DNA of 64,000 bases. Origin: Pseudomonas silesiensis (lineage in GTDB: Bacteria > Pseudomonadota > Gammaproteobacteria > Pseudomonadales > Pseudomonadaceae). The translations under genes were made by a program, and so were the position numbers. Shown piece after piece: positions 1-64,000 of the stretch (position 1 is the stretch's first letter; each line of letters opens with the position of its first letter). The notes under the pieces are model-generated. The model did not search any database and was not told the origin of the DNA. It saw only the letters and a list, made by a program, of their open reading frames with translations. Where the stretch lies: assembly GCF_001661075.1 (NCBI RefSeq), contig NZ_CP014870.1:620001-684000 (forward strand), in the 5' to 3' direction.

Positions 1-22
1 CTTATCTTCAATGAGGTGAGGG

Positions 23-343
23 ATGGTTGAGTCACGGCAAAAAGTTACAAAACCGGAGCTGTACGAAAGACTGATCGATCGTCTGGGGATGGCCCTGGAC
101 GCGGCGAAAACCGCCGACCGGCTACGCGATGAACGTCCCTTGGAGCTGGAACTGCGCGGCCTGAGCCCCGCAGAGTTTGCACTGGTTAAAGCGTATCTGG
201 ATCGCAGTGAACGTGAATCACACGGATACTTGTCAGAGGCAGTGAAGCAACTCGACGCACCACGTTCGGCCAAGATCATCTGGCTCAAGGACAAGGCACC
301 CGGCAGGGACGCGGTAAAGGTCCGGTCTTTGCAATTCAAGTAA
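23..343 (+). CDS. hypothetical protein, 106 aa
   Basis: I do not recognise the family. The product is a short, charged, soluble-looking protein with no signal peptide or membrane segment; the first 60 residues look mostly helical and the C-terminus is basic. The ATG at 23 follows a purine-rich GAGGTGAGGG that can serve as ribosome binding site, and an upstream in-frame ATG at 11 is closed by TGA after one codon. It stands alone on the plus strand ahead of the YdcF-like gene, with about 107 bases between them. Codon use looks normal for the genus, so I take it as a real gene of unknown role. Confidence 0.6.
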   Translation: MVESRQKVTKPELYERLIDRLGMALDAAKTADRLRDERPLELELRGLSPAEFALVKAYLDRSERESHGYLSEAVKQLDAPRSAKIIWLKDKAPGRDAVKVRSLQFK

Positions 344-450
344 GGGCACGTGAAGCCATGAAATATGGTTTTTTTAAAGCATAGTCCTTCCGCATTTGTT
401 GTCGCATCGCGTCAACCCACTTAGGCTTCGGGCATCTCTGGAGATGCTCG

Positions 451-1212
451 ATGCCTTTTCGTTACTTCGTCAAACAACTGTTGCTGCCTCCCGGCATTTT
501 ATTGCTGCTGTTGCTGCTTGCCTGGTGGTTGCGCCGCTCAAGGCCGCGACTGGCGGGCCTGTGTTTTGCCTTGGGGGTCGGTGGCTTCTGGCTGATGAGC
601 CTGCCGGTGGTGGTGGAGTGGGGTGCCAGGGCGCTTGAGCGTGAACCGCCACTGGCTCGCCAGGAATGGGCAACACTGGCTCGGCGGGCGGATGCGATCG
701 TGGTGCTGGGTTCCGGGCGCGAGCGTGGCGATCCGGCCTGGGGCGCCGACCAGCCGACCGGTATCGGCCTGGAGCGCCAGCGCTATGCGGCGCGGCTGGC
801 CAAGGCGTCGGGCTTGCCGATCCTCACCAGTGGCGGGCTGCATTACGGTACCCCGCCGACGGAAGCCAAGTTGATGGCGGACTCGTTGCTCGATGATTTC
901 GGCGTGACCGTGCGTTGGCAGGAAGGGCGCAGCCGCACGACCTGGGAGAACGCGCAATTCAGTGCCGAAGTGTTGCTGCCCCAAGGCTTCAAGCGTGTCG
1001 TGCTCGTGACGCACGCCTCGCACATGCCGCGGGCGGTCTGGAGTTTCCAGCAGGCGGGATTCGAGGTGGTGCCGGCACCGATGGGGTTTCTAGGAGTAGA
1101 CAACGCCCGGCCGCTGGGCGGCTGGCTGCCGGAGTTCAAGGCGCTCTGGCAGAGCGGGCAGTTGATGAATGAGGCGGTGGGGCAGATCGGGTATTCGGTG
1201 TTTTACCGATAA
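451..1212 (+). CDS. YdcF/ElyC family protein (DUF218)
   Basis: A 253-residue membrane-anchored protein of the DUF218 family (YdcF, SanA, ElyC). Two hydrophobic segments lie near residues 10-25 and 35-55, followed by the soluble domain. Family signatures are visible: DAIVVLGSG near residue 85, a GGLHYGTPPTEA stretch near 130, an E-G-x-S-x-x-T-W-E-N motif near 162-171 and VTHASHMPRA near 188. Members are linked to envelope polysaccharide metabolism and barrier function, but the reaction is unknown. The ATG at 451 follows GGAG. Its 3' end converges on lnt with a BIME between them. Confidence 0.85.
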   Translation: MPFRYFVKQLLLPPGILLLLLLLAWWLRRSRPRLAGLCFALGVGGFWLMSLPVVVEWGARALEREPPLARQEWATLARRADAIVVLGSGRERGDPAWGADQPTGIGLERQRYAARLAKASGLPILTSGGLHYGTPPTEAKLMADSLLDDFGVTVRWQEGRSRTTWENAQFSAEVLLPQGFKRVVLVTHASHMPRAVWSFQQAGFEVVPAPMGFLGVDNARPLGGWLPEFKALWQSGQLMNEAVGQIGYSVFYR

Positions 1213-1230
1213 CCCAAATATTACGCATTC

Positions 1231-1335
1231 CCTGTAGGAGCGAGCTTGCTCGCGATGAGCCTGAAGGCGGCGCTTGTTTCCAGGAAACACGCGTCATCGT
1301 TCACGTCCATCGCGAGCAAGCTCGCTCCTACAGGG
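1231..1335. repeat. BIME: inverted pair of REP sequences (GTAGGAGCGAGC class)
   Basis: Inverted arms CCTGTAGGAGCGAGCTTGC and its complement enclose a ~55-base spacer containing GCGTCATCGTTCACGTCCATCG, related to the spacer at 28543 and 41717. It lies between the convergent 3' ends of the YdcF-like gene and lnt, where it could fold in either transcript. Confidence 0.9.
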
Positions 1336-1343
1336 TTCGCGTA

Positions 1344-2867
1344 TCAAACAGTCTTGGCCATCCGGCTAGCCACCAGCGCCCAGCCAAACAACAACACGCA
1401 AACAACGATCAGCGGCCACGAACGCCATTGCAGGTAAGGCGTCAGGTTGTGCATCGGTACCACTTCACCATACAAAATACCGCGTTCGAACTGCGGGATC
1501 TGCACGGTGATCTGCCCGAACGGGTTGATCAGGCCGGTCACGCCGTTGTTGGTGGCGCGGATCATCCAGCGTCCGGCTTCCAGTGCACGCATCTGTGCCA
1601 TCTGCAAGTGTTGCAGCGGGCCGATCGAGGTGCCGAACCAGGTGTCGTTGCTGATGGTCAGCAGCAAATCGCTACGGGCCGCGAGGCTGGCGGCGAATTC
1701 CGGATAGACCACTTCGTAGCAGATGTACGGCGCGATCTGATAACCCTTCGCCTGCAGCATCGGCTGATCGGCAGGGCCGCGGGCGAAGTCCGACATCGGC
1801 AAGTCGAAAAAGGCGATCAGCCCGCGCAACACCTCCTGCAACGGCACGTATTCGCCAAACGGCACCAGCTTCTGCTTGAGGTAGGTGCCATCGCCCTCGC
1901 CGACCACGGTGATGCCGTTGAAAAAGCGTTTCTGTTGATGCATTTCCTGACGGATCGGTACGCCGGTAATCAGTGCGGATTTACGTTCTGCAGCGAAGTC
2001 GCCCATCATCTTCAGGTAGCCCTCGGCGGACTCCTTGAGCACCGGGACTGCGGTTTCCGGCCAGATCAACAGGTCGACCGGTCTGGAGCTGAAGCTCATG
2101 TCGCGGTACAGCGCCAGCTGCGCGTTGAGCTGTGCCGGGTCCCATTTCATGCTCTGTTCGACATTGCCCTGGATCGCCGCGACGCTCAGCGGTGCCCCCG
2201 CCGGGCTGGTCCAGGCATGCCCCTTGAGCGCCATGCCGGCCACCCATGGGCCGATCAGCAGCAGCACGCCAGCGGCGATGAAGCCTTTACGAGCGGTTTT
2301 CACCAAGGGCAGCGCGTTGTAGATCAGCGCAGCCGTCAGGGCCAGGGTAAAGGAAATCAGCCACATCCCGCCGACGGGCGCGAGCCCGGACAGTGGGCCG
2401 TCGAGTTGGCTGTAACCGGAATAGAGCCACGGGAAGCCGGTGAGAAACCAGCCACGAAAGGCTTCCTGGGCGACCCACAGCGCAGCGAACGCCAGGGCAT
2501 CGGCCAGTGGCGCTTCGTTGCGGCGCAGCCAGCGCACCCAGATCCAGGCGGGCAGGGCGAAGAACCAGGCAATCGCCGCCGTGAAGATCAGCATCAGGAA
2601 GCCGGCCAGTAGCACCGAAGCGCCACCGAAGTGGTGGATGCTGTAGTAAATCCAGCTGGTACCGGCGCCAAACAGGCCGAAACCGAAGCACCAGCCACGG
2701 CCCAGGGCCTGGCGCGGGTTCAGTTCACGCAAGCCGGCATAGAACAGGCCGACCGCCAGCAACGCCAACAACCAGATATCGAACGGCGCCAGGGCCAGGG
2801 TGGTGATTGCACCGGCCGCCACGGCCAGCAGGTTACCGGGCCAGCCGGGGCGGGTGATCCAATGCAT
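1344..2867 (-). CDS. lnt: apolipoprotein N-acyltransferase
   Basis: Integral inner-membrane enzyme that adds the third acyl chain to the N-terminal cysteine of diacylglyceryl lipoproteins, allowing their sorting to the outer membrane. The 507 residues begin with about six membrane segments (residues 10-210), followed by a periplasmic nitrilase-fold domain. The catalytic triad is visible as E271 in IWPETAVPV, K333 in QKLVPFGEYVP and C383 in YICYEVVYP, with a final membrane helix near 480-500. It is the last gene of a minus-strand run phoH-ybeY-corC-lnt, 15 bases after corC, the usual Pseudomonas arrangement. Start ATG at 2867. Confidence 0.97.
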   Translation of the reverse strand: MHWITRPGWPGNLLAVAAGAITTLALAPFDIWLLALLAVGLFYAGLRELNPRQALGRGWCFGFGLFGAGTSWIYYSIHHFGGASVLLAGFLMLIFTAAIAWFFALPAWIWVRWLRRNEAPLADALAFAALWVAQEAFRGWFLTGFPWLYSGYSQLDGPLSGLAPVGGMWLISFTLALTAALIYNALPLVKTARKGFIAAGVLLLIGPWVAGMALKGHAWTSPAGAPLSVAAIQGNVEQSMKWDPAQLNAQLALYRDMSFSSRPVDLLIWPETAVPVLKESAEGYLKMMGDFAAERKSALITGVPIRQEMHQQKRFFNGITVVGEGDGTYLKQKLVPFGEYVPLQEVLRGLIAFFDLPMSDFARGPADQPMLQAKGYQIAPYICYEVVYPEFAASLAARSDLLLTISNDTWFGTSIGPLQHLQMAQMRALEAGRWMIRATNNGVTGLINPFGQITVQIPQFERGILYGEVVPMHNLTPYLQWRSWPLIVVCVLLFGWALVASRMAKTV

Positions 2868-2882
2868 TTCTATCCTTAGGTG

Positions 2883-3722
2883 TTACCGGGCAATAGGCGT
2901 CAGGCGCAGCAAGTGAATCCGACGGCTGTCGGCGTTCAGGATGCGGAAGCGATAAGGGCCGATCTCTGTGATTTCGTTGCGTTTTGGCAGGTGCCCGAAC
3001 GCACTCATCACCAGGCCGCCGACCGTGTCGAACTCGTCATCGGAGAACTGGCTGTCGAAGAACTCGTTGAAGTTCTCGATCGGCGTCAGGGCCTTGATCA
3101 GGAAGTCACCGCTGGGCAGCGGCTTGATGTAACTGTCTTCCTCGACGTCGTGCTCGTCTTCAATGTCGCCGACGATCTGTTCCAGCACGTCTTCGATGGT
3201 CACCAGCCCCGCCACACCGCCGTATTCGTCAATGACGATGGCCATGTGGTTATGGTTGGCGCGGAACTCGCGCAACAGCACATTCAGGCGCTTGGACTCG
3301 GGCACGAAGGTGGCCGGGCGCAGCAGGTCCTTGATGTTGAAGTTGTCACCGTTCTCCTTGAGGATCAACGGCAGCAAGTCCTTGGCCAGCAGCACGCCCA
3401 TCACGTCATCGTGGCTTTCGCCGATCACCGGGTAGCGGGAGTGGGCCGAATCGACCACGGCGGGCAGGAACTCGCGAGGGGTCTGGGTCGCCTTGATGCT
3501 GATCATCTGCGAGCGCGGGACCATGATGTCCCGTACTTGCAGGTCTGCAACCTGGATGGCGCCTTCGACGATGGCCAGCGCTTCGCTGTCCAGCAGTTTG
3601 TTCTGGTGTGCATCGCGCAGCAGCTCCAGCAGCTCCTGGCGGTTCTTCGGCTCATGGGCAAAAGCCTGGGTGAGCTTACCCAGCCATGACTTTTGCCCGT
3701 TGCTCGATCGATCTTCGCTCAT
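2883..3722 (-). CDS. corC: CorC/HlyC family CBS-domain protein
   Basis: Soluble member of the CorC family, linked to magnesium/cobalt efflux and resistance. In order it has a basic N-terminus, two CBS domains (about residues 65-190, including the motif DEYGGVAGLVTIEDVLEQIVG) and a C-terminal transporter-associated CorC_HlyC domain (about 200-275). The 279-residue length is typical for this short form, which lacks the DUF21 membrane region. It lies 5 bases after ybeY and 15 before lnt on the minus strand. In enterobacteria the same order (ybeZ-ybeY-ybeX-lnt) calls it ybeX. Confidence 0.93.
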   Translation of the reverse strand: MSEDRSSNGQKSWLGKLTQAFAHEPKNRQELLELLRDAHQNKLLDSEALAIVEGAIQVADLQVRDIMVPRSQMISIKATQTPREFLPAVVDSAHSRYPVIGESHDDVMGVLLAKDLLPLILKENGDNFNIKDLLRPATFVPESKRLNVLLREFRANHNHMAIVIDEYGGVAGLVTIEDVLEQIVGDIEDEHDVEEDSYIKPLPSGDFLIKALTPIENFNEFFDSQFSDDEFDTVGGLVMSAFGHLPKRNEITEIGPYRFRILNADSRRIHLLRLTPIAR

Positions 3723-3727
3723 AGCGA

Positions 3728-4222
3728 TTACTCTGAATCCTTTGTTGTAACGATAGGGGATGCGTCTGTTTCGTCGTCCGCATACGGGTCCGGATGACCC
3801 AGCTCAGCAAGCAACGTTCGTTCCAGTGCTTCCATTTCTTCGGCTTCGTCGTCATCTATATGGTCGTAACCCAGCAGATGCAAGCAGCCGTGAATAACCA
3901 GATGGGCCCAGTGGGCCTTGAGTTCCTTGCCTTGTTCGGCGGCTTCGCGTTCGACCACCGCCACGCAAATCACCAGATCACCCAACAGCGGGATATCCAG
4001 AAATTCGTCGGGGACATCGGCGGGGAACGAAAGAACGTTAGTGGCGTAATCCTTCTGCCGCCAGGTGTGATTCAGCTCGCGACCTTCCTCTTCATCAACC
4101 AGGCGAATGGTCATTTCGGAGTCGGCAGTGCGCTGGCGCAGGGCCAGTTCGCACCATTGGCGGAACTCGGCCTCGCTTGGGGTGGTCGCTTGCGTCGCCA
4201 GTTGCAGATCAAGCTCAAGCAT
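3728..4222 (-). CDS. ybeY: endoribonuclease YbeY (16S rRNA maturation)
   Basis: Single-strand-specific zinc endoribonuclease required for 16S rRNA 3'-end maturation and 70S ribosome quality control. The diagnostic metal-binding motif H-G-x-x-H-x-x-G-Y-D-H is seen as [12 protein letters not shown] in the C-terminal half. I chose the ATG at 4222 (164 residues, [11 protein letters not shown]...) because it matches the usual family length; the frame is open 12 codons further. The start overlaps the end of phoH by 8 bases, so the two are probably translationally coupled, and corC follows 5 bases later. Confidence 0.95.
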
Positions 4223-5219
4223 CGCGGCGACTATCCTTTGGCGTTTCGTCCGCCACACGATTCTCGAAGCGCTCGTAGGCTTCGACGATGCGCTGCACCA
4301 GTGGATGGCGCACGACGTCCTTGGGCATGAAATGAGTGAAGCTGATGCCCGGCACGTCCTTGAGCACCTCGATCACATGGTGCAACCCGGACTTGGTGCC
4401 TTTCGGCAGGTCGACCTGGGTGATGTCACCGGTGATGACCGCGGTGGAACCGAAGCCGATCCGGGTCAGGAACATTTTCATCTGCTCGACCGTGGTGTTC
4501 TGGCTTTCGTCGAGGATGATGAAGCAGTTGTTCAAGGTGCGACCGCGCATATAGGCCAGCGGCGCAACTTCGATCACCTGACGCTCGATCAGCTTGGCCA
4601 CGTGTTCGAAGCCGAGCATTTCGTAGAGTGCGTCGTAGAGCGGTCGCAGGTACGGGTCGATCTTCTGCGACAGGTCGCCGGGCAGGAAGCCGAGCTTTTC
4701 GCCCGCTTCAACCGCCGGGCGCACCAGCAGGATGCGGCGAATCTGTTCGCGTTCCAGCGCATCTACTGCGCAGGCAACGGCCAGATAGGTCTTGCCGGTA
4801 CCGGCCGGGCCGATGCCGAAGTTGATATCGTTACCGAGGATTTCCTTCACGTAGCGCACCTGATTCAAGCCGCGAGGGCGAATCATGCCTTTCTTGGTGC
4901 GCAGGGCGACGGACGGTTCAGCGGGGGAGTGGTTGTCCAGCTCTTCGACGGCCGATTCCTGCAGGAACAGGTGAACCATGTCCGGCGACAGCTCGGTACC
5001 CTTGGTTTCCCGGTACAGGCGGCGCAGCAGGGTTTCCGCGGAGGTGGTGTGTTTGGGCTCGCCGATCAATTCGAACTGGTTTCCGCGGTTGCGGATTTCG
5101 ATGGTCAGGCGCTGTTCGATCAAGCGCAGATGCTCGTCGAACTGCCCGCACAGATTGGCGAAGCGGCGAGCTTCAAAGGGCTCGAGGATAAAACGATGTG
5201 GTTCTATGGGTGCGTTCAA
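4215..5219 (-). CDS. phoH: PhoH family ATPase (YbeZ)
   Basis: Cytoplasmic P-loop ATPase of the PhoH/YbeZ family, thought to act with YbeY in rRNA processing. A Walker A motif [11 protein letters not shown] and Walker B ILDESQN are present, together with the conserved [11 protein letters not shown] and MRGRTLNN segments. The start is not obvious: no ATG or GTG precedes the conserved N-terminus. I use the TTG at 5219, giving [14 protein letters not shown]..., which from memory is where homologues begin (MNAPIEP...); no strong Shine-Dalgarno is visible. The frame stays open to 5399, through the BIME upstream. First gene of the phoH-ybeY-corC-lnt run. Confidence 0.88.
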
Positions 5220-5321
5220 GGTCGTATTTAGCCGCCCTGGGGCAATTGAGATGAAATCAAGGATAACGCCAGTGGGCTGGGTGCGAAAGCTCTTAAATAA
5301 TCCAGCACCAATCACCATCCC

Positions 5322-5415
5322 TTGTAGGAGCGAGGCTTGCCCGCGAAGAACGTTAACGCGGTCAGTCAGGTAGAACAGCAGTGTTGCCTTCGCGGGCAAG
5401 CCTCGCTCCTACAGG
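5322..5415. repeat. BIME: inverted REP pair (GAGGCTTGCCCGCGAAG class)
   Basis: Arms TTGTAGGAGCGAGGCTTGCC and the complementary GGCAAGCCTCGCTCCTACAGG flank a ~45-base spacer. It sits between miaB and phoH and would form a long hairpin in a miaB-phoH transcript. This class, with CCCGCGAAG at the inner end, recurs at 7239 and 18006. Confidence 0.9.
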
Positions 5416-5426
5416 TCAGGTGGCGG

Positions 5427-6755
5427 TTATTGGATCAAGGAGCCCCGCAGCGAGTGCGGTTGCGCGGCATCGATGTGCACGTCGGCAAACTGCCCGATCA
5501 AGGTTGGAGTATCGCAGCGGAAGTTGACGATACGGTTATTCTCGGTACGGCCCTGCAGTTCGCCGGGATCCTTTTTCGAATAATCGGTCACCAGGATCCG
5601 CTGAATGGTGCCCACCATTTGTCGGCTGATCTCGAAACCTTGCTGGTTCAGGCGATGTTGCAGCGCGTTCAGGCGCTCTTTTTTCAGTGCTTCCGGTGTT
5701 TCGTCGGCCAGATCGGCCGCCGGAGTGCCTGGACGCTGGCTGTAGACGAACGAGTAGGAAAAGTCGAAACCGACGTCTTCGATCAGCTTCATGGTCTGTT
5801 CGAAGTCTTTTTCGGTCTCGCCCGGGAAGCCGACGATGAAGTCCGAGCTGATGCAGATCCCCGGCACGGCGGCCCGCAGCTTGCGCAGTTTGGATTTGTA
5901 TTCCAGCGCGGTGTGGTTGCGCTTCATTGCCGACAGAATGCGGTCAGAGCCCGATTGCACCGGCAAGTGCAGGTGCTTCACCAGTTCCGGCACGTCGGCA
6001 TGCGCCTGGATCAGGCTGTCGGAGAACTCCAGCGGGTGCGAGGTGGTGTAGCGAATGCGATCGATGCCATCGACGGCGGCCACCACCCGGATCAGTTCCG
6101 CGAGATCGGCCAGGCGACCGTCGTGGGTGGTGCCGCGATAACCGTTGACGTTCTGCCCCAGCAAGGTCACTTCACGCACGCCGTTTTCGGCCAGGTGAAT
6201 GATCTCGGCAATCACGTCGTCGAATGGACGGCTGACTTCTTCACCGCGGGTGTAGGGCACCACGCAGAAGGTGCAGTACTTGCTGCAGCCTTCCATGACC
6301 GACACATAAGCGCTCGGGCCATCGATACGCGGTTCGGGCAGATGGTCGAATTTTTCGATTTCCGGGAACGAGACGTCCACTTGCGGCAACTTGGTGGCGC
6401 GGGCGGCGTCGATCATTTCCGGGAGGCGGTGCAGGGTTTGGGGGCCAAACACCACGTCGACGTACGGCGCCCGGTCGCGGATGGCGGCGCCTTCCTGGCT
6501 GGCCACGCAACCGCCGACGGCGATTACCATGTCCGGGTTGGCCAGTTTCAGTTCGCGCCAGCGGCCGAGCTGGGAGTACACCCGGTCCTGGGCGCGTTCG
6601 CGAATGGAGCAGGTGTTGAGCAGGATCACGTCGGCGTCTTCAGCGCGGGAGGTGACTTCCAGGGCCTGGTGTTCACCCAGCAGATCGACCATGCGCGAGC
6701 TGTCGTACTCGTTCATCTGGCAACCGTGGGTTTCGATGTAAAGCTTCTTGGCCAT
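5427..6755 (-). CDS. miaB: tRNA-2-methylthio-N6-dimethylallyladenosine synthase
   Basis: Radical-SAM methylthiotransferase that converts i6A37 to ms2i6A37 in tRNAs reading UNN codons. In order it has an N-terminal UPF0004 domain with its three cluster cysteines ([27 protein letters not shown]), the radical-SAM motif [15 protein letters not shown], and a C-terminal TRAM domain (about residues 375-440). I chose the ATG at 6755 ([13 protein letters not shown], 442 residues, the usual Pseudomonas length); the frame is open 16 codons further. A BIME separates it from phoH downstream. Its 5' end faces the DUF1820 gene across about 134 bases. Confidence 0.97.
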
Positions 6756-6796
6756 GGATAGAGTCATCACGTGATTCAAAGAACCGCGCATTATAG

Positions 6797-6808
6797 GGAA
6801 CATGTTCC
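6797..6808. promoter_or_regulatory. 12-bp palindrome in the miaB / DUF1820 divergent promoter region
   Basis: GGAACATGTTCC is a perfect palindrome midway between two divergent starts, with a TATAGT-like -10 about 45 bases to the right, suited to the plus-strand gene. A DNA-binding dimer is the natural reading, but no regulator is evident. Confidence 0.35.
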
Positions 6809-6889
6809 AAGGTTCCTACCGCTGTGCGTCCGGCGGCTATGCTATAGTTTGCGCCCTCATTTTTATCCCCGATGTGTTGCTCGCCCGCC

Positions 6890-7219
6890 ATGACCAAACG
6901 TGAAGCTCCAATCTACAAGGTGATTTTCCTCAATCAGGGCCAGGTGTACGAAATGTATGCCAAGCAGATCTATCAAAGTGATCTGTGGGGCTTCCTGGAA
7001 GTGGAAGAGTTCGTCTTTGGCGAGCGCACGCAAGTGGTCGTCGATCCGAGCGAAGAGAAGCTCAAGGCTCAGTTCGAAGGCGTTGTGCGCAGCTTTGTGC
7101 CCATGCACTCGATCGTGCGCATCGACGAAGTCGAACGCCTCGGCACACCGAAAATCAGCGAAGCCCGCGGCGCGGTCGGCAATGTCATGCCGTTTCCGAT
7201 GCCGATGCCTGAGAAGTAA
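6890..7219 (+). CDS. DUF1820 family protein
   Basis: Small soluble protein of 109 residues matching the DUF1820 family of gamma-proteobacteria, whose function is unknown. Recognisable stretches are IYKVIFLNQGQVYEMYA near the N-terminus and the proline/methionine-rich tail VMPFPMPMPEK. I chose the ATG at 6890 (MTKREAPIYKV); the frame extends a few codons upstream. It is divergent from miaB, the same arrangement as in P. aeruginosa. TATAGT at about 6853 is a plausible -10 element. A compact hairpin-forming REP pair follows immediately and may end its transcript. Confidence 0.9.
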   Translation: MTKREAPIYKVIFLNQGQVYEMYAKQIYQSDLWGFLEVEEFVFGERTQVVVDPSEEKLKAQFEGVVRSFVPMHSIVRIDEVERLGTPKISEARGAVGNVMPFPMPMPEK

Positions 7220-7238
7220 GCCTTGGAACCGAGTCGCT

Positions 7239-7308
7239 CCCTTCGCGGGCAAGCCTCGCTCCTACAGGTCAGCGCTGACCTGTAGGGGCGAGGCTCGCCC
7301 GCGAAGGG
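7239..7308. repeat. compact REP pair, long palindrome
   Basis: Two REP units face each other almost without spacer: CCCTTCGCGGGCAAGCCTCG and its near complement meet at CTACAGGTCAGCGCTGACCTGTAG, itself a palindrome. The result is a ~34-bp near-perfect stem lying between convergent genes, well placed to stop or protect both transcripts. Confidence 0.9.
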
Positions 7309-7330
7309 GCCAGAAAGGTCGACGCAGAAA

Positions 7331-7885
7331 TCAGGGCAGTGGCGAGAAAGGCGTACGCCCATCGGCGCTCTGCAATTCCATCAAATACTTGCGGAAAATC
7401 TGCCCCAGCACCTGGGTCGCCACCTCGAGTTCTTCCCGAGGCATCTTCTCGGCCACTTCATCCGCCGTATCCAGCGCCTCTTCAGCGCCGTTGACCGCAG
7501 CCATTTTCAGCACGATATACGCCTGAACGTTATTGGCCGGCACGCCTTCGCCGTGGAAAAACATGGTGCCGAGTTTGAATTGCGCCTGGGCATGGCCTTG
7601 CAGCGAGGCCTTTTCGAAGTAGCTCAGGGCTTTTTTGAGGTCGCGCGGCGCATTTTTACCGTCATAGTAAAACTCACCCAACTCGTATTGCGCTTGCGCA
7701 TCCCCTTCATCCGACGCTTTCTGGCAAGCCGCGAGGGCCTGTGCCAGATCTTGCGGCTGAGTATTGAGGGTGCAGCGACCCATCGCTGGGATTAACAACG
7801 AGTTGCCGCCTGCCTGTGCGAGCGCGTGCAGGGGCTGAAGGAGCAACAGGCAGCCCAATGCAAGGGTGCGGCCGGTGCGGTTCAT
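7331..7885 (-). CDS. exported Sel1-like repeat protein
   Basis: A 184-residue protein with a signal peptide (positively charged MNRTGRTLALG, hydrophobic core, cleavage after about ALAQA at residue 24). At least two Sel1-type TPR repeats follow: AQAQYELGEFYYDGKNAPRD and AQAQFKLGTMFFHGEGVPAN. Such solenoids act as protein-protein adaptors in the periplasm or envelope; the partner is unknown. I chose the ATG at 7885, since the longer frame would bury the signal peptide. It sits between hemL and the DUF1820 gene, as in P. aeruginosa PA3978. Confidence 0.85.
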   Translation of the reverse strand: MNRTGRTLALGCLLLLQPLHALAQAGGNSLLIPAMGRCTLNTQPQDLAQALAACQKASDEGDAQAQYELGEFYYDGKNAPRDLKKALSYFEKASLQGHAQAQFKLGTMFFHGEGVPANNVQAYIVLKMAAVNGAEEALDTADEVAEKMPREELEVATQVLGQIFRKYLMELQSADGRTPFSPLP

Positions 7886-8069
7886 GGGAATCGACTTACC
7901 TCTGGAGGGCGCGCGGACCCATCGAGGGGGATCCAATAAGCGCGCATTATGAAATAAGCAGGGCCATCCTTACAAAGTCTTTACTCTTTTTTCTGCTGCG
8001 CGGGAAATATATCGATCACTTGGCCGTGGATTATTAGCAGGTGCGTAGGAAAAAGGGTGCAAGTGTAGG

Positions 8070-8102
8070 AAAAAGCTGACGCTGGCAATGGCCAACGTCA
8101 GC
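8070..8102 (-). terminator. Rho-independent terminator after hemL
   Basis: Read on the minus strand, GCTGACGTTGG pairs with CCAGCGTCAGC (one G-T mismatch position) around a short loop, directly followed by five T. It begins 9 bases past the hemL stop codon and closes the thiD-thiE-hemL transcript. Confidence 0.8.
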
Positions 8103-8111
8103 GGCACTGGC

Positions 8112-9395
8112 TTATTTCAAGGCGGCGAATGCGCGCTCGGCCGCATCCAGCGTCAGTTTCAGCTCGGTTTCGCCATGGGCGATCGAGGTGAAGCCGGCTT
8201 CGAAAGCACTCGGCGCCAGGTACACGCCACCTTCCAGCATCAGGTGGAAGAAGCGCTTGAACAGATTGGCATCGCTGGACATCACATCATCGAAGGTCAC
8301 GATGTCATCGGCGCCGCTGAAGTACAGACCGAACATGCCGCCGGCCTGGGTGGTCACGAACGGGATGCCCGCTGCATCGGCGCGCTGTTGCAGGCCGTCG
8401 AGCAGGCGGCTGGTGTAGTCGGTCAATTCATCGTGGAAACCAGGACGGCTGATCAGACGCAGCGTCGTCAGGCCGGCCGCCATCGCCAACGGATTGCCCG
8501 ACAAGGTGCCTGCCTGATAGACCGGGCCCAGTGGCGCGATGTGCGACATGATTTCGCGCTTGCCGCCGAAGCAACCGACCGGCATGCCGCCACCGATGAT
8601 CTTGCCGAAGGTGCTCAGGTCTGGCGTTACGCCGTAGTGGGCCTGGGCGCCGCCGAGGGCGACCCGGAAGCCGGTCATCACTTCGTCGAAAATCAGCACC
8701 ACGCCGTGCTTGTCGCACAGGGTCCGCAGGCCTTCGAGGAAGCCCGGTGCGGGCGGTACGCAGTTCATGTTGCCGGCCACGGGCTCGACAATGATGCAGG
8801 CCACGTCCTGGCCGACTTCGGCGAGCATGGTTTCAACGGCGTCGATGTCGTTGAACGGCAAAGTCAGGGTATGTTTGGCGAAAGCGGCCGGCACGCCGGC
8901 GGAGCTCGGCACGCCCTGGGTCAGCGCGCCGGAGCCGGCCTTGACCAGCAGGCTGTCGGAGTGACCGTGGTAGCACCCTTCGAACTTGATGATGCTGTCG
9001 CGACCGGTGAAACCACGGGACAGGCGAATGGCGCTCATGGTCGCTTCGGTACCGGAGCTGACCATGCGCACCATTTCCATCGATGGCACGATCGAGCAGA
9101 CCAGGTCGGCCATCTGGGTTTCCATCTCGGTCGGGGCACCGTAGGACAGGCCGTGCTCAAGCTGTTTACGCACCGCGTCCAGTACATCCGGGTGGCTGTG
9201 GCCGAGAATCATCGGCCCCCAGGAGCCGACGTAATCCACATAACGCTTATCGTCTTCGTCGGTGACGTAGGCGCCCTCAGCGTGTTTGAAGAACAGCGGC
9301 GTGCCGCCAACGCTCTTGAATGCGCGAACAGGCGAGTTCACACCACCGGGAATGTGTTTCTGGGCATTGGCAAACAGCGTTTCGGAACGAGACAT
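8112..9395 (-). CDS. hemL: glutamate-1-semialdehyde 2,1-aminomutase
   Basis: PLP enzyme that converts glutamate-1-semialdehyde to 5-aminolevulinate, the C5-pathway entry to haem and sirohaem. The 427-residue length is standard. The PLP-binding lysine is K265 in [14 protein letters not shown], with the cofactor-contacting DEVMTGFR near residue 237 and substrate-region SSGTEATM near 113. It is the third gene of thiD-thiE-hemL on the minus strand, 17 bases after thiE, and is followed by a clear terminator. This order matches PA3975-PA3977 of P. aeruginosa. Confidence 0.98.
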
Positions 9396-9412
9396 GATCG
9401 GGCTCTCAAAAA

Positions 9413-10036
9413 TCAGGATTTGAACAATTCGTTAAAGGCGCGGGCGCGGCGGGTGACTTCAGCCGTGCTCTCGGCGCCAAACAGGCCATGGACCACCGCC
9501 AGCAGATCGACCCCGTGGGCCACCAGTGGCGCGGCGTTTTCCAGGGTGATGCCGCCAATCGCGCAGATCGGCAGGTGCAGTTTGCTGCGGGCCTGGTCGA
9601 GCAGTTCGAGGCTGCAGGTCGGTGCGCCGGGTTTGGTGTTGGAGTTGAAGAAGCGACCGAAGGCGACGTAACTGGCGCCTTCCTTCGCTGCCTGCTCGGC
9701 GAGCTCGAGTTGCCCATGGCAGGTCGAACCGATGATCGCCTGGCGACCGAGCAGTGCGCGGGCCGGGGTCAGCGGCCCGTCGGTCTGGCCCAGGTGCACG
9801 CCGACGTTCAGGCGTGCGGCCAGTTCGGCGTCGTCATTGATGATCAGCCGGGTCTTGTAGCGTTCGCACAGATCGCGCAGGGCTTGGGCCTCACGCAGGC
9901 GGCGGGCCTCGTCGCTGCTTTTGTCGCGGTATTGCAGCAGGGTGACGCCGCCTTCCAGCGCCGCCTCCACGTACGACAGAAATTTACCTGCCAGCAACTG
10001 GCTGTCGGTGATGGCGTAAAGGCCACGTAGTTTCAT
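9413..10036 (-). CDS. thiE: thiamine phosphate synthase
   Basis: TIM-barrel enzyme that joins HMP pyrophosphate to thiazole phosphate to give thiamine monophosphate. The 207 residues show the pyrophosphate-binding [15 protein letters not shown] near 35-50, INDDAELA near 67, [11 protein letters not shown] near 79 and the phosphate-binding [10 protein letters not shown] near 165. It starts 32 bases after thiD and runs into hemL with a 17-base gap, so the three genes form one transcription unit. No TPP riboswitch was recognised upstream of this unit. Confidence 0.97.
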
Positions 10037-10068
10037 CGGACAAGCCTCTGCGCTTCACGCATCAAAAG

Positions 10069-10866
10069 TTACGAACAGAAATCCAGCGGCAGGCGGCGCG
10101 GGACGAACTGGCCTTTGCCCAGTTGCTCCGCGTCACGCAGGGTACGCCAAGTGTAGTCAAGCGCGGTTTCCACGGCGCTGGCGAGGTTTTCACCCAGGGC
10201 CAGGCGACCGGCCAGGGCGCTGGCCAGGGTGCAGCCGGAACCGTGATAACTGCCGGGCAGGCGCTGGCAGGTAAAGGTTTCGCTGCGGCCATCACGGCTG
10301 TACAGGCGATTGTGGATTTCGTCTTCATCGCCATGACCGCCGGTGATCAGCAGGTGCTTGACGTACGGCAGGAGTTTTTCCGCGCACTGGTCCGCGGTGC
10401 CTTCGGGCAGTTCGGCGAGAATGCGCGCTTCGGGAAGGTTGGGAGTAGCAATGATAGCCAGCGGCAGCAGGCGTTCGCGCATGGCGTAACCGACTTCATC
10501 CTTGCCCAGTCGTCCGCCGCCACCGGCGCGCAGCACCGGGTCGCAGACCATCGGCAAATGCGGATGCGCCTGCAGCAGTTCGACCACGGTGTCGACCATT
10601 TCCAGGGAACCGAGCATGCCCAGTTTGACTGCCGCGACTTCGCAATCGTTGAGCACGGCATTGGCCTGGGCCAACACCCACTCACGGTCGAGGACGCGGA
10701 AGTCCGTCACGTTGACCGTGTCTTGCACGGTCAGGGCGGTGACGGCCGGGGCCGCATGACAACCCTGGGCGAGCAGGGCTTCGATATCTGCCTGCAAGCC
10801 GGCGCCACCACTTGGGTCGTGGCCGGAGAGACAGAGGACAACGGGGCGAGAGCTGTAGATATTCAT
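10069..10866 (-). CDS. thiD: hydroxymethylpyrimidine/phosphomethylpyrimidine kinase
   Basis: Ribokinase-fold kinase that phosphorylates HMP twice to make HMP pyrophosphate for ThiE. Motifs seen are CLSGHDPSGGAGLQADIEA at the N-terminus (substrate site), VCDPVLRAGGG in the middle and the anion-hole region LPGSYHGSGCTLASALAG near residues 205-222, which contains the catalytic Cys/Gly loop. I chose the ATG at 10866 (265 residues); the frame is open 7 codons further. It is the first gene of thiD-thiE-hemL and is divergent from ladS across about 303 bases. Confidence 0.96.
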   Translation of the reverse strand: MNIYSSRPVVLCLSGHDPSGGAGLQADIEALLAQGCHAAPAVTALTVQDTVNVTDFRVLDREWVLAQANAVLNDCEVAAVKLGMLGSLEMVDTVVELLQAHPHLPMVCDPVLRAGGGGRLGKDEVGYAMRERLLPLAIIATPNLPEARILAELPEGTADQCAEKLLPYVKHLLITGGHGDEDEIHNRLYSRDGRSETFTCQRLPGSYHGSGCTLASALAGRLALGENLASAVETALDYTWRTLRDAEQLGKGQFVPRRLPLDFCS

Positions 10867-11169
10867 GGTGCGCGAGCTTACCACCAAACAGCGTTTTTCG
10901 GGTGTCGTCCGATCAACCTTGCAGGAGGAACCCCGTGCGCTTTCGAGGCATTGTCACACTCTGACCGGGGAAACAGCTCTAACTCAGGGCATACAGCTGG
11001 AACTCCCGTGCTAGAGCCTTTGTAGGAAAAATTTCCATGGTGCTCAATAGCCATCAACCGCTATGCTAGAGTGGATCCAAGTCAATACAGGGTAATACCG
11101 GTTTTACGTCTACTCAAAGGGAATGAGGGGCTTCCTGAGATAAACCGGACAGGCCACGCTGGGGCTTAA
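10867..11169. other. intergenic region between thiD and ladS
   Basis: About 300 bases between divergent genes. It must hold both promoters, but I see no convincing sigma-70 boxes, riboswitch or open frame. CGCTATGCTAGAGT near 11060 is the best -10-like segment for ladS. Confidence 0.4.
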
Positions 11170-13554
11170 ATGCGCTATTTGCTGATGTTGCTGTTGTGCT
11201 GGCCCCTCATGGCGAGCGCCGTCGAGTTCGATGAATTCACCCAAAGCCTCCCGCTGGGCCGAGCCCTGCAAGTGTTCGAAGACGCAAGTGGTCAGGCGGG
11301 CATCGCCGATATTCAAGCGCAAGCTGCTGCCGGACAGTTCAAAGCCCACGATAAAGACACCCTCAACGCGGGCTATTCCCGTTCTGCATTCTGGTTGAAA
11401 ATCGACCTGCATTACCGACCGACCCATCCGGCGACGCAACGGACCTGGTTGCTGGAGCTGGCCTATCCGCCTCTTGATCACCTTGATCTGTACGTGCCCG
11501 ATACGGCCGAGGGCTATCGGTTGGCCAGGCAGACCGGCGATGCCTTGCCGTTCGACAGTCGCGAGATTCGCCAGAACAATTACCTGTTCAACCTGGTTTT
11601 TACGCCCGATCAATCGCAAACCGTCTATCTACGCCTGGAAAGCGAAGGCTCGATCCAGGCGCCGGTGACCTTGTGGTCGAGCACCGCTTACCTCGAAGAC
11701 CAGCCGGTGCGCCTTTATGTGCTGGGTGTGATCTATGGTGTGTTACTGGGAATGCTGGTCTACAACCTGTTCATCTACCTCAGCGTACGTGACACCAGTT
11801 ACCTCTATTACATCCTCTATATTGCTTCCTTCGGCTTGTACCAGCTGTCGGTGAACGGCGCGGCCGTGGAGTATTTCTGGCCCGACAATCCCTGGTGGGC
11901 CAACGCGGCGACGCCCTTCTTCATCGGTTGTTCCGGGCTATTCGGCAGCCAGTTCGCCCGCAGCTTCCTGCAAACCGCCACCTGCAGTCGCTGGCTCGAT
12001 CGCTTGCTGGTGGCGCTGATTGCGCTCAGCGCGGTGGTGGTCGGGCTGTCGTTGCTGGCCAGTTATGCCCTGGCCCTGCGTCTGGCGACGGCCCTGGCGC
12101 TGACGTTCACTCTGGTGATTTTTGCCGCGGGGATTTTCGCCTGGTTGCGCGGCCTGCGGGTGGCGCGGTACTTCATCATCGCCTGGTCGGCTTTTTTGCT
12201 CGGGGGCATCATCAATACGCTGATGGTGCTGGGATACCTGCCGAACGTGTTCCTGACCATGTATGCCAGCCAGATCGGTGCGGCGATTGAAGTGGCGCTG
12301 CTGTCGCTGGCCCTGGCCGACCGTATCAATGCCCTGCGCGAGCAGCAGGCGCAGACGTTGTTTGACGCCGGGCAATTGCTCGAAGGGCTGAACCAGCAAC
12401 TGGCGCACAGTAACAAGCTCAAGGATGAATTCCTGGCGACCCTGACCCACGAACTGCGTACGCCCATGAATGGTGTGATCGGTTCGCTGGAGCTGATGGA
12501 GACCGTCGAGATGGACGCCGAGCTGGAGCAATACCAGCAAACGGCGGCGGGCTCGGCGCGGGACATGATGCGCATGGTCAATGGCATCCTGACACTGACC
12601 GAACTGCAGGCCGGCAAGCTCACGGCTGTTGCGGCCAACTTCAGTCTGCGCGGCGTGGTCGACGCCTTGCGAGTGCAGTTCGAGGGCAATGCCTCGGGCA
12701 AGTCGCTGGATTTCAAGGTCGACGTGGCGCCGGGGCTGCCGGATCGTCTGCGCGGCGACAGTGCCAGGTTGGCGCAATGCCTGGAATGTCTGTTGGAGAA
12801 CGCCATCAAGTTCACCCGGATCGGCGGGGTGGCGCTGCGGGTGACGGGTAAGCCCATGGGGCCCGACCGACTGGCCCTGTCCTTTGTGGTGATCGACACC
12901 GGCATCGGTTTCACCGACCTGGGGGAGGCAACCCTGTATCAGCGGTTTTTCCAGCTCGACGGTTCGATGACCCGTGAATACGGTGGCCTGGGCATCGGCC
13001 TGGCGATCTGTCGGCAACTGATCGAAATGCTGGGCGGGCGTCTGACTCACCGCTCCGAGCCCGGGCGCGGCAGCCGCTTTCAACTCGACGTCGAATTTGA
13101 ACTGCATGCGGTGGAACGTTCATCAATGCCTTCGATGACGGGGGTGGTCCCTCGCCTGCGTCTGCCACAGGACTGCACCGTGCTGTTGATCGATGCCAAT
13201 AGCCTCAATCAACTGGTGATGCGCGGCATGTTGCTCAAGTTGGGGTTCCGGGTGCGCACGGCCGATAACGGTAGCGCTGCGCTCGATCATTTGCAGCGTG
13301 AAACCTTTGACGCCGTCGTGCTCGATAGTCAGTTGCCGGCAATGGATGGCCTGTCCGTGCACTGCCGGATCCGCGCACTGCCGGGCTGCGCAGAACTGCC
13401 GGTATTCGTTGTTGCCTTGGGCGCCGATCGGGAAAGTTGCCCGACGGGCGCTGTGATCGATTACCTGAGCAAACCGGTGAAATTCGAAGACTTGCAGGCC
13501 GCGCTCTATCGTCGGGTGATTGGCCTGGGACAAGGCGAAAGCGCCGACAGTTAG
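11170..13554 (+). CDS. ladS: LadS-type hybrid sensor histidine kinase
   Basis: Membrane hybrid kinase of 794 residues, matching LadS in size, domains and position beside thiD-thiE-hemL (PA3974 context). It has a signal peptide (1-17), a periplasmic 7TMR-DISMED2 sensor domain (about 20-170), seven membrane helices (about 183-385), HisKA with phosphoacceptor H427 in TLTHELRTPMNG, HATPase (N box ENAIKF, DTGIGF, GLGIGLAI; 525-645) and one REC domain (669-785) with D719 and K768. LadS works through the GacS/GacA-Rsm pathway, favouring sessile and chronic traits; in P. aeruginosa it responds to calcium. The usual REC acidic pair reads D675-A676, so one metal-binding acid is missing. Confidence 0.93.
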   Translation: MRYLLMLLLCWPLMASAVEFDEFTQSLPLGRALQVFEDASGQAGIADIQAQAAAGQFKAHDKDTLNAGYSRSAFWLKIDLHYRPTHPATQRTWLLELAYPPLDHLDLYVPDTAEGYRLARQTGDALPFDSREIRQNNYLFNLVFTPDQSQTVYLRLESEGSIQAPVTLWSSTAYLEDQPVRLYVLGVIYGVLLGMLVYNLFIYLSVRDTSYLYYILYIASFGLYQLSVNGAAVEYFWPDNPWWANAATPFFIGCSGLFGSQFARSFLQTATCSRWLDRLLVALIALSAVVVGLSLLASYALALRLATALALTFTLVIFAAGIFAWLRGLRVARYFIIAWSAFLLGGIINTLMVLGYLPNVFLTMYASQIGAAIEVALLSLALADRINALREQQAQTLFDAGQLLEGLNQQLAHSNKLKDEFLATLTHELRTPMNGVIGSLELMETVEMDAELEQYQQTAAGSARDMMRMVNGILTLTELQAGKLTAVAANFSLRGVVDALRVQFEGNASGKSLDFKVDVAPGLPDRLRGDSARLAQCLECLLENAIKFTRIGGVALRVTGKPMGPDRLALSFVVIDTGIGFTDLGEATLYQRFFQLDGSMTREYGGLGIGLAICRQLIEMLGGRLTHRSEPGRGSRFQLDVEFELHAVERSSMPSMTGVVPRLRLPQDCTVLLIDANSLNQLVMRGMLLKLGFRVRTADNGSAALDHLQRETFDAVVLDSQLPAMDGLSVHCRIRALPGCAELPVFVVALGADRESCPTGAVIDYLSKPVKFEDLQAALYRRVIGLGQGESADS

Positions 13555-13629
13555 GCAGATATGACACTTTGATCAGCCGTGGGGCGGTGCTTAACTGAAA
13601 ATCCCTTGGCTGACCAAAGGAGCCCCGTC

Positions 13630-15279
13630 ATGAACCTGCATCAGTTCGCCGAAACCCACGAAGTCACCAACCAGCCACCCTCGCTGGACGGCGCCAACCT
13701 CTATCGCATCGACCTGCCCCTGCAGGAGTGGTCGCAGCGTTTTGGCGCAGGTTGGGCGCAATCGCAGATCGACGCCTACGGCGCCCTGGCCGGCGGGCCG
13801 CTGATGGAGTCGGGTTTTCTGGCCAATCAGAACAAGCCGGTGTTCAGCAGTCACGACCGTTACGGGCATCGCATCGATCTGGTGGAGTTTCACCCGGCGT
13901 ATCACCAGTTGATGCGCACGGCGGTCGAGCACGGCTTGACCTCATTGCCCTGGGCGCATCCACAACCTGGCGCCCACGTCGCCCGCGCCTCCATGACGTA
14001 TCTGCACAGCCAGGCCGAAGCCGGCAGTGGCTGCCCGTTGACCATGACATTTGCCAGCGTCCCGGCGATGCGCCTGCAACCGGACCTGGCGGAGCAGTGG
14101 TTGCCGAAAATCCTTTCTACCGAGTACGACCCGCGTAACGTCGGCATGACCCACAAGGCGGGGGTCACCATCGGCATGGCGATGACCGAGAAACAGGGCG
14201 GCACCGATGTGCGGGCCAATACCACCAAGGCCTATCCAGTGGGCGCCAGCGGGCCCGGCCAGGCCTATGAGCTTATCGGCCACAAGTGGTTCTGTTCAGC
14301 ACCGATGTGCGATGCCTTCCTGACCCTGGCCCAGACAGACAAGGGGTTGACCTGTTTCCTGCTGCCGCGCCATCGCCCGGACGACACGCGCAACCAGTTC
14401 TATATCCAGCGTCTGAAGAACAAACTCGGCAATTGCTCCAACGCCTCCAGCGAAGTGGAGTTCCGGGGCGCCCTGGCCTGGATGGTCGGCGAAGAAGGCC
14501 GCGGCGTTCCCACCATCATCGAAATGGTCGCCATGACCCGCTTCGATTGCATGGTCGGCTCCAGCGCCCTGATGCGCCAGGCGTTGACCCAGGCCAGCCA
14601 TCACTGCGCTCATCGCCGGGTGGGTGGCAAACTGCTCAGCGAACAACCCTTGATGCAAAACGTCTTGGCCGACCTGGCGCTGGAAAGCGAGGCGGCCCTG
14701 GCCCTGAGCCTGCGCATGGGCCGGGCGCTCGATCACCTGGATGACAGCCACGAAGCGAAGTTCGCCCGACTGGTCACGGCGGTGGGCAAGTACTGGATCT
14801 GCAAACGTGCCCCGGCCATGATCAACGAGGCCGCCGAGTGCATGGGCGGCGCCGGTTATGTCGAAGACAACATCCTGCCGCGGTTGTACCGCGAGGCACC
14901 GGTCAATTCGACGTGGGAAGGCTCCGGCAACGTGCAATGCCTCGACGTGCTGCGCGCGTTGTCCAAGGAGCCGGGTGTACTTGATGTGTTGTTCAGCGAA
15001 TTGGGTGATGGCCATGGCGACAAACGCCTGGCTGCGCATATCCGTCAATTGCAGGCCGCGTTCAAGGACACCGGCGACATTCAATACCGCGCCCGGCAGT
15101 TGACCGAAGACATCGCGTTGGGGCTTCAGGCCAGGCTGTTGCTGGAGGCGGGCAATGGGGCGGTCAGCGACGCCTTCATCGCCAGCCGCCTGGGTTCGGC
15201 GGGGCGGGTGTATGGCGCGTTGCCACGAGGGTTGGATGTGGAAGCGATTGTGGCGCGGTCGACCCCGCAAGGATTTTAG
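13630..15279 (+). CDS. aidB: AidB-type acyl-CoA dehydrogenase
   Basis: FAD flavoprotein of the isovaleryl-CoA dehydrogenase-like AidB group, 549 residues from the ATG at 13630. Flavin and substrate motifs are visible: GMAMTEKQGGTDVRANTT near residue 180, HKWFCSAPMCDAFL near 218, and GGAGYVEDNILPRLYREAP near 413 with the downstream STWEGSGN. E. coli AidB is induced in the adaptive response and binds DNA, with weak dehydrogenase activity; the true substrate is unknown. An in-frame start 17 codons earlier is less likely because a purine-rich CAAAGGAGCCCCGTC precedes the chosen ATG. It sits between ladS and amn, as does PA3972. Confidence 0.9.
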   Translation: MNLHQFAETHEVTNQPPSLDGANLYRIDLPLQEWSQRFGAGWAQSQIDAYGALAGGPLMESGFLANQNKPVFSSHDRYGHRIDLVEFHPAYHQLMRTAVEHGLTSLPWAHPQPGAHVARASMTYLHSQAEAGSGCPLTMTFASVPAMRLQPDLAEQWLPKILSTEYDPRNVGMTHKAGVTIGMAMTEKQGGTDVRANTTKAYPVGASGPGQAYELIGHKWFCSAPMCDAFLTLAQTDKGLTCFLLPRHRPDDTRNQFYIQRLKNKLGNCSNASSEVEFRGALAWMVGEEGRGVPTIIEMVAMTRFDCMVGSSALMRQALTQASHHCAHRRVGGKLLSEQPLMQNVLADLALESEAALALSLRMGRALDHLDDSHEAKFARLVTAVGKYWICKRAPAMINEAAECMGGAGYVEDNILPRLYREAPVNSTWEGSGNVQCLDVLRALSKEPGVLDVLFSELGDGHGDKRLAAHIRQLQAAFKDTGDIQYRARQLTEDIALGLQARLLLEAGNGAVSDAFIASRLGSAGRVYGALPRGLDVEAIVARSTPQGF

Positions 15280-15304
15280 CCACATTTGACAGAACAACTT
15301 TGAA

Positions 15305-15402
15305 CCCCTATGGGAGCGAGCTTGCTCGCGATAGCGGTGTGTCAGACGACATCAATGTTGAATGAAAGACCGCTATCGCGAGCAAGCTCGCTCCCACAGG
15401 GG
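15305..15402. repeat. BIME: inverted REP pair (GTGGGAGCGAGC class)
   Basis: Arms TGGGAGCGAGCTTGCTCGCG and the complement enclose GCGGTGTGTCAGACGACATC...GACCGCTAT. The same kind of spacer recurs with GTGGGAGC arms at 37566, 42766 and 47249. It lies between aidB and amn. Confidence 0.9.
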
Positions 15403-15507
15403 ACTGCGGTGCATCGGTATTGGTGTACAGCCAACACGCCACTGTTTCCGTCCGGCAGCGATACAGGCAAGATGAAGGCCTGCAAGTCAGAACACAGGAT
15501 GCTGATC

Positions 15508-16971
15508 GTGACCGAAGCTTTTATTGTCGTTCAAACCGCCGAGCAAGCCGTGGATCGGCTTGCGCTCTTGCACAATCGTGCAACCACCGCGCTGAACCAG
15601 GCGCTCAAGCGTTATCTCAAGGATCGAGTCGAACCGGACGCCGAACAGCGTGCAATGTTTCGTTATCCCGAACTGCGTCTGACCTACCACTGCCAGGGCG
15701 AAGTCCCGCAGACCACGCGCGCCTATGCCAAGGTTCAGCTGCCCGGAACCTACAGCGTCACCGTCACCCACCCGGCCGCTTTCCGCAAATACCTGCTGGA
15801 ACAACTCGTTCCGTTGATGCACGACTTCACCGTGACCGTGGAAGTGGGCATCAGCCAGCAGAACATTCCTTATCCCTACGTGGTCGAGCAGGGCGATGAA
15901 CTGGCCGGCTCTGGCGTCACCGCCGCCGTGCTGGCGCGGGTCTTCCCGAGCACCGACCTGTCCGCCGCGACCGATGGCATTGCCGATGGTCTGTACGATT
16001 GGGAAAACACCGACCCTCTGCCGCTGGCGCTGTTCGATGCCGCGCGGGTGGATTTCTCCCTGCGGCGCCTGGTGCATTACACCGGCAGCGACTGGCGGCA
16101 TGTGCAGCCGTGGATTCTGCTGACCAACTACCACCGCTACGTCGACCAGTTCATCGTCCATGGCCTGGAGCAGTTGCGCAGTGATCCGCGTTTCGTGCGC
16201 ATGGTCTTGCCGGGCAACGTGATCATCGAAAAGAGCATGGACCACGGCGAAGCCTCGGCCATTGCCGCGGGTGTGGTCTGGCACCGTTACCAGATGCCGG
16301 CCTACCACCTGATCGCCAGCGATGGCCACGGCGTGACCCTGGTGAACATCGGCGTCGGCCCGTCCAACGCCAAGAACATCACCGACCACCTGGCCGTATT
16401 GCGCCCGCATTGCTGGCTGATGATCGGTCACTGCGGGGGCTTGCGTCAGTCCCAGACCATTGGCGACTACGTGCTGGCGCACGCTTACATGCGCCGCGAC
16501 GGGATTCTCGACCGCGTGGTACCGCCGAACATTCCCATCCCGGCCCTCGCCGAAGTGCAGATGGCCTTGCAGCAAGCCGCGGCGAACATCACGGGCGAGA
16601 AGGGCGACGAGCTGAAGAAACGCCTGCGCACCGGCACCGTCCTCACCTATGACGACCGCAACTGGGAATTGCGCTGGGCCCAGGAACGGCCGTTGATCAA
16701 CCTGTCCCGCGCGGTGGCGGTGGACATGGAAAGCGGCACCATTGCTGCCCAGGGTTATCGCTTGCGGGTGCCGTACGGTACGTTGCTCTGCGTGTCCGAC
16801 AAACCCTTGCACAGCGAAATCAAGCTGCCGGGCTCGGCCAACGCCTTCTATGAACGTGCGGTCAGCCAACACTTGAAGATCGGCATCGAGGCGGTGGACC
16901 TGTTGCGCACCGAGCTCAACTCGCTGCACTCGCGCAAACTGCGCAGCTTCGACGAGCCGCCGTTCCGCTGA
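15508..16971 (+). CDS. amn: AMP nucleosidase
   Basis: Hydrolyses the N-glycosidic bond of AMP to adenine and ribose 5-phosphate, balancing purine pools. It has an N-terminal AMP-nucleosidase domain (about 1-170), then a nucleoside-phosphorylase fold with GVTLVNIGVGPSNAKNITD near 280, MIGHCGGLRQSQTIGDYV near 308 and VDMESGTIAAQGYR near 407. I prefer the GTG at 15508 because AGGA lies 9 bases upstream; the ATG at 15499 (3 codons longer) has no good binding site. It follows a BIME and sits in the PA3970 position relative to aidB and ladS. Confidence 0.93.
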   Translation: MTEAFIVVQTAEQAVDRLALLHNRATTALNQALKRYLKDRVEPDAEQRAMFRYPELRLTYHCQGEVPQTTRAYAKVQLPGTYSVTVTHPAAFRKYLLEQLVPLMHDFTVTVEVGISQQNIPYPYVVEQGDELAGSGVTAAVLARVFPSTDLSAATDGIADGLYDWENTDPLPLALFDAARVDFSLRRLVHYTGSDWRHVQPWILLTNYHRYVDQFIVHGLEQLRSDPRFVRMVLPGNVIIEKSMDHGEASAIAAGVVWHRYQMPAYHLIASDGHGVTLVNIGVGPSNAKNITDHLAVLRPHCWLMIGHCGGLRQSQTIGDYVLAHAYMRRDGILDRVVPPNIPIPALAEVQMALQQAAANITGEKGDELKKRLRTGTVLTYDDRNWELRWAQERPLINLSRAVAVDMESGTIAAQGYRLRVPYGTLLCVSDKPLHSEIKLPGSANAFYERAVSQHLKIGIEAVDLLRTELNSLHSRKLRSFDEPPFR

Positions 16972-17046
16972 TAGCGCGTTGTCATGGTCATTTGGCGGTC
17001 AGGGCACTAGCATTAGCAGCCCTGACCGTTAGATGTTCACTTCGCC

Positions 17047-17691
17047 ATGTCCCGTCCACCTCGTCCCGTTTCCCGTCGCCCTGGCGTGAAACCCGCGCCA
17101 TCCTCATCAGCCCCGCGCCGTGTCGCCAAAGCGCCGCCGGCCGAACCCAAGCTGATTCTGTTCAACAAGCCCTTTGATGTGCTGACGCAATTCAGCGACG
17201 GCGAGGGGCGGGCGACGCTCAAGGATTTCATCGATATCCCCGGGATTTACCCGGCAGGACGGCTGGACCGCGACAGCGAAGGCCTGTTGTTATTGACCAA
17301 CGACGGTCAGTTGCAGGCGCGGATCGCCGACCCGAAACACAAGCTGGCCAAGACCTATTGGGTACAGGTCGAAGGCGAGCCGAGCGCCGGGCAATTGCAG
17401 CGTTTGCGCGAAGGCGTCGAGTTGAACGACGGCATGACCTTGCCCGCCGAAGCGCGGCAGCTTGAAGAGCCGCAACTCTGGCCACGCAATCCACCAGTGC
17501 GCTTTCGCAAGAGCGTGCCCACCAGCTGGCTAGAGCTGGTGATTCGCGAGGGCCGCAACCGTCAGGTGCGGCGCATGACAGCGGCGGTCGGCTTGCCGAC
17601 GTTGCGCCTGGTGCGGGTCAGAATCGGCGACTGGTCGATCGAAGGGCTCGATCAGGGCCAGTGGAAGGAAGTGCCGGCGCGGTTAAATTGA
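17047..17691 (+). CDS. rluE: RsuA/RluE-family pseudouridine synthase
   Basis: Site-specific rRNA pseudouridine synthase of the RsuA/RluB/E/F group, 214 residues. The catalytic aspartate lies in [18 protein letters not shown] (about residues 61-78), and the conserved [28 protein letters not shown] follows near 165-192. It lacks an S4 domain and instead has a basic, proline-rich N-terminus, which fits RluE (23S U2457) best; the exact target is inferred. It ends 9 bases into the convergent DUF2788 gene. Confidence 0.88.
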
Positions 17692-17892
17692 GCCGGATTC
17701 GATCAGGCCGATGACCACGCTTTTGATCACGAACGCGGCCACGCCCAAGCCGAGCACGAAGAACAGGATGAACGAGCCGAAGCGCCCGGCCTTGGATTTT
17801 TTCGCCAGATCCCAGACGATGAAACCCATGAAAATGATCAGGATGCTGACCAGTCCGGTCATCATCCACTCTTCGAATACTGCAGGATCCAT
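17683..17892 (-). CDS. DUF2788 small membrane protein
   Basis: A 69-residue protein with two membrane helices (about residues 11-28 and 40-63) separated by the basic loop [10 protein letters not shown]. It matches the DUF2788 family found in Pseudomonas and relatives; function unknown. It is convergent with the pseudouridine synthase gene, with a 9-base overlap of coding ends. The ATG at 17892 is preceded by GGAGATGTCC, a good ribosome binding site. Confidence 0.88.
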
Positions 17893-18005
17893 TGGACATC
17901 TCCAGTGCGGGCGGGGCTAAAAGGCGCTGGAGTATACGACATGGGGGAGGGGTGGTGGATTGACCTGCGGCAGTGTGTCGCAGCTATTCGTCGCCTGTGC
18001 CGGCC

Positions 18006-18098
18006 CCTTCGCGGGCAAGCCTCGCTCCTACGGGTTTGTGCCGTTCACGAGGTTACGGCCCACAACAACCCCGTAGGAGCGAGGCTTGCCCGCGAAGG
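18006..18098. repeat. BIME: inverted REP pair (GAGGCTTGCCCGCGAAG class)
   Basis: CCTTCGCGGGCAAGCCTCGC and its complement enclose a ~45-base spacer whose ends (GTTTGTGCCG / CGGCCCACAAC) are also partly complementary. It ends just beyond the stop codon of the Lrp gene. Confidence 0.9.
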
Positions 18099-18103
18099 CG
18101 TCC

Positions 18104-18583
18104 TTAGCTACGCAGATGAGTCAAAGGTAACTCCGTGCTATTGAGCACCTGATTCAACACAAAACTCGACCGCACACTGGTCACCCCTTCAATCCGGGTC
18201 AGATGCCCCAGCAGCAGCTTCTGATAGTGATCCATGTCCGGCACCACCACCTTGAGCTGGTAGTCCGCATCCATCCCCGTCACCAGGCTGCATTCCAGCA
18301 CCTGAGGCAATGTCCGGATCGCGGCTTCGAAGTTCTCGAACCGCTCCGGCGTATGCCGGTCCATGCCGATCAGCACATAAGCCGTCAGGCTCAGGCCGAG
18401 CATTTTTCGGTCCAGCAGCGCCACTTGGCGGGAGATATAGCCATCGTCCTCCAGTTGCTTGACCCGGCGCGAGCAAGGCGAAGGTGACAGGCCGATGCGT
18501 TCGGCCAGCTCCTGGTTGGAGATGCGCGCATCGCGCTGCAATTCCGCCAAAATGCTCAGGTCGTATCGGTCGAGTTTGCTCAT
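18104..18583 (-). CDS. Lrp/AsnC family transcriptional regulator
   Basis: A 159-residue Lrp-type regulator: N-terminal winged HTH (about residues 3-62, with RIGLSPSPCSRRVKQLEDDG as recognition region) and a C-terminal RAM ligand-binding domain (about 68-150, VTGMDADYQLKVVVPD). Members sense amino acids and assemble as octamers. The ATG at 18583 is chosen over a TTG one codon earlier. It corresponds by position to PA3965. Upstream, between 18608 and 18675, ATTGCG and CGCAAT half-sites recur, which could be an autoregulatory operator array. Confidence 0.9.
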   Translation of the reverse strand: MSKLDRYDLSILAELQRDARISNQELAERIGLSPSPCSRRVKQLEDDGYISRQVALLDRKMLGLSLTAYVLIGMDRHTPERFENFEAAIRTLPQVLECSLVTGMDADYQLKVVVPDMDHYQKLLLGHLTRIEGVTSVRSSFVLNQVLNSTELPLTHLRS

Positions 18584-18714
18584 CAATCAGGCCTTTGTCA
18601 TATCAATTGCGGCAGATTATCTATCCAGGGTTAAAAATTGCGCAAGTCATGTTTATTTGAGCAATCTTCGCAATCCTCTGCCAAGGCATCCGGCCTATTC
18701 TTATCACCAGAATC

Positions 18715-18901
18715 ACTGCTCGGACAAACAGTCCACAGCGGCTCGCCCGATCAGGCCAGCTGCGGTCGCCACCCCCACAGGGGATGAGCCGGCCCCCGAG
18801 CTGCACACTGTCCAGAAGACGGCGTGAGGTGAGCCGACGTCAAAAGCGTCGAGCACGGACGAAGTTCTCAAAGGGAGGCCGACGGGTCTCCCTTTTCTTT
18901 T
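18715..18901 (+). ncRNA. candidate small RNA ending in a strong terminator
   Basis: The 434 bases between the Lrp gene and the next plus-strand gene hold no credible open frame, yet end in a textbook Rho-independent terminator (18870-18901). Upstream hairpin-capable segments such as CCCCCACAGGGG are present, and CCTATTCTTA near 18690 resembles an RpoS-type -10. No coding gene precedes the terminator on this strand, so an independent RNA of up to ~190 bases is the simplest reading. I cannot assign it to a named Pseudomonas sRNA. The 5' end is a guess. Confidence 0.4.
18870..18901 (+). terminator. Rho-independent terminator
   Basis: AAAGGGAG (18870-18877) pairs perfectly with CTCCCTTT (18888-18895) around a 10-base loop, followed by a T-rich tract. 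On the plus strand it ends nothing annotated, which is the main argument for the RNA above. Confidence 0.8.
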
Positions 18902-19017
18902 GCGTGCGATTTACCTTCCGTCCCGATAAATATGTTTCGTGACTGATAACCTGTCGCAGAACCGGCCGCTGCTTTCCCAGTCTCATATACAAGCCCTGAC
19001 CCGCAGTGAGGAAAAGC

Positions 19018-20049
19018 ATGAAGTCGCGCATCTGGCGTTTGGCCGGAGTTGGTTTGCTGTGTGTCAGTGTCACCGCGCAATCGCTGGCCGATGAGCCGCA
19101 AACCCGGGGTCCCGACGGCGGGCAACGGGGTTCGGATGGCCATCAGGGCAACAATCAAGGCCGTGGCGGCCCTGATCAGTCGCGCCCGCACAATAATCAG
19201 CAACAGAATCAACCGCGTGCACAGAACGACGACATTATTCGAGCCGACAACAGTCGTCAGTTCGAGCACAACGGCCAGAATCAACAGAAGCGTCAGCCGC
19301 CCGACTACAACAGCCCGGTGCGGCCGCCACCGCCACCGCCGCAGCTACCGGCCAACGACCTGCCGATCCAGGGCCGGCCCGACACCGTGCGCCAGACCCA
19401 ACAACCGCAGCGCGGCTACTATCAGGATGCTCCGCGGTACAACGACAACAACCAACATTGGCAAAATAACGCTCCGCGCCCCGATGACCGTCGCTGGTCC
19501 GGCCGTCCGGACGGACATGGCAACGGCTGGGGTCCAGGCCCGCAATATCGCCCCGGTCACGTGATCGATCGCTTCCCGGACCGCGACTACCGCGTGCCTT
19601 ATGGCGGTCGGGACTATTTCTATTCCGGTGGCTACTGGTATCGCCCGCAGGGGCCGCGTTACGTAGTGGTGCAACCGCCGCGCGGCATACGTGTCAGCTA
19701 CCTGCCCGATTACGCCCGTGAAGTGTGGATCGGCGGTGCGCTGCTATTCCTGGCGGCCGGTTCCTATTACGCCTATCAGGAGAGCACTCAGGATTACGTG
19801 GTGGTCGAGCCGCCCGTGCAGCCGCAACCGCAACCGGTCAGTCAGGGTTATGACGTGGTGGCGTATCCGGCCAACGGCCAGTCGCCGGAACAGGTCAACC
19901 AGGACGGTTACGAGTGCTACCAGTATGCGGTGCAGCAGAGTGGCTTTAATCCACGGACGGCCACCTACCAGCCGGACCCGTCGGTGGTGCAAGTCTATCG
20001 CCAGGCCCAGGGCAGCTGCCTGAGCAGTCGCGGTTATCAGGTTCAGTAG
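19018..20049 (+). CDS. exported Q/N/P-rich protein, probable DUF6515 family
   Basis: A 343-residue exported protein. A signal peptide (residues 1-24, cut near QSLA-DEP) is followed by ~160 residues of low complexity rich in Gln, Asn, Pro, Arg and Asp, surely disordered. A Tyr/Gly-rich stretch (YGGRDYFYSGGYWYRP) comes next, then one hydrophobic segment (GALLFLAAGSYYAY), and a C-terminal region with two cysteines. The tail resembles DUF6515 proteins; the assignment is from memory. The ATG at 19018 has GAGGAAA 4-10 bases upstream. Function unknown; an envelope-associated role is likely. Confidence 0.8.
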   Translation: MKSRIWRLAGVGLLCVSVTAQSLADEPQTRGPDGGQRGSDGHQGNNQGRGGPDQSRPHNNQQQNQPRAQNDDIIRADNSRQFEHNGQNQQKRQPPDYNSPVRPPPPPPQLPANDLPIQGRPDTVRQTQQPQRGYYQDAPRYNDNNQHWQNNAPRPDDRRWSGRPDGHGNGWGPGPQYRPGHVIDRFPDRDYRVPYGGRDYFYSGGYWYRPQGPRYVVVQPPRGIRVSYLPDYAREVWIGGALLFLAAGSYYAYQESTQDYVVVEPPVQPQPQPVSQGYDVVAYPANGQSPEQVNQDGYECYQYAVQQSGFNPRTATYQPDPSVVQVYRQAQGSCLSSRGYQVQ

Positions 20050-20115
20050 CAGCCATAAGCTACAAGCAAGCGGTTGCTTCGAACTTGCCGCTTAAAGCTT
20101 CAAGCTTGAAGCTGC
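20049..20115. repeat. imperfect inverted repeat of the AGCTTCAAGC type
   Basis: AGCTACAAGCAAGCGGTTGC and CTTGCCGCTTAAAGCTTCAAGC form stacked hairpins between convergent genes. The last codons and stop of the CDF transporter gene lie inside it. This AAGCTTCAAGCTTGAAGC style of repeat differs from the GTAGGAGC REPs in the window. Confidence 0.6.
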
Positions 20116-20985
20116 TTTAATAGGATCGGCGTGCACCAGCACTTCGGCTCGCGGATAAGCCGCGTGAATCGCATCGGCGGCTTGATCACTGATGCCGTGG
20201 GCGACTGACAGCGTCAACTCGCCCGGCAATTCCAGGTGCAATTGCACAAACCACTGGTTACCGGACACCCGCGTGCGCAGGTCATGGGCGCCCAATACGC
20301 CCGGCACGCTGCAGGCCAGTTCGAGCATGTGCTGGCTGACATCCGGCGGCAGTTCTTCATCCATCAGCACCGTAAAACTCTCCCTGGCGATTTGAATCGC
20401 ACTCCAGAGAATGTAGACGGCGATCCCCAAACCGAACCAGGGGTCGACCTGATGCCAGCCAAACCCGGCCAACACCAACGCCACCAGAATGCTGCCATTG
20501 AGCAACATGTCCGAGCGGTAATGCAGGGAGTCGGCGCGCACCGCATTGGAACCGGTTGCCTTGACCACCCGATGTTGCAGTATCAGCAGCGCCAGGGTCA
20601 GCGCCAGGGAAAACACGATGACCCCGATGCTGATCCACGGCGCGCCCAGCGGTTCCGGATGCTTCAAGCGGTCGACGGCCTGCAAGGCAATCAGCACCGC
20701 GCTTGCGCCAATGAACAAGGCCTGCGCCATCCCCGCCAGCGATTCGGCCTTGCCATGCCCGTATCGATGATCCTCATCGGCGGGGCGAAGGGCATAATGC
20801 ACCGCCAGCAGATTGAGCAGCGAAGTGACGCCGTCGAGTGCCGAGTCGGTCAGCCCGGCGAGCATGCTCACCGAACCGCTCAACCACCAGGCGATGGCTT
20901 TGGCGACGACCAGCGTACAGGCCACCGCCACCGAGGCACGGGTCGCCAGCCGCAGCAGGCGGGCGTGTTCGGAGCTGGAGATCAT
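20092..20985 (-). CDS. yiiP: cation diffusion facilitator, YiiP/FieF-like
   Basis: Inner-membrane Zn2+/Fe2+/H+ antiporter of the CDF family, 297 residues with six membrane helices and a cytoplasmic C-terminal domain (about 210-290). The transport site is visible as D47 and D51 in TDSALDG (helix II) and H155 and D159 in LHYRSD (helix V), the D-D/H-D pattern of zinc-type CDF proteins. The position next to hrpB corresponds to PA3963. The start ATG at 20985 is the first in frame. The C-terminal tail AASSLKL is encoded by a repeat and varies for that reason. Confidence 0.9.
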   Translation of the reverse strand: MISSSEHARLLRLATRASVAVACTLVVAKAIAWWLSGSVSMLAGLTDSALDGVTSLLNLLAVHYALRPADEDHRYGHGKAESLAGMAQALFIGASAVLIALQAVDRLKHPEPLGAPWISIGVIVFSLALTLALLILQHRVVKATGSNAVRADSLHYRSDMLLNGSILVALVLAGFGWHQVDPWFGLGIAVYILWSAIQIARESFTVLMDEELPPDVSQHMLELACSVPGVLGAHDLRTRVSGNQWFVQLHLELPGELTLSVAHGISDQAADAIHAAYPRAEVLVHADPIKAASSLKL

Positions 20986-21015
20986 AGGTACGGCGTGTCC
21001 TTGAAGTGCGCGAAT

Positions 21016-21435
21016 TTACGCGGCGGGTTGCAGGCCGAACATCGCCAGTTGCTGGGCGCTGCCCTTGTGCTGGATCAGGCGTGGGTCGTCCAGCGGGAAG
21101 CTGCGGCCCAGTTCGGTTTCCAGAATAGTCTGCAACTTGTGGTTATCGACCTTGCCGTCGGCACCGATGGCTTCCTGGAGTTTTTCCGGGGCCACCTGGG
21201 CGGTCTTGCCTGGCTCGAAGTAAATCGCGCCGGTGGCGAAGTCCACGGCGAAGGCGATCAGGCCGGGGATGATGTAGAACAACAGGCCAACGGCATCCAG
21301 CGCGGCGATGGCCGGGTCGATCTTGCCGTCGATCTGGCCACGACGGTCAGGGTAGAAAATCGAACCGCAGGCGGTGACCTGGGTCAGCAACGTCGCGATC
21401 AGTACGCCGCCAATCAAGCGAAAGGGAGCACGCAT
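21016..21435 (-). CDS. small lipoprotein, YceK/YidQ-like
   Basis: A 139-residue protein with a lipoprotein signal: a basic start, hydrophobic core IGGVLIATLLTQVTAC, and lipobox ending at C23. A hydrophobic segment GLLFYIIPGLIAFAVDFATGAIY follows near residues 50-72, a layout reminiscent of the YceK/YidQ (DUF1375) lipoproteins. From memory some Pseudomonas homologues carry the unsupported label polyribonucleotide nucleotidyltransferase; nothing here suggests RNA metabolism. It is 31 bases upstream of the CDF gene on the same strand and divergent from hrpB. Confidence 0.75.
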   Translation of the reverse strand: MRAPFRLIGGVLIATLLTQVTACGSIFYPDRRGQIDGKIDPAIAALDAVGLLFYIIPGLIAFAVDFATGAIYFEPGKTAQVAPEKLQEAIGADGKVDNHKLQTILETELGRSFPLDDPRLIQHKGSAQQLAMFGLQPAA

Positions 21436-21545
21436 ATGAAATCTCCTGAGTCATCTGGGAAACGAAGCGTCGTCGATATGAATTAGGACCGCGACGAACG
21501 CCAGGCAGTTCGCCGTTATACTCGCGCCTCTGTTTGGGAGCCAGC

Positions 21546-24068
21546 ATGATTTCTTTGCCGATTGATGAAGTTCTACCCGCCCTGCGTGAAGCCTTGGCTA
21601 CACGCCACGAAGCCGTGCTCGAAGCACCGCCCGGTGCCGGTAAGACCACCCGCGTGCCTTTGGCCTTGCTCCACGAGCCCTGGCTGGCCGGGCAGACCAT
21701 CCTGATGCTCGAACCGCGCCGGTTGGCCGCGCGGGCGGCGGCGGAGCGGCTGGCCAGCGAGCTCGGCGAGAAAGTTGGCGAAACCGTTGGCTATCGCATT
21801 CGACTGGACAGCAAAGTCGGCCCCAACACCCGGATTGAAGTGGTCACCGAAGGCATCCTGACCCGCCGTTTGCAGGACGATCCGGCGCTGGATGGCGTGG
21901 GCCTGCTGATCTTCGATGAATTTCACGAACGCAGCCTCGACGCTGACCTGGCATTGGCCCTGAGCCTGAATGGCCGGGAATTGTTTCGCGACGATCAGCC
22001 GCTGAAAATCCTCTTGATGTCGGCAACCCTGGAAGGCGAACGCCTGGCCGGGCTGCTCGATGACGCGCCGATCCTGCGCAGCGAAGGCCGCATGTACCCG
22101 GTGGCGATGCGCTGGGGCCGGCCATTCCAGCCGGGCGAGTTCATCGAACCGCGCCTGGTGCAGACCATTCTCGACGCCTTGAACGATGAAACCGGCAGTG
22201 TGCTGGTGTTTTTGCCGGGCCAGGCGGAAATCCGTCGGGTGCACCAACAGCTGGCCGATGCGCTGGGTGAAAGCACGCAAGTGTTGCTCTGCCCATTGCA
22301 CGGTGAACTGGACCTGGCGGCCCAACGTGCAGCAATCGATCCAGCCCCGGCAGGCAAGCGCAAAGTGGTGCTGGCGACCAACATCGCCGAGACCAGCCTG
22401 ACCATCGACGGCGTGCGCGTGGTGATCGATGCCGGGTTGGCGCGAGTGCCGCGTTTCGATCCCGGCAGCGGCATGACCCGGCTCGACACCCAGCGCATCT
22501 CCCGGGCCAGCGCCACGCAACGCGCGGGCCGGGCAGGGCGGTTGGAGCCGGGGGTGTGTTATCGGTTGTGGTCGCAGGATCAGCATGAACAACTGGCGGC
22601 CTACGCCAGTGCGGAAATTCTCTCGGCGGACCTCGCCGGCCTGGCCTTGCAACTGGGTCGTTGGGGCGTGGCACCGGGGCAACTGGTGTGGCTCGATGTG
22701 CCGCCGGCCGCCGCTTATGCACAGGCTCAGGACTTGCTTGAGCGCTTGGGCGCCCTGGACGGTGAAGCGTTGACCCGTCACGGCCAGGCCATGGCCGAAC
22801 TGCCGGCGCATCCGCGCATCGCGCATTTGTTGTTGCGCGGTCAGGCACTCGGCCTGGCGGACATGGCGTGCGATGTCGCGGCGCTGCTCGGCGAGCGGGA
22901 TATCTTGCGCGGCGCCGGGGCGGATCTGCACAGCCGGTTGGCGCTGTTGTCCGGCGAAGAACGCGCCGCACGCGGCGCCCAGGGCGGGGTGCAACGGGCC
23001 CGGCAACTGGCGCGGCAGTATCGCGGTTACCTGCGGGGCAAGGCAGCGCAGCCGGTCAGCGATCCGGACCATCCGCGCTGGCTCGGCGCGTTGCTGGCGC
23101 TGGCCTATCCCGACCGCGTCGCTCAACAGCGTCGTGCTGGCGGCGCCGAGTATCGCTTGGCCAACGGTCGCGCCGCGTTGTTCGCTGAAGCAGACAGCCT
23201 GATGAAACAACCCTGGCTGGTGATCGCCGATCTCGGCAGTCGCCAGGGCCAGCGTGAGGAGCGGATTTATCTGGCGGCCGATTTCGATCCGGCATTGTTT
23301 GACTCGGTGTTGGCCGAGCAGGTGCGTTGCGTCGATCAGCTGGATTGGGACGAGCGCGAAGGCGTGTTGCGCGCTGAGCGACAGCGCAAGGTCGGTGAGC
23401 TGATCCTCAGTCGCGAACCACTGACCGGTCTCGATGAAACCGCTCGCAGTCAGGCGCTGGTGAATCTGGTGCGACGTAAAGGCCTGGAGCTGTTGCCGTG
23501 GACGCCGGAGCTGCGGCAGTGGCAGGCGCGAGTGGAGCTGCTTCGTCAGCAGGAGATCCAGAATAGCCAGACCTGCAGTAAATGGCCTGATCTGAGCGAT
23601 GCAAACCTGCTGGCAACCCTTGAGGAATGGCTCTCGCCATACTTGGGCAAGGTCACCAGGCTCAGTCACTTCAGCCAGTTGGATCTGTCTTCGATAGTCA
23701 GGAATCTGCTCCCTTGGCCGCTTCCGCAGGAATTGGAAGCCCAAGCACCGCAGACGATCCAGGTGCCGTCCGGTTCGAGCATTCGTGTCGACTATTCGCA
23801 GTACCCTCCTGTTCTCGCAGTGAGACTTCAAGAGCTATTTGGCCTGTCTGAAACACCTCGTATTGCTCAAGGCAAGCAGTTGCTCACGTTACATCTCTTG
23901 TCACCAGCTCGGAGGCCAGTGCAGGTCACTCAGGATCTGGCCAATTTCTGGCGGAGTACCTATGCGGAGGTGAAGAAGGATCTCAAAGGGAGATACCCCA
24001 AGCACTACTGGCCAGATGACCCTCTAGTTGCCGAGGCCACGGCCCGGGCCAAGCCAAGAAAGACCTGA
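21546..24068 (+). CDS. hrpB: ATP-dependent helicase HrpB with atypical 3' end
   Basis: DExH-box helicase of 840 residues. Motifs: PPGAGKTTRVPLA (Walker A, residue 28 on), IFDEFHER (motif II, ~120), LLMSATLEG (III), LATNIAETSLTIDGV (V) and QRAGRAGRLEPG (VI), then HA2 and the HrpB C-terminal domain ending RYPKHYWPDDPLVAEATARA. The ATG at 21546 is chosen. From about 23540 codon use shifts to more A/T and rarer codons while the protein stays in family, so the last ~500 bases look recently replaced. A second copy of part of this end lies at 25656-25733. E. coli hrpB mutants have mild phenotypes. Confidence 0.93.
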   Translation: MISLPIDEVLPALREALATRHEAVLEAPPGAGKTTRVPLALLHEPWLAGQTILMLEPRRLAARAAAERLASELGEKVGETVGYRIRLDSKVGPNTRIEVVTEGILTRRLQDDPALDGVGLLIFDEFHERSLDADLALALSLNGRELFRDDQPLKILLMSATLEGERLAGLLDDAPILRSEGRMYPVAMRWGRPFQPGEFIEPRLVQTILDALNDETGSVLVFLPGQAEIRRVHQQLADALGESTQVLLCPLHGELDLAAQRAAIDPAPAGKRKVVLATNIAETSLTIDGVRVVIDAGLARVPRFDPGSGMTRLDTQRISRASATQRAGRAGRLEPGVCYRLWSQDQHEQLAAYASAEILSADLAGLALQLGRWGVAPGQLVWLDVPPAAAYAQAQDLLERLGALDGEALTRHGQAMAELPAHPRIAHLLLRGQALGLADMACDVAALLGERDILRGAGADLHSRLALLSGEERAARGAQGGVQRARQLARQYRGYLRGKAAQPVSDPDHPRWLGALLALAYPDRVAQQRRAGGAEYRLANGRAALFAEADSLMKQPWLVIADLGSRQGQREERIYLAADFDPALFDSVLAEQVRCVDQLDWDEREGVLRAERQRKVGELILSREPLTGLDETARSQALVNLVRRKGLELLPWTPELRQWQARVELLRQQEIQNSQTCSKWPDLSDANLLATLEEWLSPYLGKVTRLSHFSQLDLSSIVRNLLPWPLPQELEAQAPQTIQVPSGSSIRVDYSQYPPVLAVRLQELFGLSETPRIAQGKQLLTLHLLSPARRPVQVTQDLANFWRSTYAEVKKDLKGRYPKHYWPDDPLVAEATARAKPRKT

Positions 24069-24082
24069 TTTTTTTCAGGATT

Positions 24083-24235
24083 GTGCTGCCGTCACCCTAT
24101 CGCGAAAAGTGGGCAAAACGGTGGGCGTCGGAGTGGGAGCTGGACTTTGACGAGGATAACGATATCCAGTGTGAGCTGGACGCAGGAGTGATGGTAGAAG
24201 CGCAAGGCAAGCTTTTGTCAACCGATTCAGGTTGA
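24083..24235 (+). CDS. small open frame, 50 aa, possible gene remnant
   Basis: A short frame from GTG 24083 to TGA 24235 encodes an acidic/aromatic peptide (YREKWAKRWASEWELDFDED, then CELDAGVMVEAQGKLL). The composition is protein-like rather than random, but I know no family and see no clear ribosome binding site. The frame stays open upstream into the hrpB end, so it may be the tail of a truncated gene carried in with the Abi segment. Confidence 0.3.
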   Translation: MLPSPYREKWAKRWASEWELDFDEDNDIQCELDAGVMVEAQGKLLSTDSG

Positions 24236-24247
24236 CACGTGTGTCAT
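24232..24247. promoter_or_regulatory. palindrome TTGACAC-N2-GTGTCA, copy 1
   Basis: TTGACACGTGTGTCAT has perfect TGACAC/GTGTCA half-sites two bases apart. The same element occurs at 24636, where it overlaps the -35 box of the Abi gene. Here no good -10 follows, so it is a site rather than a promoter. Confidence 0.45.
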
Positions 24248-24343
24248 GACTTCCCCAAGATTACTGCACATGGTCGAGCTAAGAGCGCAGGACTCCACCT
24301 CGGCGACACGGCTAAAACCGTCTCCTGTGAAAGTAACATGTTC

Positions 24344-24374
24344 AAAAAAACCGCCCACAACAGGCGGTTTTTTT
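24344..24374. terminator. bidirectional Rho-independent terminator
   Basis: AAAAAAACCGCC (24344-24355) and GGCGGTTTTTTT (24363-24374) form a perfect stem around CACAACA, with A and T runs that work on either strand. It lies downstream of hrpB and the small frame after it. Confidence 0.85.
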
Positions 24375-24531
24375 GTGCCTGTCGTTCAGTTAACTTCTGA
24401 TCCTGAAGGGTGCGCACGCTTTGTCCGTGAGCTCACGCCATGATTCGTATCGATGCCATCAGAGGCCTGCGGCGAAGGCTCAAATGATCAGGAAGAGGAA
24501 AAGGCAAGTAGGTATGCCCCAGAAACAAAAA

Positions 24532-24550
24532 CCCCGGCTCGAGGCCGGGG
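24532..24550 (-). terminator. minus-strand terminator upstream of the Abi gene
   Basis: CCCCGGC-TCGAG-GCCGGGG hairpin. Read on the minus strand it is followed by TTTTTGTTTC, so it would stop leftward transcription. No minus-strand gene lies to its right for several kilobases, so it may be a leftover of an earlier arrangement. Confidence 0.65.
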
Positions 24551-24635
24551 CGGGTGTTTCGTGGTCTTTGCAAAGAGTCGTAAGCTTTCGCTCATTGGAG
24601 CTCAGTGCCAACCTGTAGATCAATGCTACGAGTGG

Positions 24636-24665
24636 TTGACACCCGTGTCAATCACAACCTATACA
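24636..24665 (+). promoter_or_regulatory. promoter with overlapping palindromic operator for the Abi gene
   Basis: TTGACA (24636-24641) and TATACA (24660-24665) are 18 bases apart, a near-consensus sigma-70 promoter. The -35 box is half of the perfect palindrome TTGACACCCGTGTCAA (24636-24651), so a bound dimer would block RNA polymerase. Expected RNA start is near 24672, 20 bases before the Abi start codon. Confidence 0.65.
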
Positions 24666-24691
24666 GGCGCCTGGCCAGAAGGAAGCCGAGC

Positions 24692-25603
24692 ATGCCGCAT
24701 ACCGTCCAGTATAGACCCCAACTGATCGACCAGCTTATCAGTGCTCACCGAATCGCCAGCTACAGCAAGGTGTTTTCGACCAGCAATGACGCGGAACTGG
24801 TGGGGGCCTACCTTTGGAACTCCCACGTTTGTGGGGTTCTGTACCCTTTGCTAAGTGCGGCAGAGGTCACGCTACGGAACTCCATTGACACCGTTCTGAC
24901 TGCGGATATTGGCAAATTTTGGTGGAAGACAGGAAAGCTCAAGTACAAAAGCTTCGTCCTTGGTGCCAACGCGCCTGATGCGGTGGGAAAGCTGATCAAA
25001 AATTTTGGATCGGCCTATAACACTGCTTCAATTGAGCGAAAAAAACGCAAGGTAAAGGGAGCTCCGGATCACCAGGAAGTCGTCTCGAAAACGGACTTTT
25101 CTACGTGGGAGTACGTTCTCGATAACGAATACATGGGCAACAACCTTATCTGGCCGAAGCATCTGGGGCGGGTTTTCAAGGGGCGATGGCCCACGACCCA
25201 GGCTGGCGCAATGCTCTCTGGATGCAAAGATCAGGTCGCTCTGGTCAGGAAGTTCCGTAACCGGGTATTCCACCATGAACCCGCGTGGAAGCGCTTCAAC
25301 GTCACTGATGAGCAGCAAGCGGTGGCTCACCTCCATGAAAAGATCGGCAAAATCACCGACCTGATTTCGTGGATCTCGCCAGAAAAAATCGACCTTCTCG
25401 AAAAAAGCGGCTTGATCCGAACCGCCTATCGTGCCTGCTCTGTAGCCGAGATCGAGCGCTTCAAGTACCAGTCCAAGACCAGCACAGTCAACAGCATGGT
25501 CAAGCTCATCAAGGTTGCTGACGCAGCGAGCGTCGGCAACGAAGTGCTGCAGATTGCGGTCTATGGCAAGCGCAAGCAGGTCTACACGCTCCACCCTGCC
25601 TAA
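24692..25603 (+). CDS. Abi family (HEPN-type) putative abortive-infection protein
   Basis: A 303-residue protein of the Abi_2 (PF07751-like) family, which is associated with phage exclusion through a HEPN ribonuclease fold. The HEPN motif R-N-x3-H is seen as R189, N190 and H194 in FRNRVFHHEP, the usual Abi-family active-site sequence, and the family N-terminal part (SAAEVTLRNSIDTVL) is present. The ATG at 24692 has AAGGAAG 7 bases upstream. It stands alone behind its own promoter-operator between two hrpB 3' ends. Lower GC and different codon use point to transfer. Cleavage of host RNA on infection is inferred from the family, not seen. Confidence 0.8.
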   Translation: MPHTVQYRPQLIDQLISAHRIASYSKVFSTSNDAELVGAYLWNSHVCGVLYPLLSAAEVTLRNSIDTVLTADIGKFWWKTGKLKYKSFVLGANAPDAVGKLIKNFGSAYNTASIERKKRKVKGAPDHQEVVSKTDFSTWEYVLDNEYMGNNLIWPKHLGRVFKGRWPTTQAGAMLSGCKDQVALVRKFRNRVFHHEPAWKRFNVTDEQQAVAHLHEKIGKITDLISWISPEKIDLLEKSGLIRTAYRACSVAEIERFKYQSKTSTVNSMVKLIKVADAASVGNEVLQIAVYGKRKQVYTLHPA

Positions 25604-25655
25604 CAGCCAGAACACGCCTGTTCCGGCTGTGGCTAAAGCGTGTGGGACGGCACCG

Positions 25656-25733
25656 ATTCTGACGGTGCGTTTGCAGGAGTTGTTCGGCCTGGCTGAAACC
25701 CCGCGCATCGCCGGTGGCCGGCAAGTGGTCAAG
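25656..25733 (+). pseudogene. remnant of a second hrpB 3' end
   Basis: Twenty-six codons (LTVRLQELFGLAETPRIAGG, then RQVVK) match the hrpB C-terminal region encoded at 23812-23889 (AVRLQELFGLSETPRIAQG). The remnant has the high-GC codon choice typical of the genus, while the matching part of the intact gene does not. It breaks off both ways in non-homologous sequence. The simplest reading is that this is a piece of the original hrpB end, displaced when the Abi segment and a foreign hrpB end came in. Confidence 0.8.
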
Positions 25734-25768
25734 CGCGGATCAAACCGCGCAAGTAAACCCGCGCACCC

Positions 25769-25872
25769 CCTGTAGGAGCGAGCTTGCTCGCGAAGGTCGT
25801 GAACGATAACGCGTAAAACCAGATGCCCAGCGGCGTCCTTGAGCCTTTCGCGAGCAAGCTCGCTCCTACAGG
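25769..25872. repeat. BIME: inverted REP pair (GTAGGAGCGAGC class)
   Basis: CCTGTAGGAGCGAGCTTGCT arms around a spacer with GTCGTGAACGATAACGCG, the reverse complement of the spacer block seen in the 35470 copy. It lies directly right of the hrpB remnant. Confidence 0.9.
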
Positions 25873-26101
25873 TTTTACCGCTGGAGGGCGTGTGTTTAAA
25901 GGCGTTTAAGGATACTTCCTGCAAGCTACAAGACCTTGCGCCGTTGCCTACGGGTACGCCAGAATCCGCCGACTTGTGCGCTTTGGAGGCCATCGGTAAC
26001 TTGATTCCTGTCACTGCTCATCAGTGATCGGGTTTAGTCGCCCGGCTATCCATCCGCGGTTGCACAAGTGTCATCCAGTCAGGTGTTCGCCTGTACTTGA
26101 T

Positions 26102-26178
26102 GGTGGTTGTGCGCATGGCGCCCTCGGGCGCGCCGGGTTTGGGTGGCTTACCGGTCGACTAACTTGCGCACAGCCGCC
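26102..26178 (+). ncRNA. structured 5' leader of the DUF6124 gene
   Basis: A 14-bp closing stem pairs GGTGGTTGTGCGCA (26102-26115) with TGCGCACAGCCGCC (26165-26178) using two G-U pairs. Inside are a GGCGCCC-TCG-GGCGCGCC hairpin and a CCGG...CCGG pairing. The leader at 42070-42151 before the Bro-N gene has the same layout with a different sequence in the stems. The motif GTTTAGTCGC occurs on both sides (near 26033 and 26187). The element ends 54 bases before the start codon. Confidence 0.7.
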
Positions 26179-26232
26179 TCCCTTTCGTTTAGTCGCGAGA
26201 TGGTCACGGCCCCACTTAGAGGTCAACTGCCC

Positions 26233-26592
26233 ATGTTCAAACCTACACCTAATCCGCCGGACACCGATCCGGCATCCCCATACGAACCCGATTCCAAAAT
26301 GCTCAACGAGGCCGCCGAACGCGCCCTCAACGTCCACTTCCCCTCGATGGCCGACATCAAAGCCACGCCGCGCACACCCAACAACCTGTTTACCGTCAAC
26401 CCAGAGGCCACGACCGAAACCCTTGTGGTGTATCTGGTGGAAACGCTGGCCTCGGTCGATGTGATGGTCCATCAATTGGTCGATCACCTCGACGGCGGAT
26501 CGCGCAATGCGCTGCTGGGGATTTCCAACAGCGTGATGCTGGCGGAGATCACGGCGAATCGGGTGCTGGATCAGATTGATCCACCCGGGTAA
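26233..26592 (+). CDS. DUF6124 family protein
   Basis: A 119-residue soluble protein, helical after residue 20, matching the Pseudomonas DUF6124 family (earlier DUF3077). The hallmark N-terminus MFKPTPNPPDTDP is followed by SKMLNEAAERAL and, near residue 60, TVNPEATTETLVVYLVETL. Function unknown; Pseudomonas genomes usually carry several copies. The ATG at 26233 follows a long structured leader, and the frame is open 42 codons upstream through that leader, which is not coding-like. A shared regulatory RNA with the Bro-N gene suggests a common control. Confidence 0.85.
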   Translation: MFKPTPNPPDTDPASPYEPDSKMLNEAAERALNVHFPSMADIKATPRTPNNLFTVNPEATTETLVVYLVETLASVDVMVHQLVDHLDGGSRNALLGISNSVMLAEITANRVLDQIDPPG

Positions 26593-26708
26593 GCCTGCGA
26601 GGCTGACCAGTTTTTTCCTTCCCCAAAGCCACAAAAAACCTGCTTTCTCCGATTCCAGTGCATGCACAGAATGCAGTTGCGCGTGCATTGAATTTTAAGG
26701 AGTGAGTC

Positions 26709-27386
26709 ATGACGTTCTCGATTATCGGACGCTGCCCTGAAACCGGTCAGCTCGGTATTGCCATCAGTTCTTCCAGCATTGCGGTCGGCGCACGCTGCCC
26801 TTGGGCGCGGGCAGGAGTGGGTGCGGTTTCCACGCAGAACATTACGCTGCCAGCGTTAGGGCCGCAGATCCTGGACCTGCTGGAGCACCAGCATCTGGAG
26901 CCTGACGCGGCACTGGACAAGGCACTCACGTCCAATGGCTGGAGCCAGTACCGACAGGTCACGGTGATCGATGCGTCAGGCCGGATTGCGCTGTTCAGCG
27001 GTAAAGAGTCGTTGGGCGTGCATAACGCCGTGAAAGGCGAGCAATGTGTCGCGGCGGGTAACCTGCTGAGCGATGTGCGGGTCATCGAGGCCATGGTCGC
27101 GGCGTTCGAAGTCGAGCCGGGTCAGTTGGCGGACCGTTTGCTGGCGGCCATGCACGCGGCCATGGCGGCCGGTGGCGAAGCGGGGCCGGTGCATTCCGCC
27201 GCGCTGAAAGTGGTGGGTGACCACACCTGGCCGATCATCGACTTGCGGGTGGACTGGGCCGAGGAAGATCCCATCGGGCAGCTTGATGGCCTCTGGCAGG
27301 CCTATCGACCGCAAATGCAGGACTACCTGACTCGCGCGCTCAACCCGACGACGGCGCCGAGCTACGGGGTGCCTGGGGATGAGTGA
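26709..27386 (+). CDS. DUF1028 family protein (Ntn-hydrolase-like)
   Basis: A 225-residue protein of the DUF1028 family, related to N-terminal-nucleophile hydrolases. Typical stretches are MTFSIIGRCPETGQLGIAIS, GARCPWARAGVGAVSTQN and the C-terminal DLRVDWAEEDPIGQL. The activity is not established; neighbours in many genomes are peptide or amide hydrolases. It starts at ATG 26709 with AAGGAGTGAGTC as binding site and overlaps argE by 8 bases, so the two are co-translated and probably process one substrate. Confidence 0.9.
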   Translation: MTFSIIGRCPETGQLGIAISSSSIAVGARCPWARAGVGAVSTQNITLPALGPQILDLLEHQHLEPDAALDKALTSNGWSQYRQVTVIDASGRIALFSGKESLGVHNAVKGEQCVAAGNLLSDVRVIEAMVAAFEVEPGQLADRLLAAMHAAMAAGGEAGPVHSAALKVVGDHTWPIIDLRVDWAEEDPIGQLDGLWQAYRPQMQDYLTRALNPTTAPSYGVPGDE

Positions 27387-28542
27387 TGCATCCAGTCGCG
27401 AGCTGCTGGATCGCCTGATTGGTTTCGCCACTGTCAGCCGCGATTCCAACCTTGAGTTGATTCGTTTCATCGAGGCCTATCTGGCCGAACACGGGGTTCA
27501 GAGTGAGCTCTTCTTCAACGAAGAAGGCACCAAGGCGAATCTGTTCGCGACCATCGGCCCGCTTGTCTCGGGTGGGGTGGTGCTGTCCGGTCACACCGAT
27601 GTGGTGCCGGTTGACGGACAGGCGTGGACGGTCGATCCGTTCCGGCTGACTGAAAAGGATGGGCGCTTGTACGGACGTGGCACCGCAGACATGAAAGGCT
27701 TCATCGCCTCGGTCCTCGCGGCGGTCCCGACCTTCGTGCAGCGTACGCTTGTGACGCCGGTGCACCTGGCCTTTTCCTATGATGAAGAAGTGGGTTGCCT
27801 GGGTGTCAGGCCGATGCTGGCCGAACTGGAGAAGCGGCCATTTAAACCGCGACTTTGCCTGATCGGCGAACCGACAGAACTCAAGCCTGTGCTCGGCCAC
27901 AAGGGCAAACTGGCGATGCGTTGCGAAGTGCGCGGTGCGGCGTGCCATTCGGCGTATGCGCCTTATGGGGTGAACGCGATCGAATATGCGGCACAGTTGA
28001 TTGGACGGCTCGGCGTGATCGGTGAGCAGCTGGCGCATCCCGACAACCACGATCAGCGTTTTGATCCGCCGTTTTCTACGGTGCAAACGGGTGTGATCAA
28101 AGGTGGCCGGGCGCTGAACATTGTTCCCGCTGAATGTGAGTTCGATTTCGAGGTCAGGGCGCTGCCGGACTTCGATGCTCAGGCAGTGGCGGACCAGTTG
28201 CAAGCGTTCGCCCACGAGCATGTGTTGCCCAAGATGCGCGCGGTGCAGGCGGACACCGATATCCGCCTGCGGCCGCTGAGCGCTTACCCCGGCTTGGCAA
28301 CACCGCCCGAGAGTGAAGCGGCGCGGCTGCTTGCGCTGTTGAGCAATTCTTCAGAATTTGGAACGGTCGCGTTTGGCACCGAGGGCGGGCTGTTTGATCA
28401 GGCTGGGATACCCACGGTGGTTTGTGGTCCCGGCAGCATGGATCAAGGGCACAAGCCTGACGAGTTCATTGCGCTGGATCAGTTGAGCGGTTGCGATGGG
28501 ATGCTGCTGCGCTTGGCTGACTACCTGTGTGGCGACATTTAA
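27379..28542 (+). CDS. argE: acetylornithine deacetylase, M20 family
   Basis: M20 di-zinc amidohydrolase of 387 residues. Metal ligands are visible in SGHTDVVPV (His, Asp), GTADMKGF (Asp) and FSYDEEVGC (catalytic Glu pair), with a dimerisation domain around residues 180-290 and a late His in GSMDQGHKPDEF. It fits ArgE of the non-cyclic arginine route, but Pseudomonas recycles acetyl groups via ArgJ and carries several ArgE-like M20 paralogues. The DUF1028 partner therefore suggests a catabolic N-acyl amino acid or amide substrate. Its stop abuts a BIME. Confidence 0.85.
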   Translation: MSDASSRELLDRLIGFATVSRDSNLELIRFIEAYLAEHGVQSELFFNEEGTKANLFATIGPLVSGGVVLSGHTDVVPVDGQAWTVDPFRLTEKDGRLYGRGTADMKGFIASVLAAVPTFVQRTLVTPVHLAFSYDEEVGCLGVRPMLAELEKRPFKPRLCLIGEPTELKPVLGHKGKLAMRCEVRGAACHSAYAPYGVNAIEYAAQLIGRLGVIGEQLAHPDNHDQRFDPPFSTVQTGVIKGGRALNIVPAECEFDFEVRALPDFDAQAVADQLQAFAHEHVLPKMRAVQADTDIRLRPLSAYPGLATPPESEAARLLALLSNSSEFGTVAFGTEGGLFDQAGIPTVVCGPGSMDQGHKPDEFIALDQLSGCDGMLLRLADYLCGDI

Positions 28543-28645
28543 CTGTAGGAGCGAGCTTGCTCGCGATGGACTCAAGAGCGCCGCGTTTAGCCAGTAAACA
28601 CGCGTTATCGTTAACGACCATCGCGAGCAAGCTCGCTCCTACAGG
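28543..28645. repeat. BIME: inverted REP pair overlapping the LysR gene end
   Basis: CTGTAGGAGCGAGCTTGCTC arms enclose a spacer with AAGAGCGCCGCGTTTAGCCA and GCGTTATCGTTAACGACC, identical to the spacer core at 41717. It starts at the first base after the argE stop, and its right arm supplies the last codons and stop of the convergent LysR gene. Confidence 0.9.
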
Positions 28646-29565
28646 GGGGCTGCGACTTTCTGGCTCAGTTGTTCGCGGCAGAAGTCCACGAACAACTGTG
28701 CAGGCTTGGTCAGTTGGCTGCGTTTCAAATGGGCGGACGCCAGGCCGGACAGGGTGACCGGCTCTTTGATGTTCACCGAGATCACCTTCTTGCCATCGTA
28801 AGTGCATTCCGAGTGCGGGCGGGTGACCAGGATCGAGAAGCCGAACCCCTGACCGACCATACCGCGCACCATCTCGATCGAGGGCGAGCTGAACACGATG
28901 TTGGGCGTCAGCTCCAGCTCGTGGAACAGGCTGACAAAGTAGGTCCGGCTCGGTTGCACATCGAGAAGAATCATCGGCTCGCTGCACAGGTCCCGTAGCG
29001 ATACCTCCTTCTGGTCGGCAAAGCGGTGCCCTTCAGGCAACAGGACGTAAGGCTTTTGCGGTGGCATCAGCGGCGTGGTCTGGATGGTGCCGTCCAGACC
29101 GTGATCGTAGAGGAACGCCACATCGAAAGTACCAGCGGTCAAGCCCTGCACCAGCTCTTGTTGCTCGCCATCGCGAATGCGTATGTCCACGCCCGGGTAA
29201 AGCTTGCGAAAGCCGGCGATCAGTTGCGGCAGGTACAGCGGGGCGACGGTCTCGAAGCAGCCGATGTCGATCTGTCCGGAGACCGTGTCGTTATCGGCCA
29301 GCGCGTTCTGTTCAAACTCCCTGGCCATGCGCAGCAGTTCTTGCGCCTTGTGATAGAAACGCGTGCCGGTGGGCGTCAGGGAAACGCCCTGGGCGTGGTG
29401 GCGGATGAACAGCTGGACGTTGAACGACTCCTCCAGACTCTTGATCGCCGTCGATACCGAGGGCTGCGCGATATACAGCTGCCGCGAGGCCTCGGCGACG
29501 CTGCCGGCTTCCACCGTTGTGACGAAATACTTGAGTTGCCGCAATGTATAGGAAGCCACACGCAC
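28639..29565 (-). CDS. LysR family transcriptional regulator
   Basis: A 308-residue LysR regulator: winged HTH (about residues 5-65; GSVAEASRQLYIAQPSVSTA) and a periplasmic-binding-fold effector domain (about 92-300). The start is a GTG at 29565 (MRVASYTLRQL); another GTG two codons on is possible. It is divergent from the aldehyde dehydrogenase gene across 223 bases, so it probably controls the amine-catabolic set to its right, with a catabolic intermediate as inducer. The final codons and stop lie inside a REP arm. Confidence 0.88.
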   Translation of the reverse strand: MRVASYTLRQLKYFVTTVEAGSVAEASRQLYIAQPSVSTAIKSLEESFNVQLFIRHHAQGVSLTPTGTRFYHKAQELLRMAREFEQNALADNDTVSGQIDIGCFETVAPLYLPQLIAGFRKLYPGVDIRIRDGEQQELVQGLTAGTFDVAFLYDHGLDGTIQTTPLMPPQKPYVLLPEGHRFADQKEVSLRDLCSEPMILLDVQPSRTYFVSLFHELELTPNIVFSSPSIEMVRGMVGQGFGFSILVTRPHSECTYDGKKVISVNIKEPVTLSGLASAHLKRSQLTKPAQLFVDFCREQLSQKVAAPL

Positions 29566-29719
29566 CTCGTTCTGCTCTGTTTTGCGGTGAAAGCCCGGAT
29601 GGCCGTCGCACAGATTATTGACTGAACCTTACCCTATGCGGGTTCCGGACTGGGTCTGCGCTTACCTAGTTTTTTCTTATACCCCGAGCACATTTTTAAT
29701 AATTTTCCTCTTCGCACGG

Positions 29720-29749
29720 TTGACGCACTATCTCTACAACCTCTGATAA
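29720..29749 (+). promoter_or_regulatory. candidate sigma-70 promoter of the amine-catabolic genes
   Basis: TTGACG (29720-29725) and TGATAA (29744-29749) with an 18-base spacer, 39 bases before the GTG start of the aldehyde dehydrogenase gene and inside the LysR-divergent region. Confidence 0.45.
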
Positions 29750-29788
29750 CAACCCCGACCACCCTGGCGGTCGTAAAGGGAGCGTAGC

Positions 29789-31279
29789 GTGTTCGACCTC
29801 GACTATTGGCAGCAACGAGCTGCCCGGCAAACCTTCTCTGACAAAGCCTTGATCGATGGCCGGCAAGTCTCTGCGTCTTCGGGCGCAACATTCGATTCGA
29901 TCAACCCGGCGACGAATCAGTTGCTTGCCCGTGTCGCCGCGTGTGGCGAAGTGGACGTGGAACTCGCCGTGCGCAGTGCGCGCCGTGCTTTCAACGAAGG
30001 CCCTTGGGCGCGGATGGCACCGGTTGAGCGCAAGCGGGTGATGCTGCGTCTGTCTGAGCTGGTGCTGGCCCATCGCGAAGAGCTGGCCTTGCTCGACTCG
30101 GTGAACATGGGCAAACCGGTGATGGATGCCTACAACATCGACGTCCCCGGCGCCGCCCATGTGTTCGCCTGGTACGGCGAGTCGCTGGACAAGCTTTACG
30201 ATCAGGTCGCGCCGACGGCGTCATCGGCGCTGGCGACCATCACCCGTGAAGCGCTGGGCGTGGTGGCGGCCGTGGTGCCGTGGAACTTCCCGCTCGACAT
30301 GGCGGCCTGGAAACTGGCACCGGCCCTGGCGGCCGGTAATAGCGTGGTGCTCAAGCCCGCCGAGCAATCACCGTTTTCGGCGTTGCGTCTGGCCGAGTTG
30401 GCGCTGGAAGCCGGTTTGCCACCCGGCGTGCTGAACGTGCTGCCGGGGCTGGGCGAGTCTGCCGGCAAGGCGCTGGGCCTGCATCCGGATGTCGATTGCC
30501 TGGTGTTCACCGGCTCGACTCAGGTGGGCAAATACTTCATGCAGTACGCCGCGCAATCGAACCTCAAGCAGGTCTGGCTTGAGTGCGGGGGCAAGAGCCC
30601 GAGCCTGGTGTTCGACGACTGCCGGGATCTTGATCTGGCGGCGGAGAAAGCGGCATTCGGCATTTTCTTCAATCAGGGCGAGGTCTGCTCGGCCAACTCG
30701 CGACTGTATGTGCAAAGTTCGATTAAGGATGAGTTTATCGAGCGTCTGTTGGAAAAAGCCAAAGCCTGGATGCCCGGCGATCCACTGAACCCTGCGAGTG
30801 CCGCTGGCGCCATTGTCGATTCGGCACAGGCATCGCGCGTGATGAGCTTTATCGAACGCGCCCACGAAGACGGGGCCCGACTGCTCACCGGCGGCCGTCG
30901 CTTGAGCTTCAACGGTTCCGACAACTTTATCGAGCCGACCATTTTTGCCGACGTCGATCATGACTCGCACCTGTCCCGCGAAGAGGTGTTCGGGCCGGTG
31001 CTGGCGATTTCCACGTTCGATACCGAAGAGCAAGCGGTGCGGCTGGCCAACGACAGCATCTATGGGCTGGCCGCCTCAGTGTGGAGCGATGACCTGAATC
31101 GCGCGCACCGGGTTGCACGGGCGCTGAAGGCCGGCACCGTTTCGGTGAACACCGTGGATGCCCTCGATGTCAGCGTGCCATTCGGTGGCGGCAAGCAATC
31201 GGGTTTCGGTCGGGACCTGTCGTTGCACTCGTTCGATAAATACACCCAATTGAAAACAACTTGGTTTCAATTGCGTTGA
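29789..31279 (+). CDS. aldehyde dehydrogenase, PuuC-like
   Basis: NAD(P)+-dependent aldehyde dehydrogenase of 496 residues. Catalytic C300 is in FFNQGEVCSANSR and general base E265 in VWLECGGKSP; the cofactor motif FTGSTQVGKYF lies near 240-250 and VPWNFPLD near 163-170. Similarity to gamma-glutamyl-gamma-aminobutyraldehyde dehydrogenase (PuuC) fits oxidation of an aminoaldehyde formed by the transaminase two genes on. The start is the GTG at 29789, behind AAAGGGAG. First gene of the cluster, divergent from LysR; a hairpin follows it. Confidence 0.9.
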   Translation: MFDLDYWQQRAARQTFSDKALIDGRQVSASSGATFDSINPATNQLLARVAACGEVDVELAVRSARRAFNEGPWARMAPVERKRVMLRLSELVLAHREELALLDSVNMGKPVMDAYNIDVPGAAHVFAWYGESLDKLYDQVAPTASSALATITREALGVVAAVVPWNFPLDMAAWKLAPALAAGNSVVLKPAEQSPFSALRLAELALEAGLPPGVLNVLPGLGESAGKALGLHPDVDCLVFTGSTQVGKYFMQYAAQSNLKQVWLECGGKSPSLVFDDCRDLDLAAEKAAFGIFFNQGEVCSANSRLYVQSSIKDEFIERLLEKAKAWMPGDPLNPASAAGAIVDSAQASRVMSFIERAHEDGARLLTGGRRLSFNGSDNFIEPTIFADVDHDSHLSREEVFGPVLAISTFDTEEQAVRLANDSIYGLAASVWSDDLNRAHRVARALKAGTVSVNTVDALDVSVPFGGGKQSGFGRDLSLHSFDKYTQLKTTWFQLR

Positions 31280-31296
31280 GCGTCTCCTGAATAATT

Positions 31297-31321
31297 AACC
31301 GCACGCTGATGGTGTGCGGTT
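31297..31321 (+). terminator. hairpin between the aldehyde dehydrogenase and binding-protein genes
   Basis: AACCGCAC (31297-31304) pairs with GTGCGGTT (31314-31321) around a 9-base loop. Only a short T run follows, so it may be a leaky terminator or an RNA-stabilising hairpin within the cluster. Confidence 0.5.
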
Positions 31322-31428
31322 TAAAGAATAAAAAGATGTCATCGCGCGGAGAGTCATCCGTGTACTTGCGGCTGCGTGGCCGTGACTGCCTCAGTAACTA
31401 ACCACAATTAAAAAGTGAGGGAGCTTTC

Positions 31429-32484
31429 ATGTTCAGATATTCGTCTTCGAGCGTTACAGCAGCGGCGGGTTTAACGGCGCTTCTGGTAGTTACGGCGCCT
31501 GTTGTTGCGCACTCCGAAAGTCTTACGGTCATTTCGTTCGGCGGTGCCACCAAGGCGGCGCAAGAGGGGGCTTATTTCAAACCCTTTGAACAAAGTGGCG
31601 CTGGCAAAGTTGTCGTTGGCGAGTACAGCGGAGAACTGTCCAAAGTCAAAGCCATGGTCGATGTGGGCCAGGTCAGTTGGGATGTTGTCGAAGTCGAAAG
31701 CCCGGAACTGCTGCGCGGTTGTGAAGAAGGGCTGTTCGAGCGGCTGGATCCGGCGCTGATCGGCGATTCAAAAAACTATCTGGCTGGCGCTGTCAGCGAG
31801 TGCGGCGTGGCCAGTTATGTCTGGTCGATGGTGCTCGCCTACAACTCGAACAAGGTGAGCGCGGCGCCAACCTCCTGGGCGGACATGTGGAACCTGCAGC
31901 AATTCCCTGGCAAACGCGGCCTGCGCAAGGGCGCCAAGTACACGCTGGAAGTGGCGCTGCTCGCCGACGGGGTCAAACAGGATGACCTGTACACAGTGCT
32001 GGGCACCAAGGCCGGCGTGGATCGCGCTTTTCACAAGCTCGACCAGATCAAGCCCTCGATCCAGTGGTGGGAAGCCGGAGCGCAACCCCCGCAATGGCTC
32101 GCGGCAGGCGACGTCGTGATGTCGGCGGCCTACAACGGCCGGATTGCCGTGGCGCAAAAGGAAGGCTCGAAACTGGCCATTTCATGGAACGGCCACCTCT
32201 ACGATCCCGATCACTGGGCCATCGTTCGCGGCAGTCCGAACAAGGCGCTGGCCGAGCGGTTCATCGTGTTTGCCAGCCAGGCGAGTGGGCAGAAGTCCTT
32301 CTCCACGCAGATTCCCTACGGCCCGATCCGCAAGGATGTGCTGGCGCAGCTACCGGCCGACACGCTCGCCCAGTTGCCCACCGCTCAGGCCAATCTGGCT
32401 GAAGGCCAGTTGGTCGATGCCACGTTCTGGGTCGATCACGGCGAAGAACTCGAGGAACGTTTCAACGCCTGGGCGGCCCGCTAA
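31429..32484 (+). CDS. periplasmic binding protein, PotD/PotF-like
   Basis: Extracellular solute-binding protein of the spermidine/putrescine type (COG0687), 351 residues with a signal peptide (1-29, cut near VVAHS-ES). Family signatures: LTVISFGGATKAAQEGAYF at the mature N-terminus, WDVVEVESPEL near 85, PTSWADMWNLQQFPGKRGLRKG near 145 and WAIVRGSPNKALAERFI near 263. No ABC permease or ATPase gene lies nearby, so it works with components encoded elsewhere, presents substrate to the adjacent APC permease, or acts as a sensor. GTGAGGGAG precedes the ATG. Confidence 0.88.
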   Translation: MFRYSSSSVTAAAGLTALLVVTAPVVAHSESLTVISFGGATKAAQEGAYFKPFEQSGAGKVVVGEYSGELSKVKAMVDVGQVSWDVVEVESPELLRGCEEGLFERLDPALIGDSKNYLAGAVSECGVASYVWSMVLAYNSNKVSAAPTSWADMWNLQQFPGKRGLRKGAKYTLEVALLADGVKQDDLYTVLGTKAGVDRAFHKLDQIKPSIQWWEAGAQPPQWLAAGDVVMSAAYNGRIAVAQKEGSKLAISWNGHLYDPDHWAIVRGSPNKALAERFIVFASQASGQKSFSTQIPYGPIRKDVLAQLPADTLAQLPTAQANLAEGQLVDATFWVDHGEELEERFNAWAAR

Positions 32485-32585
32485 ACCGCTGCTGTCGTCG
32501 ATCGCCACTCAAGGATGAGTCGCGATGTTTATCCCTGCCTTCCACCTGAAGGCGATCAACAACAAGAAAACACGGGGAGTTTGTC

Positions 32586-34031
32586 ATGAGTTCAAGTACA
32601 ACCACGTCCATCCAGGGACAGTCCGGCGGATTGCGCCGGGTCCTGGGGCTGGGCTCGTTGCTGGCCGTTGCGGTGGGCGTCGTGGTCTCGCAGGGCGTCA
32701 TGGTGCTGATGCTGCAAGGTGCGGGCATCGCCGGTTTCGGTTTCATCATTCCGCTGGCCATCGCGTATGTGCTGGCAATCACCTACGCCTGGTCGTTTTC
32801 CGAATTGGCCTTGATGATTCCGAAGGCAGGCAGCCTCAGCAGTTACACGGAAGTGGCGATCGGGCATTTCCCGGCGATTCTGGCAACCTTCTCGGGGTAC
32901 ATGGTGGTGGCGATGTTTGCGCTCTCCGCTGAACTGCTGTTGCTGGATCTGGTGATCAGCAAGGTCTACCCGGATGTCATTCCGCACATGGTGGTGGCCT
33001 ACGGGGTGTTGGGGCTGTTCACCGTTTTGAATTTGTTCGGCATTGATGTGTTCGCCAAGCTGCAGAACGTGCTGGCGCTGGTGATGGTGGTGATTCTCGT
33101 CGCCATGGGCCTGGCTTCGCTGAGTAACGGTCAGGCCAGTCTGCAGTTGCCGCTCGATCAGGGTTGGAATCCGTTGGAATTCGGCGCAATCACCCTGGCG
33201 GCCATGGCGGTGTGGGGCTTTGTCGGGGCTGAATTCGTCTGCCCGCTGGTGGAAGAAACCCGCAATCCCGAGCGCAATATTCCGCGTTCGATGACCATCG
33301 GTTTGACCGTGATCTTCGGCGTGATCGCGCTGTACTGCTTTGGCGCGCTGCTGTGCATTCCACGTGAGCAACTGGCCAGCGATGCGCTGCCTCACTACCT
33401 GCTCGCCACCACCGTTTTCGGTGAGGCAGGCAAGCTGTTCCTGGTGGTCGCGGCCATTACCGCCACTTGCAGCACCGTGAATTCGTCCCTGGCTGCTTTA
33501 CCCCGCATGCTGTACGGCATGGCGCAAAACGGCCAGGCCTTCCCGCAATTCAAGAAACTCACTGCACGTGGCCGCACGCCATGGGTGGCGGTGCTGTTCG
33601 TCGCAGCGATCACCGGTCTGCCGATCCTCATTCTGGGGCACGACGCTGCCGCGATCAGCTTGCTGCTGCTGGCTGCCGCGCTCGCCTGGCTGCTGGCCTA
33701 CATCATCGTGCACATCGATGTGATCGCCTTGCGCCGCCGCTATCCCCATCTGGCCCGTCCATTCCGCTCACCCTTCTATCCTTGGCCACAAGTCATTGGC
33801 ATCGCCGGCATGCTGTTTGCGATCTACCACGTGTCGCCCACGCCGGAGATGACCGCTAGTATTTTTGGCTGTGCCGGCGTGGTGCTGGGCGTGATTTCGC
33901 TGATTGCCGTGGTATGGGTCAAGTTCGTGATGCGCAAACCGCTGTTTACGCCGGAGCCACTCATTCAAAACGAATCCCAGGGCAACGACGTGCCGAAGAT
34001 GACGCCGATCGCTACGGTGTCCGGGAACTGA
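32586..34031 (+). CDS. APC-superfamily amino acid/polyamine permease
   Basis: Inner-membrane secondary transporter of 481 residues with about 12 membrane helices. Conserved APC features include GLGSLLAVAVGVVVSQGVM near residue 20, GAEFVCPLVEETRNPERNIP near 215 and FPQFKKLTARGRTPWVAV near 320. Its substrate is not shown by sequence; with a PotD-like binding protein before it and a class III transaminase 28 bases after it, an amine or omega-amino acid is likely. ACGGGGAG precedes the ATG. Confidence 0.88.
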   Translation: MSSSTTTSIQGQSGGLRRVLGLGSLLAVAVGVVVSQGVMVLMLQGAGIAGFGFIIPLAIAYVLAITYAWSFSELALMIPKAGSLSSYTEVAIGHFPAILATFSGYMVVAMFALSAELLLLDLVISKVYPDVIPHMVVAYGVLGLFTVLNLFGIDVFAKLQNVLALVMVVILVAMGLASLSNGQASLQLPLDQGWNPLEFGAITLAAMAVWGFVGAEFVCPLVEETRNPERNIPRSMTIGLTVIFGVIALYCFGALLCIPREQLASDALPHYLLATTVFGEAGKLFLVVAAITATCSTVNSSLAALPRMLYGMAQNGQAFPQFKKLTARGRTPWVAVLFVAAITGLPILILGHDAAAISLLLLAAALAWLLAYIIVHIDVIALRRRYPHLARPFRSPFYPWPQVIGIAGMLFAIYHVSPTPEMTASIFGCAGVVLGVISLIAVVWVKFVMRKPLFTPEPLIQNESQGNDVPKMTPIATVSGN

Positions 34032-34059
34032 ACCTTTTTTCACTTCAGGAGAATAAGAA

Positions 34060-35442
34060 ATGACAACAGACTACAAACCTCAGCGCGAAACCAAGGACTA
34101 CCAGGCGGCCGATGCCGCCCACCACATCCACGCATTCCTCGATCAGAAGGCGTTGAACGAAGAAGGCCCACGCGTGATCGTTGGTGGCGAGCGCCTGCAT
34201 CTGTGGGACAACGACGGCAATCGTTACCTCGATGGCATGTCCGGTTTGTGGTGCACCAACCTCGGTTACGGGCGCAAGGATCTGGCCGCGGCGGCGACCC
34301 GTCAGCTGGAGCAATTGCCGTACTACAACATGTTCTTCCACACCACTCACCCGGCGGTGGTCGAGCTGTCCGAGCTGCTGTTCAGCCTGCTGCCCAAGCA
34401 CTACAGCCACGCGATCTACACCAACTCCGGTTCTGAAGCCAACGAGGTACTGATCCGTACGGTGCGCCGTTACTGGCAGGTGCTCGGCAAGCCGCAGAAG
34501 AAGGTCATGATCGGTCGCTGGAACGGTTATCACGGCTCTACCCTGGCCGCCAGCGCGATGGGCGGCATGAAGTTCATGCACGAAATGGGCGGTGTGATTC
34601 CGGATGTCGCGCACATCGATGAACCGTACTGGTTTGGCCATGAAGGTGATCTGACGCCCGCCGAATTCGGCTTGCGCGCGGCCCGGCAACTGGAGACCAA
34701 GATTCTCGAGCTGGGCGCGGAGAACGTCGCGGCCTTCATCGCCGAGCCGTTCCAGGGTGCTGGCGGCATGATCTTCCCGCCAGAGAGCTACTGGCCGGAA
34801 ATCCAGCGCATCTGCCGCAAGTACGACGTGCTGCTGTGTGCGGACGAGGTGATCGGTGGCTTCGGGCGTACCGGTGAATGGTTTGCGCACCAACACTTTG
34901 ATTTCGAGCCGGACACCCTGTCGATCGCCAAGGGCCTGACCTCGGGTTACATCCCGATGGGCGGCCTGATCCTCAGCCGGCGCATGGCCGAGGTACTGGT
35001 GGAGCAGGGCGGCGTGTTTGCCCACGGCCTGACCTATTCCGGTCACCCGGTGGCGGCCGCGGTCGCGATTGCCAACCTCACGGCGCTGCGTGATGAGGGT
35101 GTCGTCACCCAAGTGAAAAATGACACCGGCCCGTACCTGCAACAGTGTCTGCGCGAGGTGTTTGGCAATCACCCGCTGGTGGGTGAGATCCAGGGTGTCG
35201 GCCTGGTGGCGGCGTTGCAGTTTGCCCAGGACAAGGCGACCCGCAAGCGCTTCGCCAACGAAGGCGACATCGCCTGGCGCTGCCGCACGATCGGTTTTGA
35301 GGAAGGGGTGATTATTCGCTCGACGCTGGGCCGCATGATCATGGCGCCGGCATTGATTGCGACGCGTGCTGAAATTGATGAGCTGGTTGGTAAGACGAAG
35401 ATTGCTGTTGATAGAACGGCTAAAGAAATTGGCGTGCTTTAA
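34060..35442 (+). CDS. class III (omega) aminotransferase, SpuC-like
   Basis: PLP-dependent fold-type I transaminase of 460 residues. The Schiff-base lysine is K291 in SIAKGLTSGYIPMGG; other cofactor contacts are TNSGSEANEV (121-130), W154-N155-G156-Y157-H158-G159 and CADEVIGGFGRTG (260-272). It belongs with the putrescine/diamine:pyruvate transaminases (SpuC type) and beta-alanine:pyruvate enzymes. It would release an aminoaldehyde or oxoacid for the dehydrogenase encoded at 29789. It lies 28 bases after the permease gene. A BIME follows and may end this transcript. Confidence 0.9.
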   Translation: MTTDYKPQRETKDYQAADAAHHIHAFLDQKALNEEGPRVIVGGERLHLWDNDGNRYLDGMSGLWCTNLGYGRKDLAAAATRQLEQLPYYNMFFHTTHPAVVELSELLFSLLPKHYSHAIYTNSGSEANEVLIRTVRRYWQVLGKPQKKVMIGRWNGYHGSTLAASAMGGMKFMHEMGGVIPDVAHIDEPYWFGHEGDLTPAEFGLRAARQLETKILELGAENVAAFIAEPFQGAGGMIFPPESYWPEIQRICRKYDVLLCADEVIGGFGRTGEWFAHQHFDFEPDTLSIAKGLTSGYIPMGGLILSRRMAEVLVEQGGVFAHGLTYSGHPVAAAVAIANLTALRDEGVVTQVKNDTGPYLQQCLREVFGNHPLVGEIQGVGLVAALQFAQDKATRKRFANEGDIAWRCRTIGFEEGVIIRSTLGRMIMAPALIATRAEIDELVGKTKIAVDRTAKEIGVL

Positions 35443-35469
35443 GTAACTATTACATGCACGCCTTAACTT

Positions 35470-35571
35470 TGTAGGAGCGAGCTTGCTCGCGAAAAACCAG
35501 AGGACGCCACTGGGTGTCTGGTTTTGCGCGTTATCGTTCACGACCATCGCGAGCAAGCTCGCTCCTACAGG
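35470..35571. repeat. BIME: inverted REP pair (GTAGGAGCGAGC class)
   Basis: TTGTAGGAGCGAGCTTGCTC and complement enclose a spacer containing AAACCAGAGGACGCC...GGTGTCTGGTTT (its own hairpin) and GCGCGTTATCGTTCACGACC. It lies between the transaminase and monooxygenase genes. Confidence 0.9.
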
Positions 35572-35779
35572 TTTTGCGTTTATTAAGTGAAGATCGAAGT
35601 TGGTTGTTAGTAAGTTTTTTCATGGGCAACAACTACAAAAATCATATTTTCGCTATTGGCATTCGCTAAGCACAATAAAACGACCCCGCCAGCAAAGTGA
35701 TCTACGCGGAATTAATTATTGAAACAGCTGATCTGTCGCGACTTGCCGCGCCATAGTCGCCTCTCTGAAGGACACAAGC
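35572..35779. other. upstream region of the monooxygenase gene
   Basis: About 200 AT-rich bases right of the BIME, presumably holding the promoter of the monooxygenase-RidA pair. TTGGCATTCGCTAAGC at 35656 has the GG-N10-GC spacing of a sigma-54 site but a poor -12 element. No open frame is seen. Confidence 0.4.
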
Positions 35780-37045
35780 ATGAATGATAAAAAGATAGAA
35801 ATAGATACGCTTGTCGTTGGGGCCGGCCAGGCTGGCGTCGCCATGAGCGAACACCTGAGCAAACTCGGTGTACCGCACCTGGTGCTGGAGCGTAACCGCA
35901 TCGCTGAAGCGTGGCGCACCGGGCGTTGGGATTCGCTGGTGGCCAACGGCCCGGTCTGGCATGACCGCTTTCCCGGACTGGCCTTCGAAGACCTGGAGCC
36001 CGATGCCTTCGCCTCAAAAGATCGCGTAGCGGCTTACTTCGAAGCCTACGCCGAGAAGTTCGAAGCGCCGATTCGTACCGGTGTGGACGTCAAGAAAGTG
36101 GTGCGCAACAGCGATCGTCCAGGCTTCACCATCGAAACCTCCGATGGCGTGATTCAGGCCAATCGCGTGGTGGCGGCGACCGGTCCTTTCCAGCGTCCGG
36201 TCATCCCGCCGATTGCGCCGAAAGACAGCACGATCACGCAGATTCACTCGGCTCAGTATTACAACCCGCAGCAGTTGCCCGAGGGCGGTGTGCTGGTGGT
36301 CGGTGCGGGCTCTTCCGGGGTGCAGATTGCCGATGAATTGCAGCGTGCCGGCAAACAAGTCTACCTGTCGGTCGGCCAGCACGACCGTCCGCCTCGCGCC
36401 TATCGCAACCGTGACTTCTGCTGGTGGCTGGGGGTGCTGGGGCTGTGGGATGCCGAAGTGATGGAGCCGGGCCGTGAGCACGTCACCATCGCGGTGAGCG
36501 GTGCGCGTGGCGGGCAGACCGTCGATTTCCGTGGGCTCGCCAAACAAGGCGTGACGCTGGTGGGGCTGACCCAATCGTTCAACGACGGCGTGGTGACGTT
36601 CCAGCAGGATCTGGCGCGCAACATCGCGGCGGGTGACGCGAATTACCTGTCGCTGCTGGACGCGGCGGATGCCTACATCGCACGCAACGGACTCGACCTC
36701 CCGGAAGAACCCGAAGCCAGGTTCATGCTTCCCGATCCAGAGTGCGTCACCAACCCGATTCTCGAACTGGATCTGGCCGAGGCGGGCATCACCTCGATCA
36801 TTTGGGCCACCGGCTACGCCGTCGATTACAGCTGGCTGCAGGTCGACACCTTTGACGAGAAGGGCAAGCCGCGTCATCAGCGTGGGGTCTCGAACGAGCC
36901 AGGTGTCTACTTTGTGGGGCTGCCGTGGCTGTCGCGTCGCGGATCGAGCTTTATCTGGGGCGTTTGGCATGACGCCAAACATGTCGCTGGCCACATTGCC
37001 ACCCAGCGCCAGTACCTCGAATACCGCGACCCGTCGCAGCGTTAA
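35780..37045 (+). CDS. flavin-containing monooxygenase (CzcO-like)
   Basis: Class B flavoprotein monooxygenase of 421 residues with two dinucleotide-binding motifs: VVGAGQAGVAMSEHL (FAD, residue 13 on) and VVGAGSSGVQIADEL (NADPH, ~172 on). The C-terminal ATGY motif (IWATGYAVDYSW, ~338) is typical of FMO/N-hydroxylating enzymes and CzcO-like oxidoreductases. With the RidA gene 76 bases downstream and the amine-catabolic genes upstream, it may oxidise an amine or its imine. The substrate is unknown. CTGAAGGACAC precedes the ATG. Confidence 0.87.
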   Translation: MNDKKIEIDTLVVGAGQAGVAMSEHLSKLGVPHLVLERNRIAEAWRTGRWDSLVANGPVWHDRFPGLAFEDLEPDAFASKDRVAAYFEAYAEKFEAPIRTGVDVKKVVRNSDRPGFTIETSDGVIQANRVVAATGPFQRPVIPPIAPKDSTITQIHSAQYYNPQQLPEGGVLVVGAGSSGVQIADELQRAGKQVYLSVGQHDRPPRAYRNRDFCWWLGVLGLWDAEVMEPGREHVTIAVSGARGGQTVDFRGLAKQGVTLVGLTQSFNDGVVTFQQDLARNIAAGDANYLSLLDAADAYIARNGLDLPEEPEARFMLPDPECVTNPILELDLAEAGITSIIWATGYAVDYSWLQVDTFDEKGKPRHQRGVSNEPGVYFVGLPWLSRRGSSFIWGVWHDAKHVAGHIATQRQYLEYRDPSQR

Positions 37046-37121
37046 GAATCGATCGAGGGAAGGGTCCATGGGCCCTTCCCGATCTACACCTTCATCACTC
37101 AAGTTTCAGGGGAGTCAGTTG

Positions 37122-37547
37122 ATGCCTACTCACACACGCATTCGCATGTTCAATACCAAGGACACCTATCCCAACCAGTCGCTGGACAATGATCTTTGCC
37201 AGGCTGTACGGGCCGGCAACACGGTTTATGTGCGCGGCCAGATCGGCACCGATTTCGATGGCAACCTGGTGGGGCTTGGCGACCCGGGTGCACAAGCCGA
37301 ACAGGCGATGAAAAACGTCAAGCAGCTGCTGGAAGAGGCGGGGAGCGATCTTTCCCATATCGTCAAAACCACCACTTATATCATCGACCCGCGTTACCGC
37401 GAGCCGGTTTATCAGGTCGTGGGCAAGTGGTTGAAGGGCGTGTTCCCGATCTCGACCGGGCTGGTGATTTCCGGGCTGGGTCAACCGCAGTGGCTGATGG
37501 AAATCGATGTGATCGCCGTCATCCCGGATGATTGGCAAGCGAACTGA
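37122..37547 (+). CDS. RidA family protein
   Basis: A 141-residue member of the RidA/YjgF/UK114 family, trimeric enzymes that hydrolyse reactive enamine/imine intermediates released by PLP enzymes and amine oxidases. Family features are VYVRGQIGTDFDG near 40, AEQAMKNVKQLLEEAGSDLS near 60-80 and the C-terminal WLMEIDVIAVIP. The canonical active-site arginine segment reads VGKWLKGVFPIST, which departs from the RidA consensus (PAR-S) and suggests one of the Rid1-7 subgroups. The start ATG 37122 follows AGGGGAGTC. It is probably cotranscribed with the monooxygenase gene. Confidence 0.88.
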   Translation: MPTHTRIRMFNTKDTYPNQSLDNDLCQAVRAGNTVYVRGQIGTDFDGNLVGLGDPGAQAEQAMKNVKQLLEEAGSDLSHIVKTTTYIIDPRYREPVYQVVGKWLKGVFPISTGLVISGLGQPQWLMEIDVIAVIPDDWQAN

Positions 37548-37565
37548 GACTGGATTTGACACGGT

Positions 37566-37660
37566 CCTTGTGGGAGCGAGCTTGCTCGCGATTACAGTCT
37601 GTCATTCGACATCAACGTCGCCTGACACACCGCCATCGCGAGCAAGCTCGCTCCCACAGG
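37566..37660. repeat. BIME: inverted REP pair (GTGGGAGCGAGC class)
   Basis: CCTTGTGGGAGCGAGCTTGC arms around a spacer containing GTCTGTCATTCGACATCAAC and TGACACACCGCCATCG. It separates the convergent RidA and endonuclease/phosphatase-fold genes. Confidence 0.9.
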
Positions 37661-37683
37661 TTGCATTTGCCTGAAGTCCGGCG

Positions 37684-38760
37684 CTAAGGCGCAGCAGGCA
37701 ACAGGAACCGCGCTATCACCGGCAAATGATCGGAAATGCGCAACGTATCGTCCTGCCTCACCGTCGCCTCGACCCGTTTGAGCCGCGGGCTGTAGAACAG
37801 GTAATCGACCGTGCGGTCCGGGCCGTTCAAGCCCGGATCATTCGGATAATGGGTCAGCCAGCGCGCCCGGTCGGCACCGCTGGCTTCGTTGTTGGTCGGG
37901 ATCATCGGGTACTTGTCCCACAACACATGCAAGGCGCTGTCGGCGGAGTAGGCCGTGCGTTGCGCGTCGGGCAGGCGTCGATATTGCCCCAGCGGCAACA
38001 GATCGAAGTCGCCGCCGATCAGCCAGGGCGTACCACGGCTTTCGAGCTTGTCGAGGACTTTGGCCACGGCGCCGACCTGGGCTTGCAGCGTCTCGTCGGG
38101 AGGAAGGACGCGGTCCAGGTGGGTATTGAGCACTGCAACCTGAGCACCGTCGCTCAACGGCAGGTAAGTGGCCAGCAAGGCATTTTTCGGTTTGAACTGG
38201 CGGCTGACCAGGTTGGCCGGCACCACCGGCAATTGCAGGCGTTCGGCGTGTCCGATCCGGTAGCGGCTGAGGGTCGCCAGTTGCCGGCCGACGCTGCCGA
38301 AGATGTGCGGCTCAGGCACGAAGTCGGCCTTCCAGTCGAAGGCGTGCGTGCTGCACGGATACAAATCGGTGAGCCGTTCCTGGAGCAGTTTGAGCTGGTT
38401 CTGGTACTCGGTGGCCTTGGCGCCGTCGTCGAGCTCTTGCAACAGCACGATGTCCGGCTGCTCGTCGCGGATCACCCGCGCCACCTCATCGAGACTGAAG
38501 GCCATGTCTTCGGCGGTGGGGCTTTCGTCGTCGCCGGCGGCCAGGTCATTCCAGAACACATAACGCTTGCCCGCCAGAAACTGAACGTTCCAGGTCATTA
38601 CCTTCAACGCCTGGCCGGGGACCAGGGTGGGTGCCTGGGCGCTGCAGCTGACCGGCAGCGCTTCCCTGGCTTCGGGGCGCCAGGTCAGGCTGTAGATCAG
38701 CACGCCCATCAGGCAGGCGATCAGCAGGGCCAGCAGGGTGTAGCGCAGTAGACGGGTCAT
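37684..38760 (-). CDS. membrane-anchored endonuclease/exonuclease/phosphatase-fold protein
   Basis: A 358-residue protein with one N-terminal membrane segment (about residues 8-26) and an EEP-fold hydrolase domain. Motifs: MTWNVQFLAGKR near 60, VLLQELDD (metal Glu), NTHLDRV, IGGDFDLLP (catalytic Asp) and the terminal ISDHLPVIARF with the final His. Substrates in this fold range from nucleic acids to phosphoinositides and sphingomyelin; none can be chosen here. The ATG at 38760 is chosen over an earlier in-frame start because it yields a clean anchor. It lies 75 bases downstream of the YciC-like gene on the same strand. Confidence 0.85.
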   Translation of the reverse strand: MTRLLRYTLLALLIACLMGVLIYSLTWRPEAREALPVSCSAQAPTLVPGQALKVMTWNVQFLAGKRYVFWNDLAAGDDESPTAEDMAFSLDEVARVIRDEQPDIVLLQELDDGAKATEYQNQLKLLQERLTDLYPCSTHAFDWKADFVPEPHIFGSVGRQLATLSRYRIGHAERLQLPVVPANLVSRQFKPKNALLATYLPLSDGAQVAVLNTHLDRVLPPDETLQAQVGAVAKVLDKLESRGTPWLIGGDFDLLPLGQYRRLPDAQRTAYSADSALHVLWDKYPMIPTNNEASGADRARWLTHYPNDPGLNGPDRTVDYLFYSPRLKRVEATVRQDDTLRISDHLPVIARFLLPAAP

Positions 38761-38835
38761 GGCTCGGCTTATCGCGTTACAAAAGTTGCCCCGAGCATAA
38801 CCGAGAGCCGAGCCCAAGCCCATGGGGTAGAGCGG

Positions 38836-39510
38836 TCAGAGTGGCCCGTCGGTTTTCTCTGGCACGACGCTGATCAGCATGAACAGGCGGAACAGCACCA
38901 CGCTGGTGAACAGTTGCAAAAAGCTGTGGGCACTGTCGATCAGCACGGCAACCACCGGGTTCTGCGGTTCCGGATACGCCTGCAGGGTCACGCCCTTGAG
39001 CAGCCACAACGGGGCCATCACACACAGAATGCACACCAGGATGCGCAGGAAGTTGCCGCGGGTCAGGCGCAGGCTTTCCTTCATCGCCGCCAGCGGGGCC
39101 ATGCCGCGCAACACCAGCAGGTATTCGCCGAACGCCAGCGTCACCATCAGCCAGATGCCCGGCAGGAAATACAGCGACAGGCCGATCAATATCAGCAGGG
39201 TATTGAGCGCGGTGAGCAGGGCGAAACGCGGCCACAAGCTCGCGGACATGGCCAGCAGGTCACGGTTGCGCGGGGACTCGCCACGGCTGCGGGCATCGAG
39301 AAACAGAATCAGCGCGGCGGTGTACAGCGGATAGACCAGCAGGCCGACCATCACGCTGATGCCGGGGAAACCGTCCGGCTTGGTGGAGTGGTCGACCACT
39401 TGTTGCAGCAGCGCTTCGAAGATCACCAGCGGCAGGCACAGTTGAACGATCTGGCCCAGATTGCGCTTGAAGAAATACAGGGAGTCACGCAGTACGTCTA
39501 ACGGATTCAT
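38836..39510 (-). CDS. YciC family inner-membrane protein
   Basis: A 224-residue polytopic membrane protein with about five to six helices, matching the UPF0259/YciC family. Recognisable parts are the N-terminal MNPLDVLRDSLYFFKRNLGQ, the amphipathic DARSRGESPRNRDLL and MKESLRLTRGNFLRIL. The function is unknown. The ATG at 39510 gives the usual family N-terminus; the frame stays open 29 codons further upstream. It precedes the EEP-fold gene on the minus strand and is divergent from the DUF2076 gene. Confidence 0.85.
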   Translation of the reverse strand: MNPLDVLRDSLYFFKRNLGQIVQLCLPLVIFEALLQQVVDHSTKPDGFPGISVMVGLLVYPLYTAALILFLDARSRGESPRNRDLLAMSASLWPRFALLTALNTLLILIGLSLYFLPGIWLMVTLAFGEYLLVLRGMAPLAAMKESLRLTRGNFLRILVCILCVMAPLWLLKGVTLQAYPEPQNPVVAVLIDSAHSFLQLFTSVVLFRLFMLISVVPEKTDGPL

Positions 39511-39688
39511 CAGTCGGTATCGCAGGTTGAAAGCAGTGCTCCACTTTAACCGATGAAGCCCTCCGGGGCGCAAACGTAAACGTTCGGTAAAGGCCATTGA
39601 AACATCCTGTATCAGCCTCCATTACGGAGGGGCACCTTTTCCGTAGTGGAAAAGGGCGACGATATTCCCGGCAATCTACGAGGTCGCC

Positions 39689-40450
39689 ATGAACAGCGAA
39701 GAACAAACCCTGATCGATGGACTGTTTTCCCGGCTGCAGCAGGCCGAAACGGATTCAGCCCCGCGCGACGCCCAGGCCGAGGCGCGGATCAAGGAACACC
39801 TGACTCGCCAGCCAGCGGCAGGCTATTTCATGACCCAGGCGATTCTGGTGCAAGAGGCAGCCATCAAGAGCCTCGACGACCAGAACAAGCAACTGGCCGA
39901 ACAAGTGCGGCAATTGCAGGCAGAACTGCAATCGGCCAAGACTCAGCCGGCTGCTCCGGCAACCAGCGGTGGTGGCTTTCTATCGAGCATATTCGGTGGC
40001 GGTTCCCGCGATCCTCAACCCGCGCCAACCCAAAGTCCACCGGCATCGAGCGGGGGCGGCTGGCGTGAACCGGCGCGGCCGTCGTTCAATTCGCAGCCGC
40101 CCCAGCAAAACTTCGGCGCGGCACCCCCTCAGCAGAACTACGCGCCGCAGCAACAGGTCGGCAGCGGTTTTCTCGGCGGGGCACTGAAAACGGCGGCTGG
40201 CGTGGCCGGTGGCGTGATGCTGGCACAAGGCATCAGTAGCCTGTTCCAGCACAATCAACAGCCGGAAGTGGTTGAGGTCGTCAAGGAAGAACCGGCTCAG
40301 GTCAACGATCAGGGCGACAGCGGCAATGGCTGGGGCGACGACCAGCGGGTGGCTGACACCAACGCCAACGATCAGGGCGGTTTTACCGATGCCGACTACA
40401 GCGATGACAGCTCATCGTTCTTCGGCGGCGACGACGATTCCTTCGTCTGA
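39689..40450 (+). CDS. DUF2076 family protein
   Basis: A 253-residue protein matching DUF2076. It has a helical N-terminus (EEQTLIDGLFSRLQQAE, then a coiled-coil segment SLDDQNKQLAEQVRQLQAEL near 56-75) and a glycine-rich FLSSIFGGGS. A Pro/Gln-rich disordered middle, a glycine-containing hydrophobic stretch (LGGALKTAAGVAGGVMLAQG, ~150) and an acidic tail rich in Asp, Asn and Ser follow. The role is unknown; a periplasmic ligand-binding role has been suggested for the family. Repeats and low complexity make its length variable. A strong hairpin follows its stop. Confidence 0.85.
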   Translation: MNSEEQTLIDGLFSRLQQAETDSAPRDAQAEARIKEHLTRQPAAGYFMTQAILVQEAAIKSLDDQNKQLAEQVRQLQAELQSAKTQPAAPATSGGGFLSSIFGGGSRDPQPAPTQSPPASSGGGWREPARPSFNSQPPQQNFGAAPPQQNYAPQQQVGSGFLGGALKTAAGVAGGVMLAQGISSLFQHNQQPEVVEVVKEEPAQVNDQGDSGNGWGDDQRVADTNANDQGGFTDADYSDDSSSFFGGDDDSFV

Positions 40451-40460
40451 CACGCCATTC

Positions 40461-40486
40461 GTCCGGAGCGCAATGGCGCTCCGGAC
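40461..40486 (+). terminator. hairpin after the DUF2076 gene
   Basis: GTCCGGAGCGC pairs perfectly with GCGCTCCGGAC around AATG (11-bp stem). The run of T after it is weak (CGATTATTC), so it is a likely but not classical terminator. Confidence 0.65.
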
Positions 40487-40587
40487 CGATTATTCGCGGA
40501 ACAATCCTTCAGGCTGGCATACTGGGCCACTTTTCGGGCCTGGTGCCTGATCCTGTCCGCGCGCCAGCGCTCCAATGAGGATGCACG

Positions 40588-41067
40588 GTGAAAAAGATCG
40601 CAGTATTCGCCGATGTCCAGAACCTCTATTACACCGTGCGTCAGGCCTATGGTTGCCACTTCAACTATGCCGCGCTGTGGGCTGACATCAGCAAGCAGGG
40701 GGAGATCGTCGAGGCCTATGCCTACGCGATCGATCGTGGCGACAGCAAACAGCAACAGTTCCAGCAGATCCTGCGCAACCTCGGTTTCACCGTGAAGCTC
40801 AAGCCCTACATCCAGCGCAGCGACGGCTCGGCCAAGGGCGACTGGGACGTGGGCATCACCCTCGATATCATGGACGCCGCCGATCATGTCGACGAAGTGG
40901 TGCTGGCCTCCGGTGACGGTGATTTCGACATGCTGCTGGAGCGCATCATCGCCAAGCACGGGGTGCAGGCGGTGGCCTACGGCGTGCCGGGCCTGACGGC
41001 CAACTCGCTGATCCGTGCCGCCAGCCGATATGTGCCGATCGAAGGCGCGTTGTTGCTCAAGAATTGA
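40588..41067 (+). CDS. NYN domain protein (LabA/DUF88, PIN-like)
   Basis: A 159-residue NYN (DUF88) domain protein, a PIN-fold predicted ribonuclease. Its acidic active-site residues are visible: D8 and N11 in VFADVQNLYY, D89 in GDWDVGITLDIMDAAD (with further Asp), and the DGD of LASGDGDFDMLLERI. Proteins of this type process or degrade RNA; targets are unknown. The start codon is GTG at 40588 (GTGAAAAAG), behind AATGAGGATGCAC. A DEDDh exonuclease gene begins 22 bases after its stop, so the two nucleases probably form an operon. Confidence 0.88.
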   Translation: MKKIAVFADVQNLYYTVRQAYGCHFNYAALWADISKQGEIVEAYAYAIDRGDSKQQQFQQILRNLGFTVKLKPYIQRSDGSAKGDWDVGITLDIMDAADHVDEVVLASGDGDFDMLLERIIAKHGVQAVAYGVPGLTANSLIRAASRYVPIEGALLLKN

Positions 41068-41089
41068 TTTTTACGGAGTTGAAACAGGT

Positions 41090-41701
41090 TTGGAACGCAT
41101 AGCAGTCATCGACTTTGAAACCACCGGGATCTCCCCGAGCAGCAGCTGCCGGGCCACGGAAATCGCCGTGGTGATTCTTGAACAGGGGCGCATCGTCGAG
41201 CGTTACCAGAGCCTGATGAACGCCGGCGTGCGCGTACCGGCCTTCATCGAACAACTGACCGGCATCAGCAATGCCATGTTGCGCACCGCGCCATCGGCCG
41301 AGCAGGTGATGAACGAGGTCAACGAGTTCGTCGGCATCACCCCGCTGCTGGCCCATAACGCGGCGTTCGACCAGAAGTTCTGGGACTTTGAACTGGGGCG
41401 GATCAAGCGTACACGCCTGCAGAACTTCGCCTGCTCGCTGCTCCTCGCCCGCCGCCTGATGCCCGCCGCGCCGAACCATAAACTCGGCACCCTCACCACC
41501 TTCGCCAAACTGCCCCACACCGGCCAGGCTCACCGGGCCATGGCCGATGCCGAAATGGCGGCCAACCTGACGGCGCACCTGGCGCAGGAGTTGCGGCACA
41601 AGCACGGGTTGCGGGAGCTGTCCCATGAGCTGCTGGTCAGTTTGCAGAAAGTGCCGGCGGCGAAGATCAACGAGCATCTCAAGCGGCATCGCGGATTTTG
41701 A
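41090..41701 (+). CDS. DEDDh 3'-5' exonuclease (DnaQ-like)
   Basis: A 203-residue exonuclease of the DnaQ/RNase T superfamily. The DEDDh residues are seen in AVIDFETTGISP (ExoI, Asp and Glu), LLAHNAAFDQKFW (ExoII, Asp) and GQAHRAMADAEMAANL (ExoIII, His and Asp). I chose the TTG at 41090 (LERIAVIDF...) because no ATG or GTG lies nearer the motif; the longer frame would overlap the NYN gene by 53 bases. It lacks polymerase-binding motifs, so a stand-alone DNA or RNA trimming enzyme is likely. It probably forms an operon with the NYN gene. Confidence 0.85.
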   Translation: MERIAVIDFETTGISPSSSCRATEIAVVILEQGRIVERYQSLMNAGVRVPAFIEQLTGISNAMLRTAPSAEQVMNEVNEFVGITPLLAHNAAFDQKFWDFELGRIKRTRLQNFACSLLLARRLMPAAPNHKLGTLTTFAKLPHTGQAHRAMADAEMAANLTAHLAQELRHKHGLRELSHELLVSLQKVPAAKINEHLKRHRGF

Positions 41702-41716
41702 ATCGCACATCAACCG

Positions 41717-41845
41717 TGTAGGAGCGAGCTTGCTCCGGGCGGCGTTCCGACGATGGTCTCAAGAGCGCCGCGTTTAGCCAGTAAACACGCGTTATCGTTA
41801 ACGACCATCGTCGGAACGCCGCCCGGAGCAAGCTCGCTCCTACAG
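41717..41845. repeat. extended BIME with GGGCGGCGTTCCGACGAT inner arms
   Basis: TGTAGGAGCGAGCTTGCTCC continues into GGGCGGCGTTCCGACGAT, mirrored exactly on the right. The spacer core (AAGAGCGCCGCGTTTAGCCA ... GTTATCGTTAACGACCATCG) is identical to that at 28543. The right arm recurs alone at 45841. It follows the exonuclease gene. Confidence 0.9.
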
Positions 41846-41927
41846 GGGCGGTGTCCGATTTTTTTCTGTGTTTAACCACGCCTTAAATTCGACGAATGAT
41901 CCTACCGAACAATAAGGATTGTCTGTC

Positions 41928-42014
41928 TTGCCCACCATCTGCGGCATCGATAACCTCTGGGACGTCGCTGACAATCTCAGCGACCGGGCCTGCAAGCTCG
42001 TCGAGGTTTGGTAG
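41928..42014 (+). CDS. very short open frame upstream of the Bro-N leader
   Basis: A TTG-initiated frame of 28 codons (PTICGIDNLWDVADNLSDRA, then CKLVEVW) with AAGGA about 10 bases before the start. The sequence is protein-like and ends 55 bases before the structured leader. It could be a leader peptide or a relic; there is no other support. Confidence 0.2.
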   Translation: MPTICGIDNLWDVADNLSDRACKLVEVW

Positions 42015-42069
42015 ATAACTACAGTCGCACCTATAATCGCGTCGCTTTACTTGGCGACCATCGATTTAT

Positions 42070-42151
42070 GGTGGCTGTGTACGGGGTGACCTTCGGGTCT
42101 GCCGGGGTTATCTATCGACTCGGTCTTGCAGACTCGTACACAGCTGCCACC
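42070..42151 (+). ncRNA. structured 5' leader of the Bro-N gene
   Basis: GCTGTGTACG (42074-42083) pairs with CGTACACAGC (42135-42144), extended by GGTG/CACC after a 3-base bulge. Inside are the GGTGACC-TTCG-GGTCTGCC hairpin and a CCG...CGG pairing, in the same order as in the leader at 26102. A 6-bp hairpin CATCAC/GTGATG follows at 42152-42169. The start codon lies 53 bases after the main stem, the same distance as in the other leader. Confidence 0.7.
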
Positions 42152-42203
42152 CATCACCTGCAAGTGATGCTGGCATCTCCAACTTTTCGATGGATTATTC
42201 GCC

Positions 42204-42719
42204 ATGATCAAAGTTACCCCCAATCCCCCCGAAGACTCTGCGCAATCAGCTGCGTACGAAGCTCACTACCTTCCCAAAACATTCATCCGTCATCACATCC
42301 GGCTACGTGCGCTTTTATTACACGCAGAACCCTGGTTTTGCGCCCGCGATATCGGCCGGTTGATGGGGGTGGATATAAACGGCAGACAAGCGCTCAAGCT
42401 CGATGCGGATCAGCGACGGGTGATGAGTTTGTCCGGAAGCGATGACGCGCAAGAGACCTTGATGCTTAGCGAGTCAGGTGTATACGCGATGTTGGTGTAT
42501 CACTACTGCCCGGAAAACCGCCATTTGCGGCGTTGGCTAACTCACCATGTGGTGCCTATGTTGAGGGAGGAGGCGGGGCCCGTTTCGACTCAGGCGCCGC
42601 ATATGCGGGCGATGGAGTGGGCCGGTGGGACGCTGAGGCTGCTGCATTGGCGCAAAGAACCTTGGGTTCGCCTGCGTGATATGCCGGGTTTGTTGTCTGT
42701 AAGTTACAGCGGCGTTTGA
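42204..42719 (+). CDS. Bro-N domain protein with DUF6124-like N-terminus
   Basis: A 171-residue protein. The first residues, MIKVTPNPPEDS, closely match the hallmark N-terminus of DUF6124 proteins. Residues ~30-125 form a Bro-N domain (WFCARDIGRLMGV, LMLSESGVYAMLVYHYCPEN, LRRWLTHHVVPMLREE), as in phage antirepressors. The C-terminus repeats part of the pattern (LHWRKEPWVRLRDMPGLL), like a truncated second unit. Bro-N domains bind DNA or modulate phage repressors. It stands alone behind a structured leader of the DUF6124 type. Whether it comes from a prophage or is a host regulator is open. Confidence 0.8.
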   Translation: MIKVTPNPPEDSAQSAAYEAHYLPKTFIRHHIRLRALLLHAEPWFCARDIGRLMGVDINGRQALKLDADQRRVMSLSGSDDAQETLMLSESGVYAMLVYHYCPENRHLRRWLTHHVVPMLREEAGPVSTQAPHMRAMEWAGGTLRLLHWRKEPWVRLRDMPGLLSVSYSGV

Positions 42720-42728
42720 TCGATCGCT

Positions 42729-42754
42729 TTCGCGGGCAAGCCTTGCTCTACAGG
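42729..42754. repeat. single REP unit
   Basis: TTCGCGGGCAAGCCTTGCTC followed by TACAGG is a single, slightly decayed REP unit just before the BIME at 42766. Confidence 0.6.
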
Positions 42755-42765
42755 ATGTATTCGTA

Positions 42766-42859
42766 CCTGTGGGAGCGGGCTTGCCCGCGATTGCGGTGGG
42801 TCAGATAGATCAGATGTCGACTGACACACCGCTATCGCGGGCAAGCCCGCTCCCACAGG
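42766..42859. repeat. BIME: inverted REP pair (GTGGGAGCGGGC class)
   Basis: CCTGTGGGAGCGGGCTTGCC arms around GCGGTGGGTCAGATAGATCA...CTGACACACCGCTATC, the spacer type found with GTGGGAGC arms. It lies between the convergent Bro-N and Lrp genes. Confidence 0.9.
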
Positions 42860-42871
42860 GACTGTGTCGTA

Positions 42872-43327
42872 TCAAACTTTTCCATTCCCTTCCAACTGCC
42901 CCAACGGCACCCGCTTCTCTATCGCGCTCGACAACACGATCGACGTCTTGCTGAACCCGAACTTGGCAATCTTGTTGATCAGCTCCTCCAGTTCCGGCAT
43001 CGACCCCACCGCCGCCTGCATGATCACGCACGGATCGCCCGTCACCCGGTGGCACTCCGTCAGTTGCGGGATTTTGATCAGGTCGTCGTAGGCCTTCTGG
43101 TTGCCGTGCTGGTTCAGGCGCAGTTCGATCACGCATTGAATCGGCAATCCCAGCTTGGCCATGTCGACTTTCGCCTGATAACCGGTGATCACCCCGCAGG
43201 CTTCAAGTTTGGCCACGCGCTCGGCCACGGCCGGGGCAGACAGGTTGACCTTGCGCGCGAGGTCGGCGTAGGACGCTCGACCGTTTTCCAGCAAGGCGCC
43301 AAGGAGCATGCGGTCGTATTTATCCAT
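42872..43327 (-). CDS. Lrp/AsnC family transcriptional regulator
   Basis: A 151-residue Lrp-type regulator with an N-terminal HTH (residues 3-60; RKVNLSAPAVAERVAKLEAC) and a C-terminal RAM domain (VTGDPCVIMQAAVGSM near 95-110). It is divergent from a YedA-like exporter gene across 163 bases containing two interlocked perfect inverted repeats, so it most likely controls that exporter and itself in response to an amino acid. Start ATG at 43327. Confidence 0.9.
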   Translation of the reverse strand: MDKYDRMLLGALLENGRASYADLARKVNLSAPAVAERVAKLEACGVITGYQAKVDMAKLGLPIQCVIELRLNQHGNQKAYDDLIKIPQLTECHRVTGDPCVIMQAAVGSMPELEELINKIAKFGFSKTSIVLSSAIEKRVPLGQLEGNGKV

Positions 43328-43358
43328 CGTCTTGTTCCTGAAAATTGCCCGACTTTCG

Positions 43359-43416
43359 AAAACACGGTTTATAGCGCTGATCTCCGTGTTTTGAAAAGTG
43401 TACCGGCGCTATAAAC
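43359..43416. promoter_or_regulatory. interlocked inverted repeats between the Lrp and yedA genes
   Basis: AAAACACGG (43359-43367) mirrors CCGTGTTTT (43384-43392), and GTTTATAGCGC (43367-43377) mirrors GCGCTATAAAC (43406-43416). Both are perfect and share one base. This fits an extended operator for an Lrp-type multimer in the divergent promoter region. Confidence 0.55.
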
Positions 43417-43490
43417 AGGTTTTGTAACTTATTTTCTGCTGTTGGCCTTTCTAGAATAGCTGTTCACTTGTCTTGCCTGCGAGCTGCCCA

Positions 43491-44417
43491 ATGCCTGGCT
43501 TCCGTCGTTTCCCCTTACCGTTGATCGCCGCCTTTTTTGCGTTGTACGTGATTTGGGGCTCGACTTACCTGGTGATTCGCATCGGCGTGGAGTACTGGCC
43601 GCCGTTGCTGCTTGCCGGTATTCGCTTCGTGATCGCCGGTTCGCTGATGTATGCCTTCCTGCGTTGGCGCGGGGCGCCGGCACCGACCTGGGCGCAGTGG
43701 AAAGCGGCGGGGATCATCGGGATTTTGCTGCTGACCTGCGGCAACGGTGGGGTCAGTGTGGCGGAACACACGGGTGTGGCCTCCGGCGTGGCCGCGCTGG
43801 CGGTGGCGACGGTGCCATTGTTTACCTTGCTCTGCGGCTATTTCTGGGGAGCCCGTAATACTCGTCTCGAATGGGCCGGGATTGCGCTCGGCCTCATCGG
43901 TATTGCCATGCTCAACCTCGGCTCGAACCTGCAATCCAGCCCGCTGGGCGCCACCTTGCTGATCTTCGCGGCCGCGTCCTGGGCCTTTGGATCGGTGTGG
44001 AGCAAACACTTGCCGTTGCCCCAGGGCGCAATGGCCAGTGCCGTGGAAATGCTGGTCGGCGGCGTGGCGCTGCTGATTGGCAGCGCACTGAGCGGTGAGC
44101 ATCTGGAAGCCATGCCGCCGATTGAAGGTTGGGCAGCCCTGGCCTATCTGACGTTCTTCGGTTCGATCATTGCCTTCAACGCTTATATGTACCTGTTGAA
44201 AAACGTGCGTCCGGCGGCCGCCACCAGTTATGCCTACGTCAACCCGGCGGTGGCGGTGTTGCTGGGGATCGTGTTTGTGGGCGAGACCATTGGTATCGAA
44301 GAAGCGTTGGCCATGCTGGTGATCATCAGTGCCGTGGTGTTGATCGGTTTGCCGCAGTGGCGCCGGGCTCCGGTAAAGCCCGCTGCCGTGGTGCAGACAG
44401 AATCGAGCGTGAATTAG
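43491..44417 (+). CDS. yedA: YedA-like EamA drug/metabolite exporter
   Basis: Inner-membrane DMT transporter of 308 residues with two EamA units and ten predicted helices. Typical stretches are ALYVIWGSTYLVIRIGVEYW near the N-terminus and the C-terminal RPAAATSYAYVNPAVAVLLG. YedA-type members export amino acids or other small metabolites; the substrate here is not known. The ATG at 43491 is preferred over a TTG six codons earlier. It is divergent from an Lrp regulator, which fits amino-acid efflux. Confidence 0.87.
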   Translation: MPGFRRFPLPLIAAFFALYVIWGSTYLVIRIGVEYWPPLLLAGIRFVIAGSLMYAFLRWRGAPAPTWAQWKAAGIIGILLLTCGNGGVSVAEHTGVASGVAALAVATVPLFTLLCGYFWGARNTRLEWAGIALGLIGIAMLNLGSNLQSSPLGATLLIFAAASWAFGSVWSKHLPLPQGAMASAVEMLVGGVALLIGSALSGEHLEAMPPIEGWAALAYLTFFGSIIAFNAYMYLLKNVRPAAATSYAYVNPAVAVLLGIVFVGETIGIEEALAMLVIISAVVLIGLPQWRRAPVKPAAVVQTESSVN

Positions 44418-44481
44418 GGTAAACTGCGCGCCATTGCACACTTGTTTGCACACCCGCGCTGATTTTTCCTACGGTAATCCC

Positions 44482-45816
44482 ATGACTTTCGCCTCCCTTG
44501 GCCTGATCGAACCCTTGCTGCGCTCTCTCGAGACGCTCGGCTACCAGACTCCGACGCCGGTTCAGGCGCAAGCCATTCCGGCGGTGCTGGCCGGTCGCGA
44601 CCTGATGGCCGCCGCCCAGACCGGCACTGGCAAGACCGCCGGTTTCGCGTTGCCGCTCCTGCAATTACTGGCCATGGAAGGGCCGAAAGTCACCGCCAAC
44701 TCGGTGCGTGCCCTGATTCTGGTGCCCACTCGCGAACTGGCTGAACAGGTTCACGAGGCCGTGCGTCAGTACGCCGAGAACCTGCCGTTGAGCACCTATG
44801 CGGTGTACGGCGGTGTCAGCATCAACCCGCAAATGATGAAACTGCGCAAAGGCGTCGACCTGCTGGTGGCGACTCCGGGGCGCTTGCTTGACCTGTTCCG
44901 GCAGAACGCGTTGAAGTTCAACCAGCTGCAAACCCTGGTGCTGGACGAAGCCGATCGCATGCTCGACCTGGGCTTTTCCGAGGAGCTGGGGAACATTTAT
45001 CGGGTGCTGCCGAAGAAACGTCAGACGCTGTTGTTCTCCGCGACCTTCTCCGACGCCATCCGCCTGCTGGCCGGGCAAATGCTCAACGATCCGCTGAGCA
45101 TTGAAGTCAGCCCGCGCAACGTGGCTGCCAACACTGTTAAACAGTGGGTGGTCACGGTGGACAAGAAGCGCAAGCCGGAGCTGTTCGTGCACTTGATGCG
45201 CAAGGGCAAGTGGAAGCAGGTGCTGGTATTCGCCAAGACCCGTAACGGCGTGGATGCCTTGGTGGAAAAACTCCAGGGCCTGGGCATCAATGCCGATGGC
45301 ATCCATGGCGACAAACCTCAGGCAACCCGCCAGCGCGCACTGGACCGTTTCAAAGTCAGCGAAGTGCAGATTCTTGTAGCCACCGACGTCGCGGCCCGTG
45401 GCCTGGATATCGAAGACTTGCCGTTGGTGGTCAATTTCGACTTGCCGATCGTGGCCGAAGATTATATCCACCGGATCGGCCGTACTGGCCGCGCGGGTGC
45501 CACCGGCGAGGCGATTTCCCTGGTGTGCGCCGATGAAGTGAACCTGCTGTCGGCCATCGAGACCTTGACCCGTCAGACGCTGACTCGCCAGATGGAACAG
45601 GATTTCGAACCCGAGCACCGGGTGCCGGATACCGATGCCAGCGGTCAGGTGGTCAAGAAGCCGAAAAAACCGAAAAAGCCGAAGACCTCGGGCGGCAGCA
45701 AGCGCAACCTGGGCAAATGGGTCGAGAGCGGTGATGCGTCGGCGCCGGAACCTTCGATCAAGCCTGTGCGAAAAGTGCCGGTGTTCAATACTGGACCGCG
45801 TAAGCGTAAGCCTTAA
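44482..45816 (+). CDS. rhlE: DEAD-box RNA helicase RhlE
   Basis: ATP-dependent RNA helicase of 444 residues. Motifs: Q motif PTPVQAQAIP, Walker A AQTGTGKT (45-52), PTREL (82-86), TPGRLLD, DEAD (155-158), SAT, ATDVAARGLDIEDL and HRIGRTGRAG. The C-terminal ~70 residues are lysine- and proline-rich (KKPKKPKKPKTSGGSKRN), an RNA-binding tail. From memory it corresponds in location to P. aeruginosa PA3950 (RhlE1), because tesB and neighbouring genes follow. Start ATG 44482. RhlE helicases act in ribosome assembly and RNA turnover, notably in the cold. Confidence 0.93.
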   Translation: MTFASLGLIEPLLRSLETLGYQTPTPVQAQAIPAVLAGRDLMAAAQTGTGKTAGFALPLLQLLAMEGPKVTANSVRALILVPTRELAEQVHEAVRQYAENLPLSTYAVYGGVSINPQMMKLRKGVDLLVATPGRLLDLFRQNALKFNQLQTLVLDEADRMLDLGFSEELGNIYRVLPKKRQTLLFSATFSDAIRLLAGQMLNDPLSIEVSPRNVAANTVKQWVVTVDKKRKPELFVHLMRKGKWKQVLVFAKTRNGVDALVEKLQGLGINADGIHGDKPQATRQRALDRFKVSEVQILVATDVAARGLDIEDLPLVVNFDLPIVAEDYIHRIGRTGRAGATGEAISLVCADEVNLLSAIETLTRQTLTRQMEQDFEPEHRVPDTDASGQVVKKPKKPKKPKTSGGSKRNLGKWVESGDASAPEPSIKPVRKVPVFNTGPRKRKP

Positions 45817-45840
45817 TATCTGCGGCGTCTGCTAAGCCCT

Positions 45841-45939
45841 CATCGTCGGAACGCCGCCCGGAGCAAGCTCGCTCCCACAGGTAACTGAGTTCTTTCAGAG
45901 AGAATTTGGTCATTGTGGGAGCGAGCTTGCTCGCGATGG
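45841..45939. repeat. two opposed REP units with a non-mirrored spacer
   Basis: Left unit CGTCGGAACGCCGCCCGGAG leading into CAAGCTCGCTCCCACAGG is the same extended arm as at 41717. The right unit TTGTGGGAGCGAGCTTGCTC belongs to the GTGGGAGC class. The two units are of different subtypes, so this looks like a composite element. It lies between rhlE and the convergent flavoprotein gene. Confidence 0.8.
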
Positions 45940-45953
45940 ACGCGCCTCGGTAT

Positions 45954-47195
45954 TCAAGCCTTGCGCTGCAACCACTCCACCATCCCCAACCCAGCCGCCC
46001 GCCCACTGGCGAAACACGCGGTCAGCAGATAGCCACCCGTCGGCGCTTCCCAATCCAGCATCTCCCCGGCGCAGAACACGCCAGGCAACTGCTTGAGCAT
46101 CAAACGCTCATCCATCGATTCGAACAGCACCCCACCGGCGCTACTGATGGCCTCGTCCAGTGGACGGGTTTTCACCAAGGTCAGTGGCAACGCCTTGATC
46201 GCTCTGGCCAGCATTGCCGGATCAGCGAAGCATTCGGCTGCCGTCACCTCTCGCAACAACGCCGCTTTCACCCCATCGAGCCCGAGCTGACTGTGCAGGT
46301 GTTTGGCCATTGAGCGCGAACCACGTGGTTTGCTCAGCGCCGCTTCAATCTTATCCACAGGCTTGCCCGGCAGCAGGTCGAGATGAACAGTCGCCGAGCC
46401 ATCCAGGTTGATGGCTTCGCGGATCGGCGCTGACAGGGCATAGATCAGGCTGCCTTCAATACCCGTCGCGGTAATCACGCATTCCCCGAGCCGTGGGACG
46501 TCGTCATTAAGCCCGATAGCGATATTTTTCAGCGGCGCGCCGGCGAATTTTCCGACCATCAACTCGCTCCAGGCCTGCACTTCAAAGCCGCAATTGCTCG
46601 GTTGCAACGGCGCCAGTTCCACGCCGCGCTGTTCCAGTGGCAGCATCCAGGCGCCGTCCGAACCGAGGCGCGACCAGCTGCCGCCGCCCAGGGCCAGCAA
46701 CGTGGCGTCTGGTTGAAGGGTTTTTTCACCGTCGGGGCAGGACACTTTCAGACTGCCATCGCTGTTCCAGCCGAGCCAGCGATGGCGGGTGTGGATAACT
46801 ACTCCAGCGTCTCGCAGGCGTTTGAGCCAGGCGCGCAGCAGCGGCGCGGCTTTCATGTCGGTTGGAAACACCCGGCCGGAGCTGCCGACGAAGGTGTCGA
46901 TGCCCAGGTCATGAATCCATTGGCACAGTGCGTCGGGGCCGAATGAGCGCAACAGCGGCGCAATCTGTGGTGCCCGTTCGGCGTAGCGCGAAAGAAACGC
47001 CGGGTAGGCTTCGGAGTGGGTGATGTTCATGCCCCCGACACCGGCCAGCAGGAATTTTCGCCCGACCGAAGGCATGCCGTCGTAGAGGTCGACCTTGATC
47101 CCGGCCTGGCTCAGCACTTCAGCCGCCATCAGGCCGGCGGGGCCGCCGCCGATGATGGCGACGTGAGGGGGGAGGGGAGTCGAGGGCTGAGTCAT
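45954..47195 (-). CDS. TIGR03862 family flavoprotein
   Basis: FAD-dependent protein of the HI0933/YhiN group, 413 residues. The dinucleotide motif VAIIGGGPAGLMAAEVL is near the N-terminus, followed by GRKFLLAGVGGMNITHSE and, later, ATLLALGGGSWSRLGSDGAW. The C-terminal GVFCAGEMLDWEAPTGGYLL completes the FAD site. The function is unknown. The ATG at 47195 is chosen (MTQPSTPLPPHVAII); a longer frame reaches into the adjacent BIME. It is convergent with rhlE. Confidence 0.9.
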   Translation of the reverse strand: MTQPSTPLPPHVAIIGGGPAGLMAAEVLSQAGIKVDLYDGMPSVGRKFLLAGVGGMNITHSEAYPAFLSRYAERAPQIAPLLRSFGPDALCQWIHDLGIDTFVGSSGRVFPTDMKAAPLLRAWLKRLRDAGVVIHTRHRWLGWNSDGSLKVSCPDGEKTLQPDATLLALGGGSWSRLGSDGAWMLPLEQRGVELAPLQPSNCGFEVQAWSELMVGKFAGAPLKNIAIGLNDDVPRLGECVITATGIEGSLIYALSAPIREAINLDGSATVHLDLLPGKPVDKIEAALSKPRGSRSMAKHLHSQLGLDGVKAALLREVTAAECFADPAMLARAIKALPLTLVKTRPLDEAISSAGGVLFESMDERLMLKQLPGVFCAGEMLDWEAPTGGYLLTACFASGRAAGLGMVEWLQRKA

Positions 47196-47248
47196 GGAAT
47201 GCACTGCGGTTCGGCGGAATGAAGCCGGGCATTCTATCAGCACAGATC

Positions 47249-47342
47249 CCTGTGGGAGCGAGCTTGCTCGCGATAGCGGACTGTCAGTCAACAAAGATGC
47301 TGAATGTGCCGGCCTCATCGCGGGCAAGCCCGCTCCCACAGG
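47249..47342. repeat. BIME: inverted REP pair (GTGGGAGC class, mixed arms)
   Basis: Left arm CCTGTGGGAGCGAGCTTGCT and right arm GCGGGCAAGCCCGCTCCCAC differ (GAGC versus GGGC), so the pair combines two subtypes. The spacer GCGGACTGTCAGTCAACAAAG is of the GTGGGAGC family. It lies 53 bases upstream of the flavoprotein start. Confidence 0.85.
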
Positions 47343-47476
47343 AGGCGTGGGTGTTGTCACGAGCTGATCAAAAAATAACCAGCGCTCTGAAGCCTATACC
47401 CCGCCTGGCCTGCAGCCCCTTTCACTCAGGTTATCCACAGGCGGTTCCACAGCCATTGTGGGTAAAGGCCCACACC

Positions 47477-48397
47477 TCAATGACAACCTGATGACTGCCA
47501 GACCCTTTGGGCGCTGTGATGCAGGATCCCATGACGGCGCGCCAAAGCCTTGCGGTCCTTGCTGTAGCCGCCACCAATTACCCCGACCACTGGAATATCC
47601 CGGCCCAGGCAATGCCGCATCACGCTTTCATCGCGAGCGGCGACCCCTTCGTCTGTCAGCTTCAGGTAGCCGAGTGCGTCATCCTTGTGCACATCGACGC
47701 CGGCGTCATACAGCACCAGATCAGGCCGGTAGAGCGGCAGCAAATAGTTGAGCGCATCGTCCACGACCTTCAGGTAATCGACGTCGCCCATGCCCATCGG
47801 CAGGGGAATGTCCCAATCGCTTTCAGCCTTGCGTGCAGGAAAATTCTTTTCGCAGTGCAGGGAAACGGTGATGGCCTCCGGCGTGTTGTGCAGGATTCGT
47901 GCAGTCCCGTCACCCTGATGCACATCGCAGTCGAAGATCAGCACCCGATTCACACGACCACTTTCCAGGAGGAAATGGCTGATCACCGCCAGGTCATTGA
48001 AAATGCAGAACCCGGCGGGATGGTCGTAGTGTGCATGGTGGGTGCCGCCCGCCAGATGACAGGCCAAGCCATGTTCCAGCGCCTGCTCGGCCGCCAGCAG
48101 GGAACCGCCAACCGCCCGCACCGTGCGCCGGGCCAGGGCTTCGCTCCAGGGCAGGCCGAGACGCCGCTGGTCTTCGCGGGACAACTCGCCGCCCATGTAG
48201 CGTTCGATATACGCAGGGTCATGAGCGAGGGCGAGAATCTCTGGCGGGCAGAGCTCCGGGCGCAGCAGGTCGGTGTCCCGGGTCAGTCCGCTGTCCACCA
48301 GGTGATCGCGCAGCAGGCGAAACTTGTCCATGGGGAAGCGGTGATCCGCCGGGAACTCGGGGCTGTAGTCTTCGTGGTAGATCAACGGCAGGGGCAT
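47477..48397 (-). CDS. histone deacetylase-fold amidohydrolase
   Basis: Zinc-dependent arginase/deacetylase-fold enzyme of 306 residues. The class signature is visible: YHEDYSPEFPADHRFPMDK at the N-terminus, LAGGTHHAHYDHPAGFCIFN (catalytic His pair) and metal ligands in IFDCDVHQGDGTA and YDAGVDVHKDDALG. Bacterial members act on acetylpolyamines and other acyl amides. It stands alone on the minus strand, divergent from a GNAT acetyltransferase gene across 84 bases; an acetylation/deacetylation pairing is possible but speculative. Start ATG 48397. Confidence 0.92.
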   Translation of the reverse strand: MPLPLIYHEDYSPEFPADHRFPMDKFRLLRDHLVDSGLTRDTDLLRPELCPPEILALAHDPAYIERYMGGELSREDQRRLGLPWSEALARRTVRAVGGSLLAAEQALEHGLACHLAGGTHHAHYDHPAGFCIFNDLAVISHFLLESGRVNRVLIFDCDVHQGDGTARILHNTPEAITVSLHCEKNFPARKAESDWDIPLPMGMGDVDYLKVVDDALNYLLPLYRPDLVLYDAGVDVHKDDALGYLKLTDEGVAARDESVMRHCLGRDIPVVGVIGGGYSKDRKALARRHGILHHSAQRVWQSSGCH

Positions 48398-48481
48398 GAC
48401 TGATTATCTGGCAAGGCATGTAGGAACGAATGAAGGATCCTACCAGCGATCTAGACTTGCGGCATGGGAAAGGGAGATGCG

Positions 48482-49051
48482 ATGGAGCCGATACTGCAAC
48501 TCGAGAGCGCGCGACTGTTGTTGCGGCAATGGCGTGACGAAGATTTGCCAGCGTTTGCGGCGATGTGCGCCGATCCGCAGGTGATGCGCTATTTTCCGGC
48601 ACCCTTGAGTCGACTGCAAAGTGCTGCGCTGATCGGACGGATTCGGGGGCACTTTGCCGAGCATGGTTTCGGTCTCTGGGCGCTGGAGCGCAAGGACACC
48701 GGCGCCTTTATCGGGTTTACCGGCTTGGGGGTGGTCGGCTTCGACGCGCCATTTACCCCTGCCACCGAAATCGGCTGGCGCCTGGCTCGGGAGCATTGGG
48801 GCCTGGGCTACGCCAGTGAAGCGGCGTGGACCGCTCTGCGCTGCGGCTTTGACCGGTTGGCGCTGGATGAAGTCGTGTCCTTCACCACTGATACCAATAT
48901 GCCTTCGCAAAAGGTCATGCAGGCTATCGGCATGCACCATGATTCAGCCGATGATTTCGAGCATCCGAAACTCGCATGCGATCATCCCCTGCGTCACCAT
49001 GTTCTTTATCGCATCACCCGTGAGCAATGGCTGCAAACCTTGCATGGATAA
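48482..49051 (+). CDS. GNAT family N-acetyltransferase (RimJ/RimL type)
   Basis: A 189-residue GNAT enzyme. The N-terminus LESARLLLRQWRDEDLPAFA is typical of RimJ/RimL-like members, and the acetyl-CoA loop is WRLAREHWGLGYASEA near residues 99-114, followed by SFTTDTNMPSQKVMQAIGM. The acceptor is unknown (a protein N-terminus, spermidine or an antibiotic are all seen in this group). I chose the ATG at 48482 behind AAAGGGAG; an ATG six codons earlier is also in frame. tesB follows after 104 bases. Confidence 0.88.
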   Translation: MEPILQLESARLLLRQWRDEDLPAFAAMCADPQVMRYFPAPLSRLQSAALIGRIRGHFAEHGFGLWALERKDTGAFIGFTGLGVVGFDAPFTPATEIGWRLAREHWGLGYASEAAWTALRCGFDRLALDEVVSFTTDTNMPSQKVMQAIGMHHDSADDFEHPKLACDHPLRHHVLYRITREQWLQTLHG

Positions 49052-49155
49052 GCTGGCACGGACGTTTACAATGGCCTGATAGGCCCTTGGCCGGAAATTG
49101 AATCGACCGCCGCAGCCAAGACTGCGCGGCATTGCGTTATGTGAGGAGCGTCTGA

Positions 49156-50025
49156 ATGAGCCAAGTGTTGGATGATCTGGTCGACTTGCTGACCCTGGAG
49201 CCGATCGAAGAAAACCTGTTTCGTGGTCGTAGCCAGGACCTGGGTTTTCGTCAGCTGTTTGGTGGCCAGGTGCTCGGTCAGTCGCTGTCGGCGGCCAGCC
49301 AGACCGTTGAAGAAGCGCGCCATGTGCATTCGATGCACGGTTATTTCCTGCGTCCGGGCGATGCCGGGTTGCCGGTGGTGTATCAGGTTGACCGGGTGCG
49401 TGACGGCGGCAGCTTCAGCACGCGTCGGGTCACGGCGATCCAGAAGGGCAACCCGATCTTCACCTGCAGTGCTTCGTTTCAGTACGACGAAGAAGGTTTC
49501 CAGCACCAGAGCGAGATGCCGACTGTGGTCGGTCCGGAAAACCTGCCGTCGGAACTGGAACTCACCCAGCAGCGCGCGCACCTGATCCCTGAACACATGC
49601 GTGAAAAATTGCTGTGCCCGAAACCGATCGAGTTCCGGCCGGTAACCGAGGAAGATCCCTACAACCCGCATCCGTCCGATCCGGTCAAGTACGTCTGGTT
49701 TCGCGCCGACGGTGCCTTGGCCGATTCCCCGGCGCTGCATAAATACCTGCTGGCCTACGCCTCGGACTTCGGTCTGCTGACCACCTCGATGCAGCCCCAT
49801 GGCAAGTCGGTCTGGCACAAGGATATGCAGGTGGCCAGCCTCGATCACGCCCTGTGGTTCCATGCCGATCTGCGCGCCGATGACTGGTTGCTGTACGCGA
49901 TGGACAGCCCGTGGGCGGGCAATTCCCGTGGCTTTTCCCGTGGCAGCGTGTTCAATCGCGCCGGGCAACTGGTGGCTTCGGTCACCCAGGAAGGCCTGAT
50001 TCGTCACCGCAAGGATTGGGCATGA
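49156..50025 (+). CDS. tesB: acyl-CoA thioesterase II
   Basis: Double hot-dog thioesterase of 289 residues that hydrolyses medium- and long-chain acyl-CoA. The N-terminal FRGRSQDLGFRQLFGGQVLG and the C-terminal ASLDHALWFHADLRADDWLL contain the conserved Asp/Gln/Thr catalytic region; GYFLRPGDAGLPVVYQVDRV lies near 59-78. GTGAGGAGCGTCTG precedes the ATG at 49156. It overlaps the following HAD gene by 4 bases (ATGA), a clear case of translational coupling. Confidence 0.96.
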   Translation: MSQVLDDLVDLLTLEPIEENLFRGRSQDLGFRQLFGGQVLGQSLSAASQTVEEARHVHSMHGYFLRPGDAGLPVVYQVDRVRDGGSFSTRRVTAIQKGNPIFTCSASFQYDEEGFQHQSEMPTVVGPENLPSELELTQQRAHLIPEHMREKLLCPKPIEFRPVTEEDPYNPHPSDPVKYVWFRADGALADSPALHKYLLAYASDFGLLTTSMQPHGKSVWHKDMQVASLDHALWFHADLRADDWLLYAMDSPWAGNSRGFSRGSVFNRAGQLVASVTQEGLIRHRKDWA

Positions 50026-50615
50026 ACCTGGCCGAGGTGCGGCACTGGGTGTTCGACATGGACGGCACCCTGACAGTGGCGGTGCATGACTTCGCGGCAA
50101 TCCGCGTGGCGTTGGCGATCCCTGCCGAAGACGACATCCTGACCCACCTCGCCGCGCTGCCGGCCGATGAGGCGGCGGCCAAGCATGCCTGGTTGCTGGA
50201 ACACGAACGCGACCTGGCGTTGGGTTCGACAGCGGCGCCGGGTGCGGTGGCGCTGGTGCGAGAGCTGGCCGGACGGGGTTATCGCCTGGGCATTCTCACG
50301 CGCAATGCCCGTGAGCTGGCGCACGTCACGCTGGAGGCGATCGGTCTGGCCGACTGCTTCGCGGTGGAGGATGTCCTGGGCCGCGATGAAGCGCCACCCA
50401 AGCCTCATCCGGGCGGTTTGCTGAAACTGGCCGAGGCCTGGAACGTACCGGCGAGCGAGATGGTGATGGTTGGTGACTACCGCTTCGATCTGGATTGCGG
50501 CCGCGCGGCCGGGGCGCGGACGGTGCTGGTGAATCTGCCGGATAATCCGTGGCCGGAGTTGACTGATTGGCATGCGGTGGATTGTGGGGTGTTGCGGCAA
50601 ATGCTTTCGGCTTGA
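50022..50615 (+). CDS. HAD superfamily hydrolase
   Basis: A 197-residue haloacid-dehalogenase phosphatase, subfamily IA. Motif I is VFDMDGTLT with nucleophile D12 and D14; motif II is the Thr in GILTRNARE; motif III/IV are KPHPGG and VMVGDYRFDLDCGRAAGA. It starts inside the last codons of tesB (ATGA overlap). The natural substrate is unknown; the coupling suggests phosphate release linked to CoA or acyl metabolism, but this is inference. Confidence 0.9.
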   Translation: MNLAEVRHWVFDMDGTLTVAVHDFAAIRVALAIPAEDDILTHLAALPADEAAAKHAWLLEHERDLALGSTAAPGAVALVRELAGRGYRLGILTRNARELAHVTLEAIGLADCFAVEDVLGRDEAPPKPHPGGLLKLAEAWNVPASEMVMVGDYRFDLDCGRAAGARTVLVNLPDNPWPELTDWHAVDCGVLRQMLSA

Positions 50616-50642
50616 GGAAATGGGTACCTGATCCACCGCCAT

Positions 50643-50757
50643 CGCGGGCAAGTCGAATCGTCGCACCGCCGCTCCCACAGTGTCCGTGGCGGCCACAGGT
50701 TTTGTGTTCGACACGGACATTGTGGGAGCGGCGGTGCGACGATTCGACTTGCCCGCG
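50643..50757. repeat. very long perfect inverted repeat of REP type
   Basis: Perfect 37-base arms (50643-50679 and 50721-50757; start CGCGGGCAAGTCGAATCGTC) continue, after one mismatch, into TGTCCGTG/CACGGACA. The whole makes a ~46-bp stem between convergent genes. The inner sequence CGAATCGTCGCACCGC is not found in the other REP elements. Confidence 0.9.
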
Positions 50758-50785
50758 AAGGCGTCAGATCAGACACCACAAAAAC

Positions 50786-51745
50786 TCACTGACCGAACAA
50801 TGCCTTTTGCCCCTCAGGCGAATTGAACATCCCATCCCCATCATGCCCAACCCCGGGCACTTCGATCAGCTGCTGACTCATCCCCTGAGGATACAGCCGC
50901 TTCAGATACTCAAAATAATAGCGCCCGCGAGCCAATCGATTCGGCCCCTGGGCTTTTGCCTCACACCGTTTATCCAGCGCCGGATGATTGGGGTCGGTGT
51001 CCTGCTGCCCCAGTAGATAAACGATGTCACGCTGGGCGTAGCTTTCCTTCAACTGTGCAGGCGTTCGCCCCTCGGCATAGGCGGGTAGATCCGCCAGCCC
51101 GTACTTCCAGCGATTGAAATCCGGGCAACCGGCATGACTGAACGCCACGGGCCGACGTTCATCGAAGTACGCATAAGAAGACGGATTGGCGACGACGTAA
51201 CGCACCTGCACGCCAGCCGCCTTGAGCTCGGGCTGATCGTGGCCGAGCAAGGCATAGCGCTGAACCACTTGGGCGCCACCGGAGTGACCGACGATAACGA
51301 CCTGCTTCACATCGGGAAACTGTAGACGATCGCCGATTCGGGCGACGACTTCGTCGAGTGCAGCGTAAGCGCTCAGGTTAAACGGAGCGGTGGACACGCC
51401 GCCAGCCATCCAGTCATTGCCTTTCCAGCGCAATACGCTGTCAGCCACAGGGTGAAGTGCGATGTCGGACTCATTGAGAAACTGGGGGGCAATCACCAGG
51501 GTGGTCGCGCTTTGTCCTGTCTGTTCAGCCGCGCGTTCCGCAGTCTGGCGATAGGTTTCGGCATTGCGCTGGCGGCCATGGATGATGATCAACACCCGTT
51601 CGATCTTCGTCGGTGCCGGGCCGATGCCCACTGCGATCTCACCCGAGGTCAACAGCAGGCGACCGGGGCTGAGTTCCTTGACCCCATGCTCGGCAGCCTG
51701 GGTACTTGCGCAGGTGAACAGCAGGGCCAGCAGCCACGTTTTCAT
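50786..51745 (-). CDS. exported alpha/beta hydrolase
   Basis: A 319-residue hydrolase with a signal peptide (residues 1-18, cut near TQAA-EH). The nucleophile is S155 in the elbow VGHSGGAQV, an oxyanion-type motif IIHGRQRNAETY lies near 55-65, and the catalytic His is in VPGVGHDGDGMF near the C-terminus. The family resembles periplasmic esterases of unknown substrate. The ATG at 51745 overlaps the stop of the upstream metallopeptidase gene by one base (TGATG), so the two genes are coupled. Confidence 0.83.
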   Translation of the reverse strand: MKTWLLALLFTCASTQAAEHGVKELSPGRLLLTSGEIAVGIGPAPTKIERVLIIIHGRQRNAETYRQTAERAAEQTGQSATTLVIAPQFLNESDIALHPVADSVLRWKGNDWMAGGVSTAPFNLSAYAALDEVVARIGDRLQFPDVKQVVIVGHSGGAQVVQRYALLGHDQPELKAAGVQVRYVVANPSSYAYFDERRPVAFSHAGCPDFNRWKYGLADLPAYAEGRTPAQLKESYAQRDIVYLLGQQDTDPNHPALDKRCEAKAQGPNRLARGRYYFEYLKRLYPQGMSQQLIEVPGVGHDGDGMFNSPEGQKALFGQ

Positions 51746-52635
51746 CACAGGTTTTTCGCAGCAAAGGTATCGCACTGGCCGACCTGGCCCTGGGCGAATC
51801 CGGTTTTGAACCAGCGCACTCTTTGCGCCGACGTACCATGGGTGAACGAGTCCGGCACCACGCGACCCTGGCCTTGCTGTTGCAGGCGGTCGTCGCCAAT
51901 GGCGTTGGCGGCGTTCAAGGCTTCTTCGATATCGCCCGGTTCCAGCCAGTTCAGGCGTTGCTGGGCATTATGGGCCCAGACCCCGGCCAGGCAATCGGCC
52001 TGGAGTTCCTGGCGCACCAGCAAACCACCGTCGCCTTCCATTTGCCGACCTTGTTGGCGAGCGGTCTGAATTTTCGCCGATACGCCAAGCAAGGTCTGCA
52101 CGTGGTGTCCGACTTCGTGAGCGATCACGTAGGCCTGCGCGAAATCCCCCGCCGCGGAAAAGCGTTGCGACATCTCCTGAAAGAAACTCATGTCCAGGTA
52201 CACCTTCTGATCCGCCGGGCAATAAAACGGACCGGTCGCCGAAGTCGCCAGGCCGCATGCCGAGTTGACGCGGTTGCTGAACAGTATCAGGGTCGGGTCC
52301 TTATATTGACGGTCGGCCTGCTGGAAAATCTGCCGCCAGGTGTCTTCGGTATCGCCAAGGATCGAGCGCACGAATTCGGCCCCTTCATCATTGGCCGGTG
52401 GCGCCTTGCGGGTTTGCGTCGGAGCCGGCGCCGATTGTTCGCTCATCTGCCCGGTGAGCTGCCCGAGGATCTGCATGGGGTCCTGGCCAGTGAGCCAGCC
52501 GATCCCGACGATCAGCACGATCGCCGTCAGGCTCAGGCCCTTGCCGCCACCGAAACGCATCCCGCCACCACCGCCGACATCATCGCCCCGGGCATCGACC
52601 ACGTTGTCGCTGCGTCGACCTTTTTTCCATAGCAT
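51745..52635 (-). CDS. YpfJ-family zinc metallopeptidase
   Basis: A 296-residue membrane-anchored protein of the neutral zinc metallopeptidase family (YpfJ, KPN_02809). It has a glycine-rich N-terminus (GGGGGMRFGGGKG), a single membrane helix (about 33-50), a Ser/Pro/Thr linker, and a domain with HEVGH (173-177) preceded by SGPF-like TGPFYCPADQKVYLD. A late Glu/Asp-rich ADCLAGVWAHNAQQRLNW completes the metal site. The ATG at 52635 is used; the frame extends 8 codons upstream. It is a tandem paralogue of the next gene. Substrate unknown. Confidence 0.88.
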   Translation of the reverse strand: MLWKKGRRSDNVVDARGDDVGGGGGMRFGGGKGLSLTAIVLIVGIGWLTGQDPMQILGQLTGQMSEQSAPAPTQTRKAPPANDEGAEFVRSILGDTEDTWRQIFQQADRQYKDPTLILFSNRVNSACGLATSATGPFYCPADQKVYLDMSFFQEMSQRFSAAGDFAQAYVIAHEVGHHVQTLLGVSAKIQTARQQGRQMEGDGGLLVRQELQADCLAGVWAHNAQQRLNWLEPGDIEEALNAANAIGDDRLQQQGQGRVVPDSFTHGTSAQRVRWFKTGFAQGQVGQCDTFAAKNL

Positions 52636-52784
52636 GTGGGGGGTCCTCTTTTCTTGCATGATAAAGACGCGTGGGGTGAGTGTTGCTGGTGAGTGAGAGC
52701 GGCGCCAGTCCGGTCGTCAGACAGCCTTGAGCGGCGCCGGTTCTGTGCAGGCGGTGACTTTAGCCTCTTCGTTGACGGATCGGG

Positions 52785-53651
52785 TTAAAGGTCCTCGGCG
52801 GCGAAGGTGTCGCAAGCGTCGGTCCGGCCGGTGGCGAAACCGGTTTTGAACCAGTTCGCGCGCTGCTGCGAAGTGCCGTGACTGAACGTCTCCGGGCGGG
52901 GTACGTCATTTGCGGAGCGTTGCAGGTAGTCGTCCCCGAACACTGCCGCGGCATGCAAGGCGGCTTCGATATCGCCAGGTTCCATCCAGTCCAGGCGTTG
53001 TTGCGCATGGTGCGCCCAGACGCCGGCCAGGCAATCGGCCTGCAACTCCGCACGCACTTCCAGGCCGCCATCGCCGGTGACGGGTCGCTGGTCCAGCAAG
53101 GCCTTCTCGAAGGGTTCGGACAGTCCCAGCTCGATTTGCACGTGATGGCCGATTTCGTGGGCGATGATGTAAGCCCGCGCGAAGTCACCGACCACTGCAA
53201 ACTCCTGCTCCAGCTCGGCGAAGAACGCCAGGTCGAGGTACAGCTGCTGGTTGCCCGGACAGTAGAACGGACCACTGGCAGTGCTGGCGTAACCGCATCC
53301 CGAGACCACGCCATTGTCGAACAGCGTCAGCGTGGGCTCCGGATAATGCCGTCCCGTCTGGGCAAAAAGTTGTTTCCAGGTGTCTTCGGTGTCGCCCAGG
53401 ACTGACTGGACGAATTTCAGTTGCAGGTCCTCGCTGTCAGTCGAAAGGGCAACGTCGGGCGGGTTCAGGGTGTTGGAAGAGGTGAGGAGGGCCTCGTCCG
53501 GTGTCGTACCCAGTGTCGAATAAAGTCCTGCGCTGGCCAGTGCGACGACGGCCAGTCCGGCGCCCAGGGTTTTCCGTGTAAGTGTGCGGGCATCCTTGCC
53601 CTTGCGAGTGTCATTCACGTTGTCGCTACGTCTAGCCTTGTTCCATAACAT
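52785..53651 (-). CDS. YpfJ-family zinc metallopeptidase, tandem paralogue
   Basis: A 288-residue paralogue of the preceding protein in the same order: the first ten residues are nearly identical (MLWNKARRSDN against MLWKKGRRSDN), then a membrane helix (about 28-46), linker, ILGDTEDTW-like VLGDTEDTWKQLF, SGPFYCPGNQQLYLD and HEIGH (165-169). The C-terminal ADCLAGVWAHHAQQRLDWME is also shared. The glycine-rich N-terminal segment of its partner is absent. About 150 bases separate the two genes. They arose by duplication and diverged. Confidence 0.88.
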   Translation of the reverse strand: MLWNKARRSDNVNDTRKGKDARTLTRKTLGAGLAVVALASAGLYSTLGTTPDEALLTSSNTLNPPDVALSTDSEDLQLKFVQSVLGDTEDTWKQLFAQTGRHYPEPTLTLFDNGVVSGCGYASTASGPFYCPGNQQLYLDLAFFAELEQEFAVVGDFARAYIIAHEIGHHVQIELGLSEPFEKALLDQRPVTGDGGLEVRAELQADCLAGVWAHHAQQRLDWMEPGDIEAALHAAAVFGDDYLQRSANDVPRPETFSHGTSQQRANWFKTGFATGRTDACDTFAAEDL

Positions 53652-53804
53652 GGTTGCGGTCTCTCATTGATTGTGGGGCGTGTGTCGCCGAATCCATGAA
53701 TAACTGCATTGGCAAAGATTTGTGGGTGAAATGTGTAAGGGTTGGTAAGGCCGTAGTCGTCGCGACGCATCGGACGGGCAAAGCGTGCGGTTATCGCACT
53801 GCTA

Positions 53805-53841
53805 GTTCCAGATTTGGTGTTGGGTGGTTTGTATTTTAGAA
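53805..53841. promoter_or_regulatory. candidate IclR operator upstream of its own gene
   Basis: GTTCCAGATT (53805-53814) and TATTTTAGAA (53832-53841) both recur, in reverse orientation and closer together, before the isomerase remnant (54730-54753). Two unrelated 10-base matches in two promoters around one IclR gene point to its binding site. Confidence 0.5.
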
Positions 53842-53869
53842 TCGGACACATTTTGCGGGGGAGCCTCCC

Positions 53870-54646
53870 ATGGCCGGCAGTCAGATCGAACGTGTTTTCA
53901 GTGTGTTGGAAAGCCTTACCAGCGACCCTCGCGGTGTGCCGATGCAAACGCTGGCAGAGGAGCTGGATATCCCCAAAAGCGCGACCCATCGTCTGCTCGC
54001 CGAACTCATACGGCTGGGCTACGTGCGGCAGAATCCGGAGAACTTGCGTTATCACCTGTCCACCAAACTGGTGGCCATGGGCTTCCGTTATCTGTCGAGC
54101 AGTGGTGCCGATATCGTGCAGCCGGTGCTCGATCGCCTGGCTCAGGAAACCGGTGAACTGGTGCGCCTTGGTGTCATCGAAGGTGAGCGACAGACCTGGA
54201 TCGCAAAATCCCAAGGTGCCCGTTCCGGTCTGCGATACGACCCGGACATGGGTCGTGATGCGCCACTGTTTTATACCGCGTCGGGGCATGCGTGGCTGGC
54301 GAGCATGAGCGATGCCGAAGCCTTGTCTTTAGTGGAGCGCCAGGGCAGTGACCGCCCTGAAGAATCGGGGCCGAACGCACCGCGCTCCAACATCGAGTTG
54401 CTGGAGCGGCTGCGGCTGGCGCGGGAACAGGGTTATGCCTGGGTCGAGGAGAGTTCGGCGGTGGGGACGTCGGCGATTGCGGCGGTGGTAAGGCACCCGG
54501 GCGATGGGCGGGTGATCGGGGTGTTGAGTATTGCCGGTCCGAGTGCGCGGATGCCGGGGGCGCGTTTGCATGAGCTGGCGCCGTTGTTGTTGAAGTACGC
54601 CGAGGAGTTGGCCGCGGCGAGTCAGGCGTCCGAGTTGTTCAGTTAA
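53870..54646 (+). CDS. IclR family transcriptional regulator
   Basis: A 258-residue IclR regulator with an N-terminal winged HTH (residues 5-65; IPKSATHRLLAELIRLGYVR) and a C-terminal effector-binding GAF-like domain (about 75-250; GVIEGERQTWIAKSQGARSG, GTSAIAAVVRHPGDGRVIGV). It is followed by the relic of a sugar-phosphate isomerase gene and a DMT transporter, so it probably once governed a small sugar-acid catabolic unit. GGGGGAGCCTCCC precedes the ATG at 53870. Confidence 0.92.
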   Translation: MAGSQIERVFSVLESLTSDPRGVPMQTLAEELDIPKSATHRLLAELIRLGYVRQNPENLRYHLSTKLVAMGFRYLSSSGADIVQPVLDRLAQETGELVRLGVIEGERQTWIAKSQGARSGLRYDPDMGRDAPLFYTASGHAWLASMSDAEALSLVERQGSDRPEESGPNAPRSNIELLERLRLAREQGYAWVEESSAVGTSAIAAVVRHPGDGRVIGVLSIAGPSARMPGARLHELAPLLLKYAEELAAASQASELFS

Positions 54647-54729
54647 CCTGGCCACGCCGCTCCTGCATTTGATTTCCAACGCCCGGATATGTGCGTTGTT
54701 CGAACACTTTCGATCCTTATTAGCGTAAG

Positions 54730-54753
54730 AATCTGGAACCTGGTTCTAAAATA
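54730..54753. promoter_or_regulatory. candidate IclR operator before the isomerase remnant
   Basis: Contains the reverse complements of GTTCCAGATT and TATTTTAGAA found upstream of the IclR gene, joined by the perfect palindrome GAACCTGGTTC (54736-54746). It lies right at the start of the decayed gene. Confidence 0.5.
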
Positions 54754-54917
54754 TGACGGTAATGCCGTTGTCACCGCCGGAAATGGTCGAGGGCGCGGCA
54801 CGAGCAGGCTACAGTCATGTCGGAATGCGGCTGGTTCCGGCGACACCTGAAGAGCATCACTTTGCGCTGGTAGTCGATGATGAAGCCACGCTCCCACAGG
54901 TATGCAGCAACCTGTAG
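54753..54917 (+). pseudogene. truncated sugar phosphate isomerase/epimerase (N-terminal remnant)
   Basis: Fifty-four codons starting MTVMPLSPPEMVEGAARAGY and continuing SHVGMRLVPATPEEHHFALV before a stop at 54915. This is the N-terminal beginning of a xylose-isomerase-like TIM-barrel protein (pattern SPPE-V--AA-AGY--VG-RL-P-TP-E), of which only about a fifth remains. The break coincides with degenerate REP sequence (54891-54955). The regulator-like sequence before it is intact, so the loss seems recent. Confidence 0.7.
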
Positions 54918-54955
54918 GAACCTGCGCCGCGGCGATCCGACTTGCCCGCAAAGCT
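54891..54955. repeat. degenerate REP pair
   Basis: GCTCCCACAGG, CCTGTAGGA and GACTTGCCCGCAAAGC are recognisable REP pieces with mismatches, lying at the breakpoint of the isomerase remnant. Confidence 0.5.
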
Positions 54956-54979
54956 TTTGACTTTAAGTAAGGACACCCA

Positions 54980-55858
54980 ATGACCCTCAGCACCCCGCTT
55001 TCCGGCGTCAATCAGCCCTTCAAGGGGATCATGCTGATCGTTGTCGCGACCTTTCTGTTTTCCAGCCATGACGCGTTGTCGAAATTTCTTTCAGGGTTCT
55101 ACCCGATCATCATGGTGGTCTGGGCCCGATATCTGGTTCACACCTTGTTGATGGCCGGGATTTTTCTGCCGCAATCCGGGTTGAGTGTCCTGCGAACCAG
55201 GCGGCCGTTATTGCAGTTGCTCAGGGCATTGTGCCTGCTGGGCACCAGTTTGTTTTTCACCACCGGTTTGCAGTACATCCCTCTGGCCGAAGCCACGGCA
55301 GTCAACTTTCTTGCCCCGGTACTGGTGACCGCACTGTCGGTGCCGTTGCTGGGCGAGCACGTCACCCGTGGCCAATGGATCGCGGTGATATGCGGATTTA
55401 TCGGCGTTGTGATCATTGTCCACCCCGGTGGGGATCTGTTCACGCCAGCCGTGTTGTTGCCGCTCTGCTCGGCGCTGTTTTTCTGCTTCTATCAATTGCT
55501 CACCCGCAAGCTCAGTAGTATCGACAGCCCCACCACCAGCAACTTCTTCGCCGGCCTGTGCAACACCCTGGTGATGAGCGCGCTGGTGCCGTTCTTCTGG
55601 CAAGTGCCGAGCCTTGGGCATGGTTTCATGATGGTGGCACTGGGGGCTTGCGGGATGACGGCGCATCTGTTTCTGACCCAGGCTTTCCGTTACGCCGCAC
55701 CCGCCCTGCTGGCGCCGTTCGGCTATTGTCAGATTGTCTTTGCCGGGTTGCTGGGCTGGTTGCTGTTTGCCCACACGCCGACCCTGACCACCGTGATCGG
55801 GATCGCGGTCATTTGCTGCAGCGGGTTGGCGGCGGCCTGGCAACAGAGTCGTCGGTAA
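54980..55858 (+). CDS. DMT family EamA transporter
   Basis: A 292-residue drug/metabolite transporter with ten helices in two EamA repeats. Features include LFSSHDALSKFLSGFYPIIM near residue 25 and the C-terminal APALLAPFGYCQIVFAGLLG. Members move metabolites such as sugar acids, amino acids or nucleosides. The link to the preceding IclR gene and isomerase remnant suggests uptake or export of a sugar acid, but that is inference. TAAGGACACCC precedes the ATG at 54980. A BIME follows. Confidence 0.87.
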   Translation: MTLSTPLSGVNQPFKGIMLIVVATFLFSSHDALSKFLSGFYPIIMVVWARYLVHTLLMAGIFLPQSGLSVLRTRRPLLQLLRALCLLGTSLFFTTGLQYIPLAEATAVNFLAPVLVTALSVPLLGEHVTRGQWIAVICGFIGVVIIVHPGGDLFTPAVLLPLCSALFFCFYQLLTRKLSSIDSPTTSNFFAGLCNTLVMSALVPFFWQVPSLGHGFMMVALGACGMTAHLFLTQAFRYAAPALLAPFGYCQIVFAGLLGWLLFAHTPTLTTVIGIAVICCSGLAAAWQQSRR

Positions 55859-55873
55859 TACGGCGAACGACCT

Positions 55874-55976
55874 TTGTAGGAGCGAGCTTGCTCGCGATGG
55901 TTGTCAACGATAACGCTGCAAGCCTGACACCCCGCGGCGTTCTCAAGTCCATCGCGAGCAAGCTCGCTCCTACAGG
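55874..55976. repeat. BIME: inverted REP pair (GTAGGAGCGAGC class)
   Basis: TTTGTAGGAGCGAGCTTGCT arms around a spacer with GGTTGTCAACGATAACGC and CGGCGTTCTCAAGTCC, the same spacer family as at 28543 but reversed. It lies between the convergent DMT and MFS genes. Confidence 0.9.
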
Positions 55977-55993
55977 GGGATTGCGTCGGACTT

Positions 55994-57337
55994 TTAATCA
56001 GTGACGGTAGGAATCTTGCGCGGCGCCATGAAATACATCCAGATCAGCGCGATGAAGTACATCGCCGGAATCATGGTGAACAGCACGGTGTAATTGTTGT
56101 TGGTGATGGTCAGGATGTGGCCGACCAGTTGGGTCATGAACATCCCGCCGATGGCGGCGCACATGCCGCCGAAACCGAATACCGTACTCATCATGTGCTT
56201 GGGCGTGTAGTCCATGACCAGGCTCCAGATGTTCGCCGTCCAGGCCTGGTGCGCACCGATGGCCAGGGAAATGGCGGCCACGGCAACCCACAGATTGCTG
56301 GAGCCTGCCGCCATGATCACGCCGATGATGCAGCAGGCGAACAGGAACATGGACAGCAGTCGCGCCTTGATCGGGTTCATTCCGCGGCCAATCAGGAACG
56401 AGGAGAGTATTCCGCCGCCGACGCTGCCGAAGTCGGCGGTCAGGTAGATGATGATCAGCGGGATACCCATCTGGGTCACGTTGATCCCCAGGTTGTATTG
56501 CTGATTCAGGAACGGCGGCAGCCAGTAGAGGTAGAACCAGAACACCGGCGCGGTCATCGAGTAGGCGAGAGCGAAGGCCCAGGTGCCACGCATGCGCAGG
56601 ATTCTCGAGAACGGCACGCGGGTCTGTTCCGGTTCGACTTCGTTCTGGATGTAGTCCAGTTCCGATTGTTTAACGCTTGGGTGATCCTCCGGGTTGAAGT
56701 ACTTCAAGCCCCAGAACACCAACCAGATGCCGCCCAGTGACGCCATGCACAGGAACGCTGCCTGCCAGCCCCACACTTGGAGGATCAGCGGCAACAGCAT
56801 CGGCGTGAACATCGCACCGACGTTGGTGCCGGCATTGAAGATGCCGGTGGCCACGGCGCGTTCGCCGGCCGGGAACCACAACCGCGTGGTTTTCACGCAG
56901 GCCGGATAGTTGGCGGCTTCGGTCAGGCCCAGGATGAAGCGGCAGACCATGAAACCGACCGCCGATGTGGCCAGGCCATGAGCACCCGTGGCCAGGCTCC
57001 AGAGCAATACCGCGCAGAAGAACACACGCTTCACGCCGACCCGGTCGATCAACCGGCCTTGCAGCACGAAACCGATGGCATAACCGACCTGGAACCAGAA
57101 GTTGATGTTGGCGTAGTCCATCGCCGTCCAGCTCATTTCCTTGGCCAGGATCGGCTGCATCACGCCCAGTGCGGCGCGGTCGATGTAGTTAAGGGTGGTG
57201 GCGAAAAACACCAGCGCCAGCATGCCCCAACGGGTTTTGCCGACCGCCATGGCGCCGCGGATCTTGTCGCCGATGCCGCCGGCGGTGCCGATGGCCGGAG
57301 CCATGCGTGAACTCTGAGAAGGAATCATCTGTGCCAT
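55994..57337 (-). CDS. MFS transporter, probable quinate/shikimate carrier
   Basis: Major-facilitator carrier of the anion:cation symporter group, 447 residues with 12 helices. Recognisable parts are LNYIDRAALGVMQPILAKEM near helix 1, GRLIDRVGVKRVFF (motif A) and LGLTEAANYPACVKTTRLWF near helix 4. ACS members import organic and aromatic acids; lying opposite quiC it probably brings in quinate or shikimate. I use the ATG at 57337; a TTG six codons earlier is weaker. It is transcribed away from quiC across 562 bases of promoter region. Confidence 0.87.
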   Translation of the reverse strand: MAQMIPSQSSRMAPAIGTAGGIGDKIRGAMAVGKTRWGMLALVFFATTLNYIDRAALGVMQPILAKEMSWTAMDYANINFWFQVGYAIGFVLQGRLIDRVGVKRVFFCAVLLWSLATGAHGLATSAVGFMVCRFILGLTEAANYPACVKTTRLWFPAGERAVATGIFNAGTNVGAMFTPMLLPLILQVWGWQAAFLCMASLGGIWLVFWGLKYFNPEDHPSVKQSELDYIQNEVEPEQTRVPFSRILRMRGTWAFALAYSMTAPVFWFYLYWLPPFLNQQYNLGINVTQMGIPLIIIYLTADFGSVGGGILSSFLIGRGMNPIKARLLSMFLFACCIIGVIMAAGSSNLWVAVAAISLAIGAHQAWTANIWSLVMDYTPKHMMSTVFGFGGMCAAIGGMFMTQLVGHILTITNNNYTVLFTMIPAMYFIALIWMYFMAPRKIPTVTD

Positions 57338-57385
57338 CCGTTCAATGACTGACAAGCGAAGCTCGTCGGGACTTCAAAGGCGCGT

Positions 57386-57421
57386 GATCAATCGGGGGCG
57401 ATAGACGCGGGGCGATTGATC
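57386..57421. promoter_or_regulatory. inverted repeat upstream of the MFS gene
   Basis: GATCAATCG (57386-57394) mirrors CGATTGATC (57413-57421) with 18 bases between. It begins 49 bases upstream of the MFS start, suited to an operator or to a hairpin in its leader. Confidence 0.45.
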
Positions 57422-57703
57422 GGCTGAGTTGCTTTGGTCGGCTGACGAAAGCGCGTTATTCAGCGAGCGGCACGGTAGGCCTGAGACGCGAGGGGTTCGG
57501 ATGAATGCCAGGCAGGGCGTGTGGGCGTTTGAGCGAGGGATCAAGGCGTGTGAATGAGCGCATGAGCGTGTACCCGTTTTTTTGAAATTTTTATGTGGTG
57601 TTCAGGGTCTTCTGGTGACTGAGACCGGGGTCATGACCGGACTCAATGTGATGTCGATGTTGCGCATTGGACAAAAAATCGTCAATTCGCTAACAGCCAT
57701 TGT

Positions 57704-57718
57704 GTTCGATAATCGCAC
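57704..57718. promoter_or_regulatory. PcaR-like operator GTTCGATAATCGCAC
   Basis: This 15-base sequence is, from memory, identical to the site bound by the IclR-type regulator PcaR of P. putida in protocatechuate genes. It is an imperfect palindrome (GTTCGAT/ATCGCAC) about 180 bases upstream of quiC, whose product makes protocatechuate. Confidence 0.55.
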
Positions 57719-57749
57719 GCAAAACTAACTGGGTAGTACACTTTAAATT

Positions 57750-57769
57750 GCTGTGTGGGATCGCACAGC
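57750..57769. promoter_or_regulatory. palindrome GCTGTG-N8-CACAGC upstream of quiC
   Basis: Perfect six-base half-sites flank TGGGATCG, whose end with the next bases (GATCGCAC) also resembles the right half of the PcaR-like site 32 bases to the left. It is a plausible second operator in the quiC promoter. Confidence 0.4.
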
Positions 57770-57780
57770 CAATAATTCAC

Positions 57781-57845
57781 TGTAGGAGCCCGGCTTGCCG
57801 GCGATGGCGGCCGAACATCGCCATCGCCGGCAAGCCGGGCTCCTA
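57781..57845. repeat. compact REP palindrome (GGAGCCCGGCTTGCCGGCG class)
   Basis: Perfect 27-base arms (57783-57809, 57819-57845; start TAGGAGCCCGGCTTGCCGGC) around GCCGAACAT. This is a distinct REP class, seen only here in the window. It ends 54 bases before the quiC start codon, so it may lie within the quiC leader RNA. Confidence 0.9.
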
Positions 57846-57899
57846 AAGAAAGCGAGTGATGCCTCTAACAAAATAGTCTCCACCACCGGGAGTCGAAAC

Positions 57900-59801
57900 A
57901 TGCAGCGTTCCATTGCCACCGTGTCCTTGAGCGGTACCCTGCCGGAGAAACTCGAAGCCATTGCCGCCGCCGGTTTTGATGGTGTGGAGATTTTCGAGAA
58001 CGACCTTCTCTACTACGACGGCAGCCCGCGGGAGATCAGGCAGATGTGCGCCGATCTCGGGATCGCCATCACCCTGTTTCAACCGTTCCGGGATTTCGAG
58101 GGCTGCCGCCGCGACCGGCTGCCGCGCAATCTGGAACGGGCCGAGCGCAAGTTCGACTTGATGCAGGAACTGGGTACCGACCTGGTGCTGGTGTGCAGCA
58201 ACGCTTCGGCCGAGTCCATCGGTGATGAACAGATTCTCGTCGACGACTTGCGCCTGCTGGCGGAACACGCCGGCGCCCGTGGCCTGCGGATTGGCTACGA
58301 AGCACTGGCCTGGGGCCGGCATGTGAACACCTGGCAACAGGTGTGGAACATCGTCCGTCAGGCGGATCACCCGAATCTGGGCGTGTTGCTGGACAGTTTC
58401 CATACGCTCTCGCTCAAGGGCGATCCGAGCGCGATCGCCGACATTCCCGGCGACAAGATTTTCTTTGTGCAAATGGCCGACGCACCGATCCTGGCCATGG
58501 ACGTGTTGGAGTGGAGCCGGCATTTCCGTTGTTTCCCGGGCCAGGGCGAATTCGATTTGCCAGGTTTCCTCGCGCCAATCATCAAGAGTGGCTACACCGG
58601 GCCGTTGTCGCTGGAGATCTTCAACGATGGTTTTCGCGCTGCCCCGCCCCGGGCCAACGCCGCCGACGGCCTGCGCTCCTTGCTGTACCTGGAGGAGAAA
58701 ACCCGCGAGCGTCTGGCGCAGGAAGCCAATCCCCCGGCCAACCTCGATATCCTGTTCGAGACGCCCACAGCCTGCGAATACAACGGCATCGAATTTCTCG
58801 AGTTCGCGGTGGACGAAAGCCTTGGGGCCAAGCTATCCCATTGGCTGGAGCGACTCGGTTTCGTCAAGGCCGGGCAACACCGCTCCAAGAGTGTGAGTCT
58901 GTTGCGCCAGGGCGATATCAACTTGATCCTCAACTCCGAGCCTTATTCGTTCGCCCACAGCTTTTTCGAAGCTCATGGTCCCTCGCTGTGCGCCACCGCT
59001 GTGCGCGTCAAGGACAGCGCCAGCGCGCTGGCCCGGGCCGTGGCTTACAAAGGTCAGCCCTATCGCGGTCTGGTCGGCCCCAACGAACTGGAGCTGGCCG
59101 CCGTACGTGCGCCGGACGGGAGCCTGATTTATCTGGTCGACCAGCACGCCGACGTCTATGGCACCGACTTCAATCTGCAGCCAGCCGCCGCGTCCAGCGG
59201 CGGTCTCAAGCGCATCGACCACATGGCCATGGCGTTGCCGGCCGACAGCCTCGACAGCTGGGTGCTGTTCTATAAGAGCCTGCTGGATTTCGAAGCGGAT
59301 GATGAAGTGGTGCTGCCCGACCCCTATGGCCTGGTGAAGAGCCGGGCGTTGCGCAGCCGCTGCAGCTCGATCCGCTTGCCGCTGAATATTTCCGAGAACC
59401 GCAATACCGCGATTTCACACGCGCTATCGAGCTATCGCGGCTCGGGCGTGCACCATATCGCGTTTGATTGCGACAATATCTTTGCCGAGGTCAGTCGTGC
59501 GAAGGAGGCAGGCGTACCGTTGCTGGATATCCCCCTCAATTATTACGATGACCTGGCCGCGCGCTTCGATTTCGACGACGAATTCCTCAGCGAGCTGGCG
59601 TATTACAACGTGCTTTACGATCGCGATGCCCAGGGCGGTGAGCTGTTCCATGTGTACACTGAACCCTTTGAAGGGCGGTTCTTCTTTGAAATCATCCAGC
59701 GCAAGAATGGCTACGCCGGCTATGGTGCAGCCAACGTGGCGGTTCGGCTGGCAGCCATGGCCAAATCCCGCAGCGGTGCCATCCGTCAGGCAAAGTTGTA
59801 G
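57900..59801 (+). CDS. quiC: 3-dehydroshikimate dehydratase (QuiC1 type)
   Basis: Fused enzyme of 633 residues that dehydrates 3-dehydroshikimate to protocatechuate. The N-terminal half (1-270) is a xylose-isomerase-like TIM barrel with metal-ligand regions GYEALAWGRH, GVLLDSFHT, FVQMADAP and LSLEIFND. The C-terminal half (about 290-620) carries two VOC/hydroxyphenylpyruvate-dioxygenase-like units (EFLEFAVDE, RIDHMAMALP, GVHHIAFDCDN, FFEIIQRKNGY). Size and order match QuiC1 of P. putida, where only the first half catalyses dehydration. The ATG at 57900 is behind CCGGGAG. It is divergent from the MFS carrier and followed by a TetR gene. Confidence 0.93.
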   Translation: MQRSIATVSLSGTLPEKLEAIAAAGFDGVEIFENDLLYYDGSPREIRQMCADLGIAITLFQPFRDFEGCRRDRLPRNLERAERKFDLMQELGTDLVLVCSNASAESIGDEQILVDDLRLLAEHAGARGLRIGYEALAWGRHVNTWQQVWNIVRQADHPNLGVLLDSFHTLSLKGDPSAIADIPGDKIFFVQMADAPILAMDVLEWSRHFRCFPGQGEFDLPGFLAPIIKSGYTGPLSLEIFNDGFRAAPPRANAADGLRSLLYLEEKTRERLAQEANPPANLDILFETPTACEYNGIEFLEFAVDESLGAKLSHWLERLGFVKAGQHRSKSVSLLRQGDINLILNSEPYSFAHSFFEAHGPSLCATAVRVKDSASALARAVAYKGQPYRGLVGPNELELAAVRAPDGSLIYLVDQHADVYGTDFNLQPAAASSGGLKRIDHMAMALPADSLDSWVLFYKSLLDFEADDEVVLPDPYGLVKSRALRSRCSSIRLPLNISENRNTAISHALSSYRGSGVHHIAFDCDNIFAEVSRAKEAGVPLLDIPLNYYDDLAARFDFDDEFLSELAYYNVLYDRDAQGGELFHVYTEPFEGRFFFEIIQRKNGYAGYGAANVAVRLAAMAKSRSGAIRQAKL

Positions 59802-59903
59802 GAAATTGGTAAACATGGGGTTAAACCGCTGCCGCGCGGCTTCCTTCACTGTGCGGCGCGGCCCATAATCGCCAGCCTGTGCAGTGACGGCCGTGAGCCC
59901 GCA

Positions 59904-60581
59904 ATGACAATAACTTCAGAACTCTCAGCAGCGCCCGACGAACCAATTGCAGAGCCTCGCAAGAGCCGCAAGAACAATCCGGAAAAAACCCGCGAGAACA
60001 TTCTGCAAGAAGCCATTGTAGAGTTCGTCCAGCAGGGGCTTTCCGGCGCTCGCGTCGATGCGATCGCCGAGCGTATCCACACCTCCAAGCGCATGATCTA
60101 TTACTACTTCGGCAGTAAGGAACAGCTCTACGTCGAGGTATTGGAGAAACTCTACGGCGATATCCGCAGCACCGAAAACCGTCTGCACCTGGCTGAACTG
60201 GCGCCGGTGGAGGCGATCAGGCGGCTGGTCGAGTTCACCTTCGATCACCATGATCGCAACGTCGATTTCGTGCGTATCGTCTGCATCGAGAACATTCACA
60301 ACGCCGACTATGTGAAGCGCTCCGATGCGATCAAGGCGATGAACAACACCATCCTCGATTCACTGGGCGAGATCTTGCGTCGCGGGGTCGAGGAGGGCGT
60401 GTTCCGTACAGGGCTCGATCCGTTGGATGTCCACCTGCTGATCAGTTCGTTCTGCTTCTATCGCGTGTCGAACCGCCATACGTTCGGTGAGATTTTCCAG
60501 ATCGACTTGCCGGACGAAAGCATCAAGCAGCGTCATCGGGAGATGATCTGCGAGTCGGTTTTGAGATATCTGCAGGCCTGA
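59904..60581 (+). CDS. TetR family transcriptional regulator
   Basis: A 225-residue TetR regulator. The HTH is near residues 40-65 (GARVDAIAERIHTSKRMIYY, then YFGSKEQLY), and the C-terminal effector domain is all-helical. The first ~20 residues (PDEPIAEPRKSRKNN) form a charged tail typical of regulators in quinate/shikimate and protocatechuate gene sets. Lying between quiC and the aroE/aroQ pair, it probably controls them in response to quinate, shikimate or a product. A palindrome before aroQ (62080-62098) is a candidate target. Confidence 0.88.
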   Translation: MTITSELSAAPDEPIAEPRKSRKNNPEKTRENILQEAIVEFVQQGLSGARVDAIAERIHTSKRMIYYYFGSKEQLYVEVLEKLYGDIRSTENRLHLAELAPVEAIRRLVEFTFDHHDRNVDFVRIVCIENIHNADYVKRSDAIKAMNNTILDSLGEILRRGVEEGVFRTGLDPLDVHLLISSFCFYRVSNRHTFGEIFQIDLPDESIKQRHREMICESVLRYLQA

Positions 60582-60584
60582 CGC

Positions 60585-60711
60585 CTTCGCGGGCAAGTCG
60601 GGTCGCCGCATCGCTCGCTCCTACAGGGGCAACATGGAACCTGTAGGAGCGAGAGGGGCAACATGGAACCTGTAGGAGCGAGCGATGCGGCGACCCGACT
60701 TGCCCGCGAAG
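60585..60711. repeat. BIME with a 29-base internal tandem duplication
   Basis: Outer arms CTTCGCGGGCAAGTCGGGTC and complement surround REP units. AGGGGCAACATGGAACCTGT, with the following AGGAGCGAG, occurs twice in tandem (60625-60653 and 60654-60682). The element reaches to 5 bases from the aroE stop, between convergent genes. Confidence 0.9.
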
Positions 60712-60715
60712 CTTT

Positions 60716-61570
60716 TTAGCCATTCATGCTCTGAAAATGCGCCAGCATCCGCTGTGCATCCGGCACCACGCCGCTGAACAATTCAAACGCCTTCACCGCC
60801 TGGAACACCGCCATGTTGCCGCCATCCAGTGTCCGGCAACCCAAGGCGCGGGCGTTGCGCAGCAGTTCGGTTTCCAGCGGGAAATAGACGATCTCCGCCA
60901 CCCACAGCTCACCTCGCATCATCTGCGCAGGCACCGGCGTGCCCGGCAGTTTTTGCATGCCCATGGGCGTGGTGTTCACCAGACCGTCGGCCTCGGCCAG
61001 GGTGCCCTGCAGATCATGCCCGGCGACCGCGCGGCCAGCACCGAAGTGTTGATTGAGGTTGTTTGCCAGCGACTGCGCGCGGCGGGTATCCACATCAAAA
61101 ATGCTGAGCAGCTGTACGCCTTCGCTCAATAACGCATGGGCCACTGCTGCGCCTGCGCCCCCTGCGCCCATTTGCACCACGCGTTCAAGGGCAACGCCCT
61201 GCAGGCCACGGCGAAAACCTTCGGCAAAGCCCAGGCAATCGGTGTTATGACCGACGCGTTTGCCGTCCTTGAGCACCACGGTGTTGACGGCACCGATGCC
61301 GCGCGCTTCCGGCGACAATTCGTCGAGCAGCGGGATGATGGTCTGTTTGCACGGAAACGTGATGTTCAGACCGGTGAAGTTCATGCGCTCGGCTGCCAAC
61401 AACAGGTCAGGCAAGGCACTGCTGTCGAGTTTCAACGGGTCGAGATCGATCAGGCGATAGAGGTAGCGCAAACCCTGGGCATCGCCTTCATGCTCGTGCA
61501 GTGCCGGGGTGCGGGAAGCCTGGATGCCGGCACCGATCAGCCCGGCCAGTACAGTCTTGTTCTGCGTCAT
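60716..61570 (-). CDS. aroE: shikimate/quinate dehydrogenase (AroE family, NAD-type)
   Basis: AroE-fold dehydrogenase of 284 residues. The substrate Lys is K75 in LNITFPCKQ and the paired Asp is D111 in GHNTDCLGF; the Rossmann loop is QMGAGGAGAAV (133-143). After beta-2 it reads FDVDTRRAQSLA instead of the NADP-binding NRTxxRA, so D159 points to NAD+ as cofactor. The NITFPCK motif also departs from the biosynthetic NVTVPHK. Both fit a catabolic quinate/shikimate dehydrogenase rather than the biosynthetic enzyme. ATG at 61570 (MTQNKTVLAGLIG). Second gene after aroQ, 5 bases between them. Confidence 0.92.
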   Translation of the reverse strand: MTQNKTVLAGLIGAGIQASRTPALHEHEGDAQGLRYLYRLIDLDPLKLDSSALPDLLLAAERMNFTGLNITFPCKQTIIPLLDELSPEARGIGAVNTVVLKDGKRVGHNTDCLGFAEGFRRGLQGVALERVVQMGAGGAGAAVAHALLSEGVQLLSIFDVDTRRAQSLANNLNQHFGAGRAVAGHDLQGTLAEADGLVNTTPMGMQKLPGTPVPAQMMRGELWVAEIVYFPLETELLRNARALGCRTLDGGNMAVFQAVKAFELFSGVVPDAQRMLAHFQSMNG

Positions 61571-61575
61571 GGCAT

Positions 61576-62016
61576 TCACCCCTTCAACCGCAGGCTGAAA
61601 TGTTCCAGCGCCAGGCGATAACCGTGGCTGCCGAAACCGGCCATTACGGCGGTGGCAATGGCTGAAACGAAGCTGTGATGCCGGAACGGCTCGCGGGCAT
61701 GGACGTTGGAGAGGTGGACTTCGATCACCGGCAGTTCGCTGGCGACCAATGCATCGCGGATCGCCACCGAGGTGTGGGTCCAGGCCGCCGGGTTGATGAC
61801 GATTCCAGCGCAACGGCCGCGGGCGGCGTGAATCCAGTCGAGCAGTTCGCCTTCATGATTGGTCTGGCGAAACTCCACCGCCAGTCCGAACTCTTCGGCG
61901 GCACGTGCGCACAACGCCGAAACGTCGGCCAGGGTTTCGTGACCGTAGGTGGCCGGCTCACGGGTGCCGAGCAGGTTCAGGTTGGGGCCGTTAAGCACCA
62001 GGACGATAGGGGGCAT
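61576..62016 (-). CDS. aroQ: type II 3-dehydroquinate dehydratase
   Basis: Dodecameric type II dehydroquinase of 146 residues that interconverts 3-dehydroquinate and 3-dehydroshikimate. The N-terminal [17 protein letters not shown] carries the lid Arg and catalytic Tyr24, [17 protein letters not shown] lies near 75-91, and the catalytic His101 is in [18 protein letters not shown] paralogue of the biosynthetic AroQ is expected elsewhere; here it lies 5 bases before aroE, in a set serving quinate breakdown via quiC. Start ATG 62016, behind GTGGAGAAAAGCG. Confidence 0.95.
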
Positions 62017-62079
62017 CGCTTTTCTCCACTTATTATTTTTGGAACCGGCCGCGCGTTTCGGCCTGTGGAGATAAAATGT

Positions 62080-62098
62080 ACCGAATGGTTAATTTGGT
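62080..62098. promoter_or_regulatory. palindromic operator in the aroQ promoter
   Basis: ACCGAATGGTTAATTTGGT has exact half-sites ACC-N-AAT and ATT-N-GGT around 5 bases. It overlaps a minus-strand TTGACC -35-like box (62096-62101), 64 bases upstream of aroQ. A TetR-type dimer binding here would repress aroQ-aroE. Confidence 0.5.
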
Positions 62099-62173
62099 CA
62101 ATTGCAGAGGCAGCGCCTGCAGTTTTTGTGTGCGGTGATCGAACATTGGCAAAGATCGCCGGCTGCGATCTTT

Positions 62174-63085
62174 TCAGCGCGGAAGATGCTCGACCAGAAA
62201 ATCGATGAAAGCCCGCAGCCGCAGTGGCACATGGCGACTTTGCGGGTAGAGCAGAGTGAACGGCCGCGAACGCCCGCCATAAGGCTTGAGCACTTCCACC
62301 AGCGAGCCGTCGGCCAGTTCGTTTTCGACAATGAAGCGATACGTCTGAAACAGCCCCGCCCCATGTCTGGCCAAGGTCACGCCCCCGAGCACGTCGTCGG
62401 AACAACTGAGGTTGCCCTCGGCAAGAATCTCTCGTTGCTCTCCATCGTCGTTGAACAACCAGGCAATGCGCCGCCCGCTGCTGGGCAGTTCGTACTGAAT
62501 GCATTCATGCTGCGCCAGGTCGTCCAGGGTTTGCGGAATGCCGGCACGTTTCAGGTAGGCGGGACTGGCGATCATCACCAACGCTGCGTCTTCCAGGTGA
62601 CGGGCGATCAGGCCGGAATCCGGAATCGCCCGCACGCGGATGGCCATGTCATAGCCTTCGCCAACGAAATCGATGTTGCGATTGCTGATGTGCGACTCGA
62701 CTTTCACCGCCGGGAAGCGTTCCCGAAACGCCGGCAGCAACGGCAGGATGCGGTGATGGGCATACGTGGTGGGGATACTGATGCGCAAGGTGCCGGAAGG
62801 CTCCTGTTGCTGGCCCATGACCTCGCGTTGGGCCTCGACCAGTTGCGCCAGCGCCTGGCGACACTCCTCGTAATACCGTCGGCCACTGTCGGTCATTTTT
62901 ACGCTGCGAGTGGTGCGCGCAAACAGCCGCACACCGAGGCGTTCCTCCATGCGCGACACCGATCGGCTCACGGCTGCCGGCGTCACGCCCGCCACCAGCG
63001 CGGCAGCGGTGAAGCTACCCGCTTCGGCGGCCAGGCAAAACAGCTCGATGCTGCCCAGTTGAAGATCGTCGAATTGTCGCTGCAT
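62174..63085 (-). CDS. LysR family transcriptional regulator
   Basis: A 303-residue LysR regulator: HTH (residues 8-67; GSFTAAALVAGVTPAAVSRS), then the effector domain (about 92-300; TLRISIPTTYAHHRILPLLP, GIPQTLDDLAQHECIQYELP). It belongs to the group with the ARTTRSVKMTDSGRRYYEEC linker, common among Pseudomonas regulators of efflux or oxidoreductase genes. It lies upstream of aroQ on the same strand (157 bases between), so it may or may not serve the quinate genes. It is divergent from the DUF4160 pair. Confidence 0.9.
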   Translation of the reverse strand: MQRQFDDLQLGSIELFCLAAEAGSFTAAALVAGVTPAAVSRSVSRMEERLGVRLFARTTRSVKMTDSGRRYYEECRQALAQLVEAQREVMGQQQEPSGTLRISIPTTYAHHRILPLLPAFRERFPAVKVESHISNRNIDFVGEGYDMAIRVRAIPDSGLIARHLEDAALVMIASPAYLKRAGIPQTLDDLAQHECIQYELPSSGRRIAWLFNDDGEQREILAEGNLSCSDDVLGGVTLARHGAGLFQTYRFIVENELADGSLVEVLKPYGGRSRPFTLLYPQSRHVPLRLRAFIDFLVEHLPR

Positions 63086-63300
63086 GTTTGATTACACCAG
63101 GGATCAAATGGAGTGGCTAATTCTGTATTTATCAAATTGGCGAAAGGATTGCTTACCATTTTCCCCCCGTGATCAGGGTACCCAAGGCGACATTGCGCGC
63201 TAGCCTCAAGTTCGAGTATGGAAAGGGAGTCTGTACCAGTGGTCGGATTCTTCAAGGAATGGCGAGCCGTCGAGCTCTATAACCTAACGGATGGGTTAGC

Positions 63301-63729
63301 ATGAGAGTATGCAGCTACAAGGGGTTTTCACTGGTAATCCTGTTGCGTGACGAGCATTGCCCGCCTCATGTGCATGTGGACGCGAGCACATGGAGTGCGC
63401 GCTTCAAGTTCAGCTTTTGGCACAACGGCGTAGAGCTTTGGGATGTTATTCCTCATGCGCGACGACCACCTGTAGCGGTGCTTGAGGGCTTGCGTCAGAC
63501 GCTCAGGCAATCCGCCCATTTACGGCGAGCTCGCGGCATCTGGTGGAACAAATTGCAGACGGTTTGTCTCGACCGTCAATTATGGGATTGGCAAAACAAC
63601 GAAGTCGTCGTGGTAAAGCAGATCGCGAGTAGCACCCGGATGATTGACTCGGCTTGTTATGAGCCTCTGGAGAACAAAACCCGGTTGACCCTCATGGGGA
63701 CAATGGAGGGTGTGGAGATTGAATTATGA
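63301..63729 (+). CDS. DUF4160 family protein, toxin-antitoxin-like partner
   Basis: A 142-residue protein. The start (GFSLVILLRDEHCPPHVHVD) is the DUF4160 hallmark with its DEHxPPHVHV motif; DUF4160 genes commonly sit next to DUF2442 genes in type II toxin-antitoxin-like pairs. The rest is less conserved and longer than the usual ~80 residues, so it may have an added C-terminal segment (about 70-142). It overlaps the next gene by 4 bases (ATGA). I see no strong binding site at 63301, only GGTTAGC before the ATG. Confidence 0.8.
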   Translation: MRVCSYKGFSLVILLRDEHCPPHVHVDASTWSARFKFSFWHNGVELWDVIPHARRPPVAVLEGLRQTLRQSAHLRRARGIWWNKLQTVCLDRQLWDWQNNEVVVVKQIASSTRMIDSACYEPLENKTRLTLMGTMEGVEIEL

Positions 63730-64000
63730 AAGCAGTAAAGGCAAAAAATCAGGTGGATCGGCCAGTCACCGAGTCGGTGCTGGATGAAGCGATCGAGCGA
63801 GGCCGGTTGCGTCGCAATAGCGGTTTGCAGGCGACGGCTGTGACGTTTCTGGAACCCTGTCTGGCCGTCAGCTTCGAGGATGGCAGTGGTGTATTGCTGC
63901 CAGTGAAGTGCTATCCGGAATTCGATGATTTCAGGACCCAGGATTTCGCCGGACTGAAAGTCGGTTTTTCTGGCACCGCCCTATGCCATGAAGGCAAGGA
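63726..64000 (+). CDS. DUF2442-like protein (cut by window end)
   Basis: The first 91 codons of a frame still open at the window edge. After a basic start (MKAVKAKNQVDRPVTESVLD) come TAVTFLEPCLAVSFEDGSG and LLPVKCYPEFDDF, the layout of DUF2442 proteins, which bear a short beta domain and are the presumed antitoxin or partner of DUF4160. It overlaps the DUF4160 gene by 4 bases, showing co-translation. The C-terminus is not in the window. Confidence 0.7.
   Translation, partial: MKAVKAKNQVDRPVTESVLDEAIERGRLRRNSGLQATAVTFLEPCLAVSFEDGSGVLLPVKCYPEFDDFRTQDFAGLKVGFSGTALCHEGK

Follow-up and report, generated by a model that had tools for sequence, protein, structure and literature searches.

C4-type antisense RNAs as likely silencers of the DUF6124 and Bro-N genes behind them in Pseudomonas silesiensis

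Two unrelated genes of Pseudomonas silesiensis, encoding a DUF6124 and a Bro-N protein, are preceded by similar RNA leaders, raising the question of what kind of RNA this is and what it does for the gene behind it. Both lie in the stretch of DNA analysed here (64,000 nucleotides, hereafter the window, in which all positions are counted unless stated otherwise). The first-pass annotation had described the leaders as sharing a structured layout that fits no named Pseudomonas RNA family. The shared layout is borne out, as both fold into a long closing stem (stem P1), an inner hairpin (P2), and a third hairpin (P3). The same holds for the 54 bases given between the first leader and its start codon (at 26233), and the 53 bases given for the second, without an end coordinate, are consistent with the layout and the gene start at 42204. 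The statement on family membership fails because both leaders score above the gathering score of C4 antisense RNA (Rfam RF01695, 45 bits): an Rfam search of the window found this RNA at 26096-26184 (65.0 bits, E 2.4e-10) and 42064-42154 (57.8 bits, E 1.5e-8). Both leaders are members of this named family and do not represent a new one. The window also contains the Pseudomonas sRNA P24 (RF00629) at 18638-18893 (258 bits).

The phage P1 record annotates the order a1, b1, c4, a2, b2, icd, with a1 and b1 marked as putative (AF234172). As a positive control, bases 51-57 of the phage P1 C4 were found to pair with a1/a2, 37-44 with b2, and 38-44 with b1. The Pseudomonas RNAs resemble the C4 of phages P1 and P7 in fold, 77-base length, GG site, the placement of a' in the junction of P3 and stem P1 and of b' in the P3 loop, and the order a1-b1-C4-a2-b2-gene. 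In the 26-kb copy, positions 26102-26178 are probably the processed form, their 77 bases equalling the annotated phage P1 C4. The two cassettes comprise the following features.

26010..26028, plus strand: hairpin GTCACTG...CAGTGA before site a1, read from the sequence
26029..26044, plus strand: target hairpin CGGG(TTTAGTCG)CCCG, matching the a1-hairpin pattern with 1 mismatch
26034-26040, plus strand: target a1 TTAGTCG, inside hairpin 26029..26044
26096..26184, plus strand: C4 antisense RNA, from the RF01695 alignment
26138..26146, plus strand: b' (P3 loop) TTTGGGTGG, from the C4 alignment and pairing test
26156..26162, plus strand: a' (junction of P3 and stem P1) CGACTAA, from the C4 alignment and pairing test
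26189..26195, plus strand: target a2 TTAGTCG, 7 Watson-Crick pairs with a'
26212..26220, plus strand: target b2 CCACTTAGA, pairing with b' including three G-U, bordering the likely ribosome-binding site
26233..26592, plus strand: cargo gene, DUF6124 protein of 119 aa (PF19619, 80 bits, cut-off 27)
41990..41996, plus strand: target a1 CTGCAAG, within CGGGCCTGCAAGCTCG, matching the a1-hairpin pattern with 0 mismatches
42008..42020, plus strand: target b1 TTGGTAGATAACT, from the upstream-site pairing test
42008..42037, plus strand: promoter-like TTGGTA-18-TATAAT between a1 and C4, 10 of 12 consensus positions, which is not evidence of function
42064..42154, plus strand: C4 antisense RNA, from the RF01695 alignment
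42110..42118, plus strand: b' (P3 loop) ATCTATCGA, from the C4 alignment and pairing test
42125..42131, plus strand: a' CTTGCAG, from the C4 alignment and pairing test
42158..42164, plus strand: target a2 CTGCAAG, 7 Watson-Crick pairs with a'
42187..42195, plus strand: target b2 TCGATGGAT, 9 pairs with b' (one G-U)
42204..42719, plus strand: cargo gene, Bro-N (antirepressor-type) protein of 171 aa (PF02498, 42.3 bits, cut-off 25.6)

Further copies of the RNA exist well beyond the window. The P. silesiensis genome (6.82 Mb, one contig) contains 42 C4 matches, all above the cut-off and dispersed over the chromosome, while no match was found in 14 control genomes. All 42 copies have the GG at the phage-P1-like cleavage site (position 26102 in the 26-kb copy), and a covariance model built from them detects the phage P1 C4 at 49.8 bits. 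Over these copies, 95.8% of the helix cells are paired, and 15 of the 27 base pairs show compensatory change on both sides. None of 500 shuffles matched any of five covariation measures and the signal lies above both controls, so that the compensatory changes reported in the first-pass annotation are real.

The loops of these RNAs are complementary to sites beside them. When each of the 42 C4s was scored against its own target and the 41 others, at least six contiguous Watson-Crick bases at site a2 were found with the own target in 41 copies, versus 8.1% of the mismatched combinations. Mean contiguous Watson-Crick bases at site a were 7.00 for own and 3.78 for other targets, and the mean score at site b2 was 7.84 for own versus 4.47 for mismatched targets. 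On the sum of both sites, the own target was strictly the best of the 42 for 38 C4s, and 10,000 permutations came nowhere near the observed means. Site a alone ranked the own target strictly best in only 14 of 42 cases; it separates the C4s poorly because there are few a' types, common to many C4s, and it is b that decides. Loop and junction letters were set by hand for eight of the 42 copies after a crude first test, which misread the P3 hairpin in some copies and placed the own target first on site a in only 2 of 42, with a mean that still beat all 10,000 permutations. The 26-kb copy is among those with a weaker b match, its own b2 target ranking only sixth of 42 in this crude test. Model alignments without hand correction agree with these results, for a2 and b2, respectively, in 56 and 53 of 58 C4s from other Pseudomonas and in 26 and 27 of 28 from outside the genus (two sets from which 8 of 94 matches had been removed as duplicates), and for a and b in 77 and 71 of 80 named Pseudomonas loci (after removal of four weak opposite-strand matches). 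Across these three sets, no other target outscored the own one on the sum in 51 of 58, 25 of 28, and 49 of 80 cases.

We consider it very probable that each leader is a C4-type antisense unit silencing the gene behind it, and that such units have multiplied in Pseudomonas into dozens of cassettes. Homology to C4 points to an RNA that is excised and acts as an antisense RNA. As in phage P1, the unit would be transcribed together with the cargo gene, and RNase P would cleave the GG site at the base of the closing stem to release a free C4 RNA of ~77 nt. Its junction loop a' would pair with a1/a2 and its P3 loop b' with b1/b2. This pairing, with b2 on or close to the ribosome-binding site, would keep the DUF6124 or Bro-N protein from being made. 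With different a and b letters in dozens of cassettes, each C4 would mainly fit its own gene, and recombination appears to carry recognition modules from one cassette to another. The first-pass interpretation as a shared structured RNA with compensatory changes can thus be kept, but the term "structured leader" misses the likely antisense role, as two loops match flanking target sites. A leader acting only in cis, as a riboswitch or attenuator responding to a ligand or to translation without releasing a free antisense RNA, would agree with the stable fold and the position 38-55 bases before the start codon (37 own copies counted), but is highly improbable: two variable loops track two targets on both sides, in the geometry of phage P1, and the P3 loop has 52 distinct sets of letters among the 80 named loci, a variability that counts against a riboswitch because the latter would keep its core letters.

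The upstream sites extend this geometry. A site a1 in a hairpin such as CGGG-TTTAGTCG-CCCG is present at 39 of the 42 own C4s, 41 of 58 from other Pseudomonas, and 27 of 28 from outside Pseudomonas, and is followed by b1 in 30 of 39, 35 of 41, and 27 of 27 cases, respectively. For the 26-kb copy, b1 has no clear assignment, whereas a1 is present; a hairpin like the one at 26010..26028, with changed letters that still pair, precedes many other C4s by eye. With zero or one mismatch, the a1-hairpin pattern occurs at 29 places in the genome, 26 of them beside a C4 and three without, and at up to two mismatches there are 49 matches versus 20 for the reversed control. Two of the three C4-less hairpins precede DUF3077 and DUF6124 genes that have no C4. 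These hairpins, and the few a' types common to many C4s, would also fit a trans-acting network in which C4s act on other host genes, as suggested for the Acinetobacter Group 1 sRNAs; we regard this as unlikely, given that own targets fit far better than others and that a cargo-like frame or family match follows 40 of the 42 own C4s. One C4-less a1-type hairpin (L238, at about 147545 of the genome, minus strand) lies some hundreds of bases ahead of a frame that we take to resemble a PhlD-type polyketide synthase, and may be what is left of a cassette next to an inserted cluster. A promoter shared by the 42 own C4s was not found: a crude consensus scan was good only in some copies, with a best match of 10 of 12 at the Bro-N cassette and 7 of 12 at the 26-kb copy.

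Variability is also found in the cargo genes. Behind the 42 own C4s, we found 28 DUF6124 genes, four DUF3077 genes, two Bro-N genes, and six genes for small proteins (copies 5, 12, 13, 14, 36, and 40, a loose grouping by eye, of which the one scanned, copy 12, had no Pfam match), whereas copies 31 and 39 lack a cargo-like frame. Conversely, a C4 precedes 28 of the 35 own DUF6124 genes, with none near the other seven, and all 80 of the named DUF6124 loci (the best 80 of 511), a figure that is biased upwards because these loci were chosen partly by an N-terminal peptide pattern. At eight DUF6124 or DUF3077 loci apparently without a C4, a search up to E = 1 revealed no hidden copy. In copy 28 (L028, genome positions 3966381-3966466), a C4 and a DUF6124 body are present with ATA at the expected start codon. 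The Bro-N cargo of the window matches the PHROG family "anti-repressor Ant", and no solved structural relative of DUF6124 was found by sequence.

A head of the form M-x-K-x-TPNPP, seen in many Pseudomonas cargos, is common to the unrelated DUF6124 proteins and the Bro-N protein of the window. A PPx peptide close to the N-terminus is present in 25 of 37 own cargos (23 of them DUF6124), 15 of 51 from other Pseudomonas, and one of 25 from outside the genus, compared to two of 70 long window frames. PPx-type motifs can stall ribosomes, and the peptide may be relevant to the control of the cargo. The codons of the shared N-terminus MFKVTPNPPD were also considered as a C4 antisense target and rejected, since their wobble bases vary over 100 genes (Pro6: CCC 61, CCA 18, CCG 13, CCT 8; Asn7: AAT 49, AAC 47). 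The DUF6124 head is therefore conserved as a peptide and not as RNA.

What these cargos have in common may be that the cell wants them kept off, as suggested by icd/ant of phage P1 and by a homologue of the SymE toxin behind one C4 outside Pseudomonas (L140:1635-1832; 48.8 bits, cut-off 29). A possible, though doubtful, reading goes further and sees a type-I-like toxin-antitoxin system, in which C4 would act as antitoxin against a harmful small protein, and cassettes would persist because their loss is punished. It uses the same RNA mechanism as the reading we prefer. In addition to the SymE homologue, it is favoured by the phage P1 C4, which controls icd, a gene with the annotation of a cell-division inhibitor, and small proteins, matched antisense RNAs, and a scattered presence fit. 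On the other hand, two scanned DUF6124 proteins matched no PADLOC model, the window's DUF6124 protein matched no Pfam toxin family, and an addictive unit would resist decay as seen in copies 31 and 39. SymE/SymR resembles the C4 cassettes in combining a small protein with an adjacent antisense RNA that represses it. SymR is read from the strand opposite its target, unlike C4, which lies upstream of its cargo on the same strand.

Both window cassettes were compared with the corresponding loci of relatives. The Bro-N cassette (about 41736-42767) is absent from five of eight relatives' loci (L084, L086-L089), where 18 to 284 bases are found instead (alignment coordinates), and is present in L082, reduced in L083, and ambiguous in L085. 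By eye, REP-like inverted repeats flank it (41715-41845 and 42730-42860), at which several relatives have the empty site. No C4 was found at the place matching the 26-kb cassette in nine relatives' loci; there, insertion and rearrangement are indistinguishable because, short repeats aside, none of the nine can be aligned upstream of 26603. As C4 is known from phage immunity and some copies are decayed, the copies could be inert phage remnants. This is highly improbable, as six of the eight frames scanned beside the cassettes of the window belong to ordinary families (HrpB, DUF1028, M20 peptidase, RNase T exonuclease, DUF2076, and AsnC; the other two have no match), and pairing is mostly kept while same-place letters differ, which decay would not achieve.

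C4 is widespread in the genus. It was found in 54 of 59 Pseudomonas genomes, P. silesiensis included (above the cut-off in 53), with 0 to at least 54 copies per genome, a median of 17, and a sum of at least 1028; high counts may be underestimates, as up to 61 candidates were scored per genome. Among 274 gammaproteobacterial genomes, including that of P. silesiensis, 18 contain C4, with a maximum of at least six outside P. silesiensis (15 candidates scored per genome, giving lower bounds). DUF6124 is found in 47 of the 59 Pseudomonas genomes and its counts rise with those of C4 (Spearman 0.886). The fit is imperfect, as genome G009 has 38 C4s and two DUF6124 genes; other small proteins lie behind those of its C4s that were examined. 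Three C4s stand in tandem at L031:5978-6759 (genome positions 4383977-4384758), two of them without a cargo-like frame, and tandem C4s also occur in L097 and at G009:C21:16214-16512. The Pseudomonas phages phiAH14b and vB_Pae_U10 carry C4 inside annotated frames (L235:2500-2586 and L236:2273-2360), making phages a possible route of spread.

C4 specificity often differs between related species at matching positions. A comparison of 182 Pseudomonas C4 loci gave 29 pairs with both flanks in common, including three that are tandem copies within one locus; of the other 26 pairs, six keep their loop and junction letters, and 20 differ in loop or junction. Nineteen of these 20 pairs, which share members and are not independent, were rescored, omitting L052/L066 (own b scores 10.3 and 10.6, crosswise 4.6 and 5.3). 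Both own b pairings exceeded both crosswise pairings in 15 of the 19, and the own sum was higher in 18; at site a, 10 pairs differ, with the own pairing better, and nine are equal. For example, L171 and L210 share 95% (nt) and 99% (aa) of the cargo, 78% of the C4, and 60% of the leader, with b pairing scores of 9.3 and 9.3 for own versus 3.3 and 4.0 for crosswise combinations. In L161/L168 and L162/L183, the leader is not more divergent than the cargo.

The modules of C4 plus leader were traced across loci. In 19 of 30 rows (15 pairs in both directions, tallied by hand), the module best matches a locus other than the partner, with a cargo less similar than that of the partner, which suggests swapping; this is not so in 11. 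The L210 module matches that of L203 (91%, identical loop), although the L203 cargo is 72% alike compared to 95% for the partner. The pair involving L155 is probably not one cassette because L155 resembles own copy 18 most closely over the full cassette, in the cargo as well. A comparison of 163 loci gave 106 cargo pairs with an identity of 88% or more, of which 17 have a common P3 loop, 89 do not, and 17 have modules below 80%. Conversely, 95 pairs of modules reach a similarity of 92% or more, of which 88 have similar cargo and seven have cargo below 75%, including a 52-aa protein paired with Bro-N. Near-identical modules thus mostly keep similar cargo and swapping is not the rule; we read the alignments as reflecting both fast change and a degree of C4 module exchange between cassettes.

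C4, its targets, and the multi-copy C4s of Acinetobacter baumannii are already known. According to the excerpted text on the A. baumannii Group 1 sRNAs, that chromosome likewise holds many C4-like RNAs (21, of which 15 are full-length), with GG processing inferred from RNA-seq; they are treated there as sRNAs with open targets, whereas the Pseudomonas C4s mostly precede a gene with their own matching targets (PMC5320573). In Weinberg et al. 2010, C4 is listed for Proteobacteria and phages, and a c4-a1b1 motif for gammaproteobacteria and phages, the latter by its name indicating a1/b1 sites accompanying C4, as here; in its excerpted text, this account gives no Pseudomonas gene linkage, copy number, or specificity change (PMC2864571). 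Unlike the C4 of phages P1 and P7, the Pseudomonas RNAs reach dozens of copies per chromosome with differing letters, and, unlike icd/ant in phage P1, their cargos include DUF6124, DUF3077, and other small proteins besides Bro-N. In the open-licence literature, no paper on gene-linked C4 cassettes in Pseudomonas and none on DUF6124 was found among the matches listed, which include at least one paper for DUF3077.

We tentatively propose that Pseudomonas chromosomes harbour many self-silencing C4 cassettes, largely insulated from one another, whose recognition modules are exchanged between cargo genes. The "immunity type" of a gene at a given position would then switch from one close species to another, as a chromosomal counterpart of the P1/P7 heteroimmunity switch. 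If this is true, a resident C4 would block an incoming cassette of its own type, and an unmatched cassette would fire on entry. In a single chromosome, a device known from phage immunity precedes dozens of genes that are uncharacterised, and its linkage to the DUF6124 and DUF3077 families offers a testable mode of control for both. Finally, the more than 100 matched antisense-target pairs form a natural set for studying the evolution of RNA specificity with little cross-talk.
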